A stretch of 64,000 nucleotides of DNA from Treponema sp. (lineage in GTDB: Bacteria > Spirochaetota > Spirochaetia > Treponematales > Treponemataceae), in contig JAEEYO010000015.1 in assembly GCA_016288205.1 (NCBI GenBank), forward strand, positions 124,001 to 188,000. Direction: 5' to 3'. Both the position numbers and the translations under genes were made by a program. Below are positions 1 to 64,000 of this stretch, one piece after another (position 1 is the first letter of the stretch; the number at the start of each line of letters is the position of its first letter). The notes below the pieces were generated by a model. That model was not told the origin of the DNA, searched no databases, and saw only the letters and a program-made list of their open reading frames with translations.

Positions 1-107
1 GTAAAGGACTCAAAGAGCTACAGAACGGAAAGATATACAAAAGCGACAAGCACAAAATGACAAACAACAAGGGGACTGATTTTTTTCAGCCCCCGACATT
101 TATTTAA
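1..107 (+). CDS. Possible 3' end of an upstream gene
   Basis: The third frame is open from the window edge to a TAA at 105-107, nine bases before the cyclase start, giving a lysine-rich tail that ends in PPTFI. The first frame is also open but stops at 58-60, so the coding frame is not certain. A bulged hairpin (GGGG-CTGA against TCAG-CCCC, 71-93) lies here; if the first frame is the real one it would follow the stop as a weak terminator. Cyclases of this type often follow a FecR-domain gene in treponemes, but the fragment is too short to show that. Confidence 0.25.
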   Translation, partial: KGLKELQNGKIYKSDKHKMTNNKGTDFFQPPTFI

Positions 108-116
108 GGACAGACT

Positions 117-2153
117 ATGAAATCAACAAAAAAAATCTTACGCCTCCTGATTACGGGCACGACAGTCTTTGTGCTCGTCACCATCGCGCATATCCTGGGT
201 GTATTCTCATGGATTGAAAACAAGGCCTATGACGGAAGGATGCAGGCCACCGCTGATTTGTTCCATCCCTCGGAGGAGATCGGCGTCGTTCTGCTTGATC
301 AGGACAGCCTTGACTGGGCAAAAGAATCCCTTGAATGGGGATGGCCCTGGCCCAGAAGCTCATACGCAAAGATGATTGACTTTTTCCGCCGTGGAAACGC
401 AGCGTCCATCGCCTTTGATATGCTCTACACCGAGCCTTCTCTCTACGGATCTGAGGATGATGAAACGTTGGGCGATGCATGCTCCAGATTCGGAAAGGTA
501 GTCCAAACGGTCTACTATAGTTCCGAAGGAAGTGCCCCGCTCTACCCCGTGGACCCCATCAAGGAGGGAGCCGCAATTCTCGGAAGCGTCACAAGCAGCC
601 TTGATGCCGACGGATTTGCCAGACGCAACAGATTCCATGCCACAACCGGAGAGCCCGGACTCGCAGTTGCAAGCCTTATTCTCGGCGAGGACCTTCCTGA
701 TTTGGACGCAATCCCCAAGGCAAAAGGGGGCGGCATGTACATCCGTTTCCAAAAATCCCTTGACAACTATATTCCATATACGGCGCAACAGATTCTTGAA
801 AGCGAGTTTGCCATTGAGGAAGCCGAGGCGAACGGAACTGAGGTAGATTTTTCCGGCGACCTTTTGGATCCCGCGATGTTCGAGGGAATGCACATCTTCT
901 TCGGACTCTACGCGGCTGGACTTTTCGATATCTGTACCACGCCAATCTCCGCAAAATATCCAGGAGTCGGAGTTCACATCTGCCAGCTGGACACAATCCT
1001 GAGCGAGACATATCTTCGCGACGCTCCCCTGTGGCTTGTCCTTTTGCTGATTGCCCTGACCACACTCGCGGGATGCCTTGCAGGAGGTGTCTCAAAGCAG
1101 GCGAATACAAAGTCCATCATCGGTCAGACCCTGATTTTCATCCTGCTCTGTGCCGTATATGTCGCAGCGAACTTCGGAGCCTTCATCCCCGGCCTGATTC
1201 TTCCACTCGGCGCACCAATCATCGCGCTCGTCATCTCATTCTTCGCAACGGTTCTCGAGACCTACCTGAGCGAGGGAAAGCAGAAACGTTACCTCAAGGC
1301 GGCGTTCAAGCAGTACCTGAGCCCGGCCGTCATCGACAATCTGATTGACAATCCTGACTTATTGAAGCTCGGAGGCGAGAGACGTGAGATTACGGCATTC
1401 TTCTCGGACATCCAGGGATTCACGTCCATTTCCGAAAATCTTACCCCGGAGCAGATGACATCCTTCCTGAACACATACCTCAGCGAAATGTCCGACATCA
1501 TCCTTGCCCACGGAGGAACGATTGACAAATACGAGGGCGATGCAATCATCGCATTCTGGAACGCTCCGACCTTCCAAGACGACCATGCGAAAAGGGGACT
1601 TGAGGCCGCTCTTGCATGCCAGAAAAAATTACAGGAGATGCAGGGAATCCTCATGGAGATTACGGGCCGCCCAGTAAAGCAGAGAATCGGACTCAACACG
1701 GGAATCGCGACGGTCGGAAACTTCGGCTCAAAGAACCGTTTCGACTACACCATGATGGGAGACACGGTAAACCTCGCCTCTCGTCTTGAGGGAATCAACA
1801 AGCAGTTCGGAACCTACACCATGTGCTCACAGGCAACGATGGAAGGAGCCCTGAAAAACGGATGTGACCTGCATTTCAGACCGGTCGCCGACATTGCCGT
1901 AGTGGGAAGAAAGGAGGCCGTAAAAGTCTTCAACCCCATGGACCAGTCCGAAGCCGCGAGCCAAAAGAAAGCGGAGGAAATTTTCGCGCAGGGATACGTT
2001 CTTTTCCAGAAGGGTGATTTCCAGTCCGCAAAGGCAACATTCGAAACAGCCGGAGAAGACCCCGTGTGCAAGTCCTACGCCGCAAAATGCCAGAAATACA
2101 TCCAGAACCCGCCCGAAAACTGGGAAGGAATCATCCAGGCAACGGAGAAGTAG
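117..2153 (+). CDS. CHASE2-domain class III adenylate cyclase
   Basis: Membrane-bound nucleotide cyclase, 678 residues. One N-terminal membrane segment (about 8-29) leads into an extracytoplasmic CHASE2 sensor domain (about 40-290). Three closely spaced membrane segments follow (about 300-385), then a cytoplasmic class III cyclase domain (about 420-590). The two metal-binding aspartates are visible in FSDIQGFT (about 428) and EGDAI (about 474). The lysine in DKYEGD favours ATP over GTP, and NLASRLE (about 553) carries the transition-state Asn and Arg. The C-terminal 60 residues look like a short TPR-like helical tail. The start follows AAGGA at 106-110. Product is probably cAMP in response to an external signal; the ligand is unknown. 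Confidence 0.9.
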   Translation: MKSTKKILRLLITGTTVFVLVTIAHILGVFSWIENKAYDGRMQATADLFHPSEEIGVVLLDQDSLDWAKESLEWGWPWPRSSYAKMIDFFRRGNAASIAFDMLYTEPSLYGSEDDETLGDACSRFGKVVQTVYYSSEGSAPLYPVDPIKEGAAILGSVTSSLDADGFARRNRFHATTGEPGLAVASLILGEDLPDLDAIPKAKGGGMYIRFQKSLDNYIPYTAQQILESEFAIEEAEANGTEVDFSGDLLDPAMFEGMHIFFGLYAAGLFDICTTPISAKYPGVGVHICQLDTILSETYLRDAPLWLVLLLIALTTLAGCLAGGVSKQANTKSIIGQTLIFILLCAVYVAANFGAFIPGLILPLGAPIIALVISFFATVLETYLSEGKQKRYLKAAFKQYLSPAVIDNLIDNPDLLKLGGERREITAFFSDIQGFTSISENLTPEQMTSFLNTYLSEMSDIILAHGGTIDKYEGDAIIAFWNAPTFQDDHAKRGLEAALACQKKLQEMQGILMEITGRPVKQRIGLNTGIATVGNFGSKNRFDYTMMGDTVNLASRLEGINKQFGTYTMCSQATMEGALKNGCDLHFRPVADIAVVGRKEAVKVFNPMDQSEAASQKKAEEIFAQGYVLFQKGDFQSAKATFETAGEDPVCKSYAAKCQKYIQNPPENWEGIIQATEK

Positions 2154-2165
2154 GAGGAGGTCACA

Positions 2166-2402
2166 ATGTCTTTTGATGTTTTGAAAGAGGAAGTTCAAAG
2201 TTTGCCCTTGGAACTGCAAAACAATATCGAGATGTATGCTCTTTTTGTTATCGAACAGTTCAAGAAAGCTTCTCAAAAGAATGCGGTAAAACAAAGTGCC
2301 TCAGAGATAGTACAAGGGCTTACAGGAATAATCAAGGACGCAGGACCTGTGACAATCAGTGACATCCGCTCCGCAAGGCTCAAGGAAAAATACGGGTATT
2401 AG
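2166..2402 (+). CDS. Antitoxin of a type II toxin-antitoxin pair (DUF2281-like)
   Basis: Small 78-residue protein with an N-terminal helical part (LKEEVQSLPLELQNNIEMYA) and a C-terminal segment ending in RLKEKYGY, typical of antitoxins whose tail wraps the partner PIN toxin. It begins 12 bases after the cyclase stop behind a very strong AGGAGGAGG ribosome site. One base separates its stop from the toxin start. No DNA-binding fold is obvious, so autoregulation may need the complex. It is more A+T rich than its neighbours, in line with acquisition. The pairing is inferred from position and from the PIN domain of the next gene. Confidence 0.7.
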   Translation: MSFDVLKEEVQSLPLELQNNIEMYALFVIEQFKKASQKNAVKQSASEIVQGLTGIIKDAGPVTISDIRSARLKEKYGY

Positions 2403-2403
2403 C

Positions 2404-2814
2404 ATGACAATTTTCCTGGATTCAAACATCATCCTCGATATATTTCTTAACAACAAGGATTTCTATGATGAAAGCAAGAAAATCTTAAGTCTTGCAGATT
2501 TGGATAATATAGACTATTTTATTTCCGCCGCCTCCATAACGGATATTTTTTATATATTGAACAAGCATATAAAAAATCCAGACGAAGTAAAAAATCATCT
2601 GAAATCCTTGCTGAAAATTGTATCAATCGCTGGAATCGATGAGTCTTGCATACGCAATGCCCTTGACTCTTCTTGGAAAGATTTTGAGGACGCTGTTCAG
2701 CATGAAGCTTCCGTTCAAATTCGGGCGGATTATTTAGTGACTAGGAACACGTCTGATTTTAAATCTTCCTTTGTGGAAGTAATCACTCCTGCTGATTTTT
2801 TGAAGCGATTTTAG
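2404..2814 (+). CDS. PIN-domain ribonuclease toxin (VapC-like)
   Basis: 136-residue PIN protein beginning MTIFLDSNIILDIFL. The acidic residues that bind catalytic metal in this family can be placed at D6, about D47, D96 (in DFEDAV) and about D118. VapC-like toxins cleave tRNA or rRNA when the antitoxin is lost. An upstream start at 2359 is possible in the same frame, but it lies inside the antitoxin gene and would precede the usual family N-terminus, so ATG 2404 is preferred. It is cotranscribed with the antitoxin and followed by a terminator facing fabZ. Confidence 0.8.
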   Translation: MTIFLDSNIILDIFLNNKDFYDESKKILSLADLDNIDYFISAASITDIFYILNKHIKNPDEVKNHLKSLLKIVSIAGIDESCIRNALDSSWKDFEDAVQHEASVQIRADYLVTRNTSDFKSSFVEVITPADFLKRF

Positions 2815-2825
2815 AATTGCATATT

Positions 2826-2875
2826 AAAAAAGGGGAGCCTCAGAAAACTGATTTTTCCGAAGTTCCCCTTTCATC
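2826..2875. terminator. Bidirectional terminator between vapC-like gene and fabZ
   Basis: An outer stem AAAGGGGA/TCCCCTTT (2829-2836 with 2864-2871) encloses a second stem TCAG-AAAA-CTGA (2840-2851). Read on the minus strand the outer stem is followed by a run of T, so it is best placed to end the fab transcript. On the plus strand it also has a short T run. Located between two convergent genes. Confidence 0.7.
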
Positions 2876-2914
2876 ATTTTAAACTAGAAGGTCCTGACAG
2901 ATTACAGAGCCTCC

Positions 2915-3349
2915 CTACTTCTGGTCGGCGTTTCCTACCAGGCACATCCACTCGGCCTCGGCGCAGAGTTTGTCTCCCACGTAAGCCTTGCCTGACTGCT
3001 TGACCATCTTTCCGCCCACACGCAGATTCTTAATCTCCATGCGGACTGTGTCTCCGGGTCTCACCTGATTTCGGAATTTCACCTTGTCCACGGTCGCGAG
3101 GAAAAAGAGGCTTCCGTCCTCGAACTTTTTCTGATAGCTCAATGCAGCCCCGCCACCCTGAGCCATTGTCTCAATCAGAATCACGCCGGGAACCACGGGA
3201 TACTCGGGAAAATGTCCCTTGAAGAAAAAATCCTCGTCGGTGAATTTCCTTGTACAGACGCATCCCTCGTCGTCAAAGCTTTCAATCGTGTCCACAAAAA
3301 GGAATGGCTTTCTGTGGGGAAGAAGTGCCTCAATATTGTCCGTTACCAT
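2915..3349 (-). CDS. fabZ: 3-hydroxyacyl-ACP dehydratase FabZ
   Basis: Hot-dog fold dehydratase, 144 residues, removing water from beta-hydroxyacyl-ACP in fatty acid elongation. The catalytic His46 (FKGHFPEYPVVPG) and Glu60 (LIETMAQ) are both present, as is the N-terminal LLPHRKPFLFVD signature. Length is normal for FabZ and short of FabA. It is the last gene of fabD-fabG-fabF-fabZ, ten bases after fabF, so probably translated from the same message. Confidence 0.95.
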   Translation of the reverse strand: MVTDNIEALLPHRKPFLFVDTIESFDDEGCVCTRKFTDEDFFFKGHFPEYPVVPGVILIETMAQGGGAALSYQKKFEDGSLFFLATVDKVKFRNQVRPGDTVRMEIKNLRVGGKMVKQSGKAYVGDKLCAEAEWMCLVGNADQK

Positions 3350-3359
3350 AATACGCTCC

Positions 3360-4604
3360 TTAGTCTACTTTCTTGAAAACGAGACAGCCGTTGTGTCCGC
3401 CGAATCCGAAGTTCGCGCTCATGGCCACGTTGATTCCAAGGTTAAGTCCCTTGTTCGGTGTGTAGTCCAAGTCGCATCCACCCTCTACATCAGGCTCGTC
3501 AAGGTTGATTGTCGGAGGAACGAATCCGTTCTGAATAGCCTTAACGCAGATCAAAGCCTCAAGAGAACCGGCGTTTCCAAGGCAGTGTCCGGTCATGCTC
3601 TTGGTTGATGAGATGTGCAGATTTTTCGCCGCCTCACCGAAAGCCATGTGGAGCATCTTTGTCTCGCCAGCGTCATTAAGATGGGTTGAGGTTCCGTGCG
3701 CGTTGTAATACTGAACGTCAGCGGGAGTGATTCCTGCATCCTTCATCGCAAGGCTCATGCAGCGTCCGCCGATAACTCCGTCCGGGTTCGGTGCAGTAAG
3801 ATGATATCCGTCGCTTGAAGCGCCATAGCCCGCAAGCTCAGCGTAGATGTGTGCTCCGCGGGATTTTGCATGCTCGTATTCCTCAAGCACAAGGATTGTT
3901 CCACCCTCGCCCATTACGAATCCGTCGCGCTGCTTGTCGAAAGGACGGCTCGCCTTTGAGGGATCGTCAGCCCATTTTGAGCTCAGGGCCTGGAGCACGT
4001 TGAATCCGAGGTTGCCGAATCCGTTCATTGTAGACTCAGCTCCACCGGCCAGAACCACGTCGCTTCTTCCACAGCGGATGTTGTCCAGAGCGTCACCGAT
4101 GGCGTCCGTTCCAGATGCACATGCAGTGGCGATTGTGTGTGTCGCGCCATGCAGACCGAAAGCAATGCTGATGTTCGCGGATGCCTCATTCGGAATCAAA
4201 AGCGGAATGGTCATTGGGGACATGCGTGTTTTTCCTGACTGGAAATACTGCTCCATGTTTGCCTCTGTAACTTCGAATCCTCCGATGCCGATTCCAAGGA
4301 AAACGGATGCCCTGTCAAGGACTTCCTTGTTGTCGGTGAGTCCTGAGTCATCAAGAGCCTGCTTTGCCGCAGCCACCGCATACTTAGTGAAATAAGCCAT
4401 CTTGCGGGCGGCCTTCTGGTCCATGTATTTTGTGGGGTCGAAATTCTTTACCTCAGCCGCATACTTTACCTTGAAAGGCGTGTTGTCATAGCGGGTGATT
4501 GTCGCGATTCCGCTCTTTCCCTGTGTAAGCGCTTCCCATGTCTCCTCAACATTGTTTCCAAGAGGTGAAACGCATCCCAATCCGGTTACTACTACTCTGC
4601 GCAT
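3360..4604 (-). CDS. fabF: 3-oxoacyl-ACP synthase II (KAS II)
   Basis: Condensing enzyme, 414 residues, that extends acyl-ACP with malonyl-ACP. The Cys-His-His triad is seen at C162 (ATACASGTD), H303 (NAHGTSTH) and H340 (MTGHCLGNAG), which fits KAS I/II rather than FabH. The start follows AGGAG with a seven-base spacer. There is a good promoter of its own at 4654-4683 in the gap after fabG, so it may be expressed apart from fabD and fabG. No acpP gene lies between fabG and fabF, unlike in many bacteria; the gap is only 91 bases. Confidence 0.95.
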   Translation of the reverse strand: MRRVVVTGLGCVSPLGNNVEETWEALTQGKSGIATITRYDNTPFKVKYAAEVKNFDPTKYMDQKAARKMAYFTKYAVAAAKQALDDSGLTDNKEVLDRASVFLGIGIGGFEVTEANMEQYFQSGKTRMSPMTIPLLIPNEASANISIAFGLHGATHTIATACASGTDAIGDALDNIRCGRSDVVLAGGAESTMNGFGNLGFNVLQALSSKWADDPSKASRPFDKQRDGFVMGEGGTILVLEEYEHAKSRGAHIYAELAGYGASSDGYHLTAPNPDGVIGGRCMSLAMKDAGITPADVQYYNAHGTSTHLNDAGETKMLHMAFGEAAKNLHISSTKSMTGHCLGNAGSLEALICVKAIQNGFVPPTINLDEPDVEGGCDLDYTPNKGLNLGINVAMSANFGFGGHNGCLVFKKVD

Positions 4605-4653
4605 TTTTTTCTCCTATTGAACCGCCAGATCCGACGGCCTTAAATTACTTTCT

Positions 4654-4683
4654 ATTATATATCTGATATATGCCGTATGTAAA
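4654..4683 (-). promoter_or_regulatory. Internal promoter before fabF
   Basis: Minus-strand TTTACA (4678-4683), spacer of 18, TATAAT (4654-4659). It lies in the fabG-fabF gap, about 50 bases before the fabF start, and would allow fabF-fabZ to be transcribed separately. Confidence 0.55.
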
Positions 4684-4695
4684 ATCAGGCCACAA

Positions 4696-5442
4696 TCAGC
4701 AGCCCATACCGCCGTCCACACCAAGGACCTGTCCCGTAACGTAGGTGCTCAGGTCGGAAGCAAGGAAGAGAGCCGCATTGGCTACATCCTCAGGTTTTCC
4801 GGCACGCTTCAACGGAATCTGCTCCACCCAAGCCTTGCGGATTTCCTCATTGACGGCCTGTGTCATATCAGTCTCGATGAATCCCGGTGCGATGCAGTTC
4901 ACGCGGATTCCACGGCTGCCGACTTCCTTTGAAAGCGACTTGCTGTAAGCGATGAGACCGCCCTTGCTCGCCGAATAGTTGACCTGTCCGGCACCACCAT
5001 GAATTCCCACGATGGAGGCCATGTTGATGATTGAGCCCTTTCTCTTTCTGAGCATGTCGTTGCTGATGATCTGTCCCACGAGGAAAGCGGAAGTCAGGTT
5101 CACGGCAATCACGCTGTCCCAGTCCTCCTTTTTCATCCTGAAGCTCAAGGTGTCGCGTGTGATTCCGGCATTGTTTACCAAAACATCAAATCCACCCGAC
5201 TCAGTAAGAGCATTCTTCACGGCTTCGGTCAGAACGTCGGCGTTACCAGCGTCTGCATAGAACTCATGGAATGCGGTTCCGTTCTCAGCTGCCAGAGCCT
5301 CAATCTCAGCCTTACCAGCAGACTCCTTCGTGCACATGCCCCAGACCTCGGCTCCCTCTTTCAAAAAAGCCTCCACAATCTTGCGTCCGATTCCGCGTGA
5401 TGACCCGGTGACAAGGGCCTTTTTATTCTCAAGCAATTTCAT
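4696..5442 (-). CDS. fabG: 3-oxoacyl-ACP reductase FabG
   Basis: NADPH-dependent short-chain reductase, 248 residues. It shows the nucleotide-binding TGSSRGIG, the NNAG motif and the catalytic S143, Y156 and K160 (VNYSASKG). The frame stays open upstream as far as 5604, inside fabD, but ATG 5442 sits behind GGAG and gives the usual family N-terminus MKLLENKKALVTG, so that start is used. It follows fabD by 37 bases in the same operon. Confidence 0.95.
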   Translation of the reverse strand: MKLLENKKALVTGSSRGIGRKIVEAFLKEGAEVWGMCTKESAGKAEIEALAAENGTAFHEFYADAGNADVLTEAVKNALTESGGFDVLVNNAGITRDTLSFRMKKEDWDSVIAVNLTSAFLVGQIISNDMLRKRKGSIINMASIVGIHGGAGQVNYSASKGGLIAYSKSLSKEVGSRGIRVNCIAPGFIETDMTQAVNEEIRKAWVEQIPLKRAGKPEDVANAALFLASDLSTYVTGQVLGVDGGMGC

Positions 5443-5479
5443 ATTTTTCTCCGTAGATTTCCTAATTTTTCTTCTATTA

Positions 5480-6433
5480 TTATAATGCGTTGATTCCTTC
5501 CGCTGTGTTGACAGGAAGAGCGGCAAGGGTCGCACCGAATTCAGTCTGTCCCCAGAGTCCCGCAAGAACCTTTCCGGGTCCCGGCTCAAGGACAGCCCAC
5601 TCACCGCCGTCAGATTTTATCATGTCGGCAAGCACGGCCTCCTCGTCAGTCCAAAGAACCGAGTGAGTAAGATGAAGAACCGCGCTGGATTTTACCTCGG
5701 CGGCACTCTCCGCACGCTTTCCGGTAACGTTGCTGAACAGGGGGATTTTCGGCTCGGCAAAAGTCACTCCCTCAAGATATTTCTCAAACTTGTCGGCGGC
5801 CTTCTGCATGAGGGGACTGTGGAAGGGTCCTGCAACCTTGAGTCTGATTGCGCGTCTTGCACCGGCCTCAGTGGCGGCTTTCTCGGCAGCGTCAAGGGCA
5901 TCGAAGGTTCCGCTGATTACGGTCTGCTTCGTGCTGTTCATGTTTGCGGCATAAGCGTCGGGGATGGAGGATGCAATCTCCTTTACCTTCTCAGGAGGAA
6001 GTCCCAGAATAGCGCTCATTCCAGGTGCGTGTCCCTCGTTCTCGGCGGCAATCTCCTCGCAAACGGCCTGCATCACAAGCCCGCGCTCACGCACCACACG
6101 GATCACGTCCTCAAATGAAAGAACTCCGGCAGCATAAAGAGCGGGGAACTCACCGAGGCTGAATCCCATCGCAGCGGAGGGTTCTATTCCCTTGTCCTTC
6201 AACGCCGCCATGATCGCGATGGATGCCGTGGTTATGGCAATCTGGCTGTTGTCGCTGCGGCTCAAAGTCTCCGCGTCCGACTCCCACAAGAGTTTCGCCA
6301 TGTCCACATTTATAATGGAAGAAACATCATCAACTACTTTGCGAGCGGATGGAAAAGCCTCCGCCACGTCCTTAATCATTCCGGGAGCCTGTGCGCCCTG
6401 TCCGGGGAACAAAAAAGCATATTTCTTTGCCAT
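5480..6433 (-). CDS. fabD: Malonyl-CoA:ACP transacylase FabD
   Basis: Loads malonate onto ACP, first gene of the fab operon, 317 residues. FPGQGAQ starts the protein. The nucleophile S92 lies in GFSLGE, with Phe where many family members have His before the Ser. The catalytic H204 lies in GPFHSPLM. The start follows AGAGG. The promoter upstream (6496-6524) is overlapped by a perfect dyad, suggesting repressor control. Confidence 0.95.
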   Translation of the reverse strand: MAKKYAFLFPGQGAQAPGMIKDVAEAFPSARKVVDDVSSIINVDMAKLLWESDAETLSRSDNSQIAITTASIAIMAALKDKGIEPSAAMGFSLGEFPALYAAGVLSFEDVIRVVRERGLVMQAVCEEIAAENEGHAPGMSAILGLPPEKVKEIASSIPDAYAANMNSTKQTVISGTFDALDAAEKAATEAGARRAIRLKVAGPFHSPLMQKAADKFEKYLEGVTFAEPKIPLFSNVTGKRAESAAEVKSSAVLHLTHSVLWTDEEAVLADMIKSDGGEWAVLEPGPGKVLAGLWGQTEFGATLAALPVNTAEGINAL

Positions 6434-6489
6434 AAGAACCTCTTTTAGGAATTGTTTGGGAAAAGCACGCTGATTGCGACTTGACCTTA

Positions 6490-6524
6490 TGACAAATTAT
6501 GTCAAAATGTCAGCTTCTTGTCAA
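6490..6524 (-). promoter_or_regulatory. fab operon promoter with overlapping dyad operator
   Basis: Minus-strand TTGACA (6519-6524), spacer 17, CATAAT (6496-6501), start of transcription expected near 6489. A perfect inverted repeat TGACA-N5-TGTCA (6490-6504) covers the -10 box, the classic place for a repressor site. It does not match the FapR or FabT consensus as I know them. Confidence 0.65.
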
Positions 6525-6591
6525 TGCCATTTCCCCTTTTCGCAAAAAGATTTCAATAAATTTCCATCCGCCAAAAAAGCCATGCTTCCCC

Positions 6592-6620
6592 TTGTCTATA
6601 GACCTTCACTGTGCTATTAT
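6592..6620 (+). promoter_or_regulatory. Promoter of the solute-binding-like gene, leaderless type
   Basis: TTGTCT (6592-6597), spacer 17, TATTAT (6615-6620) preceded by TGC, an extended -10. The -10 ends six bases before ATG 6627, so transcription should start at or next to the start codon. Confidence 0.6.
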
Positions 6621-6626
6621 TTAAGT

Positions 6627-7913
6627 ATGAGCAAGAAAACTAAAATTATCGCAATCATCGGGGCGGCCGTATTTGTAATCGCGCTTGTCCTTACAATCAT
6701 TCTACTTTCACTTGGAAAAGCAAGCGGAAAACTCTCCATCGCATTTTATGGACTGGAAGAATCTCAAGAAGCATCCATCCGGGAAGAGATAAAAAAATCA
6801 GAGACTGATAAAATCTCCTACACTTTCCAGACCCTCGATTCCACCACAGCCCTGCTTCCACAAGTTAAGGAAAGTTTTGACCTTATAATAGCACCCGCAG
6901 GAAGGAACGCTGATTTTGCCGCATCTTCAGTAAGTTCAAAAAAATCACCAGCCCTTTCCAACGACATACTCAAAGGCTCATCCGTTTCAATCCGTTCGGC
7001 ATCCGTCTACAACGAAAACAAAAAGATAATCCAGATTCCATTCCTCATCGACAACACGGAACTTCTGGTAAGCACAAAAGCTTTAAGGTCCACCGGCACA
7101 CAGACCATACAGACATGGAGCGACATTGAAGATTTTACGGAAAAAGCAAAGGAAATCTACCCAAGCGCAATAGTTTTTGCAGGCTCTGATTCCGACACGC
7201 TCTTTTCATTGATAACGGCCCTTACGGAAGCATATTCAGGAAAAAAAGCTTGTGACGAAGCACGGGAGCAAATCAGGGAATTCCTTGCCAAAACGCCATC
7301 CCCCGACAACAAGCAATGTTTCGACCTTATAAAGGAAATTTCTGAAAATCCCGACACTCCGCTTTACACGGCAACTCAGGTCATCGCACGCTGGCACAAG
7401 GGACGCCTTACACATCCGAATGTGTTCCAGATGACAAAAAAAGATGTTGAAGCATATTTGAAAAACGACAACACGGCTCTTGCATTCATGTCATTGAGCG
7501 ACCACCGAAAAATAGACACAAACACGATGAGCCGCTACACATGTCTGCCGCGCGCATTAAACAACGGAGGAAACAGCGTAGGATTTTTCCCGTCAGTAAG
7601 GACTGCAACCGGAAGAAACTTGGTTTCACCACTGATTATGGCAATCCCCCTTACACCGAAGAAACTTACAAAACAGACCGTGGAATACTTGGTAAGCACT
7701 CCGGTTCAGGAATCACTTTCAGCAAAAACAGGTCTTTCGCCGGTATTAAACAGCTGCCAGATTCCAGACATACAGGCTGATGACGTACGCTTTTTTGTTG
7801 CGGCTACAAATGCACCGGTTCAACCATTGGGAAATTCAGCATTTACCGAAAAGAGCGTAAAAGACATGTTTGCAAAGGAATTGAGCGGATACATAATATC
7901 CATTTCATTCTAG
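6627..7913 (+). CDS. Membrane-anchored extracellular solute-binding-like protein
   Basis: 428 residues. One N-terminal membrane segment (about 6-28) without a lipobox, then a domain that looks like a family 1 solute-binding protein. Supporting phrases are IIQIPFLIDNTELLVSTKAL, the WSDIEDFTEKAKE region, and a C-terminal part that closes with a repeated-substrate-lobe pattern (VEYLVSTPVQESLS). No transporter permease genes are adjacent, so it may be an orphan sensor or an outer-face binding protein. The frame is open further upstream, but the promoter ends just before ATG 6627 and there is no ribosome site, pointing to a leaderless start there. Its stop shares CTAG with the convergent EAL gene. 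Confidence 0.6.
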   Translation: MSKKTKIIAIIGAAVFVIALVLTIILLSLGKASGKLSIAFYGLEESQEASIREEIKKSETDKISYTFQTLDSTTALLPQVKESFDLIIAPAGRNADFAASSVSSKKSPALSNDILKGSSVSIRSASVYNENKKIIQIPFLIDNTELLVSTKALRSTGTQTIQTWSDIEDFTEKAKEIYPSAIVFAGSDSDTLFSLITALTEAYSGKKACDEAREQIREFLAKTPSPDNKQCFDLIKEISENPDTPLYTATQVIARWHKGRLTHPNVFQMTKKDVEAYLKNDNTALAFMSLSDHRKIDTNTMSRYTCLPRALNNGGNSVGFFPSVRTATGRNLVSPLIMAIPLTPKKLTKQTVEYLVSTPVQESLSAKTGLSPVLNSCQIPDIQADDVRFFVAATNAPVQPLGNSAFTEKSVKDMFAKELSGYIISISF

Positions 7914-9466
7914 GCTTCAGACAGCTCAGGCACATCCTCACTGAAATCAAAAGGGGATTCGCTGTATTTTACCAGAAACTTCTTGAAGGCCTCTTCGTCA
8001 ATCGGTTTTGAGAAGTAGAATCCCTGTGCCAGATTGCATCCGCATTGCTGAAGGAATTTCACATGGGCTTCGGTTTCCACGCCTTCACAAAGCGACACTT
8101 TTCCAAGCTCGTTTACCATGCGAATCATATAGTCCAAAACTATGCGGGAATCCTTGGAGTACTCCGCCTGCTGCATAAAACGCTGATCGAATTTCACGAT
8201 GTCCACCGGCATTTCACTCAGCATGTTAAGGGAAGACTGGCCGCTACCAAAATCATCCATGCTCACCTGATATCCAGACGCATGAAGCCTGTGAATCAAG
8301 TCGCAGATATAGTCATCTCCAGCGCCGGCAAAACGCTCTTCAATTTCCAGCTCAATGTATTTTTTGTCAATCTGATACTGCACCTGCAATGCGTCAAGGT
8401 CGCTCACGAAATCCAGCGCGTTATGGTTCAGGCGCGAGATGTTCATGGAGATCTTCACCAGCGGAAGGTTCTCCTTTTGCAGGCGGTTAAGGAATTTAAA
8501 GACATTTGTATACACATACTGATCCAGAACTCCAACCATGCCGTTCCTCTCCAAAACAGGGATGAAGAGGTTCGGAGGAATCATGGAGCCGTTTTCTGAC
8601 TTCCACCTGATAAGAGCCTCGGCGCCCGCAATTTTTCCCGTCTGCAAGTTGATTTTCGGCTGATACAACACCACAAGGTCATTTTTATGGATAGCATCCT
8701 CAATTGAATTCTCAATCCTCTCCTCGTTCTCATGCTGGACCTGCATTCCCTCGTCGTACACGGAAAAATTCTCGACGGCGGAATCCTGAGTGGAATGTCT
8801 GGCGTATCCGGCCTTGCTTATCATGTCCTTCAAGTCCACGCCCTTGCCCTCAACCGGATGGCAGAAGATTGATCCGCTCTTCAGGACAATGTGCACGTCC
8901 TCCTCGTTACAGACCCGCTCCTGCACGTTTCTCAGCAGATATTCCATCTGGTCAAGGGTGTCGTTGTCCTCGGAGCTTACTTTCTGAAGTATATAGAAAT
9001 TGTCCGCATAACCGCGCGCGAGAATCATATCGGAAGCTTCCCTCAGGTGAACCAAAAGATTCTGCCCGATTGACTTTAGGATTGAGTCGCCCTTGTCATG
9101 TCCGTAAAGACGGTTCACAAAAGCAAAGTCGCGCACGTTCACTTCCGTCAGCAAAAATTTGGAACCTTTTTTTGTCCTGAAAATCTTGTTGGCCTGGTCC
9201 TCGAATCCTGAAAGGGAAAGTATGCCGGTCACGTCATCAACGGAATTCCTGCGGCGGGATTTCCATGAATAACAGAGGGCGAACAAAACGGCGAAACCCA
9301 CGCAAAAAAGAAGAGCGAAAACAAAAACTGAAACGATTACCCACAGATTGCTGCTTCCGAATCCCTTAGGCAGAGCCCTGGAATTTTCCGCAGAAGCAAA
9401 TGCAAGACCAATGACCGCGAACAAAACCTGAACGCAAGTTCTTTTTACACAGCCAGACGAGTTCAT
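7910..9466 (-). CDS. EAL-domain cyclic-di-GMP phosphodiesterase with degenerate GGDEF
   Basis: 518 residues. Signal-like hydrophobic N-terminus (about 10-26), a second membrane segment (about 41-66), a degenerate GGDEF domain (about 80-240) in which the signature is replaced by ARGYADNF, and an EAL domain (about 260-500). EAL residues look intact: AEALIRW, MNISR, ELEIEE, MDDFGSG, DIVKFD, EGVETE and QGFYFSKPI. So it should degrade c-di-GMP, with the GGDEF part regulatory. The frame extends upstream to 9520, but ATG 9466 has GGAG at good distance. Stop overlaps that of the facing gene by four bases. Confidence 0.85.
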   Translation of the reverse strand: MNSSGCVKRTCVQVLFAVIGLAFASAENSRALPKGFGSSNLWVIVSVFVFALLFCVGFAVLFALCYSWKSRRRNSVDDVTGILSLSGFEDQANKIFRTKKGSKFLLTEVNVRDFAFVNRLYGHDKGDSILKSIGQNLLVHLREASDMILARGYADNFYILQKVSSEDNDTLDQMEYLLRNVQERVCNEEDVHIVLKSGSIFCHPVEGKGVDLKDMISKAGYARHSTQDSAVENFSVYDEGMQVQHENEERIENSIEDAIHKNDLVVLYQPKINLQTGKIAGAEALIRWKSENGSMIPPNLFIPVLERNGMVGVLDQYVYTNVFKFLNRLQKENLPLVKISMNISRLNHNALDFVSDLDALQVQYQIDKKYIELEIEERFAGAGDDYICDLIHRLHASGYQVSMDDFGSGQSSLNMLSEMPVDIVKFDQRFMQQAEYSKDSRIVLDYMIRMVNELGKVSLCEGVETEAHVKFLQQCGCNLAQGFYFSKPIDEEAFKKFLVKYSESPFDFSEDVPELSEA

Positions 9467-9524
9467 CAACCAAACTCCAAACTTTTCATAATGACTGCAA
9501 GCCCTTAGGACAAACAGCAAAATT

Positions 9525-9530
9525 ATTATA
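9525..9530 (-). promoter_or_regulatory. Probable -10 box for the EAL gene
   Basis: Perfect TATAAT on the minus strand in a very A+T-rich stretch, about 58 bases before the start codon. No convincing -35 box 16-18 bases upstream, so support is limited. Confidence 0.35.
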
Positions 9531-9594
9531 TCATATATAGAAAATAAATGAAAGACCTTTAGCTAATTTTTTAAGTAAATCTTGCAGGGATTTT

Positions 9595-9630
9595 AAAATA
9601 AAAACGCCGCCCTTGTACAATAAGAGCGGC
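9595..9630 (-). terminator. Terminator of the ribosomal superoperon
   Basis: Minus strand: stem GCCGCTCTT / AAGGGCGGC (one mismatch), seven-base loop, followed by GTTTTTATTTT. It lies 22 bases after the last gene of the block and marks the end of the long transcript. Confidence 0.85.
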
Positions 9631-9651
9631 TACGAAACACATTGAGCTTGA

Positions 9652-9891
9652 TTATGCCTGTGCTTCTTCTGCAGGTGCATCAGCTGCCGGTTCTGCCTTT
9701 TTTGCGGCTCTAGCGGCTACCTGTGCCTTGTTCTTGAAGTTTGCCTTGCAGTACTTGCAAACCTTCACTTTGTTGCCGTCCACTTCCTGCTCATAAAGTG
9801 TCTTTATCTGGGTAGTGCCACATACAGCGCATGTTCCACGGCCATGATTCGGTTCTTTGCGGATACCTGTTCCACGATGTGCTTTAGACAT
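9652..9891 (-). CDS. Small zinc-ribbon protein at the end of the ribosomal operon
   Basis: 79 residues, not a protein family I can name. Basic N-terminus, two CxxC pairs (C21/C24 and C45/C48) spaced like a zinc ribbon, then an alanine- and glutamate-rich tail. It is the last gene before the operon terminator, 14 bases from rplQ, with a strong AAGGAG site six bases from the ATG. Size, charge, zinc ribbon and position suggest a ribosome- or RNA-polymerase-associated factor. It matches neither bL31, bL33, bL36 nor uS14, the first three by Cys spacing and the last by the flanking residues. Function is inferred from context only. Confidence 0.75.
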   Translation of the reverse strand: MSKAHRGTGIRKEPNHGRGTCAVCGTTQIKTLYEQEVDGNKVKVCKYCKANFKNKAQVAARAAKKAEPAADAPAEEAQA

Positions 9892-9905
9892 AGATTACTC
9901 CTTGA

Positions 9906-10343
9906 TTAAGCTTCGGCCTTAGCAGCCTTTGCCTTTTTTGCTGATTTCTTTTCGTCCTTTGCATCGGCACCATCAGAATCAGGCAGCTTATAGTCCACCA
10001 GCTCAAGGATTACCACATCAGCGGCATCACCCTGGCGGAAGCCCATCTTCAAAACACGAGTGTAACCACCGTTGCGCTCCTTCATGCGAGGTCCGATCTC
10101 TGTGAACAGCTTGTTCAGAATCTTCTCGTCAGCAATGAATTTCGCAGCGATTCTTCTGTTATGAACAGTGTCTTCTTTTGCACGGGTAATCAGCTTCTCA
10201 GCTGCCTTGCGTACTTCCAAAGCCTTAGCCTTTGTCGTTGTCACGCGCTCATACCGGAAAAGGGATGTCACCATGTTGCGAGACATTGCCCTGCGGTGAG
10301 CTGTCGTGCGTGAAAGCGGATTAAATCCAGATTTATGGTTCAT
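9906..10343 (-). CDS. rplQ: 50S ribosomal protein bL17
   Basis: Large-subunit protein, 145 residues. Begins with the family signature [17 protein letters not shown] and RNMVTSLF. The core ends near residue 125 and is followed by a lysine/alanine-rich tail common in spirochetes. ATG overlaps the rpoA stop by four bases (ATGA), indicating translational coupling. Confidence 0.95.
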
Positions 10344-11392
10344 TCGTTCTCATCCTTATTTTTCAGCAAGTTCTGATTTTTCAGGTGACTGTAATCAGTC
10401 ATACCCAAAGAAAGTCCGCGCTCCTGAAGCTTCTGCTTGATTTCCTCAAGACTCTTCTTTCCGAAGTTGCGGGTCTTTGTAATATCTTCCTCGCTTTTCT
10501 TTGTTAATTCGCCGATAGTGCGAATGTTTGCATTTTTCAGACAGTTTGAACTGCGGACGGAAAGCTCCAGTTCCTCAACGCTGAGGTTAAGGACATCAGG
10601 AAGATGGCCGTCCTCCTCAGAATCGTCTCCACCGGAGAATTCTCCCTCGTCGAAGTTGATGAAGATTGTAAAGTGATCCTTGGCAATCTTCGCCGCCTCA
10701 CCGAGAGCATCCTCAGGATTGATTGATCCGTCTGTCGTGATTTCCAATGTAAGCTTCTCGTAATCGTTTCGCTCACCGACTCGGCATGGCTCAATGGAAT
10801 ACTTCACCTTCTTGATCGGAGTGTAGATACAATCCATCAGCATGACGCCATAGACATCATCGCTGCGGCTATCCTTCAGGTCCTCTGAGGAAACGTATCC
10901 GCGTCCGAGGTCAACTTCAATCTCAATCTCCAGATTGGCACCTTCCATCATATTGAAGATGTCAACACCTTTCGTATGAACCTTAAGCTGGCCTTCCTTC
11001 TCGAAGTCTTCACTTTTTACAACACCGGGTCCCTTAAACTCATAAAGCAAGGTCAACTGCTCTACTTCCGGGTTTTCCAGACTCAACCTGAGCATTTTCA
11101 GGCTGTTCAATATTTCAAGGGTGTCCTCGGAAACATTGGGAATCTTGTCGAATTCACTGGAAACGACATGCGGATTTCCGTCTGCACCATAGGAAGTAAT
11201 CTTTACGGAAGAAATCGCGTATCCCTGAATTGACGAAAGAAGGACTCTTCTCAGCGTGTTGCCGACAGTAGTTCCCCATCCGTGTTCAAAAGGAAATGCC
11301 GTGAACTTACCGTAATTAGGGTTGGTCTCGAGGTGAACAAATGTAATGCCTTTCGGTTTCTTAATTCCCTTAAGCAGGTTTTTACGAGCCAT
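10340..11392 (-). CDS. rpoA: RNA polymerase alpha subunit
   Basis: 350 residues: N-terminal dimerisation and assembly domain (about 15-235, with [19 protein letters not shown]) and C-terminal domain (about 265-335, with [14 protein letters not shown] and GKKSLEEI) that contacts UP elements and activators. An upstream in-frame start exists at 11443, but ATG 11392 follows AAGGAG at five bases. A six-pair hairpin with a GAAA loop (11414-11429) lies just before that site. rpsD is absent between rpsK and rpoA. Confidence 0.97.
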
Positions 11393-11528
11393 CTGAACTC
11401 CTTTTTCAAGGACAGAACCTTTCGGTCCTCTCCCTACATTCAATCACATTTACACCTCCGCTCGGGAGATGCAAAAGCTATGTTTTACACCACAAACAAG
11501 AGGGCATGACGAGCATACCCGGACTTGA

Positions 11529-11909
11529 TTACATGCGGCGTGTCTTGCGCGGGCGGCATCCGTTGTGAGGGATAGGTGTAATATCAGAAATTGATTTCAC
11601 CTTCAGTCCCAGCGTGCCCAAAACGCGGATTGCGTTCTCACGGCCAATTCCAGGTCCCTTTACGAATACATGCACTTCACGCAGACCATAGCTTGCAGCG
11701 CGCTGAACGGCTGTTTCTGCCACAGACTGTGCCGCAAATGGCGTCGATTTCTTTGCACCACGGAAATTCAATCCACCGGAAGAAGCCCATGCGATCGCAT
11801 TGCCCCTCAAGTCGGTAATTGTAACAATTGTGTTGTTGAAGGTCGCCTGAATGTAAACGTTTCCCTCGAAAACACTCTTCTTCTCTTTTCTCTTTCTTTC
11901 GGCTGCCAT
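11529..11909 (-). CDS. rpsK: 30S ribosomal protein uS11
   Basis: Platform protein of the small subunit, 126 residues, with the [12 protein letters not shown] signature and the C-terminal [22 protein letters not shown] one codon upstream is possible, but ATG 11909 is better spaced from GGAGG. A 136-base gap separates it from rpoA, where many bacteria carry rpsD. Confidence 0.96.
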
Positions 11910-11922
11910 CACCTACCTCCGC

Positions 11923-12288
11923 TTATTTCTTCTTGTTCGCAACGGTCTTCTTCTTACCCTTGCGTGTACGAGAATTGGTGCGGGTGCGCTGTCCACGAAC
12001 GGGAAGTCCCTTTCTGTGGCGCAGTCCACGATAGCTGCCAATATCAATCAGACGCTTGATGTTAAGACCGATCTCGGTACGAAGGTGTCCCTCGGTCTTG
12101 TAGTTCTCATCAATTGCCTTGCGGATGGCTGCCAGCTCATCTTCGCTCAAATCATTAATCAGCCTGTTCGGATCTGTCTTTGTCAGCTCACAGATGTGGT
12201 TCGCAGCTGAACGGCCAATACCATAAATGTACGTCAATGCAATATTGACATGTTTGTTAGGAAGGTCAACTCCCGCAATACGTGCCAT
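11923..12288 (-). CDS. rpsM: 30S ribosomal protein uS13
   Basis: 121 residues. [20 protein letters not shown] is the usual start, and the basic tail [17 protein letters not shown] reaches the tRNA sites between the subunit heads. Helix-two-turn-helix region [11 protein letters not shown] is present. Thirteen bases before rpsK in the alpha-operon order. Confidence 0.96.
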
Positions 12289-12298
12289 CAGTTACTCC

Positions 12299-12412
12299 TC
12301 AACCCTGTCTCTGCTTGTGCTTTGGATTCTCACAGATAATGCGGACAATTCCGTTTCTTCTGATAACCTTGCACTTGTCGCAGATAGGTTTTACGCTGGT
12401 TCGTACTTTCAT
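12299..12412 (-). CDS. rpmJ: 50S ribosomal protein bL36
   Basis: 37 residues, [15 protein letters not shown]... with the zinc ligands C11, C14, C27 and H32 (zinc-containing type). It ends HKQRQG as bL36 proteins do. It begins the rpmJ-rpsM-rpsK-rpoA segment after a 232-base spacer following secY, which holds a two-state hairpin and a possible promoter. Confidence 0.95.
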
Positions 12413-12435
12413 AAAAGTCCCCCTGGAAAAGTGTT

Positions 12436-12463
12436 ATAATAGATTGAATCATGGCAGTTCGAA
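12436..12463 (-). promoter_or_regulatory. Weak candidate promoter before rpmJ
   Basis: Minus-strand TTCGAA (12458-12463), spacer 16, TATTAT (12436-12441), about 24 bases before the rpmJ start. The -35 match is poor. Confidence 0.3.
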
Positions 12464-12532
12464 GTGACAGTTGCCGTCTGCGGATGAAGGGGTTCCTTGG
12501 AAAGTTTTCCGTAAAATCATCACACAAATGCG

Positions 12533-12587
12533 TCTCACCATGAACTACAATTCAATATCTCACCATTACAAGTGTAGTGGTGAGATA
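12533..12587 (-). promoter_or_regulatory. Two mutually exclusive hairpins in the secY-rpmJ spacer
   Basis: In the minus-strand RNA one TCTCACCA (12585-12578) can pair with either of two downstream TGGTGAGA copies (12565-12558 or 12540-12533). The near pairing gives a 14-pair stem (arms 12587-12574 and 12569-12556, one G-U). The far pairing adds CTACA/TGTAG (12577-12573 with 12549-12545). Such switching is typical of RNA control elements; no T run follows, so it is not a simple terminator. Confidence 0.5.
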
Positions 12588-12644
12588 ATATAGCACATAT
12601 TTCCAAATTAATCTAGTGTTTTCACCGCGAATTTGTTATTTTTT

Positions 12645-13985
12645 TTACAAATTTCTCGGTTTGAGCCCCTTCTTTGTAAATCCATCATGGTGATGCATCT
12701 TGAGAAGAGCCTCAACCTGAGCCATAGTATCAAGAACCACGCCCACAATAATCAGCAGGGAAGTACCACCCATCAACATGGAGATTGACTGGGGGAACTT
12801 GAACACGAGCTGAATGATCGTCGGCAGGATAGCGATTACAGCCAGATACAATGCGCCAGGAAGAATCAGGCGGTTCAACACTTTTGTCAAATATTCTTCA
12901 GTCTTGTCTGTTCTGATTCCAGGAATGGAACCACCGTTCTCACGGATATTCTTAGCAATCTCAACAGGATTCAGTGTTACCTGAGTGTAGAAATATGCAA
13001 AGAAAACGATCAGCAGAACTTCGATTACGTTATAAAGCCATCCAAGCGGATTCAATGCCTGTGTTACACTTGTCAGCCATGGTGCCGCACCGGAGCGACT
13101 GGCAAAACCGTTAGCCAGCTGCAGCGGGAAAGTCAGGAATGCAGAAGCGAAGATGATAGGAATAACTCCCGACGGATTGATTTTGAACGGCAAGTAAGTG
13201 CTCTGTCCGCCGTACATCTTGCGTCCAACGACACGTTTTGCATAATGCACGGGAATCTTGCGCTCACCGGACTGCTCATAGACGATAAATCCAATCAGCA
13301 CAATATAAAGACCAAGCGCAATCAACGCGAACACTACGTTCACCTGACCGGCCTGCACGCTCTTGACCAATTCATGTATGGCACTCGGCATTCTGGCCAC
13401 GATACCGGCAAGGATTATCATTGAGATACCGTTGCCGACACCATGAGCCGTAATCTGATCACCAATCCAAACCGTAATCATCGATCCCGTTGTTACGGTC
13501 AGCATGGCTATGATGTTGAATTTCCAGCCGCTGAAGATGAGTACGCCGGGAATCGCCTGGCTGATTGAGTCGGCATACACAGTTACGACATAAGACTGGA
13601 GCAGACATACGAAAATCGTACCAACCCTTGTCCACATCTGCACTTTCTGCTGACCGCCCTCTTCCTGAGCGATTCTCTTCAATGACGGAAAGATGACCAG
13701 AGCAAGCTGAAGGATAATCTGTGTTGAGATGTAGGGCATTACACCCAGCATGAACACAGAAAACCTTTCAAATGCACCACCTGCAAAAAAGTCCATGTAA
13801 CTGGCAAACGCACTTTCTGCGCCACTACCCAAGTTCTCGAAATACTGCGCGAGAAGCGTAGCATTGATTCCCGGGATAGTCAAAACACTACCGAAACGGA
13901 ATACAGCGAGTATGAACAATGTAAAGAAAAGCTTTGAACGCAATTCCTTAACTTTGAACATGTTTACTACAGCATTGTTTGCCAT
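12645..13985 (-). CDS. secY: Preprotein translocase subunit SecY
   Basis: Central channel of the Sec translocon, 446 residues, with about ten membrane segments. Family signatures include FTLFILAVFRFGSVLTIPGI near the N-terminus, PYISTQIILQLA, ITAHGVGNGISMII and a basic C-terminal tail. Last gene of the spc part; secE lies far upstream in the same superoperon. Alternate initial ATGs are not apparent. Confidence 0.97.
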   Translation of the reverse strand: MANNAVVNMFKVKELRSKLFFTLFILAVFRFGSVLTIPGINATLLAQYFENLGSGAESAFASYMDFFAGGAFERFSVFMLGVMPYISTQIILQLALVIFPSLKRIAQEEGGQQKVQMWTRVGTIFVCLLQSYVVTVYADSISQAIPGVLIFSGWKFNIIAMLTVTTGSMITVWIGDQITAHGVGNGISMIILAGIVARMPSAIHELVKSVQAGQVNVVFALIALGLYIVLIGFIVYEQSGERKIPVHYAKRVVGRKMYGGQSTYLPFKINPSGVIPIIFASAFLTFPLQLANGFASRSGAAPWLTSVTQALNPLGWLYNVIEVLLIVFFAYFYTQVTLNPVEIAKNIRENGGSIPGIRTDKTEEYLTKVLNRLILPGALYLAVIAILPTIIQLVFKFPQSISMLMGGTSLLIIVGVVLDTMAQVEALLKMHHHDGFTKKGLKPRNL

Positions 13986-14002
13986 TTATTCACTCCAACT
14001 TT

Positions 14003-14467
14003 TTATTTTGCAGACTCAGCGGAAGAAACCTTTACGGAACCACCCGCCTTCTCAATTTTTTCCTTTGCGGAACCGGAAACCTTGTCCACGCAGACAGTGA
14101 GCTTCTTTGTGATCTCACCATTGCCCAAAACTTTGATTCCGTCAGCGTTCTTTGTCAACAGTCCCTTTGCTGTAAGAGATGCGCTGTCAACAGTCTCGCC
14201 ATCCGCATACTTTTCCTCAAGCTGCTGCAAGTTGAAGATTGCATATTCCTTTTTGAACGGCTCGTTGCTGAAACCACGGCGTGCAATGCGGCGGTACAAA
14301 GGCATCTGTCCACCTTCGAAACCGACGTATGTTTTTCCACCTGAGCGGGACTGCTGTCCCTTGTTTCCCTTTCCAGCCGTTGTTCCCAGTCCGGATGAGG
14401 ATCCGCGTCCGACTCTTTTCGGAGCCTTGTTAGCACCCTGGGGCGCGTGCAATTCGAAATCTGCCAT
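14003..14467 (-). CDS. rplO: 50S ribosomal protein uL15
   Basis: 154 residues, with glycine-rich N-terminal extension GRGSSSGLGTTAGKGNKGQQ that threads into 23S rRNA and the conserved FEGGQMPLYRRIARRGF. The start codon abuts the rpmD stop by one base, consistent with coupled translation. Eighteen bases before secY. Confidence 0.96.
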   Translation of the reverse strand: MADFELHAPQGANKAPKRVGRGSSSGLGTTAGKGNKGQQSRSGGKTYVGFEGGQMPLYRRIARRGFSNEPFKKEYAIFNLQQLEEKYADGETVDSASLTAKGLLTKNADGIKVLGNGEITKKLTVCVDKVSGSAKEKIEKAGGSVKVSSAESAK

Positions 14468-14652
14468 CAGTTGATCTCCTCACACTTTACCAGATGAGCA
14501 ACAGAAGCAACCATTCCGCGGATTGCGGGAGTGTCGTTCTGCTCCACCACTGAATTAATCTTCTTCAGACCGAGGCTACGGACAGTAGCTACCTTTTCCG
14601 GTTTCTGTCCGATTGTGCTCTTGATCAGTTCAATACGTAATTTCTTTGCCAT
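14467..14652 (-). CDS. rpmD: 50S ribosomal protein uL30
   Basis: 61 residues, KKLRIELIKSTIGQKPEKVATVRSLGL..., normal length for the bacterial protein. An in-frame ATG at 14664 would overlap rpsE; ATG 14652, just after the rpsE stop, gives the family-typical length and is chosen. Confidence 0.95.
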   Translation of the reverse strand: MAKKLRIELIKSTIGQKPEKVATVRSLGLKKINSVVEQNDTPAIRGMVASVAHLVKCEEIN

Positions 14653-14654
14653 AA

Positions 14655-15182
14655 TCAGCCCCACATATCCTTCAGAGCCTTACCGCGAGCCTGAGCGACT
14701 GCACGAGCGTCCATCAGTCCGGCGACCGCATTGAATGTGGCGCGAACGACATTGACGGATGTTCTTGAGCCCTGAGACTTCGAGATAACATCTGTAATTC
14801 CTGCGGCATCCATGACGGCACGTACAGCACCGCCTGCGATGATTCCAGTACCAGGACATGCCGGCTTCAGAAGCACTGAAGAGCTCTTGTACTTTCCGAT
14901 GATCTCATGGGGAATAGTTCCGTTCTTCATCGGGAGAGTAGTCAGGTTTGCCCTGGCCTTCTCAAGACTCTTTCTGATGGCCTCTGTAACGTCATTGGCC
15001 TTTCCGAATCCGAAACCGATTCTTCCCTTCTGGTCTCCGACAACTGTCAGAGCGGAGAATGCCATGCGGCGTCCACCCTTGACGGTCTTGGAAGTACGGT
15101 TCAGCTTAACCAGCTTTTCAACGAATTCATCCTGGGGTTTTCTATCTGCGCGATCTCCGCGCTTCTGGCGTTCGTTTTCCAT
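14655..15182 (-). CDS. rpsE: 30S ribosomal protein uS5
   Basis: 175 residues: double-stranded RNA-binding N-terminal half ([18 protein letters not shown]) and C-terminal S5 domain ([19 protein letters not shown]). Affects decoding accuracy and mRNA unwinding. A GTG at 15188 is in frame, but ATG 15182 has GGAG at five bases. Confidence 0.96.
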
Positions 15183-15190
15183 AAACACTC

Positions 15191-15553
15191 CTAGAATTCA
15201 ATCCCGGCTTTGCGGGTAGCATCAGCAAGTGCCTTCACGACGCCGTGATAGAGATAACCGTTGCGGTCAAACACCACCTTGGTGATGTTCTTATCCTTGA
15301 GGCGGGCACCCAGTGCTTCACCAAGTTTATTTGCGCTGTCAACGTTTGCCTTCAGTGCAATAAAATCCTTCTCCAATGTTGAAATGGAAGCAAGAGTCTT
15401 GCCCTCATCATCATTGATTACCTGTGCGTAAAGGTTCTTGCCGCTCTTAAACACGGTCAGGCGCGGACGCTCTGCGGTACCGTATACAGACTTGCGGATG
15501 TGGACCTTTCTGTGCAGGCGCTTTCTCTGTTTATCAGTCATTTTTCTCAACAT
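15191..15553 (-). CDS. rplR: 50S ribosomal protein uL18
   Basis: 120 residues; binds 5S rRNA in the central protuberance. The basic N-terminus [37 protein letters not shown] and the C-terminal [18 protein letters not shown] are diagnostic. AAGGTGG precedes the ATG. Eight bases before rpsE. Confidence 0.96.
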
Positions 15554-15564
15554 GTCAAACCACC

Positions 15565-16113
15565 TTATTTCACACCAGTCTTACCGACTTTGCGTCTGAT
15601 AACTTCATCCTCATAGCGGATGCCCTTTCCCTTGTACGGCTCAGGCAGACGGAGCTTACGGAGCTGTGCGCTGAACTCACCGACAGCCTGCTTGTCAATT
15701 CCTGAAATGATAACCTTCACCATGTCCTTTGACTCGACGGTGACAGTAAGGTTGTCAGGAATGATGGCAACGAAGTCGTTTGAATAGCCAAGGTTCATAA
15801 CGAGCTCCTTGCCCTTCACTTCCGCACGGTATCCAACTCCCTTAACGATAAGAGCCTTTGAGAAGCCGTCGGTAACGCCCTTCACCATATTGTTGATGAG
15901 ATTGCGGTAAAGTCCGTGAGCTGCACTTGCGTTCTTTGACTCATCAACCGGAGTCACGACCACTTCAGCGCCCTTCACTTCCACCTTTACCAGATTATTC
16001 ACGTTCTGCTTGAGCTCACCCTTGGGTCCCTTTACGGTAACCAGGTTCTCTCCAACAGTAACTGTAACGCCTGCAGGAATAGCTACAGGAAGCTTACCTA
16101 CTTTAGATGCCAT
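15565..16113 (-). CDS. rplF: 50S ribosomal protein uL6
   Basis: 182 residues built of two similar RNA-binding domains; conserved [11 protein letters not shown] and the C-terminal [21 protein letters not shown] signature near the sarcin-ricin loop. Start codon 12 bases after rpsH. Confidence 0.96.
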
Positions 16114-16125
16114 AAGTTCCTCCTA

Positions 16126-16527
16126 TTACCATACAGAACAAATCAACTCACCGCCAACCTGCTTCTCAGAAGCCTTCTTACCGGTTGTGATGCCTGTTGA
16201 TGTTGAAACGATTAATGTACCAAATCCGTTATAGACACGGGGTAAATCCTTGTAACCAGAGTAAACGCGGCGACCAGGTGTTGAAATCTTCTTCATACCG
16301 TGGATTACCGACTTGTTTACGTCGTCATACTTCAAAAAGATGCGGATGATGCTGTGTCCGTTGTCGTCCTGAACTTTCTTGAAATTCTTGATGAATCCCT
16401 CAGTCTTCAGGATCTTGACAATCTCCAGTTTCATCTTGGAGGTCGGAACATCAACCTTCTCGTGGTTGACTTTTGCCGCATTCTGGACTTTCGCCAGCAT
16501 ATCTGCTATGGGGTCTGAAGCTGCCAT
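16126..16527 (-). CDS. rpsH: 30S ribosomal protein uS8
   Basis: 133 residues. [18 protein letters not shown] at the N-terminus and a C-terminal [22 protein letters not shown] segment. In E. coli this protein represses the spc operon by binding the rplE start region; I saw no obvious matching helix here. Confidence 0.96.
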
Positions 16528-16542
16528 TTCTATTCTCCTACA

Positions 16543-16728
16543 CTACCAAGATGACTTAGTGACGCCCGGTAAGAGGCCTTCACTAGCTAATTTGCGGAAG
16601 CAGATACGACAAATCTTGAACTTGCGCAAATATCCATGAGGACGACCGCACAACTGGCACCTGTTATACTTACGGGTACTATACTTGGGTTTACGAGCCG
16701 CCTTGATAATCATTGATTTCTTAGCCAT
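16543..16728 (-). CDS. rpsN: 30S ribosomal protein uS14, zinc-binding short form
   Basis: 61 residues, the short C+ form with four cysteines (CQLCG and CRICF) holding zinc. The long zinc-free form would be about 100 residues. Also called rpsZ. Position between rplE and rpsH is standard. Confidence 0.96.
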
Positions 16729-16739
16729 GAACTTCTTCC

Positions 16740-17291
16740 TTATTTCCTAAAAGGCATTCCAAACTTGGTGAGCAGGACACGTGCCTCGTTGTCGGTGCGT
16801 GCGCTCGTTACAATACTGATGTTCATACCAGAAATCTTTACGATTTTATCAAAGTCGATTTCCGGGAAGATAATCTGTTCTGTAATACCAAGAGAAAAGT
16901 TTCCGTGTCCATCAAAACCGGTAGCCTTGATTCCGCGGAAATCCTTAACGCGAGGAAGCGCCACATTGATGAGGCGATCCAAGAACTCATACATGATGGT
17001 TCCACGGAGGGTTACCATTGCACCAACTTCCTGACCTTCACGAAGCTTGAAGTTTGCAATACTTTTCTTTGCTCTTGTCTTAACAGCCTTCTGACCGGTA
17101 ATCTGAGTGAGATCTGTAACTGCAGCATCAAGGAGTTTCTTATTCGTGAGAGCCTCGCCCACTCCCATGCTCACCACAATCTTCTTTACGGCAGGAATCT
17201 GCATCTTTGAAGTGTAGGAGAGTTCCTTAAAGAGCTCCGGGGCGATCTTTTCATTATAGACTTTCTTAAGCCGTGGTACGTAATTTTCCAT
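16740..17291 (-). CDS. rplE: 50S ribosomal protein uL5
   Basis: 183 residues; contacts 5S rRNA and the P-site t[23 protein letters not shown] start, [11 protein letters not shown] and [13 protein letters not shown] signatures. The frame extends to 17318, but ATG 17291 joins the rplX stop as TAATG and gives the normal length. Confidence 0.96.
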
Positions 17292-17614
17292 TACAGTGTT
17301 TCTCCACATTTGCGGCAAACGCGAATCTTCTTGTCGCCGTCAAATTTGTATCCAACTTTTACTGGGCGTCCGCATTTCTTGCAGACGAGACCTACATTAG
17401 AGATATCCAGGGGAGCCTCAATCTCAGCGATTCCGCCGGCTTCCTGCTGTGATCTTCTCTTGATTGCCTTCTTTACAAGGTTGCAGCCACCCACGATGAC
17501 GCGGACATGACCTTTCTTCTCGAAAACACGGACTACTGTTCCGCGCTTTCCCTTGTCTTTTCCGGCAATGATTTCTACGTTGTCATCCTTATGGATCTTT
17601 ACTTTCTGATTCAT
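17291..17614 (-). CDS. rplX: 50S ribosomal protein uL24
   Basis: 107 residues; assembly initiator. KOW motif in [18 protein letters not shown], then [13 protein letters not shown] and four C-terminal cysteines (CKKCG and CRKCG) that could bind zinc. A GTG at 17623 lies only two bases from the ribosome site, so ATG 17614 is preferred. Confidence 0.95.
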
Positions 17615-17629
17615 ACGATTCACAACTCC

Positions 17630-17998
17630 TTACAGTACTTCCGGAGCGAGTGATATAATCTTCATGTAGTCCATATCACGGAGCTCACGGGCAACCGGTC
17701 CGAAAATGCGCTTTCCCTTGGGGTTCTTGTCCGCATCAACGATAACGCAAGCATTGTCATCAAAGCGGATGTAAGTTCCATCAGGGCGGCGGTACTCTTT
17801 TGCAACGCGAACGATTACTGCCTTCTGCACTGAACCTTCCTTGATTGTAGAAGTGGGGATTGCTTCCTTCACTGCTACCACAACAACATCACCGATACCG
17901 GCATAGCGACGGTGTGAACCGCCGAGAACCTTAATGCACTGAACCATCTTGGCTCCGGAGTTGTCGGCGACGACCATATTTGACTGCATCTGAATCAT
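17630..17998 (-). CDS. rplN: 50S ribosomal protein uL14
   Basis: 122 residues, exact family length, with [36 protein letters not shown] and the C-terminal [24 protein letters not shown]. Sits at the subunit interface. Fifteen bases before rplX. Confidence 0.97.
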
Positions 17999-18016
17999 AG
18001 CTTAAACTCCTTAACC

Positions 18017-18289
18017 TTATTTGGCCCTCTCAACAATCTTGTCGAGATACCAGCACTTATCCTTGCTGATTGGGCTGCATTCCACGATGCGAACTGTGTC
18101 ACCCACATGGGCCTCGTTCTTCTCATCATGGACCTTGCACTTCTTTGTGCGGGTAACATACTTCTTATAAAGGCGGTCCATCTTCTTCGAGTCGATTGAA
18201 ACGACGATGGTCTTGTCCATCTTGTCGCTTGTCACGATTCCCACGAAGGATTTCTTTCCGGCCTTTTTCTGAACCTTCTGTTCTTCCAC
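18017..18289 (-). CDS. rpsQ: 30S ribosomal protein uS17
   Basis: 90 residues, OB-fold. GIVTSDKMDKTIVVSIDSKK, the KYVTRTKKCKVHDEKN segment and VGDTVRIVECSPISKDK are diagnostic. Early 16S binder needed for assembly. Twelve bases after rpmC. Confidence 0.96.
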   Translation of the reverse strand: MEEQKVQKKAGKKSFVGIVTSDKMDKTIVVSIDSKKMDRLYKKYVTRTKKCKVHDEKNEAHVGDTVRIVECSPISKDKCWYLDKIVERAK

Positions 18290-18300
18290 GGGTCAGCTCC

Positions 18301-18534
18301 TTATTTTGCAATGGCTTCAGCAGCAGCCTTTCTGAAATTCTCCAGATCCTGCTGATGAATCAACGTATTCAAGCGGGCGATCTCGCGGCGCATGGTACGC
18401 TTCTGCACTGGATTATCTACATGTCCGACCACCATCTGAAAGCGGAGGTCCATGTACTGCTTCTTCAGTTCATTCCGTTTTGTTACCATTTCGGCATATG
18501 ACAAATCCTTGTCTTTCTTCTTATTCTTTGCCAT
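18301..18534 (-). CDS. rpmC: 50S ribosomal protein uL29
   Basis: 77 residues, all-helical, with a basic N-terminal extension and the family segment LKKQYMDLRFQMVVGHVDNP plus MRREIARLNTLIHQ. Lies near the peptide tunnel exit, where SRP and trigger factor dock. Confidence 0.94.
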   Translation of the reverse strand: MAKNKKKDKDLSYAEMVTKRNELKKQYMDLRFQMVVGHVDNPVQKRTMRREIARLNTLIHQQDLENFRKAAAEAIAK

Positions 18535-18544
18535 AACTTACTCC

Positions 18545-18961
18545 TCAGTCAACAGTCGGGCGGAATGCCACTTTTGTCTTGATTGGCAATTTGCTTGCGG
18601 CGAGAGTCATGGCCTTTGCAGCCAGATTCTTGTCAACTCCACCAACCTCAAACAAAATCATACCGGGTTTAATAACGGCTGCCCAGAATTCCGGCGCACC
18701 TTTTCCCTTTCCCATGCGTGTATCAGCAGGCTTCTTTGAAACCGGCTTGTCAGGGAACACACGTGTCCAAACCTGACCCTGGCGGTTAATGCAGCGGTTG
18801 ATGGCAACACGAGCTGCCTCAATGTGCTTTGCACTCATCCACACAGGCTCCATGGCTACGAGAGCCACTTCACCGAAATCCACATGGTTGTTACGGGTAG
18901 CATTTCCTTTCGGCCGACCGCGCTGAACTTTGCGGTGGGCAACTCTTTTAGGACTAAGCAT
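18545..18961 (-). CDS. rplP: 50S ribosomal protein uL16
   Basis: 138 residues, [19 protein letters not shown] start, [36 protein letters not shown] and [13 protein letters not shown]. Helps place the A-site tRNA. Its start overlaps the rpsC 3' end by eight bases. Confidence 0.97.
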
Positions 18962-19712
18962 TTTCTACCTTTCCTCCCTCAGCTTTCGGAGCACGAGAAG
19001 CGCGGTTTCCACGATCGCTACCTGAGCGCTCACGGCGTGTTCTCTTTGTTGTCTCGCTGGATTCCTCAAGCTGCTCGCGACCATAGTTCATTCCATTGTA
19101 GACCCAAACCTTTACGCCAATCTTGCCGTATGTCGTAAGAGCCTCATAGAAGCCATAGTCAATGTCTGCGCGGAGAGTATGCAGAGGAACGCGTCCTTCC
19201 TTGTGCTCTTCGGAACGCTTCATTTCAGCTCCTCCAAGACGACCGGAAACACGGACCTTAATACCCAACGCACCACTCTTCATAGCATTCGCCGTTGCCT
19301 GTTTCAATGCCTTGCGGTATGATCCACGGCCAGAGAGCTGGCGGGCTATGTTCTGAGCAATCAGGGAAGCATTGACTTCGGCGCGCTTAACTTCTTTGAT
19401 TTTAATCTGCACCTTCTTAGTCAGCTGCTTCTGAATATCAGCACTAATCTTTTCGATTGTAGCACCCTTCTGTCCGATGATTACACCGGGACGAGCAGTG
19501 TGAATCATGATTGTCACACGCTGTGGATGTCTTACAATTTCAATCTCTGCAATATCTGCGCTTTTGCATTCCGGAAGCTCCGTCACCATCTTGCGGATTT
19601 TGATGTCTTCCAGGAACAGATCCGCGTATTCACGGGGATTTGCATACCAGCGAGACTGCCAAGTCTTGTTTACTCCGAGACGTAAACCGATAGGACTAAC
19701 TTTCTGACCCAT
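18954..19712 (-). CDS. rpsC: 30S ribosomal protein uS3
   Basis: 252 residues: KH domain (about 40-110, [13 protein letters not shown]) and C-terminal S3 domain ([34 protein letters not shown]). A highly charged tail of about 40 residues beyond the usual end makes it longer than the E. coli protein (233). mRNA entry site and helicase activity. Confidence 0.97.
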
Positions 19713-19713
19713 T

Positions 19714-20070
19714 TTATTTACCCGCCTTTTCGTCTACTACGACAGTGATATGGCACATACGCTTAAGAAGCTGATCTGCACGGCCGCGTCCGCGGAACCA
19801 TACTCTCTTCAGCCTTGGACCTTCGTCAATGCGAATTTCCTTGATATAAAGCATATCCTCATCCAACTTCTTGTTCGCATACAGCGCGTTGGACACAGCA
19901 GACTTTAAAGTACCGCTGATGAGTCTTGCGCCTTTCTGAGGCATGGTCTCAAGAATAGCCATAGCTTCGGAACAGGACTTTGTTTTGATTACATTAGCCA
20001 CAGGGCGAACCTTTGTGGGGGATGCAATCAGAAATTTTGTCGTTGCGACATAACCCTTAGTTTCTGCCAT
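19714..20070 (-). CDS. rplV: 50S ribosomal protein uL22
   Basis: 118 residues. Globular body plus the beta-hairpin that lines the exit tunnel; the hairpin end is in [19 protein letters not shown], where changes in other bacteria give macrolide resistance. One base separates its stop from the rpsC start. Confidence 0.96.
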
Positions 20071-20081
20071 CTTTTACCACC

Positions 20082-20369
20082 TTAGCGTGCGCCTGCACCT
20101 TTGTCTGAACCGCCATGACCCTTGAACGTGCGTGTCGCAGCGAACTCGCCCAGCTTGTGGCCGACCAGGTTCTCCGTGATGTACACAGGAATCCATGACT
20201 TACCATTATAAACGGAGATGGTGTTTCCGACCATATCCGGGATGATTGTTGAGCAGCGAGAATAAGTCTTAATCATCTTCTTATCTGCGGCTGCTGCCTT
20301 GTTCATTTCAACAACCTTCTTGTAGAGAGATTTTTCTACGAAAGGTCCTTTCTTTACTGATCTAGACAC
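20082..20369 (-). CDS. rpsS: 30S ribosomal protein uS19
   Basis: 95 residues; [19 protein letters not shown] start, [20 protein letters not shown] and [17 protein letters not shown]. Head of the small subunit with uS13. Standard S10-operon position. Confidence 0.97.
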
Positions 20370-20382
20370 TTTTAACTCCTAC

Positions 20383-21207
20383 CTACTTCTTGCGGCGGCT
20401 AACAATGAAACGACTTGAAGTCTTTCTCTTGTTGCGGGTCTTATAACCACGACAAGGCTGTCCCCAAGGAGTAACAGGCTGGTGTCCCTTACCGGCACCT
20501 TCACCACCACCAAGCGGATGATCCACAGGGTTCATGGCCATACCACGAACTGTCGGGCGGATACCTCTCCAACGAGCACGACCAGCTTTTCCCAAAGACG
20601 TGTTCATGCGGTCTTCGTTGCCAACAATACCGATTGTTGCATAGCACTTTCCGTTCACACGGCGAAGCTCACCAGAAGGCAACTTGATTGTGACATAATC
20701 ACCTTCCTTAGCTGCAATAAGAGCACCCGCACCGGCAGAGCGGACAAGCTGTCCACCACGACCGAGAGTCAGCTCAATATTGTGCACTGTAAATCCGACC
20801 GGAATTGCTGAAAGAGGCAGAGCGTTTCCCACTGTGGGAGCTGCATTTTCACCGGACAAGATTTTCTGTCCAACAGTCAGGTTCTTAGGAGCGATGATAT
20901 AGCGCTTCTCTCCGTCCGCATAGGCGATGAGTGCGATATCGGCTGAGCGATAGGGATCGTACTCGATTGTCTTTACGGTTCCCGGGATTCCGTGCTTATC
21001 ACGTCTAAAATCAATCTCGCGGTACTTTCTCTTGTGACCGCCACCCTGGTGACGTACCGAAATACGTCCGCCAGCTCCACGACCAGCCTTTCTCAGACGG
21101 CCAGTGGTCAGGCTTTTTTCGGGCTTATCGGCTGTAATTGCGTCGCGTACCAAATCAACGCGTCCGCGTGTGCCTTTTGAATAAGGCTTGTATACTTTAA
21201 GAGCCAT
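20383..21207 (-). CDS. rplB: 50S ribosomal protein uL2
   Basis: 274 residues, needed for peptidyl transfer and subunit joining. [25 protein letters not shown]-region equivalent [16 protein letters not shown] and C-terminal [17 protein letters not shown], which contains the conserved His close to the catalytic centre. Confidence 0.98.
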
Positions 21208-21236
21208 ATGGTTCCCCTTACTTACTGCTCAAAGGC

Positions 21237-21521
21237 TCAGACGCCCTCGAACACCTTAATTGTCTCACCAGGTGCAAGCTTAACTATCGCTTTCTTGTAA
21301 CTGGATGTTCTGCCAGGTCTTCCACGAAGACGCTTCATTTTGCCGCGCACATTCATTGTCGTGCAGTCAACAACATTTACGTTGAAGAGTTTGCGGACGG
21401 CTTCCTTAATCTGAATCTTTGAAGCAGCGGGATCCACCTTGAAGGTGTACTTGTTCTGCTCACGGAGCAATGTTGCCTCTTCAGACAGGATGGGCTGAAT
21501 CAGAATATCTTCATAATTCAT
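21237..21521 (-). CDS. rplW: 50S ribosomal protein uL23
   Basis: 94 residues; ILIQPILSEEAT, NKYTFKVDPAASKIQIKEAV and KRLRGRPGRTSSYKKAIVKL. Docking site for trigger factor and SRP at the tunnel exit. Start joined to the rplD stop as TAATG. Confidence 0.96.
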   Translation of the reverse strand: MNYEDILIQPILSEEATLLREQNKYTFKVDPAASKIQIKEAVRKLFNVNVVDCTTMNVRGKMKRLRGRPGRTSSYKKAIVKLAPGETIKVFEGV

Positions 21522-22183
21522 TATTTTGCCTCCAGATTGCCGTAGAATTCAGACAGGTTCGCAGCGGCACCCTCCAGAAGGATTACCTTTCTGGCGTAGT
21601 ACAGGTCATGTGCGCGAAGACGGTTGTATGACAGGAAATGCACGTTGGGAAGATTCCTTCCGGCACGCTTAATCATCTTGTCATCATCCTTGAGCAGAAT
21701 GACGGTGCGTGTTTCTTTTGCAACGTCCTTTGCCTTGTCGCCCTGTGTAAGATTGGTAAGAATCTGGACCAGGTCCTTTGTCTTTCCACTTTCAACAGTA
21801 AAATCTTCCACCACAGTCAGCCTGTCGCTCTGAGCCTGAAGACTCAGAATTGATTTCATTGCAAGACGCTTTTCATTCTTCGGAATCGCGTAGCTGTAAT
21901 CGCGGGGCTTGGGTCCGAAAATTGTACCGCCGCCAACATTGATCGGAGACTTCTTGTCTCCACGGCGTGCGTTACCGGTTCCCTTCTGCTTGTAAGGCTT
22001 GGCGTTTGAGCCGTGAACCTCAGCGCGTCCCTTTGTGCAAGCTGTTCCGACACGTTTATTTGCTAATTCGTTTGTGATGGCATAGTAGATAACATCTTCG
22101 TTCACTGGGAGACCGAAAATCTTATCATCAAGATTGATTGTCCTGAGTTCCTTTCCATCGGTTGAATAGACTTTCTTTTCCAT
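21521..22183 (-). CDS. rplD: 50S ribosomal protein uL4
   Basis: 220 residues. Tunnel-lining loop seen as [19 protein letters not shown] followed by [15 protein letters not shown]. In gamma-proteobacteria this protein represses its own S10 operon; here any target would have to lie in the tuf, rpsJ or rplC upstream regions. Confidence 0.96.
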
Positions 22184-22197
22184 ACTATTCCTCGACC

Positions 22198-22818
22198 TTA
22201 TTTCTTAACAGCGGCCTTAACGATGAGCGTGCCCTTCTTAATACCAGGAACCGCACCCTTTACCATCAAAACCTTGAGCTCAGGATCCACTTTAACAACC
22301 TTGAGGTTCTGCACTGTCACACGCTCAAATCCCATGTGACCCGGCATTTTGATACCCTTGAGGCTGTGTCCGGGAGTTGTACAGCATCCTGTTCCTCCTG
22401 CCTCGCGGTGAAACTTTGAACCGTGAGTGGCACGTCCGCCGTGGAATCCCCATCTCTTCATTACACCCTGGAAACCTTTACCCTTTGAGGTAGCGGTAAC
22501 ATCAATGTAAGAAATATCATTGAACAGCTCAACACCGATCTGGTCTCCGACCTTAACCTCGCCTTCAAAATCGCGGAACTCTTTGAGGTGACGCTTTGGT
22601 GTGATGTTCTCCGGGAACTGTCCTGCATAAGGCTTAGTCACTTTGCTTGGCTTCAAATCTTCAAGACCAAGAAGGACAGCGTTATAGCCGAACTTATCCT
22701 CTGTCTTAGTAGCAATGACTGTGTTTGGCTCGACGTGGATCACGGTTACTGGTGTCAGGTTTCCGTTTTCGTCAAAAACTTGGGTCATTCCCACTTTTTT
22801 TGCTATCAGACCTTTCAT
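22198..22818 (-). CDS. rplC: 50S ribosomal protein uL3
   Basis: 206 residues. MKGLIAKKVGMTQVFDENGN start and the methylated-loop region GFQGVMKRWGFHGGRATHGS near the peptidyl transferase centre. An ATG at 22869 is in frame, but 22818 is preceded by AGGAG at seven bases. Preceded by a 172-base structured spacer after rpsJ. Confidence 0.97.
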   Translation of the reverse strand: MKGLIAKKVGMTQVFDENGNLTPVTVIHVEPNTVIATKTEDKFGYNAVLLGLEDLKPSKVTKPYAGQFPENITPKRHLKEFRDFEGEVKVGDQIGVELFNDISYIDVTATSKGKGFQGVMKRWGFHGGRATHGSKFHREAGGTGCCTTPGHSLKGIKMPGHMGFERVTVQNLKVVKVDPELKVLMVKGAVPGIKKGTLIVKAAVKK

Positions 22819-22990
22819 CTGAATACTCCTATTTGGAAGCTTTTCGGTTCCGTCTTTCAGGTTCCTCACTTCCCATGGTCGCCATCCCCGATCCTGGGGA
22901 CCGTTACCTATTTTTTACTGCCGACCTTCACCGACGGTGAAACGAACCAGCAGTTTTTTCAGCAAGTCAAACTTACTTAGCAAGCTCGTC
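22819..22990 (-). other. Structured spacer between rpsJ and rplC
   Basis: No gene. Two clear hairpins in the transcript: TTCACC-GTC-GGTGAA (22927-22941) and TCCCC-N6-GGGGA (22885-22900) with an outer GG/CC. Neither has a T run, so they do not look like terminators; they may control rplC translation or mRNA processing. Confidence 0.4.
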
Positions 22991-23296
22991 TTACTGGATT
23001 TCTACTTCAACGCCAGCTGGAAGCTCCAACTTCATCAGGGAATCCATAACGGCCTGACTTGGGTCATAAATGTCAATAAGGCGCTTGTGAGTTCTCATCT
23101 CAAACTGCTCTCTTGACTTCTTGTTAACGAATGTTGAACGAAGAACTGTCACCTTGTTGATTCTTGTTGGAAGCGGAACCGGTCCTGAAACCTTTGCTCC
23201 GGCTGTCTTAACCTGCTGAACGATGTCCCTTGCACTCTGATCGATAAGAGCTACGTCAAAAGCACGAAGTCTTACACGAATCTTGTCATTTGCCAT
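22991..23296 (-). CDS. rpsJ: 30S ribosomal protein uS10 (NusE)
   Basis: 101 residues; also the NusE antitermination factor that links ribosome and Nus[19 protein letters not shown] start, [17 protein letters not shown] and [16 protein letters not shown]. Two adjacent ATGs (23299 and 23296); the second is better spaced from AGGAG. Confidence 0.97.
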
Positions 23297-23352
23297 CATA
23301 AACTCCTACTTGAACAGAGAGGCACCGAAGCACCTCCCCGTCCAATTAAAAA

Positions 23353-24549
<1,197 letters not shown>

Positions 24550-24682
24550 GATCTTCTCCTTGGCCTTACAGTTTATACTGCGGCGTATATAATTTTCATG
24601 TGTTGCACTTTAAGCCAGAAAGCGCGACCCCTGAAAGGCTGCCGTCACTTTCGCACACACACTTTTACCAAAATAATTGATG

Positions 24683-24688
24683 ATTATA
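24683..24688 (-). promoter_or_regulatory. Probable tuf promoter (-10 box)
   Basis: Perfect minus-strand TATAAT, 133 bases before the tuf start. The -35 region is poor (CTGATG at 17 bases). Transcript would begin near 24676 with a leader of about 125 bases. Confidence 0.5.
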
Positions 24689-24728
24689 ATAGAAGAAAAC
24701 TGTCGCATCAGCATCAGTTTTATCTACT

Positions 24729-24974
24729 TCATCTTTTCGAAGCAGTCGATTTCGTACCACCGGACGCTGCAGGCAAAACCGCCATGGTTACAGCCGGTTT
24801 GGATTCCGGAACCCCCTTTTTACTGACCCAAAGAACTGAATCAGCGCGCCAGAAACCCCAGATTGCTTCATTTACGGAACCGCCAACGACGGAACCAACA
24901 TTCAAGGGCTGTGAAAACCTGAAAACCGGGTGTGAACCGATTAGCTTTACGATTTTCGCCGGACAACCACACAT
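24729..24974 (-). CDS. Doubtful 81-residue open frame between rpsG and tuf
   Basis: Open frame starting MCGCPAKIVKLIG and ending ASGGTKSTASKR. It is not a family I recognise. The ATG has only a weak AGGCGG upstream. It lies downstream of a fair promoter at 25046-25074 and before the tuf -10 box, so it would be transcribed. It may be chance; the codon pattern is not decisive. Confidence 0.2.
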   Translation of the reverse strand: MCGCPAKIVKLIGSHPVFRFSQPLNVGSVVGGSVNEAIWGFWRADSVLWVSKKGVPESKPAVTMAVLPAASGGTKSTASKR

Positions 24975-25045
24975 CGTCCGCCTGACTTCTCAAAGAACCC
25001 GCTCTTTTACGAGCTTACCCACCACGGGGTATAGAATGTTATATA

Positions 25046-25074
25046 TTTGTACACTATTTTTAATTTTTGTGCAA
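25046..25074 (-). promoter_or_regulatory. Candidate promoter upstream of tuf
   Basis: Minus-strand TTGCAC (25069-25074), spacer 17, TACAAA (25046-25051) in an A+T-rich stretch, just downstream of the rpsG terminator. It would give a long leader to tuf. Confidence 0.4.
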
Positions 25075-25144
25075 TAGGTTAAACGCTTTTTTTGACAAAT
25101 TTTACTAAAGTTTTGCAAAATCTGCATGAAAACCGCAACAAGAC

Positions 25145-25173
25145 AAAAAAAATCCCCCGTCAAAAGACGAGGG
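25145..25173 (-). terminator. Terminator after rpsG
   Basis: Minus strand: stem CCCTCGTC/GACGGGGG with TTTT loop, followed by ATTTTTTTT. Forty bases after the rpsG stop. It separates the rpoBC-rpsLG transcript from tuf. Confidence 0.9.
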
Positions 25174-25212
25174 ACTCCGCACCGAAAAAGCGATGCACTC
25201 AGAAAAGGAATT

Positions 25213-25683
25213 CTACCATCTGTAGTGAGCGAAAGCCTTGTTGGCCTCTGCCATCTTGTGGGTGTCTTCCTTCTTCTTGTAAGCTGTACCGGTGTTGTTG
25301 TAGGCATCAAGCAGCTCTGCCGCAAGTGTCTCTGCCATTCCGTGACCTGAGCGGTTGCGGGCAGCAGTAATCATCCAGCGCATTGCCAAAGCCTCACGGC
25401 GGCTCTCGCGGATTTCAATCGGTACCTGATATGTTGCTCCACCAACGCGGCGGCTCTTTACTTCCACCTGTGGCTTCACGTTGTCCAAAGCCTTCAAGAA
25501 CACTTCAAGAGGATCCTTGTCGGTCTTTCCTTTCAGATTCTCAAACGCATCGTAGATGATTCTTGTGCAGATTGACTTCTTTCCGTCCAACATCATGCGG
25601 GTGATGAACTTAGAGACTACGACGCTGTTGTATCTTTCGTCCGGCATAACGGGGCGGTTCACGGATTTCTTATGTCTTCCCAT
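25213..25683 (-). CDS. rpsG: 30S ribosomal protein uS7
   Basis: 156 residues, the usual length. Helical protein that starts assembly of the head: [40 protein letters not shown] and WMITAARNR. Twelve bases after rpsL; followed by a strong terminator rather than fusA. Confidence 0.97.
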
Positions 25684-25695
25684 ACTGTCCCCCTA

Positions 25696-26070
25696 TCAAG
25701 CCTTCGGTTTCTTGGCGCCATACTTTGAGCGAGCGCGCTTGCGTCCGTCAACACCAAGAGTATCTTTTGTACCGCGAATAATGTGGTAACGTACACCAGG
25801 AAGATCCTTTACACGTCCACCGCGGACCAATACCACTGAGTGCTCCTGCAGGTTATGTCCGATTCCCGGAATGTATGCAGTAACCTCAATTCCATTACTC
25901 AAGCGAACACGAGCAATCTTGCGGAGAGCTGAGTTCGGTTTTTTCGGCGTCATTGTCATAACACGGGTGCAGACACCACGTTTCTGCGGGCATGACTGAA
26001 GCGCGGGAGCTTTAGTCCTGTTAGCCGCTGACTGACGACCCTTACGAATCAATTGATTTATTGTAGGCAT
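25696..26070 (-). CDS. rpsL: 30S ribosomal protein uS12
   Basis: 124 residues. The streptomycin-related lysines are wild type: [11 protein letters not shown] and the later [16 protein letters not shown] region with [10 protein letters not shown]. Transcribed from its own promoter 26158-26187 as well as probably by read-through from rpoC. Confidence 0.97.
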
Positions 26071-26131
26071 CGGCCTATTCTCCTCTATTCTTGCCGAGCA
26101 GCACCTCGGACAATTTTGACAAAACCCAAAT

Positions 26132-26187
26132 ATCCCTATAATTTTAGGGATGCTACCATTTTACCGAATTCACACCCTTTCAGTCAA
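26132..26187 (-). promoter_or_regulatory. rpsL promoter with a hairpin at the transcript start
   Basis: Minus-strand TTGACT (26182-26187), spacer 18, TAAAAT (26158-26163). Start expected near 26150, the first bases of a perfect seven-pair hairpin ATCCCTA/TAGGGAT (26132-26151). The leader then runs about 80 bases to the rpsL start. Confidence 0.65.
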
Positions 26188-26222
26188 TAGACTTGGAGCG
26201 GAATTCGGTGAAATTCTTTAAA

Positions 26223-29200
26223 TTAATCGTCGTCCATCGAATCCATACCGCCCATGGACATCTCTTCCTCGCGGCGGCTGTCTTCCTCAAGCTTCCTTTC
26301 TTGACGCCTGAGCTCAAGAATCTCCTCCATCTTCTCGTCAAGGTCGATTGATGATGAGTCGGAAAGCTTCACGTTGTGATACTGGGGCATACCCGTACCG
26401 GCAGGAATCATGTGTCCGATAATGACGTTTTCCTTCAATCCGCGCAGATGGTCGGACTTTCCGGCAATGGCGGCGTTTGTAAGAACCTTCGTCGTCTCCT
26501 GGAATGAAGAGGCAGAGATGAAGGAGTCAGTCGCAAGAGCAGCCTTCGTGATACCCTGGAACAAGGGACATGCAACTGCAGGAGCAAGACCGGCGGCCAT
26601 CAACCTGTCATTTTCCTCATGGAACTCATACTTGTCCACCTGCTGTCCGAAGATGAACTTTGAGTCACCGACCTTGATGATCAGAACCTTTCTGAGCATC
26701 TGCCTGATTATGGTTCCGATATGCTTGTCGTGGATCGTTACCTTCTGCTCGCGGTAAACGGCCTGAATCTCATTCATAAGGAAGTTCTGGAGCTCATTTT
26801 CACCGAGAACGGCAAGAACGTCATGCGGATCCTTTGAACCAGCGCAAAGTGCCTCACCGACGACAACAGTGTCTCCGTCGCGGACAAGAAGACGCTTGGT
26901 GATCGGAATCTGGTGATCGTGCTTTCCGTCGAACTCATCCGTGACAGTGACGGTAACCTTGCCCTTCTTGATTCCTCCGAGGCTGACTGTTCCAGAGACC
27001 TTCGCTATTACGGCAGGATCCTTGGATTTGCGTCCCTCGAAAAGCTCCGATACGCGCGGAAGACCCAAAGTAATATCGCTTGCCTTGGCTCCCTCTTTCG
27101 GAATCTTTGCGAGTACGTCTCCCTCAGAAACGAACTTTCCGTCCACGATGTCCTTTTCAATTGTGGTTCCGGTCGGCAGGTGATAGGTTCCGATGGTGTT
27201 TCCGTCGTCATCCCAAATAAGAATTCGGGGCTGCTTCTCCTGCGTGTGGATGTCAATGATCTTCTTGGAGGCACGGTCAATCGTCTCGCCGTCCTTGATG
27301 TCCTCGAAGTGAACGAATCCTTCGGTCTCACAGATAATCGGCTCGCTGTTGGGGAACACCTCTCCTATGCGGCCCTTTTCCTTCGCGACAGCACCTGACT
27401 TAGTAAACTCCGCGTAGATTGTGCTACCGTTGTCTATCTTCATCTCCTGGTCATTGCTGACGAGGTAAAGAGTCTTGGATTTTTCGTCTATGATGATGCG
27501 TCCGTCATCGGATGGGAAGACATCCTTTCCACCCTTTCTCAGGATTGCCTTGTTCTTGCGGACATGAGCCTTGTTCTCAACGAGCACCTCATCACCGTTG
27601 CCGTATGAATATGTGTTGAACAGCTTGGCGAGCGTCATGAATCCACGGCGGGTAAAGAGCCAGTCTCCGTTTTCCTTCACAACATGGCTTCCCTTTACGT
27701 CGCTGATGTAAACGGCATACTTCATGGAGATGTAGTTGTCCTTTGCGAACGTCTCGGCGGCTCCTCCGGTATGGAACGTACGAAGAGTCAGCTGAGTACC
27801 CGGCTGTCCGATTGACTGAGCGGCGATAGTACCCACAGCCTCTCCGACCTCAACGACCTTGTTGCGGGCCAGATCCTTTCCGTAGCACTTCACGCAGAGA
27901 CCGTGCTTGCTTTCACATGTAAGAACAGTGCGGAGCTTGACTTTCTCAACGCCGGAGTCCTCAATCTTGCGGGCCAGGTTCTCATCAATATACTGGTTCA
28001 CGTCGCAGAGAAGATCCTTGGTCACGGGGTCAAGAACACGCTCGGCTGAGAAGTGTCCCTCAATCCTTGAGCTGAGGCTCTCGACGATGTTCTCACCGTC
28101 CTTGATTGCCGCATAGTCGATTCCGTTGATTGTTCCGCAGTCTTCCTCGTTCACGACAACATTCTGCGCAACATCAACAAGGCGGCGTGTCATGTAACCT
28201 GCGTCAGCTGTCTTCAAAGCGGTGTCGGAAAGACCCTTTCGGGCTCCGTTACTTGAAATGAAGTACTCGATAACGGAAAGACCTTCCTTGAAGTTTGACC
28301 TGATCGGAAGCTCAATGATGTCTCCGTTCGGCTTCTGCATGAGTCCGCGCATAGCCGCAAGCTGTGAAATCTGCTTCTTGGAACCACGGGCACCGGAGTT
28401 CGCCATCATGTAGATGGTGTTGAATCCGTCCTGGTCCTTTGCCAGATTCGCGTACATCTTGTCGGTAAGAGCGTCGTTGGCATGAGTCCACTCAATAACC
28501 GAAGTCTCATAGCGCTCACCCTGGGCAAGAACACCTTCCTTGTCCTTCTTGATGAGCTCCTTTATCTTCTTGTCTGCCTCAGCGACGATGCTCTTCTTTT
28601 CCTCCGGCACGAGAATGTCATCCATTGAAAGCGTCGCACCGTAGAAAGTCGCGTTCTTGTAACCTGTGTCCTTGATTGCGTCAAGCATCTGGACAGTGAG
28701 CCAAGAGCGGTCGTTGTTGTAGACATTGTTTATAATCTTGCGGAATTCATCCTCAGTGAAATTCTCATCCCTGTTGTAGATGAGGTTTATCTTTTTGCGG
28801 ATATTCTCATCAGCCCAGAGAGTGTCAATGGCCTCGTCACCAATCTTGTCCGAGTCAATCTTTTCGGAAACAGTCTTGCGGACCAAAACATCGCTGGTCT
28901 GCTCAGTGTGGTAGACTGACTCAATCATGGCGCGGAGCTCTTTGTCACCAAGCTGCTCATTGTAGAAATCAACCTCATCCGGCATACACTCGTTGAATGC
29001 GAGACGACCCGCGGAAGTAAGGATGTACTTTTCGTTGAGAGTCTTCTCGTTGTCTCCGTGCACGCACTTTTTCAGTCCCTTCTTGAGGAGCTTGATCTCT
29101 GCCTGCCATGCGATCGCACCACTGACAGCCGCGAGACGAACCTCATCCACGGAACTGTAGAGCTTATGCTGGATTTTTCCCTTGAGGTCCTCCGGCAGAT

Positions 29201-30804
29201 AGGGTTTGCAGACAGCCCTTGTGTTTTCGCTGCTTGTCACTCCCTTATCATTCGTAGTGACGCTCACAGGTCCACCCTTTGCGGTCGGCTTGATTGCAGT
29301 CATATAGTAGATTCCGAGAACCATGTCCTGAGACGGATAAACGATTGTCTTTCCGTTGGCAGGGTCAAGGAGGTTGCGGGCTGAGAGCATGAGGTTCCAG
29401 CACTCCATCTGGGCGGCCTGTGTGAGAGGCACATGGATAGCCATCTGGTCACCGTCGAAGTCGGCGTTAAATGCCTTACATGCCAGAGGATGCAGCTTCA
29501 ATGCCTTTCCAGAGACAAGCACCGGCTCGAATGCCTGAATACCAAGGCGGTGAAGGGTCGGAGCGCGGTTCAGCATGACGGGATGCTCACGGACAACCTC
29601 ATCAAGGACATCGTATACCTCAGAGGACTCCTGCTCAACCAAAGCGCGGGCCCTCTTCATTGTTCCGACGACTCCCTCCTGCTGAAGTTTGCGCATGATG
29701 AAGGGCTTGAAAAGCTCCAGGGCCATTTTTTCAGGAAGACCGCACTGCCAGAGCTTAAGCTCAGGTCCTACAACGATAACGGAACGTCCTGAATAGTCAA
29801 CGCGCTTACCGAGAAGGTTCTGGCGGAAGCGTCCTTGCTTTCCCTTGAGGAGGTCAGAGATGGATTTGAGTGGACGGTTGTTCGGTCCGCGGATAATGCG
29901 GTTCTTTCTCTTACCGTTGTCAAAGAGAGCGTCCACAGCCTCCTGCAGCATTCTCTTCTCGTTGCGGATGATGATATCCGGGGCAAAAAGATCCTGCAAC
30001 TTCTTGAGACGGTTGTTTCTGTTGATTACGCGGCGGTACAAATCATTAAGGTCAGCAGATGCGAAACGGCCTCCCTCAAGCTGAACCATAGGACGGATAT
30101 CCGGCGGAATGACGGGCACTACGTCCAGAATCATCCATGACGGCTTGTTTCCTGAGTTGCGGAAATCATTGATCAACTCAATGCGCTTGAGGTCATGCTT
30201 GTCAACCTTGCTTCCCTTCTCAATCATCTTGGCATGAAGCTTGTTGTACTCACCCTCAAGGTCGAAGTTCTCAAGAAGCTCCTTGATTGCCTCGGCTCCC
30301 ATCTTCGCATTGAAAGCGCTTTCACCGTACTGCTCGAGCTTGGTAAGATACTCCTCCTCGCTGAGAAGGGACATCTTTTCCAGAGTCGTGTTTCCGGCAT
30401 CAATGACGATGTATTTCTCAAAGTACAATACTGACTGCAACGCCTTGAGCTGTATGCCCAAAAGATTTCCGATGCGGGATGGAGTCGCACCATAGTACCA
30501 GATGTGTGCAACAGGAGCCGCCAGATTGATATGTCCGGTGCGCTCACGACGTACCTTGAAGTGAGTTACCTCAACACCGCAGCGGTCGCATTTGACTCCC
30601 TTGTAGCGGATGCTCTTGAACTTTCCACAGAAACATTCCCATTCTTTCATGGTACCGAAAATCTTTTCGCAGAACAGACCGTCCTGCTCCGGCTTAAGGG
30701 TCCTGTAGTTGATTGTCTCAGGCTTTCTTACCTCACCATAAGACCATGCGTGTATGTCTTCCGGAGAAGCCAACTTAATCCTAAGACTTGCGAAATCCTG
30801 TATA

Positions 30805-30812
<8 letters not shown>
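26223..30812 (-). CDS. rpoC: RNA polymerase beta-prime subunit
   Basis: 1529 residues. The catalytic [10 protein letters not shown] is near residue 450, with the N-terminal zinc site (CFCGKF...CDRCG) and a second zinc site ([13 protein letters not shown]). Rich acidic tail [13 protein letters not shown] 30812 overlaps the rpoB end by eight bases and is preceded by AAGGAGG; the ATG at 30830 is less likely. Forms the active centre with RpoB. Confidence 0.98.
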
Positions 30813-34362
<3,550 letters not shown>

Positions 34363-34695
34363 TTCTACCTCAGAGGTTCTTAAACGGTACTCCACAGCTG
34401 CTACGAGCAAAAACTTTACTCAGCACAGATTGCGAAGTCCTGCGGAATGTTTCGTTCCGGGCAATTCTATAGTTATTCCGTTTCGTAAACTACACTTGGA
34501 GCGTCAACCAACTTGCCGAATTTAGACGCACATAGCCTCAAAAAATGCAGGCTTTTTTCTATCAAAGTCCGCTTTCTTGAAGCTAATTGGGGAAACACAG
34601 CCCGCCGCACGAAAAGCAACGGACGGTATTTCCAAAAGATTGGTCAGGCAGCCCCTTTTATTGAAGCCGCCCTGTATTTGTGAAGCAGAAGCAAA
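34363..34695 (-). other. 333-base spacer between rplL and rpoB
   Basis: No convincing gene in either strand. It contains an inverted repeat AGCCT-N10-AGGCT (34534-34553). On the plus strand this is followed by TTTTTT; in the transcript (minus) the A run precedes it, so it is not a normal terminator for rplL. In E. coli the same gap holds an attenuator and an RNase III site that set the L12 to RNA polymerase ratio. Confidence 0.5.
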
Positions 34696-35070
34696 TTATT
34701 TCTTGCTTGCAACACCACCAGCCTCTTTGAGGTCAGCAATGAGCTTGTCTGCATCAGCCTTTGACATGCCTTCCTTGAGGACCTTAGGAGCACCTTCGAC
34801 CAGAGCCTTTGCGTCTCCAAGTCCAACTCCGAGAGCTGCCTTAACGACCTTGATAACAGCAATCTTCTTTGCTGCATCGAAGCTGTCAAGAGAAACAGCG
34901 AACTCAGTCTGCTCTTCAGCAGCAGGACCAGCGGCAGGACCAGCAGCAACAGCAACCGGAGCAGCAGCGGAAACACCGAACTTCTCCTCCATTGCCTTTA
35001 CGAGATCAGCAGCCTGCTGAACAGTCATGTTAGCGATAGCGTCAAGGATTTCATCATTTGTAAGTGCCAT
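34696..35070 (-). CDS. rplL: 50S ribosomal protein bL12
   Basis: 124 residues. N-terminal dimerisation helices, an alanine-rich hinge ([17 protein letters not shown]) and the C-terminal factor-binding domain ([20 protein letters not shown]). Present in several copies per ribosome. AGGAG precedes the start; an eight-pair palindrome lies directly before it. Confidence 0.97.
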
Positions 35071-35296
35071 AATTGTCTTCTCCTGTCATTTCAAAATGAC
35101 ATCTTGTTACGCTGCGGAAGGAAACATACAGATTCCCGAAACCCGCATACGTTTATGTATCCGCGAATAGTAATCAGCACGATGAAGCCTAGTCACGGAT
35201 TGACAGCCTGCCGTAAAAACCGCAGGAACCGTCGTCTCAGCCACAAATCACAGGGCTGATTTTTTCCACCATTCCGTCCGAACAAAGCCCTTGGAC
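35071..35296 (-). promoter_or_regulatory. rplJ-rplL spacer with a palindrome next to the rplL ribosome site
   Basis: 226 bases, no gene. A perfect palindrome with arms TGTCATTT/AAATGACA (35084-35101) ends directly at the AGGAG of rplL. A second hairpin TCAGCC/GGCTGA lies near the rplJ stop. These could raise or tune bL12 output relative to uL10. Confidence 0.45.
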
Positions 35297-35875
35297 TTAG
35301 TTTGCGGCGGGAGCTTCAGCAGCAGCCTCTGCGGCAGGTGCTTCGGCAGCGGGAGCCGGGGCAGCTCCACCTTCTTTTTCCAGCTTCTCCACGTAAGCCT
35401 GCAATGTTCCGGCCAGTTTGCGGGCAGGTCCATTGATTGCAGACATAATCATAGCGATAAGCTGCTTCTTTCCAGGGAGCTTTGAGAAAGCCTCAATCTT
35501 TGCCTGGTCGTACACTTCGTTCTCAACATAAGCGCCCTTAACCGCCATGGCAGGAGCTTCTTTGATGAAATCAAAAAGTACTTTTGCGGGCTCGTTAGCA
35601 TCTTCCTTGACCATAGCGATTGCTGTCGGTCCCTTCAGATACTCTGCGACACCCTCAGTCTTCATTTCCTCGAAGGCAACGCGTGCAAAATTGTTCTTGA
35701 AAACCTTGAGCACGGTGTTCTTCTCGCGAAGCTGATCACGGAGCTTTGTAATCTGCTCAACGGTCAGTCCACGGTAGTCAACGAAGATATAATTGGAAAA
35801 CTCACCGAGAGTCTTCTTGGCTTCTTCGATAGCTGCTGTTTTAGCAGGCTGAAGCTTTTTTGCATGAATAGCCAT
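35297..35875 (-). CDS. rplJ: 50S ribosomal protein uL10
   Basis: 192 residues; stalk base that holds bL12 dimers. YIFVDYRGLTVEQITKLRDQ, TVLKVFKNNFARVA and KGPTAIAM, then a C-terminal helix and an alanine/glutamate-rich tail (about 165-192) longer than usual. ATG joins the rplA stop (TAATG), so the classical L10 leader before rplJ is absent. Confidence 0.96.
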   Translation of the reverse strand: MAIHAKKLQPAKTAAIEEAKKTLGEFSNYIFVDYRGLTVEQITKLRDQLREKNTVLKVFKNNFARVAFEEMKTEGVAEYLKGPTAIAMVKEDANEPAKVLFDFIKEAPAMAVKGAYVENEVYDQAKIEAFSKLPGKKQLIAMIMSAINGPARKLAGTLQAYVEKLEKEGGAAPAPAAEAPAAEAAAEAPAAN

Positions 35876-36555
35876 TATGCTTCCTCCTTGTAGTCAATCC
35901 AAACACCAGGTCCCATAGAAGAGCTCAGAGATACAGAGCGGATGAAACCGGCCTTTGCATCTGCGGGCTTCTTGCGGTTCAGCTCGGCAAGGAATGCATT
36001 CACGTTCTCAGCGGTGTCAGTCTCAGACATTGAAACCTTTCCTACGGGAATGTGAACTACTCCACCCTTGTCAGCACGGTACTCAGTGCGTCCCTTCTTC
36101 AGTTCAGCAACGGCTCCGGCGATGTCGGGAGTAACTGTTCCAGTCTTGGGGTTAGGCATAAGTCCTCTGCGTCCGAGAACCATACCGAGGCGTCCTACGT
36201 CCTTCATCATGTCGGGAGTAGCAACTGCCACGTCGAAGTCTGTCCAGCCGCCCTTTACCTTGTCAATGTACTCGGTAGAACCGGCATAGGTTGCACCGGC
36301 ATCCAGGGCTTCCTTAACACGCTCTTCCTTACAGAAAACAAGAACGCGCTTCTCACCAGTAAACTGATGGGGGAAAACCAGAGTGTCGCGCACGGTCTGA
36401 TTCTTCTCAAGCTTGAGGGAAATGGAAAGCTCCACGGTCTCATCGAACTTGACGTAATGAAGCTCCTTTACCAGCTTGCAGGCTTCCGCCACTTCATACT
36501 TCTTTGTAACGTCGTACTTTGTAAGGGCATTGCGATACTGCTTTCCGTGTTTCAT
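35875..36555 (-). CDS. rplA: 50S ribosomal protein uL1
   Basis: 226 residues. Two-domain L1-stalk protein with KFDETVELSISLKLEKNQ, GRRGLMPNPKTGTVTPDIA and SSSMGPGVWID. Often an autogenous repressor of rplK-rplA. Start coupled to the rplK stop. Confidence 0.96.
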   Translation of the reverse strand: MKHGKQYRNALTKYDVTKKYEVAEACKLVKELHYVKFDETVELSISLKLEKNQTVRDTLVFPHQFTGEKRVLVFCKEERVKEALDAGATYAGSTEYIDKVKGGWTDFDVAVATPDMMKDVGRLGMVLGRRGLMPNPKTGTVTPDIAGAVAELKKGRTEYRADKGGVVHIPVGKVSMSETDTAENVNAFLAELNRKKPADAKAGFIRSVSLSSSMGPGVWIDYKEEA

Positions 36556-36989
36556 TACTGGGCCTCCACTTCTACACCCATACTGCGTGCAGTACCGGCG
36601 ATGATTTTCTTTGCAGCCTCAAGGTCATAGGCATTGAGGTCAGGGAGCTTTGTCTTTGCGATTTCTTCAAGACTCTTCTGTGAGAGCTTGCCCACTTTGT
36701 CCCTGAGGGGATTTCCTGCTCCCTTCTGGATTCCGGCAGCTTTCTTGATGAGAACTGCGGCAGGAGGAGTTTTGAGGATGAATGTGTAAGACTTGTCCTG
36801 ATAGACAGTGATGACGACAGGGATGATAAGTCCCTTTTCCATGCTCTTTGTGCGGTCATTGAATTCCTGCACGAACTTTGGTGCGGAAACTCCATGAGGT
36901 CCAAGAGCCGGTCCGACTGGTGGTGCAGGAGTCGCGGCGCCCGCAGGGCACTGTAATTTGATGACTGCTGTTACCTTCTTTACGGCCAT
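36555..36989 (-). CDS. rplK: 50S ribosomal protein uL11
   Basis: 144 residues; GTPase-centre protein. [20 protein letters not shown] with the family prolines, then the RNA-binding C-terminal domain ([25 protein letters not shown] region). AAGGAG precedes the ATG. A 226-base structured spacer separates it from nusG. Confidence 0.97.
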
Positions 36990-37215
36990 AATATATCTCC
37001 TTATATTGGTGTGGATGATACGGAAAACCCTTGCCGAATTCTTCCTCTGGAATACTCCGGAAGGATTCTTGGCTCATCCTAGCGAAACGCCTTTGTCCGA
37101 CGGACTTGCGTCTCTCCCATATAAAGCTTGCGACGGATTTCTCCACCGCAATAACTTTCAAAAAACAGAGCGGACTGAAAAATCAGCCCACAAAAATATC
37201 TACAGCAAAAAGCAA
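36990..37215 (-). promoter_or_regulatory. Structured spacer between nusG and rplK
   Basis: 226 bases, no gene. It contains a ten-pair hairpin (arms 37151-37142 and 37137-37128, GAAA loop, two G-U pairs), a seven-pair hairpin GGGCTGA/TCAGTCC (37172-37189) followed some bases later by TTTTTT, and a small GTCC/GGAC loop. Candidate leader for control of rplK-rplA by uL1, or attenuator. Confidence 0.45.
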
Positions 37216-37770
37216 TTAGATTTTCTCAACATCCTCGTAGGAAATGTCCACCTGGGTCAAACGTCCGAAAATCTGGACCACAACGCCAAGCTTCTCCTTT
37301 TCCTCGTTGATTGTCTCTACGACACCCTCGAAATTCTTGAAGGTACCGTTGATAACCGTAACGTGATCACCGACATTGAAGCTTGCATGATACTTTTTAC
37401 CGGGTTTCAAATCACCGACATGCTCAAAAATGTTTCTTGCCTCGGCGGCGGAAATTGGTCTGGGGCGCTCGGTCGGCTTCGTCATGCAGAAACCGGAGAC
37501 TCCCTGAATGCGGCGGATCTTAGTGCAGGTGTCCTTCCATCCGAGCTGGGGCAAATCCATCTCCAGCATGAGATAGGCGGGCAGGATGTTCTGCTTCTTT
37601 TCCTTTGCTTTCTTATTTTTATCTTCGACCAGAACCACTTCCGTAGGATTCTTTACGGAAATCAGAACGTTGTTGTCAATCTCACCGTTTGCAAGCATCC
37701 TGTTCAAGGTGCCTTCAACTTTCTGCTCATATCCTGTGAAAACTTGAATTATATACCATTCTTTTGCCAT
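37216..37770 (-). CDS. nusG: Transcription termination/antitermination factor NusG
   Basis: 184 residues: NGN domain (WYIIQVFTGYEQKVEGTL; LMLEMDL; VSGFCM) and KOW domain (VGDHVTVINGTFKNFEGVVE). Length and order secE-nusG-rplK are standard. Couples RNA polymerase to the ribosome through uS10. Confidence 0.96.
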   Translation of the reverse strand: MAKEWYIIQVFTGYEQKVEGTLNRMLANGEIDNNVLISVKNPTEVVLVEDKNKKAKEKKQNILPAYLMLEMDLPQLGWKDTCTKIRRIQGVSGFCMTKPTERPRPISAAEARNIFEHVGDLKPGKKYHASFNVGDHVTVINGTFKNFEGVVETINEEKEKLGVVVQIFGRLTQVDISYEDVEKI

Positions 37771-37864
37771 GAACTCACCCTAAACACTCCGGCAACAAGC
37801 AATATCTGTAGCCGTCTATTAAAAAACTGAACCCCCGAAGAAGTCCAGTACCGATCCGCAATGC

Positions 37865-38065
37865 CTAGTTAGAAAGGAATTTTCCAGTGAAGACGAAGCT
37901 GTATCCGCCCATGAAAAGGAAGTCAAGGGCACCAAGAATCACAGCCACCACACAGATTGAAACTATAACAACCTTGACAGAGGACATAACTTCACTAAAG
38001 CTAGGCCATGAGACTTTTTTAAGCTCGGCGACGCACTCTTTGCAAAACTGAAAAAACTTTTTCAT
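37865..38065 (-). CDS. secE: Preprotein translocase subunit SecE
   Basis: 66 residues, short single-span form. An amphipathic N-terminal helix (FFQFCKECVAELKKVSWPS) carries the conserved LKKVSWP, followed by one membrane segment (about 29-50). GAGGA before the start. Clamps SecY. Confidence 0.94.
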   Translation of the reverse strand: MKKFFQFCKECVAELKKVSWPSFSEVMSSVKVVIVSICVVAVILGALDFLFMGGYSFVFTGKFLSN

Positions 38066-38148
38066 TTTTATCCTCTACGAAATGATTTTCCGGCTCAGAC
38101 CGGAGCTGCAAGGACACGCGGAAACTAAACCGAATGCTCCTTAAATTT

Positions 38149-38221
38149 CAGGCCAGGCAGGACTTGAACCCGCGACAACCGGTTTTGGAGACCGGGACTC
38201 TACCAGCTGAGCTACTGACCT
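38149..38221 (-). tRNA. trnW: tRNA-Trp (anticodon CCA)
   Basis: 73 bases. Acceptor stem AGGTCAG with CTGGCCT (one G-U), D arm GCTCAGCTGGTAGAGT, anticodon loop CTCCAAA and T arm GGGTTCAAGTCC. CCA is not encoded. Between rpmG and secE, as in many bacteria. Confidence 0.95.
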
Positions 38222-38301
38222 ATATATAAACACCCCAAAGCTCATCGGAAACAAGCCTTGAAGCGTATTTCACAAATCAAAGTCCAAAAATGGACGGAAC
38301 C

Positions 38302-38478
38302 TTATTTTACCTTGCATTCCTTGTGCAGGATTGACTTGCGGCAGAACGGGCAGTACTTGTTCTTCTCAAGCTTGCCGGTGATGTTCTTGCGGTTCTTATA
38401 TGTAGTATAGTTCTTCCTCTTGCAATCAGTGCACTGCAACGCGATTATTTCTACGGCCGTCTTTTTCTTGCTTGCCAT
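38302..38478 (-). CDS. rpmG: 50S ribosomal protein bL33
   Basis: 58 residues: MASKKKTAVEIIALQCTDCK, YTTYKNRKN and two CxxC pairs (CTDC, CPFC), the zinc-binding form. Lies between trnT and trnW and must be part of the same transcript. Confidence 0.93.
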   Translation of the reverse strand: MASKKKTAVEIIALQCTDCKRKNYTTYKNRKNITGKLEKNKYCPFCRKSILHKECKVK

Positions 38479-38526
38479 ATTCCTTTGCTCCTTTACTCAA
38501 ACTTAAAGCATGATTTCAACGCTTAG

Positions 38527-38599
38527 AGCTCCCGAGCGGAATCGGACCGCTGACCTCATCGTTACCAACGATGTGCTCTACCAACTGAGCTACAAGAGC
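38527..38599 (-). tRNA. trnT: tRNA-Thr (anticodon GGT)
   Basis: 73 bases. Acceptor GCTCTTG with CGGGAGC (two G-U pairs), D arm GCTCAGTTGGTAGAGC, anticodon arm CATCGTTGGTAACGATG and T arm GCGGTCCGATTCCGC. CCA not encoded. First gene of the superoperon. Confidence 0.95.
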
Positions 38600-38632
38600 G
38601 TAGACACTTTGACTCTAAGTGCGTGTTACACT

Positions 38633-38661
38633 AATATATCGAAATCACCCAATCTTGTCAA
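38633..38661 (-). promoter_or_regulatory. Main promoter of the trnT-rpmG-trnW-secE superoperon
   Basis: Minus-strand TTGACA (38656-38661), spacer 17, TATATT (38633-38638). Start expected near 38626, about 27 bases before the tRNA-Thr 5' end. Confidence 0.8.
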
Positions 38662-38717
38662 TAAGCGGAAGACGAATTTTTGAGAAATTTCCATAAAAAA
38701 TCCACCGGAGCGACTTC

Positions 38718-39593
38718 TCAGCCGTTTTGTCCGGACTGGGTGAGAACTGTATGTGGAGGCACGGATTTCGTCACCCATGTGTTTCCTCCTATCACACTGC
38801 CCTCACCTATTACGGTCTCCCCCCCCAAAATCGTCGCGTTGGCATAAATCGTCACATTATCTTCTATAGTAGGGTGTCTTTTTTTGTTCATCAGCTCCTT
38901 CTTCACGCTGAGCGCCCCCAAAGTGACTCCCTGATAAATCTTCACGCTGTTTCCGATGATGCAGGACTCCCCGATCACCACGCCGGTACCATGGTCAATG
39001 AAAAAGCTCTCGCCGATCACAGCCCCGGGATTTATGTCGATTCCAGTCTTTCCGTGAGCATACTCGCTCATAATGCGGGGAATGACCGGAACTCCGCTCT
39101 CACAAAGAAAGTGCGCGATCCTGTAGACTATTATGGCCTCAAGACCCGGATATGAGACAATCACCTCGTCGGTTGACTTTGCGGCGGGATCCCCAAGATA
39201 GGCTGCCTGCACATCAAGACCGACCTTTCTGCGGATCTCTGGAATCTCCTCAATCAGCGCGCGGGAAGTATGCTCGGCAAGCGTGTAGCAGTGGGTACAC
39301 TCAACTCCCTTGTCCTGCACCACATAAAGCAGGGCCTTCTGAATCTCCCTCGTGAGCATGGCGATTATGCGGTTGACCTTCTGCCCCGTAACAAAACGCA
39401 GCGTCGCACTGTCCATTTCCTCGGCGGTACGGAAGCCCGGAAAAATCAGGCTCAGGATGTCATCCAGAATCGTGACGACATTCTGCTGGTTCGGGAAATT
39501 CATCGCCTCCTCAAGATTGATTCCGCCATACTTGCAGTAGGAGTCCAAGATGCCGTCGATGGCCTGGTCGATTGTCTTCTCAAATTTACTCAT
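38718..39593 (-). CDS. cysE: Serine O-acetyltransferase (EpsC-type, long form)
   Basis: 291 residues. It makes O-acetylserine for cysteine synthesis. The helical N-terminal half is followed by left-handed beta-helix hexapeptide repeats with the conserved HGKTGIDINPGAVIGE, FIDHGTGVVIGE and the VTLGALS segment. The first ATG (39605) overlaps the -10 box; ATG 39593 lies ten bases after it behind TGGAA, so it is chosen. Codons for LGG near residue 258 form a run of eight G (38819-38826), currently in frame. Confidence 0.93.
   Translation of the reverse strand: MSKFEKTIDQAIDGILDSYCKYGGINLEEAMNFPNQQNVVTILDDILSLIFPGFRTAEEMDSATLRFVTGQKVNRIIAMLTREIQKALLYVVQDKGVECTHCYTLAEHTSRALIEEIPEIRRKVGLDVQAAYLGDPAAKSTDEVIVSYPGLEAIIVYRIAHFLCESGVPVIPRIMSEYAHGKTGIDINPGAVIGESFFIDHGTGVVIGESCIIGNSVKIYQGVTLGALSVKKELMNKKRHPTIEDNVTIYANATILGGETVIGEGSVIGGNTWVTKSVPPHTVLTQSGQNG
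38819..38826 (-). repeat. Run of eight G inside cysE
   Basis: Eight consecutive C on the plus strand (G in the coding strand). Length is in frame now; slippage by one would truncate the enzyme in its last coils. Confidence 0.8.
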
Positions 39594-39603
39594 ATCAGAT
39601 TCC

Positions 39604-39633
39604 ATTGTAACATATTTATGGAAGAAAGTTCAA
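39604..39633 (-). promoter_or_regulatory. cysE promoter, near-leaderless
   Basis: Minus-strand TTGAAC (39628-39633), spacer 18, TACAAT (39604-39609). The -10 ends ten bases before the chosen ATG. Confidence 0.5.
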
Positions 39634-39649
39634 CCGTCCGACAAAGCGC

Positions 39650-39694
39650 AAAAAAAATAGCGATCTCAAGAAGCAACGCTACCCAAGACCGCTA
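39650..39694 (-). terminator. Terminator of radA transcript
   Basis: Minus strand: nine-pair stem TAGCGGTCT/AGATCGCTA (one G-U), loop of about 19, then TTTTTTTT. A further perfect hairpin GTCCGG-GAAA-CCGGAC (39697-39712) lies just upstream of it. Confidence 0.8.
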
Positions 39695-39788
39695 CCGTCC
39701 GGTTTCCCGGACATCGGAGAGAGTTTATCAGCTTATTTACAAGCTTCTTTAATTTTAAGCCTTTAAAGAAAAAAAGTCAATACACTTT

Positions 39789-41171
39789 TTAATGATTTTT
39801 TCCCGATTTGCCGAACAGCTCCTGCACGAGCGACTTGATTGAGTCCACGGCGACCGAACCGTCCTCTTTCGCAGGAGCGAGAATCCTTGTGTAGCCCAGG
39901 TCACGCGATGTCTTTACACGCTGCCTGAGTTTCGCAACCGGACGAATCTCACCCGCAAGGCTAAGCTCGCCGACAACCACGGTATTCTCCGGCAAGGGGA
40001 CGTCGGTTCTGGCAGAATAAAGGGATGCCGCAAGGGCCGCGTCTATGGCGCTTTCAGTCAGTCTCACACCGCCCGCCACGTTTATGTAGATGTCCTGGTC
40101 CGAAAAACGGATTCCCGCCCTCTTCTCAAGCACGGCCGCCACACGGCTCACACGCGCGGAGTCAATTCGATCGGAATACACCCTGCTCATGGATGCCTTC
40201 GCGGGAACGGTAAGGGCCTGAATCTCCACGACGAAGACACGGGATCCCTCGAACACAGGCACACAGGCGACACCCGCAGGAGTCTCACCCTCACGCCTCG
40301 TAATGAAAAGGGAGCTCGGATCATTCACGGATTTAAGGCCGTCAGACTCCATCTCAAAGATTCCAAGCTCGTCAATGGAACCGAAGCGGTTTTTCATGGC
40401 ATGGAGAAAGCGGTACTCGTCGCTCGCATCCCCGGCGCGCTCAAATGAAATCACAGTGTCAACCATGTGCTCAAGGCTCTTCGGCCCCGCAATGTTTCCG
40501 TCCTTGGTCACGTGGGCGGTCATAAAAAGAACCGAGTCACGTTCCTTCACCCATGCAATCAGCTCGTTGGCGCAATACTTGAGCTGGTTTATAGTACCCG
40601 GGATGAGTCCCTGCTGCACCGAGTAAACCGTCTGGATTGAGTCGATTATCACAAGCACGGGATTAAGGCTGTCCAGAGCATCAAGGATATCCTCAAGACG
40701 GAGGGTACAGAGAATCTCCAGGGAGTCAACGTCAAGCCCGAGTCTTACGGCGCGTCCCTTAATCTGTGAGGCTGATTCCTCGCCCGACACATAGAGCACC
40801 CGGCCCTTCTGTGTTTTTTTCAGCACGGATGCGGCAGTCTGAATCAGCAACGTGGACTTTCCTATTCCCGGCTCTCCGCCCAAAAGGATTGCCGAGCGTT
40901 TCGTGGCACCACCGCCCAGAACCCGGTCGAACTCAGAGTTGCCAGTGGAAAGACGCTCCTCCGACTGTATGTTTATGCGGCTCATCGGCACAGGACGCAC
41001 CTTCACCGAGGTACCGTCAGCATTAAGACGAGGGGAAGCCGCGTTGGGATCCACAATGCACTCCTGCAGGGTGTTCCACTCTCCGCACTCCGGACATTTT
41101 CCGAGCCATCCGGGCTGGGTATATCCGCACTTGGAGCACTTGTAAACAATGGAGCCTTTTTTCTTAGCCAT
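39789..41171 (-). CDS. radA: DNA repair protein RadA
   Basis: 460 residues. N-terminal zinc finger (CSKCG...CPECG), RecA-like ATPase with GGEPGIGKST (Walker A), the RadA-specific KNRFG motif and a C-terminal Lon-like domain. Promotes branch migration in recombination. AGGAG before ATG 41171. Follows the NusG-II-like gene by 16 bases. Confidence 0.96.
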   Translation of the reverse strand: MAKKKGSIVYKCSKCGYTQPGWLGKCPECGEWNTLQECIVDPNAASPRLNADGTSVKVRPVPMSRINIQSEERLSTGNSEFDRVLGGGATKRSAILLGGEPGIGKSTLLIQTAASVLKKTQKGRVLYVSGEESASQIKGRAVRLGLDVDSLEILCTLRLEDILDALDSLNPVLVIIDSIQTVYSVQQGLIPGTINQLKYCANELIAWVKERDSVLFMTAHVTKDGNIAGPKSLEHMVDTVISFERAGDASDEYRFLHAMKNRFGSIDELGIFEMESDGLKSVNDPSSLFITRREGETPAGVACVPVFEGSRVFVVEIQALTVPAKASMSRVYSDRIDSARVSRVAAVLEKRAGIRFSDQDIYINVAGGVRLTESAIDAALAASLYSARTDVPLPENTVVVGELSLAGEIRPVAKLRQRVKTSRDLGYTRILAPAKEDGSVAVDSIKSLVQELFGKSGKNH

Positions 41172-41187
41172 AAGAATCTCCTCTCAA

Positions 41188-41556
41188 TCAATAAGACACC
41201 GCATCCAGATTCGATGCCCCGGACTCAACCCTGATGAACACGTCGTTCGGAAGGCAGGCCGCCCACTCACCGTTTTTTGACACAGGACGGGAAGCGACGC
41301 ACGTTTTGTTCGGGCATGGGGAATCAAGGAAGCGGGCCGCACCGTTTTCCACCGCAATCCGCGACACGCCGATTTTTCCCCGGATCTCATACACGCCGTC
41401 ACTCTCCAGGGGATAGACGTATTTCTCATCGCCGGCAAAGACACGGAGCATGGCAGAGGCATTTTTTTTCCGACCCGCGACGGCAAGGACAGACAGAACC
41501 ACAAGGGAAAGACAAAGAGCCGCCACAACGGCATCCCCGAAAACGGATTTTCTCAT
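41188..41556 (-). CDS. NusG domain II-like exported protein
   Basis: 122 residues. One N-terminal membrane segment (about 11-28), then a small beta domain with SPCPNKTCVASR...WAACLPND typical of the NusG-II family of small secreted proteins found in Firmicutes and spirochetes; function unknown. The frame is open to 41622, but a promoter ends seven bases before ATG 41556 and there is no ribosome site, indicating a leaderless start. First gene of the radA operon. Confidence 0.75.
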   Translation of the reverse strand: MRKSVFGDAVVAALCLSLVVLSVLAVAGRKKNASAMLRVFAGDEKYVYPLESDGVYEIRGKIGVSRIAVENGAARFLDSPCPNKTCVASRPVSKNGEWAACLPNDVFIRVESGASNLDAVSY

Positions 41557-41563
41557 ATCAAAA

Positions 41564-41592
41564 AAGATAACGCTTCGAACAAACAAAGTCAA
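41564..41592 (-). promoter_or_regulatory. radA operon promoter, leaderless type
   Basis: Minus-strand TTGACT (41587-41592), spacer 17, TATCTT (41564-41569); -10 ends seven bases before ATG 41556. Confidence 0.5.
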
Positions 41593-41670
41593 ATTTTTTT
41601 GATCCTCAGAATCCGCCCACATGCCGGACTGAAAAAATGCAAAAATATGCAGAATTTATAAACACGCATA

Positions 41671-41730
41671 TTGAAACATTTCTTACTTATTTATATAATC
41701 GCTATTTAGGGTATTTTTGAAAATGCCCTA
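41671..41730 (+). promoter_or_regulatory. Phosphofructokinase promoter with hairpin at the transcript start
   Basis: TTGAAA (41671-41676), spacer 17, TATAAT (41694-41699), start near 41706. An eleven-pair hairpin TAGGGTATTTT/AAAATGCCCTA (41707-41730, one G-U) begins at the expected first base of the mRNA. Confidence 0.75.
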
Positions 41731-41756
41731 CCAGTGATTTTTTTAAGAGGTTTCCT

Positions 41757-43178
41757 ATGGAGCAGATTAAATATGATTTTACGGTGGACAATCTGGGACC
41801 CTGCACGGTTCCCTCACCGATAGAGCTTTCACGCGAGCATGGCAATTACCGAGCAACCTACGTGAAGGACACGTCTTTCGTTAGAAATCAGGTCAATGTT
41901 TTCGCCGACGACCCTGCGGACGCTAACGACATGACGAACCTGATGGAGAAAGCGGGCCCAAGGGAAAAAATCTACTTCAATCCGGCTCATGTCACAGCTG
42001 GAATCTGCACATGCGGAGGTCTCTGCCCGGGACTCAACGACGTCATTCGCGCTGTGGTAAGGTGTCTGTGGAACCGCTACGGCGTGCGAAGAATCAAAGG
42101 AATACAGTTCGGCTACAAGGGATTTTTCCAGGACCAGGGATTTGACTCCATCGACCTGAACCCGGCGAACGTGGACGAGATACACAAGATTGGAGGATCC
42201 TTCCTCGGAACTTCACGCGGAGGCGGAGACAGGACAGGGGAAATCGTGGACTCCATCGAGCGAATGGGAATCAACGTGATGTTCATCATCGGCGGTGACG
42301 GAACCCAGCGCGGAGCATTGGACATTGGAAACGAGATTGAGAGACGCGGGCTCAAGGTTGCGGTTGTCGGAATCCCCAAGACGGTGGACAACGACCTCCA
42401 GTTCATTGACCGCTCATTCGGATTCGAGACGGCGGTTCAGCAGGCTACAAAGGCCGTTAACTCATGCCACATGGAAGCCCAGTCACAGATTAACGGAATC
42501 GGTCTTCTGAAGCTGATGGGACGTGAGTCTGGATTCATCGCAACAGCGGCGGCCATCGCAAGCCATGAGGCGAACTTCTGCCTGATCCCCGAGGTTCCCT
42601 TCGAGATGGACGGCCCCAACGGATTCCTTGCTCACCTTGAGGAAAGACTCCACAGACGCGGACATGCGGTTATTGTTGTGGCAGAGGGTGCGGGACAGGA
42701 TCTGCTTGCTGCCACAAACCAGACCGACGCTTCCGGAAACAAAAAGCTCGCCGACATCGGAACCTTCATCAAGGACCGCATCACGGACTACTTCAAGGAA
42801 AAGAAGACACACATCAACCTCAAGTACATTGACCCGAGCTATGAGGTACGTGCGGCTGTCACAACGGCAAATGACTCAATCTACTGCGAGAGACTTGGAA
42901 ACAACGCCGTACACGCTGCCATGGCGGGAAAGACAAAGATCGTAATCGGTCTCGTGCATGACAAGTACGTGCACATCCCCATCTCAATGGCGACCTTGAA
43001 GAGAAACATCGTTGACCCGGAGAGCTCTCTCTGGAGAGACTGCCTTGACGCAACATTGCAGCCGGTCTACATGGTGAACAACATCAACACCGTAACCGAA
43101 AAGCTCCGTCAGGCGGCATCCGAGGCAAACACCAAGGCCCTTGAGAGACTTGAGAAAGTGACAAAGATGAAGAAATAA
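41757..43178 (+). CDS. 6-phosphofructokinase, spirochete long type
   Basis: 473 residues; phosphorylates fructose 6-phosphate in glycolysis. Related to the group often annotated as pyrophosphate-dependent. Phosphoryl-donor residues are mixed: GGDGT (179-183) has Gly at the position where PPi enzymes have Asp, while PKTVDND has Lys208 as in PPi enzymes. The same pair occurs in ATP-using trypanosome enzymes, so ATP is the likelier donor. FMGRESG-like MGRESGFIA is present. AGAGG precedes the start. Confidence 0.9.
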
Positions 43179-43205
43179 GGCGGTCTCCCCGTCTCAACCT
43201 ATAAG

Positions 43206-43234
43206 CCCCACGCACCGACGTGGGGTTTTTATTT
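43206..43234 (+). terminator. Terminator after phosphofructokinase gene
   Basis: Perfect seven-pair stem CCCCACG/CGTGGGG (43206-43225), six-base loop, then TTTTTATTT. Twenty-seven bases after the stop. Confidence 0.9.
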
Positions 43235-43261
43235 GGCAAGGACGGGATGGCAGACTACTAT

Positions 43262-43302
43262 GGAAACACTGAATAATGCTTCCCGTATTAATCAGCGTTT
43301 CC
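43262..43302 (-). terminator. Hairpin directly after the lipoprotein stop codon
   Basis: Eleven-pair stem GGAAACGCTGA/TCAGTGTTTCC (one G-U) with a loop of 19, adjacent to the stop at 43303-43305. No long T run follows, so termination is uncertain; the next hairpin is the shared one at 43206. Confidence 0.4.
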
Positions 43303-46228
43303 CTATCTTTTCAGGCTTGGCTCCGTCATTGTCTTTGATCCGTCCGCGAAATGGGCGATTGTCGTATACCAGCAGCCTTTCGGGACTTTCTGATAATTTG
43401 ACCTGTCGTATGTGAAGGTCTGGCTCGCCGTCTTGATTGAGACTTCCATTCCCTTGCTTTCCCAGAGCCTGATGTCTTCATCCTCGCTGCCATCGGAGAT
43501 TTTCACCGTGCTGTAGAGCGTGTGGACGAGCGTGGGTGCGTCGCAGTAAACCTGCACACCGTTAGTTCCCTGGACCATATTCTTGATTATACACTTGATT
43601 TCACTGGACGTGCCCTTGTAAATGTAATAGTCCGGGTAGATGTATTCCGTACCAGAAAAACCTGAGGTGGCGGTAGAATAGGAATCATTGTAAAAAGGAA
43701 TGATCTTATACCATTTTCCATTCACCTGACTTTGAGTTACACTATTTTTGAGTATATTAGTGTCTACCACTTCATTGCCTTCCCAATAACTCTTCTGAAG
43801 AAAACGACCCAACCCACAATCCACATCCCAATAGAGTTCCTCTGACGACGAAGTCTTAAGCCCAAATGATGCAATTTCAAGATTTTTCGCGACATCCACC
43901 GACTCACAGTCTCCCATTATATACCACAGAGAATCCCCCGAATTCTTCTCGGCATAAAAAGTTACGGGTTTTTCTGTCATCCTGTTGAACGCAGCAAAGC
44001 TTTTGACCACCTTGTTGCCGCTCATGTCCTTCGCCACGACGCAGATTGTATAGCATCCTTCATCCAGCCCAAGGTACGGAATGAGAATCTTGTCCGCGTA
44101 GAGGTCGTAGGTGATTGTCTTTCCTTCGTATGCGGAAAGCTCCTCAAGCGTATAGGAACGATATGTAACGGAACTGCCCGGATTCGGAATAAAATAGTAT
44201 GTAAGCTCTCCCAATCCGTCCTCCGAGTAAATTTTTATATTATCCTCCGGTAGCTTAAAATAATATGCCGCAGAGTCTCCGTGAATGTATTCAAAAATAT
44301 TGTAGTATTCCATAGTCGGGGGAGCAGCATCATCTCTAAGATTAAATCTCTGGCTCACGGGACCATTGTCATTGAGCTTAATATACTCTTGTGTGTTTGA
44401 CACATAGACCGTGCCATCGGATTTATTTACAGCCTTCACATAAACTCTGTATATCTCCGGTGTCTTGAGGTAAATTCCCTGCTCTCCTGAAAGAGCGAAG
44501 GAGCTCAAATTGTTCTTCGAGTCCTTGAATATGAGATACCAGCTGTAGTCTTTGCTGAATTTATTTGCGTTTGTAACCGTAATCCTGTCGTACCCACTTC
44601 CGCTCTCAATCTGCGAAGCAAGGAATATTGTCGACGGTTTGGCACCTGAATCGATGGAATCCACCATTGTCGGAGCTGGATCGACAACAACCTCGAATTC
44701 CCTATAGCGGGAGCTTTCAGACGGATTCGACTCAACCTTCAGGCTCAGGTATTTTCCGACTGACGCCGAGGAGCACCAGTAGCCATCCAAAAAGAAAAAG
44801 TAAGAATAGGGGTAAATTTTATAGTCATGCCCCGCAGTTAAATCGAAATCATTGTCCGTATAATCTCTCTCGGTTCCATCAGTCAAATCAACAACGCGAT
44901 ATTGGGAGCCAAAGATTGCTGACACACCCATAATATCCTTCAGTCGGTTATAATTATAAGGTGTAATGCTAAAACGTCGTTTTCCAGATTCAACTTTAGT
45001 TTCGCAGCAGTTGATGTCAAAATCTGGACGTGGAGGAATCGCCCTCAAGGTTTCATGAAGATTTCCAACCTCATCCTCCCCGATTATTTTCACATAGGTG
45101 ATTAAATCCGGCTTCTCGTTGATGAAGGAAAACACTCCTTCTTTCACCTCCACCGGTATGTTCACGGAATCCTGTGAATATCCATAGAAAACATAGCGTT
45201 TGAATGGAGCCGAATACGAGCCGTAAAAGACCTCAAGCGAGTCGCCATCAAGGGTTAAGGTCACTGTGTCGCCGGATGCGTCAGACACTTTTGGATGTAA
45301 ATCATTCCAGCTAATTTCACTAAAACGTAAGTACGCACCATCCATTATGCAATCTTTGATTACATAATAAGAAAATTTTTCATTGCTCTCGTTTCCGCAG
45401 CCGTCCAAAAGCGCAATCTCAAGCTTAACAACGCCGTCGTCCATTGTCCTCAATTTATATGAGGTGGAATACGAGCCGTCGGAATTCTTTTTACAGTTTC
45501 TGGAAATCGGAATCGTAGAGACGGAGGGCGTTGAGTTTTTTTCGACACCATCGACAGCCTTATAATATGTCTCGGTAATCTGAACCTCGCCCACCCCGGA
45601 TTGCTCGTCATATCCCGCAAAAGTAATCCACACGGAATCCTTTATGTGGTTCAGGCTGTAGTCACCATGGGCAAAATCACCGGCCTGCTCATCCGACCAT
45701 GAGGCGAAATCCTTTGCCGTAAGCTCCCTGTATCCGCTTGCAGACTCATCCTCTGCGGAAAAAAGCGCGGAATATGTCATTACCGGCGGGAAGGTCTCGG
45801 AGGAAAGATAGCACCGGGGTCTTACCTCAAGGCCGTCCTGAATCCGCCTGATTGTCGCCTTTGCCGTGTAAATCTCGGTTCCGTTTTCCGTGTCCTCGGT
45901 CATGGACTCTTCGCTGAACGTCACAGCGTCCAAATCCAGCCTGGAGCTGTCCGTGCAAGTCCATCCCCTGAATATGACGCCATCCCTTTTCGTCAGCTGT
46001 ACGGTAAAACTGTCCCCCTCGGCACCTGTAAAAGACTGCGGATAAACCGAGCCGTAATCCGATGAGCCAAGGACTACCTCGATTGTGGTTTTGGGAGCAT
46101 TCGCATGGGCAATCTCATCTTCAATCTGTTTTTTTATCTCAGCTCCGTTCAGGAAATTCTCACAGGAAGTAAATACCCCCCCCCGTCAAAAGTATAGTGA
46201 CAAACAGCGGCAAAACAAACTTTTTCAT
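43303..46228 (-). CDS. Large Ig-like lipoprotein, out of frame at a G9 run (phase-variable candidate)
   Basis: The true start appears to be ATG 46228: it has GGAGG six bases upstream and a good promoter (46265-46293). It begins MKKFVLPLFVTILLT and then meets nine G, which shifts into a stop after 22 codons. With eight G the frame continues without interruption for 974 residues, with a lipobox ending at C22 (GGVFTSC). The rest is open from 45933 to 43303: repeated Ig-like, all-beta segments (ITFAGYDEQSGVGEVQITET, DMSGNKVVKSFA) typical of spirochete surface lipoproteins. So the gene reads OFF here, unless a homopolymer error is present. Next to an Rpn remnant. Confidence 0.8.
46176..46184 (-). 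repeat. Run of nine G in the lipoprotein signal peptide
   Basis: Nine C on the plus strand at codons 16-18 of the lipoprotein. Loss of one (or gain of two) restores the 974-residue frame. Confidence 0.9.
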
Positions 46229-46264
46229 ATCACGCCTCCAAAAGGAAAGATTCGTCCACAATAA

Positions 46265-46293
46265 ATTATAATGCAAACCTCGGGATTTATCAA
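46265..46293 (-). promoter_or_regulatory. Lipoprotein promoter
   Basis: Minus-strand TTGATA (46288-46293), spacer 17, TATAAT (46265-46270), about 37 bases before ATG 46228. Shows that the interrupted gene is still set up for expression. Confidence 0.7.
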
Positions 46294-46313
46294 ATTCTTT
46301 ATTTCAAGAGACC

Positions 46314-46396
46314 GAAAGTTTTTACGTTTTTTTGCTTGCAAAAAATGCGAGTCTTTTGCGAGCAAGTGAAAACTTTCAAGCAAGCGACAGCTTGCT
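46314..46396. repeat. Cluster of inverted repeats
   Basis: Outer arms GAAAGTTTTTAC (46314-46325) and GTGAAAACTTTC (46366-46377), inner TTGC/GCAA repeats, and a separate perfect seven-pair hairpin AGCAAGC-GACA-GCTTGCT (46379-46396). It abuts the point where homology to the intact Rpn gene begins (46400). Confidence 0.5.
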
Positions 46397-46399
46397 AGA

Positions 46400-46822
46400 T
46401 GGACAGTTCACGTTAAAAACATTAATGAAAATCATTGCCAAACACTTCAAAAAAATTGCAAAGCATTATATGATTATAGTAGGTTTGTCGCAATGGTTCG
46501 GGAAAACGCACAAATTGGATTCTCGGATTCCGATGCGATAGAAAGAGCTGTGGATGAGGCAATCAAGGAAAAGCTGCTCAGCGGATTTTTCAAACGACAG
46601 AAAGCGGAGGTGATTGGAATGATTCTGGAGGAGTTTGACGAGGAAATTTTCAAAAAGAACGTCCGCGAGGATGGGTATCTGGAAGGACAGAGGCAGAAAG
46701 CCTTTGAGTCCGCGGAGAATTTTCTTAGGGAAGGAGACTCGGTGGAAAAGGTCGCACGGTGCATCGGACTTTCTCTGGAGCAAGTGAGGGAAATTGCGGA
46801 AACCATCTCCGTAAAGGCATAA
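46400..46822 (+). pseudogene. 5'-truncated Rpn/PD-(D/E)XK nuclease remnant
   Basis: From a TGG at 46400 the frame matches the last third of the intact gene at 62914-63843: WT-x-KNINENHC, QKNCKALYDYSRFVA, then GFFKRQKAEVIGMILEEF and a C-terminal helical tail. The nuclease core is missing and an in-frame TGA lies upstream. An ATG at 46493 could still give a 109-residue protein of the C-terminal domain only. Convergent with the diguanylate cyclase gene. Confidence 0.75.
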
Positions 46823-46847
46823 GGACATACGCTGGTGCGGGCAAAAC

Positions 46848-48803
46848 TCACTTGGCGGCGGCGTGTTTTTTCTGCTTCTCCAGATACAGGGCCTCATCCG
46901 CCTTTTTAAGCAGGGTCTCAAGGCTCGGTATTTCACCGACATTGTAGACTGCGGCTCCCACACTCAGAGAAAGCTTATACGGCTCCCCGGACGACTCATT
47001 CCACTGATTTGAAAAATCATCTATCAAACGCAACGCAAGCTGGAACTTCTTCTCGCTAAGATGCGGCGCGACCACGGCAAACTCATCCCCGCCCAAGCGT
47101 CCTATTATGTCGGACTGACGGAAGGTCTTTTTCAGGATATCAGCCTCCATCCTGATCACCTTGTCCCCGGCAGAATGACCGTAGGAGTCGTTGATTTTCT
47201 TCAGCCCGTCAATGTCGCAGAAAAGCACCATGCCCCCCTTTCCATTCGCAAGAGAGACCTCAAGGGCCTTCTGTCCGTAGTTCAGGAATCCGCGCCGGTT
47301 CAGAACCCCGGTAAGCTCGTCAGTAACGGAAGTCCGGGTGGCCACGGCAAACTCCTTCTCCAAATCAGCCCTCTCCTCCTCGCTCCTTGTCAGATTGTAC
47401 GCCGAGGAAAGCGCGTTTGAGAACATATTGCAGACCATGGCATAGACTGTGACATCATAGGTGCCGGGACGGAAAATCAGATAGCCGTAGACCGTGCTCG
47501 TGTGATAGAGCGCATGAACCTGCATTTTGTCCATGTCGGCGAAGAGTCCGTCGGGAATAAGCCTCTCCTGAGGATTGAACGGAATGGGAGCCTCAGCGTT
47601 TCCGAGCCAGAATCCAGAGTAGCGGTCCAGAGCGGAATAGACGGTGGCCTTTGGCGGGAGGGAAAAGAACTCAACCCGGTCCGTAGATATGGGATGCTCG
47701 AAAAGCACCACGGCGGCCGAAAGAATCCCCAGGGAAATCAGGTCGCTGTTGATGTGCTCCCGGAACTGAATCAGATTCACGTCATTCTGCATCTCGGTGT
47801 AAAGGTGGATCACCTGAATGAACTGGCTCCTCTTAAGACACCACTCGCCCACAGCAGGGAAATTTCCTATGTCCTTGTTGAGAATCCTGTTGCCGTTCTG
47901 GTCAATGGCGTTCATTGTCTGGTCGGAAGCCGGAACACACGAGCAGGACTGCCTGTAAAGAGCCACGGAATCCACGGTCACGTCCTTCGGCAGGGTCTTT
48001 CCCTCCATCAGCTCAAAAAGCACGCGGGCGGACTCAAATCCCTGCTTCTCCAAATCCTGATTCACGGTGGAAAGCGTCGGCGACATGATTGAGGAACGGA
48101 GCTCATCGTCGAATCCCGTCACAATCACTTCCTCAGGAACCTTTATCTTGTGCTGCCTCAGATAATCAACGCACGCATAGGCCATCTGGTCGTTCGCGGC
48201 TATTATCGCGTCAAAGTCAATCCGTCCCTGCACGTCCCTGTAGCGGTTCAGGGCAAGAAGAGCCATGTCATAGGTAAACGCCCCGTCCATCATCAGCCTG
48301 GAGTCATACGCAATGTTGTGCTCAAGAAGCACCTGCTTGTAGATTTTCTCCCTGTTGATTGCGTCGGTGGAATTGTTCCTGGCACCCATAAGAGCAATCC
48401 TTCGGCAACCATGCTTTTCGATGATATGGGAAATCAGCGCGGAAAAACCGACTTTCCCGGTGCAGTAAACGGAATGTATGTCCTTGATATCCGCCCCTAC
48501 GCTCACAACCGGAAGCGGCGCGAAAGATTTCAAGAAGGAGGAGACATAATCGCCTGTAGCATAGTTCAGCTGAACACCCGTCTCGAAGATGATTCCGTCC
48601 ACATTGTTTGGCGTAAGATGAGCCGCGACCGAGAGATGCTGGTAGTCAAAGGAAAGCGTCGTGTCCAAAAGCTGCCCCACGGAAAAAACAAGCACCTCCA
48701 AATTGTGCTCGGCGGCAAAGGCACGTACCCCGCTGTAGATTTTCTGAGAATACTCGGATTCAATGTAGTCCGCCACAAAGGCTATTCTCTTTTTTCCTCT
48801 CAT
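46848..48803 (-). CDS. Diguanylate cyclase with LacI/periplasmic-binding-like sensor
   Basis: 651 residues with no signal peptide or membrane segment, so cytoplasmic. Residues 1-290 resemble the ligand-binding half of LacI-family regulators (RIAFVADYIESEYSQKIYSGV, VTGFDDELRSSIMSPTLSTV) without the DNA-binding headpiece. A GAF-like middle part (about 320-485) follows, then a GGDEF domain with intact GGDEF at 571-575 and an inhibitory RxxD (RQSD) five residues before it. It should make c-di-GMP in response to a small molecule, perhaps a sugar. Follows a small acidic gene by nine bases. Confidence 0.85.
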   Translation of the reverse strand: MRGKKRIAFVADYIESEYSQKIYSGVRAFAAEHNLEVLVFSVGQLLDTTLSFDYQHLSVAAHLTPNNVDGIIFETGVQLNYATGDYVSSFLKSFAPLPVVSVGADIKDIHSVYCTGKVGFSALISHIIEKHGCRRIALMGARNNSTDAINREKIYKQVLLEHNIAYDSRLMMDGAFTYDMALLALNRYRDVQGRIDFDAIIAANDQMAYACVDYLRQHKIKVPEEVIVTGFDDELRSSIMSPTLSTVNQDLEKQGFESARVLFELMEGKTLPKDVTVDSVALYRQSCSCVPASDQTMNAIDQNGNRILNKDIGNFPAVGEWCLKRSQFIQVIHLYTEMQNDVNLIQFREHINSDLISLGILSAAVVLFEHPISTDRVEFFSLPPKATVYSALDRYSGFWLGNAEAPIPFNPQERLIPDGLFADMDKMQVHALYHTSTVYGYLIFRPGTYDVTVYAMVCNMFSNALSSAYNLTRSEEERADLEKEFAVATRTSVTDELTGVLNRRGFLNYGQKALEVSLANGKGGMVLFCDIDGLKKINDSYGHSAGDKVIRMEADILKKTFRQSDIIGRLGGDEFAVVAPHLSEKKFQLALRLIDDFSNQWNESSGEPYKLSLSVGAAVYNVGEIPSLETLLKKADEALYLEKQKKHAAAK

Positions 48804-48812
48804 AAACCCCCG

Positions 48813-48989
48813 CTATGCGAAAAACTCATATTTTTTGAGCCACTCCGCGTAATCCTCATCTGAAACACAGTCCTCGAAATCAAAGATCGCCTTCTCGACA
48901 TCCTCGGTCCCGCCGGTCTGACTCATGAGCTCGTACATTGTATGAAGCCGCTCGTAAACCTGCTCGGCCTTTTCTCTTTCAGATTCCAT
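48813..48989 (-). CDS. Small acidic protein, leaderless, before the diguanylate cyclase
   Basis: 58 residues, rich in Glu and Asp, predicted helical (MESEREKAEQVYERLHTMYE...). Not a family I recognise. Earlier in-frame ATGs exist (48998 and 49025), but the -10 box TATAAT covers 48997-49002, so only ATG 48989, seven bases after it, fits the expected transcript. It shares a transcript with the diguanylate cyclase and may bind or regulate it; that is inference from position. Confidence 0.55.
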   Translation of the reverse strand: MESEREKAEQVYERLHTMYELMSQTGGTEDVEKAIFDFEDCVSDEDYAEWLKKYEFFA

Positions 48990-48996
48990 GTCTTCC

Positions 48997-49025
48997 ATTA
49001 TATTACCGTACTTCCATATTGGCAA
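48997..49025 (-). promoter_or_regulatory. Promoter of the small acidic protein and diguanylate cyclase
   Basis: Minus-strand TTGCCA (49020-49025), spacer 17, TATAAT (48997-49002). Back to back with the chemoreceptor promoter. Confidence 0.7.
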
Positions 49026-49060
49026 GATTTATTTTTTTTAAGTTATCTTTCCAGTTTTCC

Positions 49061-49088
49061 TTGACAAATGGACAATCTGCATTATAAT
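49061..49088 (+). promoter_or_regulatory. Promoter of the dCache chemoreceptor gene
   Basis: Consensus TTGACA (49061-49066), spacer 16, TATAAT (49083-49088). Confidence 0.8.
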
Positions 49089-49141
49089 TTAAAAGGCATT
49101 TGTTTTTTCTCAATTATTTAACCCTATTTCAAGGAGCTTTT

Positions 49142-51220
49142 ATGGCTTATTCATCGAGAAGGGGTCGTTCTTCGACCGTCATCGCAATTGTAAGCGCGGT
49201 TCTCATAGTGGGAATGACATTCATCGTAGTTGGCATATCGCGCCGTAATTTCCGTGTACATGCACATGACAGCATGGAACTTTTCACGAGACTAAACAGG
49301 GCAGAATTTGAGGCGGCAATGATGGAGCAGCTGACCCTCGTCAGGCAGATGAAAAAGATGCCGTCAATCAAGGAATATCTTCTTGCGCCGGGAGACGAGA
49401 ATCTGCTTAACGCGGCCACCAAGGACTTTGAGGCATACAGGAACAGCTTCCTCTCAAAATCCGTCTTCTGGATCTCCGATGTGGACAAGATGTTCTGGAG
49501 CGACATGAAGCCAGCCTATGTAGTCGACCCCTCCGATCCGACCGAATACTGGTACAACATGACCATGTACGAGACCGAAGAATACAACTTCAACATCAAC
49601 TACAATCCCCAGCTCAAGGCAACGATGCTCTGGGTAAACGCGGTCGTCCGTGACGGAGACAAGCCCATAGGAATCGTGGGATCGGGAATACCGATTTCCA
49701 ACTTCATTGACACCATGTACAACGGACTTGACAAGCGCGTCACCATGTACCTGTACAATGACCTTCTGGAGATAACGGGATCGCTTGACGACAGCATAAT
49801 AGAAAAGAAGGTAAGCATCACTGAGCAGATGCCCTTCCTCGCTGACGTGGAAACAAAACCGACTGACCTGGCCATCCACTCCTCAGGCTCTGGTGAGTAC
49901 CTGATCGCCCCGATTGAGCTCGTAAAATGGCACATGGTTCTCTACCGCCCCTTCACAATGAGCGACTTCTGGGAAAACGCCATCATCGTGATCATCGCGG
50001 CCGTCATAGCATCCGCAATAGTGATATTCCTCCTCGTGCAGATCCTCGCCATAAATGACCAGCTCACGGTCCTTGACAACGCGGTTCTGGACCTCTCATC
50101 AGGAAACGCCGACCTCACGAAGAGAATCAACCTCAGGAACATGACAATCTTCAAGGTGTTCGGAAAGCTGGTTAAAAGCGAGAACACGTTCATAGAAAAA
50201 CTTCAGGATATAATCGCGAACGTAAAGGCCTCTGAGAACAAGCTTGACTCCGTCGGAGAAAACATGTCCATAAGCACGGAGAACACGGCGAGCGCAATCA
50301 CCGAGATCATAGCGAACATAGGAAGCATACACAACCAGATTACGCAGCAGTCATCGCGGGTTCAGGAGACGGCGGGTGCGGTCAATGAGATAGCGGCAAA
50401 CATAAACTCCCTCGGAAGGATGATAAACAATCAGGCTGACGGAGTTTCCCAGGCATCCAGCGCGGTCGAGCAGATGATCGGCAACATCAAGTCGGTAAAC
50501 TCATCCGTGGACAAGATGGCGGCGTCATTCTCGGACCTTGAGAAGCAGAGCCAGTCGGGACAGGAAAAGCAGCTTGCGGTGAACGACAAGATCAGGCAGA
50601 TTGAGGAAAAATCAAAGATGCTTCAGGACGCGAACCAGGCCATTGCAAACATCGCGAGCCAGACAAACCTTCTTGCCATGAACGCTGCAATCGAGGCTGC
50701 ACACGCGGGAGAAGCCGGAAAGGGATTCGCAGTAGTCGCGGACGAAATCAGAAAGCTCTCGGAAACATCCACAGCGCAGTCAAAGACCATCGGCGAACAG
50801 CTCAGCAGCATCCAGGAATCCATCCTTGAGGTTGTAACCCAGTCACAGGAATCAAGCAAGGCGTTCTCGCTCGTCTCCACGGAGATTGACTCCACCAACA
50901 GGCTTGTGCACGAAATAAAGCTTGCGATGGAGGAGCAGGACGAAGGCTCAAAGCAGATCATAGACACCCTGCGCAACATGAACTCAAGTACGGCGGAAGT
51001 AAGGGGTGCCGCGACCGAAATGACCGAGGGCAACAAGCTGATTCTTCAGAACATGAACGGCCTGCAGGAGTCAAGCCACTCCATGAAGGAGAGCATGGAC
51101 GAAATGGCTTCCGGCGCAAGAAAAATAGACGACACCGGAACCGAGCTTTCTCAGATCGCGGTCAAGATGAAATCCTCCATCGAGGAAATCAAGTCGCAGA
51201 TGGGACAGTTCACCATTTAA
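49142..51220 (+). CDS. Methyl-accepting chemotaxis protein with extracellular Cache-type domain
   Basis: 692 residues. Membrane segment (about 12-34), large extracytoplasmic sensor (about 35-285) with Cache-like features ([26 protein letters not shown]), second membrane segment (about 288-312), HAMP-like linker, and a signalling domain with the hairpin tip [25 protein letters not shown] in two overlapping parts. ATG 49142 is five bases after AAGGAG; the start at 49100 is unlikely. It feeds the CheA/CheW system encoded elsewhere. 3' end overlaps the facing gene by 11 bases. Confidence 0.93.
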
Positions 51221-51908
51221 GGAGAGGAAGACCGTTTTTGTCGCGGGCCTTTCCGACGGCAATCACGATCCAGTCCACAAATGCCCAGATTCCGACAATG
51301 GCAAACAGGAAGATGCTGAGTATGAAAAGCAGTATGACTCCTATTGGAAAGTCATCGTCGGAAACTGGCGCTCCATTGGTCTCGGCAATCACCGCCTTAA
51401 TGGCATACGCCACCAAACGCACGTAAGGATATAATCCGAGCACGGACATGACCATCTGTATGATTCCCCTCTTTATTTTTCCGAGATACAGATTGTGGAT
51501 TCCAAGATAACCGAAGAAAATTCCGAGAAGGAGCGCACAGAGCCTGCTCTTAGGAGATACCGTCTCCTCCGCCGACATGCCTACCGACATTCCGTCCGGT
51601 CCGAAGAATATGGCCGAATTTAGAGAATTTGAAGAAGTACTCTGAGCTGATGACGAAGCCTGGACTGAGAAAGAGGGGGCCGCTTGTGAAGAGCTCTGTC
51701 CTGACTCGGAGCCTGGTTTTGCGAGGGAGACGGGTTTCGAATCAGATCCCGGCTTTGCAAGAGAAACCTTTCCGTGAGCCTCAGTCTGTGCGTCAGAGGG
51801 AGCTCCCGCCGGGGAAGTCCACATCTCCAAGTCAATCTTCGTACCGCAGTCTCCGCAAAATTTCGCGCCATCCTCAATCTTTTTTCCACAGTTAGGACAA
51901 TAAGCCAT
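51210..51908 (-). CDS. Zinc-ribbon and TM2-domain membrane protein
   Basis: 232 residues. N-terminal zinc ribbon (CPNCG...CGDCG), a Ser/Gln-rich linker (about 35-95) with the repeated SLAKPGS unit, then a TM2 domain ([20 protein letters not shown]) with about three membrane segments and a last one near 195-220. Function unknown; TM2 proteins are common membrane accessories. A promoter lies at 51965-51993. Confidence 0.8.
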
Positions 51909-51964
51909 TTTTTCCTCCAGAGTTGCTTTCCTATGAAAACATTCATTAATCAGTAAACATCCAT

Positions 51965-51993
51965 ATTATAACAGGGTTTTCACCAGTATGCAA
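51965..51993 (-). promoter_or_regulatory. Promoter of the TM2 gene
   Basis: Minus-strand TTGCAT (51988-51993), spacer 17, TATAAT (51965-51970). Confidence 0.65.
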
Positions 51994-52069
51994 GCTAAAC
52001 GGCATCCAAAGCTCCCGTCAGCAGTCTCCGCCCCCTAATCAAAAGCCCCGGAAATGCCGAAATAAGGGT

Positions 52070-52702
52070 ATGGCAAAGTCTAACAACTCCTACAGCAAAC
52101 CGGATTATTGGTCTCAGAAAGCCTTTCAGGAAGGATATCCCGCCCGCAGTGTATACAAGCTGCAGGAAATCGACGCGAAATTCGGGATGCTGAAAAAAGG
52201 GTATACGGTCCTTGATTTGGGATCCGCACCCGGAAGTTGGACCACATGGCTCTTGCGCAAACTTGAAAATTCTGGTAAACTGGTGTCGGTGGATTTGAAT
52301 CCGCTGGCTAAATCCGTCAAGGGTGACAATCTTATTTTTTTCCAGGGCGACTTGCTGAGCGAGGAGATTCGTTCCCAGATCAAGGCAAACGGCCCCTACG
52401 ATCTTGTTGTCTGTGATGCCGCGCCGCTTACAACCGGCAACCGTACTGTTGATACGGCAAGATCAAGGGCACTTGTGGAAATGGCCATCTATTATGCTGA
52501 CAAGATGCTGAAGCCCAACGGCAATTTTTGCGTCAAGATTTTTCAGAACGGCGATCAGCAGAAGGAACTCCAGAAGATGCGGGAGATTTTTACTACCGCC
52601 AAGGGGTTCAAACCGGAAGCCTGCAGAACGGAGTCCTTTGAGACCTATCTGATCGGGCTGAAGAAAAAGGCGAGGGAACCTGAGAAGCAGGACCAGCCTT
52701 AA
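52070..52702 (+). CDS. rlmE: 23S rRNA 2'-O-ribose methyltransferase RlmE (FtsJ)
   Basis: 210 residues. SAM-binding LDLGSAPGSW and the catalytic K-D-K-E set at K30, D116, K156 and E191. Methylates U2552 in the A loop of 23S rRNA and aids late 50S assembly. AAGGGT precedes the ATG. Followed after 32 bases by the peptidase gene. Confidence 0.93.
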   Translation: MAKSNNSYSKPDYWSQKAFQEGYPARSVYKLQEIDAKFGMLKKGYTVLDLGSAPGSWTTWLLRKLENSGKLVSVDLNPLAKSVKGDNLIFFQGDLLSEEIRSQIKANGPYDLVVCDAAPLTTGNRTVDTARSRALVEMAIYYADKMLKPNGNFCVKIFQNGDQQKELQKMREIFTTAKGFKPEACRTESFETYLIGLKKKAREPEKQDQP

Positions 52703-52734
52703 AACTTGATTTTGGTGTTACGGTATATATTAAG

Positions 52735-53919
52735 ATGAAACAGAAGCAGAAACCTTTGTTTTCTAAGGAAATTTGTTACACGAAAAGACTCAGGGTCAGA
52801 ACCCACGTGAAGTTCATAATGACATGCTCCATATCATTGTTCTCGGCAATGACACTGGCGCTTGGAACCACGGCCGCAGTCATCCATCACAACAACTACA
52901 GCGGACAGGGCGGCGGAAACATCGACTTTGAGATAACGGAGCTTCTTCCACAGACGGGTGCATACGAAATCTCAGGATCAGACGACGACAACGGGGAGAA
53001 CGTGGAAAGTCTTCTTGCGGTAAATTCAGACGAGGACATCGTGCAGGACACCACCGACCAGACAGACGGAGAGCTTAATCCGGAGCTTGACGCGGAGAAC
53101 CCGGACATCATAGCCGAGGAGATTGCCCCGGCACTTCCGGCGGAGGACATAGCGGAGAACTATGTTGAGACCTCCCTTTCATACAAGGTCTACAGGGTAA
53201 AGACAGGAGACACAGTAGGCGCGCTCGCAAAAGATTTCGGCGTGACCCAGGACACCATTTTCTCGGTCAACAGCAACGTGATTACATCCGCCATGAGCCT
53301 CAGGATCAACAGCTTCCTCAAGATTCCGTCCACATCGGGAGTCCTCTACACGGTACAGAAGGACGGAGAGACGCTTGAGTCCATCTGCAAAAAGAACAAT
53401 GTCGAGACAGCGAAATCCGAAGAGGCGAACCACATCACTGCCACGGAAAAACTCAAGAACGGAACCACGGTGTTTTTGGTCGGCGCAAAGATGGACCGCG
53501 GAAAACTGCTTGAGCTGAGCGGAGAACTGTTCAAGAAACCACTCCACTCCGCATATTACATCTCATCAAGATACGGATGGCGCATCAGTCCGTTTGACTC
53601 ATCACGTCGCACCCACCACGGAGGAGTTGACATGGCTTGTCCGAAGGGAACCTCAATCTATCCGACGAGCGAGGGAAAGGTAATTACGGCGGGATGGAGC
53701 GGCATCTACGGAAACTACGTGATTGTCCAGCATCACTCGGGATACAAGTCCCTCTACGGACACATGAGCCAGATACTCTGCAAGAAGGGAGATTACGTCT
53801 ATACAAACAACGTAATAGGAAAGGTCGGAAGCACAGGTCAGAGCACCGGCCCCCACCTGCACTTCACAATCTACAAGAACGACAAGGCGATCAATCCGGA
53901 GACCAAGCTCGCCCTCTAA
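52735..53919 (+). CDS. LysM and M23 peptidase-domain murein hydrolase
   Basis: 394 residues. Membrane anchor or uncleaved signal (about 28-50), acidic low-complexity linker (about 70-130), a LysM domain (YRVKTGDTVGALAKDFGVTQ, about 140-190), a second LysM-like repeat (about 205-255) and an M23 metallopeptidase domain with zinc ligands in HHGGVD and HLHF plus LYGHMS. Cuts peptidoglycan cross-links or activates amidases in cell division. Confidence 0.92.
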   Translation: MKQKQKPLFSKEICYTKRLRVRTHVKFIMTCSISLFSAMTLALGTTAAVIHHNNYSGQGGGNIDFEITELLPQTGAYEISGSDDDNGENVESLLAVNSDEDIVQDTTDQTDGELNPELDAENPDIIAEEIAPALPAEDIAENYVETSLSYKVYRVKTGDTVGALAKDFGVTQDTIFSVNSNVITSAMSLRINSFLKIPSTSGVLYTVQKDGETLESICKKNNVETAKSEEANHITATEKLKNGTTVFLVGAKMDRGKLLELSGELFKKPLHSAYYISSRYGWRISPFDSSRRTHHGGVDMACPKGTSIYPTSEGKVITAGWSGIYGNYVIVQHHSGYKSLYGHMSQILCKKGDYVYTNNVIGKVGSTGQSTGPHLHFTIYKNDKAINPETKLAL

Positions 53920-53925
53920 AAGACA

Positions 53926-54897
53926 CTAATTTTTCAATGTACCGTTTTTGCGGAGGAATTCAAAGACCGAATCCTTGCCTATGAAGTGAAGGCATCCCGC
54001 GAAAATAAAAGTCTCGCCGCCCTCGTTCAGGCATTTTTTGATTTTGTCGGCCCACGCACGGTTACGCTTGGTAAGAAGCTGCTCGTCATATTTCTTCGAG
54101 TACTCCTCAAATTCAGGATCCTTATCCATTCCGGAAGTCTTTTCAACCTCATCATTTCCAACCTCATCGGCACGCAGCACGCCCTCAATGTCTCCGGCAA
54201 TGTAAGCCTCGTAAAGCGTGTTGATGTAGAGATTGAAAATCGTCGGATCCTCAAGTACCGTCAGCATGGATTTCAACACGGCAAGCTGCTCCTCATAGGT
54301 CCCGAACTGCATTACGTCAATCTGAAGCTGCAGAGTGTCAAGTCCCTCCCATGAGCGGCCCTTCTCCCTCGCTTTGTCCATAAGATATTGGTCAACACCC
54401 TTGGAGGAGTCAAGCCCGCAGCTGGAATACTGGAATACGGATACAGTGTCCGTCAAAATCCAGGGCTCGTAAATGCCAAGAGGACGCGCAATCGACTCGT
54501 TGAGCACGGAAAAAAGAATCTCACGCTCCTTATCGCTCAGCTGGTCAATTACATTCTTTCCACGAGCACGCATCGCGCTGGCCAAAAGGGCTTTCACAAG
54601 CTCCCCCTGCAGTCTGCCAAGATCCTCGGAGGAAAGCTCGGCCACAAGGCGGTCAGAGTTCTCAAAGTCCGTCATTATCTGCTCGGGAAGCGGATAAAGT
54701 CTCTCGTCACCCACATGGATTGTTCCAAGAAGATGCACCGTGGAGGGATTTCCCTTCGAGTCGGTTCCCTCAATCTTCCAGTACATCCTGTCCTCGGTTT
54801 CCGGGATGGCGACCGAAGTTGTCTTGCATGAGACTGTGAAAAGGGAGACAAGCACAAGAGCGACCACAAAAATCATGCCAAACCTAAACTTTTTCAT
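53926..54897 (-). CDS. TraB/GumN-family lipoprotein
   Basis: 323 residues. Lipobox LFTVSC after a hydrophobic N-terminus, then the TraB/GumN signatures HLLGTIHVGDERLYPLP and, near the C-terminus, FAGCLHFIGKDSVFEFL, with the conserved Gly-His pairs. The family resembles Tiki-like metalloproteases; activity in bacteria is uncertain. Placed on the periplasmic side of a membrane by the lipid anchor. GGAG before the start. Confidence 0.85.
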   Translation of the reverse strand: MKKFRFGMIFVVALVLVSLFTVSCKTTSVAIPETEDRMYWKIEGTDSKGNPSTVHLLGTIHVGDERLYPLPEQIMTDFENSDRLVAELSSEDLGRLQGELVKALLASAMRARGKNVIDQLSDKEREILFSVLNESIARPLGIYEPWILTDTVSVFQYSSCGLDSSKGVDQYLMDKAREKGRSWEGLDTLQLQIDVMQFGTYEEQLAVLKSMLTVLEDPTIFNLYINTLYEAYIAGDIEGVLRADEVGNDEVEKTSGMDKDPEFEEYSKKYDEQLLTKRNRAWADKIKKCLNEGGETFIFAGCLHFIGKDSVFEFLRKNGTLKN

Positions 54898-54970
54898 AAT
54901 TTTTCTCCATTCATTTCTTTCTATATAATAAGTATGTGGAAAGATTAATGCTTTTCCCCGCGAGTGTCAA

Positions 54971-54999
54971 TGGACAGGACTTTAAATATGTGCTAGAAT
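54971..54999 (+). promoter_or_regulatory. Promoter of the hydrolase-fold gene, leaderless type
   Basis: TGGACA (54971-54976), spacer 17, TAGAAT (54994-54999) preceded by TGC (extended -10). The -10 ends six bases before ATG 55006. Confidence 0.55.
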
Positions 55000-55005
55000 G
55001 GGAGC

Positions 55006-55896
55006 ATGAGTTTCAAATACCTCCTTAAAGAATCCTTTATCAAGACATGGAACAAAATCAGCGGCGGCGGATACAAGAAAAAGTTTTATGAGACGCTCGC
55101 ACACCCGGAGCCGGTGGAGGAAGTTCCCTCATATTTCTACAAGAGATTCACCGTACAGAAAGTGATTTTCGACGGACAGCCATATTTTACGATCAAATCA
55201 AAGAAAAGAACCTCGGACTGCGCCATACTCTACATGGCCGGAGGAGGAGGACTCGCAGGCCCCACGGAGAATCATTTCAAGACTCTAGCGAGACTGGCCG
55301 ACACAAGCGGTGCGACAATCTGCCTCGCAATCTACCCGCCGGCGCCCGAGCACAACGTCCGTTTCGCACTCAGATGGCTCCAGAAAGTCTACGCCAACCT
55401 GCTCAAAGACTTCAAGTCGCACAAGATAATCCTTGCCGGTGACGGAACAGGAGCGAACCTCGCGCTAAGTCTCTGCTCAAGACTCGCGAACAAGCCCGGA
55501 AGAATCGTGGCGATATCCCCCGCTGCCGGACTCGGACTGAAGGACTGCCGTGAGCCGATGGAAAAAGCTGAGCCGGGAGACCTCTTTTTGAGCATGGAGT
55601 CGCTTGACCTGATCTCAGAAAACTGGGTCGGAAACGTACCCCCCGAAAGCCCCGATCTCCAACCCTCTGCAATTGATTTCACCGGTTTCCCGCCCGTCCA
55701 GATTTTTTACGGCACGAAGGAAATCTTCTATCCGATGATGGGAACCCTGACCGCAAAGATTGAGTCCACGGACACAGCCCTTGAGATCCACTACAAGAAC
55801 ATGTGCCACTCATGGGTCCTCATGCAGGACATCCCCGAGGGTCGTGCGGCCGTAAAGCAGATTGCGGCGTTCGTTGACAAAATGCTCGTCAGCTGA
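55006..55896 (+). CDS. Alpha/beta-hydrolase-fold protein lacking the catalytic serine
   Basis: 296 residues, closest in form to the hormone-sensitive-lipase branch (alpha/beta hydrolase 3). The oxyanion motif HGGG is MAGGGG here, the nucleophile elbow GDSAG is GDGTG (145-149) with Gly147 in place of Ser, and the acid position lies in FYGTKEIFYP without an Asp. A His near the C-terminus (MCHSW) remains. So it is probably not an esterase by the usual mechanism. No signal peptide. 3' end overlaps the next, convergent gene by eight bases. Confidence 0.75.
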   Translation: MSFKYLLKESFIKTWNKISGGGYKKKFYETLAHPEPVEEVPSYFYKRFTVQKVIFDGQPYFTIKSKKRTSDCAILYMAGGGGLAGPTENHFKTLARLADTSGATICLAIYPPAPEHNVRFALRWLQKVYANLLKDFKSHKIILAGDGTGANLALSLCSRLANKPGRIVAISPAAGLGLKDCREPMEKAEPGDLFLSMESLDLISENWVGNVPPESPDLQPSAIDFTGFPPVQIFYGTKEIFYPMMGTLTAKIESTDTALEIHYKNMCHSWVLMQDIPEGRAAVKQIAAFVDKMLVS

Positions 55897-56605
55897 TTTC
55901 CTGTCCCTGCTTTTCCGAGGGAATCCTCAGAAGCTTCTCGTTCACGAATTTTCCCACGATCTGTATGGCGGGCCCCAGGGTAAGAGCCATTGCGACCGAC
56001 CCGATCAACGCCGTGAGTATGCTGATTCCGGTTCCCAGGCTGACGAGAATTCCTATCAGCACGGCACTAAGGTCATAGGCAATGCGAGAGACCGCGACGG
56101 GAATCTTCCCCTTAAGTCTCTGGCTGATTATGAACGCAAGGCCGTCGTATGGAGAGAGCCCCAGATCCGCGTTCATGTAAAGGGATGCCGCAATCACGAA
56201 GCAGAGGATGCCCAGCACGAAAACGACAATCTTCGCCCAGAGAAATTCCGGCTCGGTGCAGATCCGTCCCAGAAGCGGAAAGCACGTCCTCCAGACCCAG
56301 CGGAAAAAATCCACCGTGTAGCCCACGAGAACCATATTGGCTAGGGTTCCGAGACCGATGAGCCTGCGGTTGAAAATGATGACCAGAACGAAAAGGACTC
56401 CGTTCAGACAGAGCTGCCAAGTGCCGAGTGACCATCCCAGCCGCGTGGAGATGACCGTGTTCTGGAAAGTGTACGGGTCGGTTCCCCAGTCAACCTCAAC
56501 CAAAAAAGAAAGGAAAAACCCCATCAGAAAAATGCCGATAATCATTATGAGGAATTTCTTTCCGAACTGAGGGACGAGCAGAGATTTAAATCTGTCTGAC
56601 TTCAT
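55889..56605 (-). CDS. YczE/YitT-family membrane protein
   Basis: 238 residues, about five to six membrane segments, with the family phrases WGTDPYTFQN, GLSPYDGLAFIISQRL and ALTLGPAIQIVGKF. Function of the family is not known; some members are near transport or lipopeptide genes. Promoter at 56642-56670 and AAGGAAG before the ATG. Confidence 0.8.
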   Translation of the reverse strand: MKSDRFKSLLVPQFGKKFLIMIIGIFLMGFFLSFLVEVDWGTDPYTFQNTVISTRLGWSLGTWQLCLNGVLFVLVIIFNRRLIGLGTLANMVLVGYTVDFFRWVWRTCFPLLGRICTEPEFLWAKIVVFVLGILCFVIAASLYMNADLGLSPYDGLAFIISQRLKGKIPVAVSRIAYDLSAVLIGILVSLGTGISILTALIGSVAMALTLGPAIQIVGKFVNEKLLRIPSEKQGQEIS

Positions 56606-56641
56606 GTTTTCTTCCTTATAAATAATTCAAATTTATGATGA

Positions 56642-56670
56642 ATTATAATACGATATGAGTCTTAAATCAA
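56642..56670 (-). promoter_or_regulatory. Promoter of the YczE-like gene
   Basis: Minus-strand TTGATT (56665-56670), spacer 17, TATAAT (56642-56647). Confidence 0.65.
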
Positions 56671-56728
56671 GGGTTCGGAAAAAATGCCTTTAAATTGCAT
56701 TAAAATGTAAATATTTTTTCAATTCAAC

Positions 56729-56757
56729 TTGATAAATCGCAGATGTTGATGTATCAT
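56729..56757 (+). promoter_or_regulatory. Promoter of the second chemoreceptor gene
   Basis: TTGATA (56729-56734), spacer 17, TATCAT (56752-56757), about 20 bases before ATG 56777. Confidence 0.6.
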
Positions 56758-56776
56758 TTAAGAGAGAGGTTATGCC

Positions 56777-58654
56777 ATGGAAATTGAAAAAAAGAGACTT
56801 CCGAAGTCAGTTTTAATATGGATGATCGGTGTCGCCATTTCTCCGAATCTGTTTTACGTGCCGTTCTCAGTCTTCGTCGGTGCAATGACGCTCAAGGAGT
56901 CCCTTGAGTTTTTCGCATCCCCGCTGGTCTGGCTTCTCCTGATTTTTGAGACAGCCATACAGATAGCGGCCTTCATCTTCATAAACAAGCAGGTGGATAA
57001 TGTGGACGGCAGCAAGGAGTCAACGGACCGCTTCAACAGCATTGTGAAGATTCTGGAAAAGCTCGTCATAGTGTTTCCGGTATTCTCGTTCTTCGCCACT
57101 CCCACCGCATTCTATTTTTTCACGAAGGCGCACGGACTGACATTCGCGGCTTTCAACGGCAAGTCCATCCTGCCCTACAGCCTCGTCATGTTCCCCGGAA
57201 TAGCGTTCGAGACATCCCTTCTTTCATACATCAGGTTCATACAGACTTTCGAGCGCAACCTCACATGGCTTCCGTTTGAGAAGCAGCACACGACGATGAA
57301 ACTCAACGAGCGCATTATGGTCGCCCTTTTATTCGCACTCGCGGGGGTTGTCCTCCTCGCACTCGCATGCGTCATGGTTCCGGCAAATCTCTCGCAGGAA
57401 AAAATCGGAGGCCTGATTCTGGGCAAGATGGTTCCCCTATGCGCATTCGGCAGCATAATGACGATGCTTGACATCTACCTGAACATAAACGACATCAGGA
57501 GCGGCATACTTGAGCTCAAGGATTTTACCGACGCTCTCTCCGCCAAGGACTACACGAAGCACAAGCTGGACATAATCCTCAGGTGCGAGCTCGGCGAGAT
57601 GGTGAACGACCTGAACGAATTCCGCGATGACACGCAGCTGATTCTCAAGAGCTTCCAGGATTCGGCGAGACATTCGGAGGATTCTGCCGTGGAGCTGGAG
57701 AACAGCATGAATTCCGCGTCAAACAGCGTGAGCAACATAGTCAACTCAATCTCATCGGTCAAGCAGGAGATGGACAGCCAGTCTACGGGCGTTGCGGAGG
57801 CGAACTCATCCACCACACAAATCCTTGACAGAATCAGCCAGCTGAACGACAGCGTCTCGGAACAGGCATCCTGCGTGAACCAGTCATCCGCCGCGGTAGA
57901 TGAGATGGTCGCAAACATCAGGAGCGTCACCCAGATTCTTGAGAAAAACACGGAGACAGTGAACAAGCTCGGAAACGCATCGGACCAGGGACGCAAATCG
58001 GTACAGAGCGCCGTACTCACAGCGGACGGAATCATACAGGAATCGGCTGGTCTCATGGAGGCGAGCAAAATCATCCAGACCATCGCAAGCCAGACAAACC
58101 TTCTCGCCATGAACGCGGCCATTGAGTCAGCGCACGCGGGTGAGGCAGGACGTGGATTCGCCGTTGTCGCGGATGAAATCAGGAAGCTGGCCGAGCAGTC
58201 CAACAACCAGGGAAAGGCAATCAACCAGAGCCTAAAGCAGCTCTCCGCATCAATCGCAAACGTCTCGGCGACCACAAAGGAAGTCCAGAAGAACTTCGAG
58301 GTAATCTACGACCTTGCGCAGACCGTGCGGAATCAGGAGAACGTGGTGATGGACGCAATGAGCGAACAGGCATCGGGAAACCAGCAGGTGCTTGAGGCCA
58401 TGAAGCGCATCAACGACTCCACAACCGAAGTAAAGGACGGAGCGACGGAAATGCTTGCGGGCGGAAAACAGATTGCAAAGCAGATGAAGATTCTGACCGA
58501 GGCGAGCCACACGATTGACGAAAAGATGAACATAATGTCCGGCAACATAGAGCAGATTACGTCCGCGATGGAAGAGGTCTCAATCTCCACCTCACAGAAC
58601 AGGGAGGACGTGCAGAACCTCTCCGAAAAGATGAAGGGATTCAAGCTGAGCTAA
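56777..58654 (+). CDS. Methyl-accepting chemotaxis protein with multi-pass membrane sensor
   Basis: 625 residues. The N-terminal 250 residues hold about six membrane segments (around 12-34, 46-70, 95-120, 130-155, 175-200, 210-235) and no sizeable periplasmic domain, so sensing is probably within or at the membrane. The signalling domain carries [25 protein letters not shown] around the tip. GAGAGAGG precedes the ATG. The partner genes cheA, cheW, cheR are not in this window. Confidence 0.9.
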
Positions 58655-58683
58655 AAAGATAATGGCGGGAAGTTGACGCGGGC

Positions 58684-59277
58684 TCAGATTTTTATGCGGC
58701 CCTGAAAGCTTCTTGCCAAAGTCACTTTGTCAATGTACTCCAGGTCTCCGCCCACGGGAAGTCCGCTCGCAAGCCGGGTCACAGTGCAAGGAGCGTCCGA
58801 TTCCGCAAGCAGATGCTGTATGTAGAGCGCGGTGGTGTCTCCCTCGACCGTAGGATTCGTCGCGATGATGACCTCACGGATTTCCCCGCCCCTCACTCTC
58901 TCCACAAGCGGCCTGATTCTGAGCTGGTCTGGCCCCACGCCGTCAAGAGGAGAGATTACGCCTCCAAGGACATGAAACAGCCCCCTGTACTCATTCGAAT
59001 TCTCAATCGTGGAAACATCCTGAGGCTGCTCCACCACGCACAGAAGGGTCCTGTCCCGGCTCATGTCGGAACAGATTGGGCATGTCTCGCTTTCAGTCCA
59101 GGATCCGCAAATCACACACGGACGGATTTTGTCCTGCAATGTCGCTATCTGCCTTGCGAAACGGTCCATGAAGATTCGGTCGGCTTTCAGAAGATGATTC
59201 GCAATCCTCGCCGCTGATTTTTTTCCTATTCCCGGAAGCCTTGAAAAACTTTCGGTGATTTCATCCAGTGCGTTCAT
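58684..59277 (-). CDS. recR: Recombination mediator RecR
   Basis: 197 residues. Helix-hairpin-helix (FSRLPGIGKKSAARIA), C4 zinc finger (CVICG...CPICSD) and Toprim domain (LCVVEQPQD; TNPTVEGDTTALYI). Works with RecFO in gap repair. ATG 59277 shares its A with the ybaB stop (TGATG). Last gene of dnaX-ybaB-recR. Confidence 0.96.
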   Translation of the reverse strand: MNALDEITESFSRLPGIGKKSAARIANHLLKADRIFMDRFARQIATLQDKIRPCVICGSWTESETCPICSDMSRDRTLLCVVEQPQDVSTIENSNEYRGLFHVLGGVISPLDGVGPDQLRIRPLVERVRGGEIREVIIATNPTVEGDTTALYIQHLLAESDAPCTVTRLASGLPVGGDLEYIDKVTLARSFQGRIKI

Positions 59278-59585
59278 CAACCGAGTCCCGGTATGTTCAT
59301 TCCCGCGAGCATGGGACCGAGCTTCGTCTTGATTTCTTCCTGCACGTTCTCCACCGCAGCATGATGAGCCGCCTTGATTAAATCCTGAAGCATGGGAACG
59401 TCACGGTTGTCCACGCAGATGGGATCAAGCACAAGATCCACCATCTCAAACTTTCCGTTGAGGGTCACAGTCACCATGTTTCCGCCGGATGAACCAGAGG
59501 CACGCACCTCGGCAAGCTGCTCCTGAGCGTTCTCAAGCTGTCCCTTCAAGTTCCCGATGTTCTTTATCATTTCAAATGGATTCAT
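59277..59585 (-). CDS. ybaB: YbaB/EbfC nucleoid-associated protein
   Basis: 102 residues; MNPFEMIKNIGNLKGQLENAQ, GNMVTVTLNGKFEMVDLVLD and a C-terminal helical part. DNA-binding dimer that shapes the nucleoid; in Borrelia the relative EbfC controls gene expression. Nine bases after dnaX and coupled to recR. Confidence 0.93.
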   Translation of the reverse strand: MNPFEMIKNIGNLKGQLENAQEQLAEVRASGSSGGNMVTVTLNGKFEMVDLVLDPICVDNRDVPMLQDLIKAAHHAAVENVQEEIKTKLGPMLAGMNIPGLG

Positions 59586-59594
59586 ATTTTCCTC

Positions 59595-61409
59595 TTACTG
59601 TCCGATGAGTCTGCCACGGAAAATGTCCTTTATCATAGCGACATCCTCAGGAAGCACAATCTCCTCGTTCTGTTTTATCTCCTCTTTCAATGTAACAGAA
59701 AAAGCGATTTCTTGTCCATATACATTTGAAAGATATTTGCAAATCTTCGCGCTGCTCGTCCTCAGCCGTTTCAGGTCAAACTCAGTGGGAATCGTGCATG
59801 ACACACCGGCTCCGTTTTTCACCCACACCGATGTTTTTGCGACCAGAGCCCCCACGAACGGATCCCTCTCGGAAAAATCATTTATAAGCGCGGCACGCAC
59901 CTTATCAATGTCGGATGAGTCCACGGGTGCACTCGGAAGAATCTCCGTAACCGGCTCCACTTGATTTCCCGCATCAGAACTCACAGGCTTTGAATCCGTC
60001 TGAGTCTGTTTCACCGTCCCTCGGTTTTGAAGCGAGCGCATAAAATCACTCAGGTCAGGCGGCTCCTCACCCTCAGGCGCATCCTGATATTCCGACGCAT
60101 CATCATCCGGTCCGGGCAAGGGCTCTTCCATGAAATTCTCTTCCGCAGAGAGATTCGGGATTGCTGAAGAATTTACAGGCGGTTCAGCTCCGCCATACTC
60201 AAAAGGGCGGTTTTCAGTTCCCTGTCCGTTTTGCGCACCCGCATTTATGGTCCTTGAAGGAGCAGCGTTCGTAAGCATGGGACGCACGGCATCAAGGGCA
60301 CGCTTAACCTCCATCGGCGAAACGTAATCCTTGAGCCAGCACAATCTGCTCACGGCAAGCTCAAACTCATAGCGGGGACTCAGGGAGTAACGTATGTCGC
60401 GGTAGAGCTGCATGAAAATTGAAAGGGCTCGCTCAATCTGCACTCCGTTCCATGACGAGAGCACGTCCTTGCTGAACCTTTCCGCAGCCTGTCCCAGAAG
60501 GGATTCCTTCGTGATGCCGCTTTTTATGAGAAGAAGATTCCTGAGGTAGTCGGTGCAGTTCGTAATCAGCTGCTCGATTGAGACACCGTTCTGAAGATAT
60601 TCGTCCAGCTTCACAAGGGCCGTGGATGAGTCGCCCGCAACGCAGAGACCAAAAAGCTCGTTCAGCCTGTCCACTCCCACAAGCCCGAGTTTGTCGCGGA
60701 TTTTCTCATAGGTAATCTCACCGTCGCTGAATGCCGCAACCTGATCAAAGAGCGTGTAGCTGTCGCGCATACTTCCGGTGGACTCACGCGCAATCCAGTA
60801 AAGGGCCTCATCCTCCGCCTTGATTCCGATTTCCGACGCGGCAAGGGCAAGCTGCTCCTTCACCTTTTCAATGGGGACGAGACGGAAGTTGAACTGCTGG
60901 CACCGGCTCTTGATTGTGGCCGGGACCTTCTGGAGCTCGGTCGTGGCAAAAATGAAGATGACGTATGGCGGCGGCTCCTCAATTGTCTTGAGAAGGGCAT
61001 TGAACGCGCTGTTTGAGAGCATGTGGACTTCATCGATTATGTAGATTTTGTACTTGCAGGAATTCGGAGGGAACATCACCTCGTCCTTAATCTGCCTGAT
61101 GTCGTTTACGCTAGTGTTCGAGGCACCGTCTATCTCAATCACGTCCATGGAAGAGCCGGCTGTGATTTCCTTGCAGGCGGGACATTCTCCGCATGGCGTG
61201 GCGGTTGGGCCTTTCTCGCAGTTGAGTGCCTTTGCCAAAATGCGCGCGGTGGAAGTTTTTCCGCATCCCCGGGGACCTGAAAACAAATATGCGTGCGCAA
61301 TCTTCTTTGATTCGATCGCGTTCTTCAATGTGGCGGCAACAAATTCCTGCCCGACAAGATTCTCAAAACTCTGCGGCCTTCGTCTGGTCGCCGTTACTTC
61401 ATAAGCCAT
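59595..61409 (-). CDS. dnaX: DNA polymerase III subunits gamma/tau
   Basis: 604 residues. AAA+ clamp-loader domain with GPRGCGKTS (45-53), the four-cysteine zinc module (about 62-80), IIDEVHMLS and the SRC region IKSRCQQFNF. A proline- and acid-rich linker (about 375-500) leads to a tau-like C-terminal domain. No ribosome site; a promoter ends five bases before ATG 61409, so a leaderless mRNA is likely. I saw no clear slippery stretch for a gamma frameshift. Confidence 0.94.
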   Translation of the reverse strand: MAYEVTATRRRPQSFENLVGQEFVAATLKNAIESKKIAHAYLFSGPRGCGKTSTARILAKALNCEKGPTATPCGECPACKEITAGSSMDVIEIDGASNTSVNDIRQIKDEVMFPPNSCKYKIYIIDEVHMLSNSAFNALLKTIEEPPPYVIFIFATTELQKVPATIKSRCQQFNFRLVPIEKVKEQLALAASEIGIKAEDEALYWIARESTGSMRDSYTLFDQVAAFSDGEITYEKIRDKLGLVGVDRLNELFGLCVAGDSSTALVKLDEYLQNGVSIEQLITNCTDYLRNLLLIKSGITKESLLGQAAERFSKDVLSSWNGVQIERALSIFMQLYRDIRYSLSPRYEFELAVSRLCWLKDYVSPMEVKRALDAVRPMLTNAAPSRTINAGAQNGQGTENRPFEYGGAEPPVNSSAIPNLSAEENFMEEPLPGPDDDASEYQDAPEGEEPPDLSDFMRSLQNRGTVKQTQTDSKPVSSDAGNQVEPVTEILPSAPVDSSDIDKVRAALINDFSERDPFVGALVAKTSVWVKNGAGVSCTIPTEFDLKRLRTSSAKICKYLSNVYGQEIAFSVTLKEEIKQNEEIVLPEDVAMIKDIFRGRLIGQ

Positions 61410-61414
61410 AACTC

Positions 61415-61443
61415 ATCATACACGAAACCAAAAAAAATCGCAA
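61415..61443 (-). promoter_or_regulatory. dnaX promoter, leaderless type
   Basis: Minus-strand TTGCGA (61438-61443), spacer 17 with T8, TATGAT (61415-61420); -10 ends five bases before the dnaX ATG. Confidence 0.55.
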
Positions 61444-61475
61444 GGGAGAGAAATGCCTGCAACCCCTTCTAACTT

Positions 61476-62633
61476 TCAACTCTCAAACTCGCCGTACTCG
61501 CAGCCAATGTGCCTTGCAACTATGTCGTCAATGAGGATTTTTTCACCTTTTTCCTTTTTGTAAAGCTTCACGGTGCCAGATCCGTTGCCTCCGTTCCAGA
61601 GTCTCTTGAACCTCTTGTGCCCGTCGGGATCCTCGTAGTTCACCCAGATCATGTCGGCTTTCCTGCACTTCACCTCGGTCTCCATTACGGCCTCGCGGTT
61701 TTCCTGCATCACGTGCCAGATGATTTCGCTCTCAGTCTCCTCCGATGAAAACTTGGTCTTTGTGCGCGTCCAGAATTTGCTGAAATTGAATTCGTAGGGA
61801 TGTCCCTCGTACCAGAATGCGGAAAGGAGCTTCCGGTTCAGAGGGATTCCAAACACCTTGGGTCTTCCGCCGCCTATGTCGAAAACGGAATTGTTCAGCC
61901 GCTTGCTTGTCTTACGGCTCACAAGGTCGCAGGATGAGAGCCACACCCATGGACTCGTGAATCCGCATCCCCAGTTTTTGTCGGAGTAGCCGAAAGAGTA
62001 CTCGCCCCTCGCCGTGTAGGACTGTCCGTTCAAAACAATGGAACCCGTCACGTTCGTCTTCATTCCCTCGGCGTGCCAGTACATCTCGAAAGCCTTGAGC
62101 GCACGGAAGATTTTTCCCGCACCATAGCCCACGTTGAATGCGACTTTTTTATTCAGCCTCAGGTTCCATTTCATCTCGCCTGCATCGCTCATGTATGCGG
62201 GAACTTTTGCCTGTGATTGCCTTACGGAAACGGATCCCCTCAGCTCTGTGTCGCTCGCAAAACATTCGGCGGCCTTTACGGAATATGGGGCCCCTTCGCT
62301 CACGGTGACATCCTTCCATGCGAAAAATCTGTGGAGCTGGACCTTGTTCTTTCCCCAGCACCCGGCCTTCACCATGAGATACGACGGACGTTTTTTCTCC
62401 TCCTGATTTTCGGGAAACTGACCGAGGACAGGTCTTGGACTCTCTCCTGCAAGCGCGGGATTGCAAAGAAAGAACTCAATGAAAAAAGGAACCTCCTCGC
62501 CCGTCGCATCATTGACCGCAGTAAACGAGTGCCACCACCAGTCATATCCCCTGCGAGCGAATTTACCCGTGAGCATGAATGCGTTTCGTGCCGGGTCCTT
62601 TTTGTTGAAGCCGTTTTTGTCCTTGGTCCTCAT
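61476..62633 (-). CDS. Tocopherol-cyclase-like protein
   Basis: 385 residues. Resembles the tocopherol cyclase family (lipocalin-related double beta-barrel): RGYDWWWHSF, PFFIEFFLCNP, MYWHAEGMKT, KNWGCGFTSPWVWLSS. No signal peptide. Plants use the family to close the vitamin E ring, but nothing in this window suggests tocopherol synthesis, so the bacterial substrate is unknown. The frame is open to 62762, but ATG 62633 has AGAGGAG at six bases. Confidence 0.7.
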   Translation of the reverse strand: MRTKDKNGFNKKDPARNAFMLTGKFARRGYDWWWHSFTAVNDATGEEVPFFIEFFLCNPALAGESPRPVLGQFPENQEEKKRPSYLMVKAGCWGKNKVQLHRFFAWKDVTVSEGAPYSVKAAECFASDTELRGSVSVRQSQAKVPAYMSDAGEMKWNLRLNKKVAFNVGYGAGKIFRALKAFEMYWHAEGMKTNVTGSIVLNGQSYTARGEYSFGYSDKNWGCGFTSPWVWLSSCDLVSRKTSKRLNNSVFDIGGGRPKVFGIPLNRKLLSAFWYEGHPYEFNFSKFWTRTKTKFSSEETESEIIWHVMQENREAVMETEVKCRKADMIWVNYEDPDGHKRFKRLWNGGNGSGTVKLYKKEKGEKILIDDIVARHIGCEYGEFES

Positions 62634-62672
62634 CTGCAACTCCTCTTGCTGAAAAATCTGATTATACATCTG

Positions 62673-62701
62673 ATTATAAATCGGAAAAGGGATTTTGTCA
62701 T
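62673..62701 (-). promoter_or_regulatory. Promoter of the tocopherol-cyclase-like gene
   Basis: Minus-strand ATGACA (62696-62701), spacer 17, TATAAT (62673-62678). A second TATAAT lies 12 bases downstream (62661-62666) within a direct repeat of CTGATTATA. Confidence 0.6.
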
Positions 62702-62913
62702 CCGGAAAAAAAATTGAAAACAAGGCTTGCTTATCATACACCTGAAAAATCGCCAAAACCAAATTATCAGATGAAACCTTGATTTTTACTCAATTTTTTT
62801 ATAGTGAAAATATCATAAATAAATCAAAAAAAATATTTTTCTCGTAAACTTCTCTCAAATTTGGTGCGAATTTTGAAGATTTACGGCTATTAATATATTA
62901 AGGAGGAATTCAA

Positions 62914-63843
62914 ATGAGTTCTACATCACCAAACAGAGAGTACAAAGACAGGCTGTTCAAAGCAATCTTCGGACGTAACACGGCAGAAAGCAAGAGATGG
63001 AGATTAGATTTATACAACGCTTTGAACGGCACGAGCTATACCAATCCAGACGCATTGCAATTAAACACTATTGAAAATGTAATTTACATCACCATGCATA
63101 ATGACATCTCTTTTCTGATTGATGATCAGATGTGTCTTTACGAGCAGCAGTCAACCTTGAACAGAAATATGCCTCTGAGAGGTTTGCTATATTTCTCGCA
63201 ACTTTATCAAAAATATCTTGCGGACAACGAAATGGACCCAAATCGTAACACAAGGATAGAAATTCCAACTCCAAACTTTATTGTATTATATAATGGTCCG
63301 TGCAAAACCGATGATGAATTTGAGATACGTCTGTCAGACTCATTCAAAACACCATGTAAGATCGGTGCTTATGAATGGACAGCTTATTTCAAAAATATCA
63401 ACGAAAACCACTGCAAGGGACTTCAAAAAAAATGCAAGGCATTGTATGATTATTCTAGATTCGTAGCAAAGGTCCGCACCAACACTGAAAAGGGAATGGG
63501 AAAAGAAAAGTCCATCAATGTGGCTGTGGATGACGCGATAAAGGAAAATCTTCTGGACGGATTTTTCAAGCGGCAGAAAGCGGAGGTAATCGGAATGATT
63601 TTGGAGGAATTCAACGAGGAAATTTACAAGAAAAATATCCGCGAGGAAGGGTATGATGAAGGTTACAGCAACGGAATAAATGCAGGACAGCGACAAAAAT
63701 CCTTCGAGGTCGCAGAGAATATGCTTCGAAAAGGAATACCGCAGGAAACGATTTCTGAGTGCACCGGTCTTTCGGTGGAACAAGTCAAGGAAATCGCACG
63801 GTCAGTTTCCGCCGGCACACCCACGTCTCACTTCTCCGCGTAA
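62914..63843 (+). CDS. Rpn-family recombination-promoting nuclease / putative transposase
   Basis: 309 residues. PD-(D/E)XK nuclease core: YKDRLFKAIFG, TIENVIY with E54, D64 in NDISFLID and E77-x-Q79 in LYEQQST. The C-terminal part (about 205-300) is a helical domain, KRQKAEVIGMILEEFNEEI, ending in a Glu-, Gln-rich EQVKEIARS segment. AAGGAGG before the ATG. Such genes are multi-copy in treponemes; the second copy here is the remnant at 46400. 3' end overlaps the next gene on the minus strand by 16 bases. Confidence 0.85.
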   Translation: MSSTSPNREYKDRLFKAIFGRNTAESKRWRLDLYNALNGTSYTNPDALQLNTIENVIYITMHNDISFLIDDQMCLYEQQSTLNRNMPLRGLLYFSQLYQKYLADNEMDPNRNTRIEIPTPNFIVLYNGPCKTDDEFEIRLSDSFKTPCKIGAYEWTAYFKNINENHCKGLQKKCKALYDYSRFVAKVRTNTEKGMGKEKSINVAVDDAIKENLLDGFFKRQKAEVIGMILEEFNEEIYKKNIREEGYDEGYSNGINAGQRQKSFEVAENMLRKGIPQETISECTGLSVEQVKEIARSVSAGTPTSHFSA

Positions 63844-64000
63844 TAATCCAGAACCTTCCTTGCGAAAAGATATGCGTTCTTTACGTCGGAGTTGCCATCA
63901 AAATATTGCTTGCGGTAGAGCATCCTGCCGTCAAAGAAATCCTTCACTTCCTGCAGGGTCTTTTTCTTTACGAGCGGAGAGGAGACAAGCTTTGTGTAGA
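63828..64000 (-). CDS. 3' end of an unrecognised gene, cut by the window edge
   Basis: Minus-strand frame open from the window end to TGA at 63828-63830, 57 codons: ...LVSSPLVKKKTLQEVKDFFDGRM..., ending KVLDYYAEK. Charged and helical. Not enough to assign a family. It overlaps the Rpn gene tail-to-tail. Confidence 0.6.
   Translation of the reverse strand, partial: YTKLVSSPLVKKKTLQEVKDFFDGRMLYRKQYFDGNSDVKNAYLFARKVLDYYAEK

What the first reader, a model, noticed from the sequence alone, without database searches (positions are those of the whole stretch)
46170..46293. Phase-variable Ig-like lipoprotein switched by a G9 tract in its signal peptide
ATG 46228 has a full promoter, a well-placed GGAGG and a signal-peptide start, then nine G at 46176-46184 send it to a stop after 22 codons. 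Removing one G joins it without any stop to the 2.6-kb frame downstream and creates a lipobox (VFTSC). I checked the register: 46228 to the downstream codon start 45933 is 98 codons plus one base. The reading is OFF here. Poly-G slippage controlling surface proteins is known in treponemes, usually in promoters; here it is inside the lipoprotein signal, which would switch both translation and surface display.
Basis: partly seen in the sequence, partly recalled or inferred. Interest (0 to 1): 0.8.

Follow-up and report, generated by a model that had tools for sequence, protein, structure and literature searches.

The report
Poly-G on/off switch in treponeme lipoproteins
A run of nine Gs inside the export signal of a treponeme surface-lipoprotein gene puts it out of frame, and more than a hundred relatives in the same genus show that this is one switch in a large family of lipoproteins turned on or off by the length of such runs, much as gonococci switch their Opa proteins.

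Summary
The minus-strand ATG 46228 has a TTGATA-17-TATAAT promoter and a GGAGG site. Its frame hits a G9 tract (46184-46176) and stops after 22 codons. The other register is open for 958 codons and starts with a lipobox (VFTSC). The same genome holds about ten paralogs; seven more carry a G6-G10 tract in the signal peptide, all out of frame here. I first suspected a programmed frameshift. A survey of 118 family loci from the genus argues against that. Uninterrupted tracts of 7 or more G fall about equally into the three registers (12 on, 16 and 11 off), while loci with short or no tracts are 61/64 on (Fisher 2e-12). One locus is G9/on in Treponema ruminis RU1 and G8/off in a relative (93% DNA identity, 4 kb). 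Off genes stay open and under purifying selection. Some paralogs use an (AAATC)n repeat or a promoter G tract instead. Best reading: translational phase variation by slipped-strand mispairing, analogous to neisserial Opa but in an unrelated modular lipoprotein family. Reversibility was not observable. 'Ig-like' is not established. Unexplained: long G tracts across the genus lie near CTATAC/GTATAG far more often than chance.

The parts
46265..46293 (-). sigma-70-type promoter, TTGATA - 17 nt - TATAAT
   Evidence: 11 of 12 consensus positions
46235..46239 (-). Shine-Dalgarno GGAGG, 6 nt before the start
   Evidence: sequence
46160..46228 (-). out-of-frame short ORF in this assembly: ATG 46228, 22 codons, stop TGA 46162-46160
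46185..46198 (-). ACTATACTTTTGAC, sequence directly 5' of the tract, conserved in paralogs (codes TILLT in the signal peptide); contains the CTATAC box that is enriched near long G tracts across the genus
46176..46184 (-). G9 homopolymer, the proposed switch, in the h-region of the signal peptide
46162..46176 (-). lipobox codons V-F-T-S-C in the long frame
43303..46164 (-). mature lipoprotein coding region from the lipobox Cys (953 aa plus stop), not joined to the start codon in this assembly
45892..46164 (-). conserved N-terminal module (C-x-NFLxG..EIKxxIE..IAxANAP, about 91 aa) shared by all paralogs and found in 56 of 200 genus genomes

Best explanation
This is a translational phase-variation (contingency) locus. 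Slipped-strand mispairing during replication changes the number of G in a homopolymer inside the signal-peptide codons. At G9 (this assembly) ribosomes stop after 22 codons and no lipoprotein is made. When the tract length places the lipobox in frame, the whole signal peptide, lipobox and 953-residue mature protein are translated, exported and lipidated. Two or three Gly codons in the hydrophobic core tolerate changes of three bases. The locus is one of about ten scattered paralogs that share a signal peptide and a ~91-aa N-terminal module but differ in their C-terminal domains, so independent switching would give many surface combinations. Shown here: anatomy, register statistics, allele differences between relatives, and intact off genes. 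Inferred: reversible switching in a population, replication slippage as the cause, surface location and role.
For: 1) Anatomy: promoter, SD, start and 958-codon open frame one base out of register. 2) Paralogs: eight of ten family genes in the same genome carry a G6-G10 tract at the same place; the two without a tract (C48, C6b) are in frame. 3) Genus survey: tract >=7 G, 12 in frame, 16 one base over, 11 one base under (chi-square against uniform p=0.58); tract <=4 G, 61 of 64 in frame; Fisher p=2e-12. 4) Orthologous alleles: T. ruminis RU1 G9 in frame versus RUG13083 G8 out of frame, 93% over 4008 bp; G035 G9 in frame versus G152 G10 out of frame, 87% aa. 5) Interrupted tracts are in frame: G033 GGGAGGGG in frame (L124) versus its near twin with G9 out of frame (L125). 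6) Out-of-frame genes are maintained: median open frame 832 aa in 27 of them; window versus its 73% ortholog dN/dS 0.47; the T. ruminis/RUG13083 pair 0.03; two out/out pairs 0.33 and 0.62. 7) Repeat-type replacement: (AAATC)n at the same place in at least four loci, and G9/G10 in the promoter spacer in L154/L157.
Against: No reads, so no mixed population was seen. All eight tract-bearing paralogs in this genome are out of frame (about 4% if each is independent at 2/3; two have only G6, one of these, C67, is also truncated), so some may be off for long periods. Loci are not phylogenetically independent, and among tracts of 9 or more the registers are 10/14/3, a mild excess of one. Start codons were chosen automatically. 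Most loci come from draft metagenome assemblies. The direct ortholog in Treponema sp. UBA3649 has an N gap beside its G9 tract, so its register is unreadable.
Confidence: 0.88

Rival explanations
1. Programmed frameshifting or transcriptional slippage on the G run joins the frames, so the gene is always expressed at some level and the out-of-frame arrangement is fixed.
For: Within the window's genome seven of eight tract-bearing paralogs are one base over, even with G6, which first suggested a fixed register.
Against: Across the genus all three registers occur at similar frequency, tract-less and interrupted paralogs are plainly in frame, and orthologs differ in register. A programmed site keeps its register. 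Leaky expression of the off state by slippage is not excluded.
Confidence: 0.05
2. The gene is a decaying pseudogene with a fixed frameshift.
For: Paralog C67 has both a frameshift and an early stop; all tract-bearing paralogs here are out of frame.
Against: The 958-codon frame is intact, dN/dS against the 73% ortholog is 0.47 with both copies open, and in-frame alleles of related loci exist.
Confidence: 0.04
3. The ninth G is an assembly or sequencing error and the gene is constitutively in frame.
For: Homopolymers are error-prone and this is a 77-contig draft.
Against: Eight tract-bearing paralogs would all have to be wrong, including two G6 tracts; the near-even register split appears in many independent assemblies, and T. 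ruminis RU1 is a complete genome.
Confidence: 0.03

Closest known systems
Neisseria Opa proteins (CTCTT pentamer repeats in the leader-peptide codons; PMC3960869)
   Same: Repeat inside signal-peptide codons; length sets the reading frame; several unlinked paralogs of a surface-protein family; a pentanucleotide version also exists here, (AAATC)n.
   Different: The proteins are large modular lipoproteins with a lipobox, not beta-barrels; the main repeat is poly-G; no sequence homology was found or expected.
Treponema pallidum poly-G promoters (tprE/G/J, tprL, tp0126; PMC7864442)
   Same: Same genus name, same G homopolymer, surface proteins.
   Different: There the tract lies in the promoter and changes transcription; here it lies in the signal peptide and changes the frame. 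L154/L157 of this family do carry a promoter tract.
T. pallidum tracts inside ORFs (tp0969 at +56, tp0798 at +826, listed in PMC7864442; TP0127 in PMC3373638)
   Same: Poly-G within coding sequence with variable length or a predicted frameshift.
   Different: Single genes, not a shared-module lipoprotein family; no register survey.
Phase-variable mycoplasma lipoproteins (own knowledge: homopolymers near the 5' end, e.g. M. fermentans P78)
   Same: Homopolymer slippage switches a lipoprotein by frameshift.
   Different: Poly-A, a different phylum, unrelated proteins; from memory, not tested.

Membership tests
Translational simple-sequence contingency locus | repeat tract inside the 5' coding region | tested here: met
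   G9 at codons 15-18 after ATG 46228
Translational simple-sequence contingency locus | tract length differs between alleles and changes the frame | tested here: met
   T. ruminis RU1 G9 in frame / RUG13083 G8 out of frame; near-even registers in 39 long-tract loci. For the window locus itself the only close ortholog is unreadable.
Translational simple-sequence contingency locus | out-of-frame alleles keep an intact ORF | tested here: met
Translational simple-sequence contingency locus | reversible, high-frequency switching within one population | not testable with these tools
   no reads or cultures
Opa family of Neisseria | homology to Opa beta-barrel and CTCTT repeat | tested here: not met
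   lipobox protein; repeats are G or AAATC. No Pfam family of any kind reached its cut-off. Works like Opa, is not Opa.
T. pallidum poly-G promoter class | tract within the promoter | tested here: not met
   promoter 46293-46265 has no tract; tract is 44-52 nt after the start codon
Programmed frameshift gene | conserved register across homologs | tested here: not met
   12/16/11 over the three registers
Bacterial lipoprotein | signal peptide with lipobox ending in Cys | tested here: met
   in-frame reading gives n-region KK, hydrophobic core, VFTSC; tract-less paralogs have comparable lipoboxes in frame. Lipidation not tested.
Ig-like domain proteins | Pfam match above cut-off or Ig fold | tested here: inconclusive
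   Big_13 14.3 bits against cut-off 27; AlphaFold mean pLDDT 35

The most novel reading that the evidence does not exclude
Long G tracts in this genus are not just chance homopolymers kept by selection but parts of a recurring cis element: a CTATAC box a few bases before the tract or a GTATAG box a few bases after it, in coding and intergenic places and in unrelated genes. The box might promote tract formation, slippage or transfer of the module between genes, which would make it a dedicated hypermutation or mobile contingency element.
Probability: 0.15. Interest if true: 0.85.

Novelty: new variant of a known kind. Interest (0 to 1): 0.62.

Why it matters
It would extend Opa-style combinatorial surface switching to host-associated treponemes, several of them rumen strains by their record titles, with up to 26 family matches in one genome. 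T. ruminis RU1 is cultivable, so it makes poly-G phase variation testable in a treponeme that grows in the laboratory, unlike the syphilis agent in which poly-G has been studied. It also means that automatic annotation probably misses or calls 'pseudogene' many intact surface proteins in treponeme genomes. The CTATAC/GTATAG association, if it has a mechanistic cause, would bear on how such tracts arise.

Tried and rejected
Programmed frameshift: suggested by seven of eight paralogs at +1, rejected by the genus-wide registers. Two loci with N gaps (L159, L196) were removed from the counts. opc-like promoter reading of CTATAC-Gn on the opposite strand: gene starts follow in only 4 of 37 cases, against 5% of random places. 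TACTATA as an over-represented word: 7 in the window against 0.9 in dinucleotide shuffles, but only 1.3-fold over the expectation from hexamers. AlphaFold of the mature protein with three sequences gave pLDDT 35, so no fold search was run. No paper on phase variation of lipoproteins in rumen or gut treponemes was found in the open library. PMC8049484 counts homopolymers in T. ruminis (fewest of those compared; 9 G and 6 C runs of 7 or more); in the passages retrieved, no phase-variable lipoproteins of T. ruminis are discussed.

Full report
Observation. All coordinates in the finding hold. On the minus strand a TTGATA-17-TATAAT promoter, GGAGG and ATG 46228 lead into a signal peptide that meets G9 at 46184-46176 and stops after 22 codons. 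The frame one base away is open from 46176 to 43303 and opens with VFTSC. The in-frame TTG at 45933, which the ORF list uses as a start, has no Shine-Dalgarno in the sequence before it. In the long frame a TGA lies just before the tract, so no alternative upstream start exists at this tract length.

Paralogs. The whole genome (3.53 Mb, 77 contigs) holds ten members with a common N-terminal module, C-x-NFLxG..EIKxxIE..IAxANAP. Seven others besides the window gene carry a G tract of 6 to 10 at the same place in the signal peptide (C5, C6a, C7, C21b, C67, C71, C73), mostly after the same ACTATACTTTTGAC sequence, and all eight are out of frame. C67 is also truncated. The two without a tract, C48 and C6b, are in frame. 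The C-terminal parts differ: FGE-sulfatase domain (C6a), DUF6273 (C5, C7), EF-Tu domains 2 and 3 (C48, C21b), an fn3-like stretch (C73), none known for the window gene and C71. This is a modular repertoire with one export-and-anchor module.

Phase variation or programmed frameshift? Seven of eight paralogs in this genome are exactly one base over, two of them with only G6. That looked like a fixed register, so I tested it on relatives. The N-terminal module occurs in 56 of 200 genomes of the genus, with up to 26 matches per genome. I took upstream regions of 118 loci and assigned start codons by Shine-Dalgarno, start codon and basic residues. After removing two loci with N gaps, uninterrupted tracts of seven or more G split 12 in frame, 16 one over, 11 one under, which does not differ from equal thirds (p=0.58). 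Tracts of 5-6 are 8 in frame, 3 out. Tracts of four or fewer are in frame in 61 of 64. The difference between long and short is strong (Fisher p=2e-12). Two of the three short exceptions carry an (AAATC)n repeat at the same place. Caveats: paralogs and orthologs are related, and for nine or more G alone the split is 10/14/3.

Direct allele comparison. A scan of the public species-level collection for ACTATACTTTTGNNNGGGGGG gave 17 loci, all in Treponema or Spirochaetaceae and mostly rumen or uncultured assemblies by their titles. Two are the same locus: T. ruminis RU1 (complete genome CP031518) has G9 and is in frame, RUG13083 has G8 and is out of frame; they align at 93% over 4008 bp without rearrangement, and the 369 codons that can be compared are 99% identical in amino acids, dN/dS 0.03. 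G035 (G9, in frame) and G152 (G10, out of frame) are 87% identical, dN/dS 0.27. In G033 an interrupted GGGAGGGG allele is in frame while a near twin with G9 in the same genome is out of frame.

Off genes are kept. 27 out-of-frame long-tract loci have a median open frame of 832 codons. The window gene and its 73% identical ortholog in G033 (Treponema sp. UBA3649) are both open over 950 codons with dN/dS 0.47; that ortholog also shows G9 but has an N gap beside it, so its register cannot be read.

Other switch types in the same family. At least four loci carry (AAATC)n in the signal peptide (L160, L165, L168, L182), and a pattern search finds this arrangement in 3 of 196 genomes. L154 and L157 carry G10 and G9 next to TATAAT in the promoter and none in the signal peptide. 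The same proteins are thus tied to hypermutable repeats of different kinds and positions, which points to selection for switching rather than to one inherited accident.

Mechanism, shown and inferred. Shown: tract position, register statistics, allele differences, gene maintenance. Inferred from established knowledge: replication slippage on homopolymers of 7 or more, stop-codon termination in the off state, lipidation and export in the on state. Not shown: switching within one population, expression, surface location, biological role. I give 0.88.

Known relatives. It works like neisserial Opa (CTCTT repeats in leader codons, PMC3960869). It differs from the T. pallidum poly-G promoters (PMC7864442). 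T. pallidum also has tracts inside ORFs (table; TP0127). A homopolymer count of six newly sequenced treponemes including T. ruminis exists (PMC8049484); in the passages retrieved it does not discuss phase-variable lipoproteins of T. ruminis. I found no open paper that describes this family as phase variable, but subscription journals were not searchable.

Unexplained flank. In G000 eight of nine tracts of nine or more G have an ACTATA or GTATAG sequence within 28 nt upstream. Across 118 genomes CTATAC-N0..12-G9 occurs in 78 rows against 1 for the reversed pattern; G9-N0..14-GTATAG in 53 against about 12. In an unbiased set of 77 tracts from ten genomes 27 (35%) have either box within 30 nt against 2.3% at random places. 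Homology of the family explains part, but the boxes also occur at intergenic tracts, in other lipoproteins and in an acetyltransferase gene (L203). Some tracts with a downstream GTATAG are promoters (8 of 32 precede a gene start against 7% at random); those with an upstream CTATAC read from the other strand are not (4 of 37 against 5%). I have no mechanism and report it as the most novel open point.

Noticed in passing
window 46198-46176; L247-L305; L306-L375: Long G tracts across the genus lie near CTATAC (a few nt upstream) or GTATAG (a few nt downstream) far more often than chance: 27 of 77 unbiased tracts against 2.3% at random places. No mechanism found.
   Followed up: partly
L160, L165, L168, L182, L376-L382: Paralogs in three other genomes carry an (AAATC)n pentanucleotide repeat instead of poly-G at the same place in the signal peptide, with different copy numbers.
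   Followed up: partly
L306, L316, L324, L347, L358, L360, L362, L363, L371: A separate class of G9-G10 tracts sits in promoter spacers, TTGACA-N8..10-Gn-TANNNT, in several Treponema genomes.
   Followed up: partly
L029 (G000:C60 about 117300-117450): A lipoprotein gene with G7 in its promoter spacer (TTGACA-18-TATGAT) and G8 in its signal peptide, in frame: possibly a double switch.
   Followed up: no
L203: The string ACTATACTTTTGTTA-G10 inside a hexapeptide acetyltransferase-like gene of another Treponema, out of frame there.
   Followed up: no
G000:C48 (L068), G000:C21:81099 (L075): EF-Tu domain 2/3-like sequences at the C-terminus of lipoproteins of this family; unusual for a predicted surface lipoprotein.
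   Followed up: no
G000:C6:9901 (L070): FGE-sulfatase (C-type-lectin-like) C-terminal domain on a phase-variable lipoprotein; whether a diversity-generating retroelement acts on it was not checked.
   Followed up: no
window 38819-38826, minus strand: G8 inside an ORF with a hexapeptide-transferase domain (38718-39605); looks like ordinary coding glycine codons.
   Followed up: partly
G000:C40:134-145 and C41:1-8: A G12 tract lies at a contig break: C41 starts in the same tract and flank as C40, probably an assembly break at the homopolymer.
   Followed up: no
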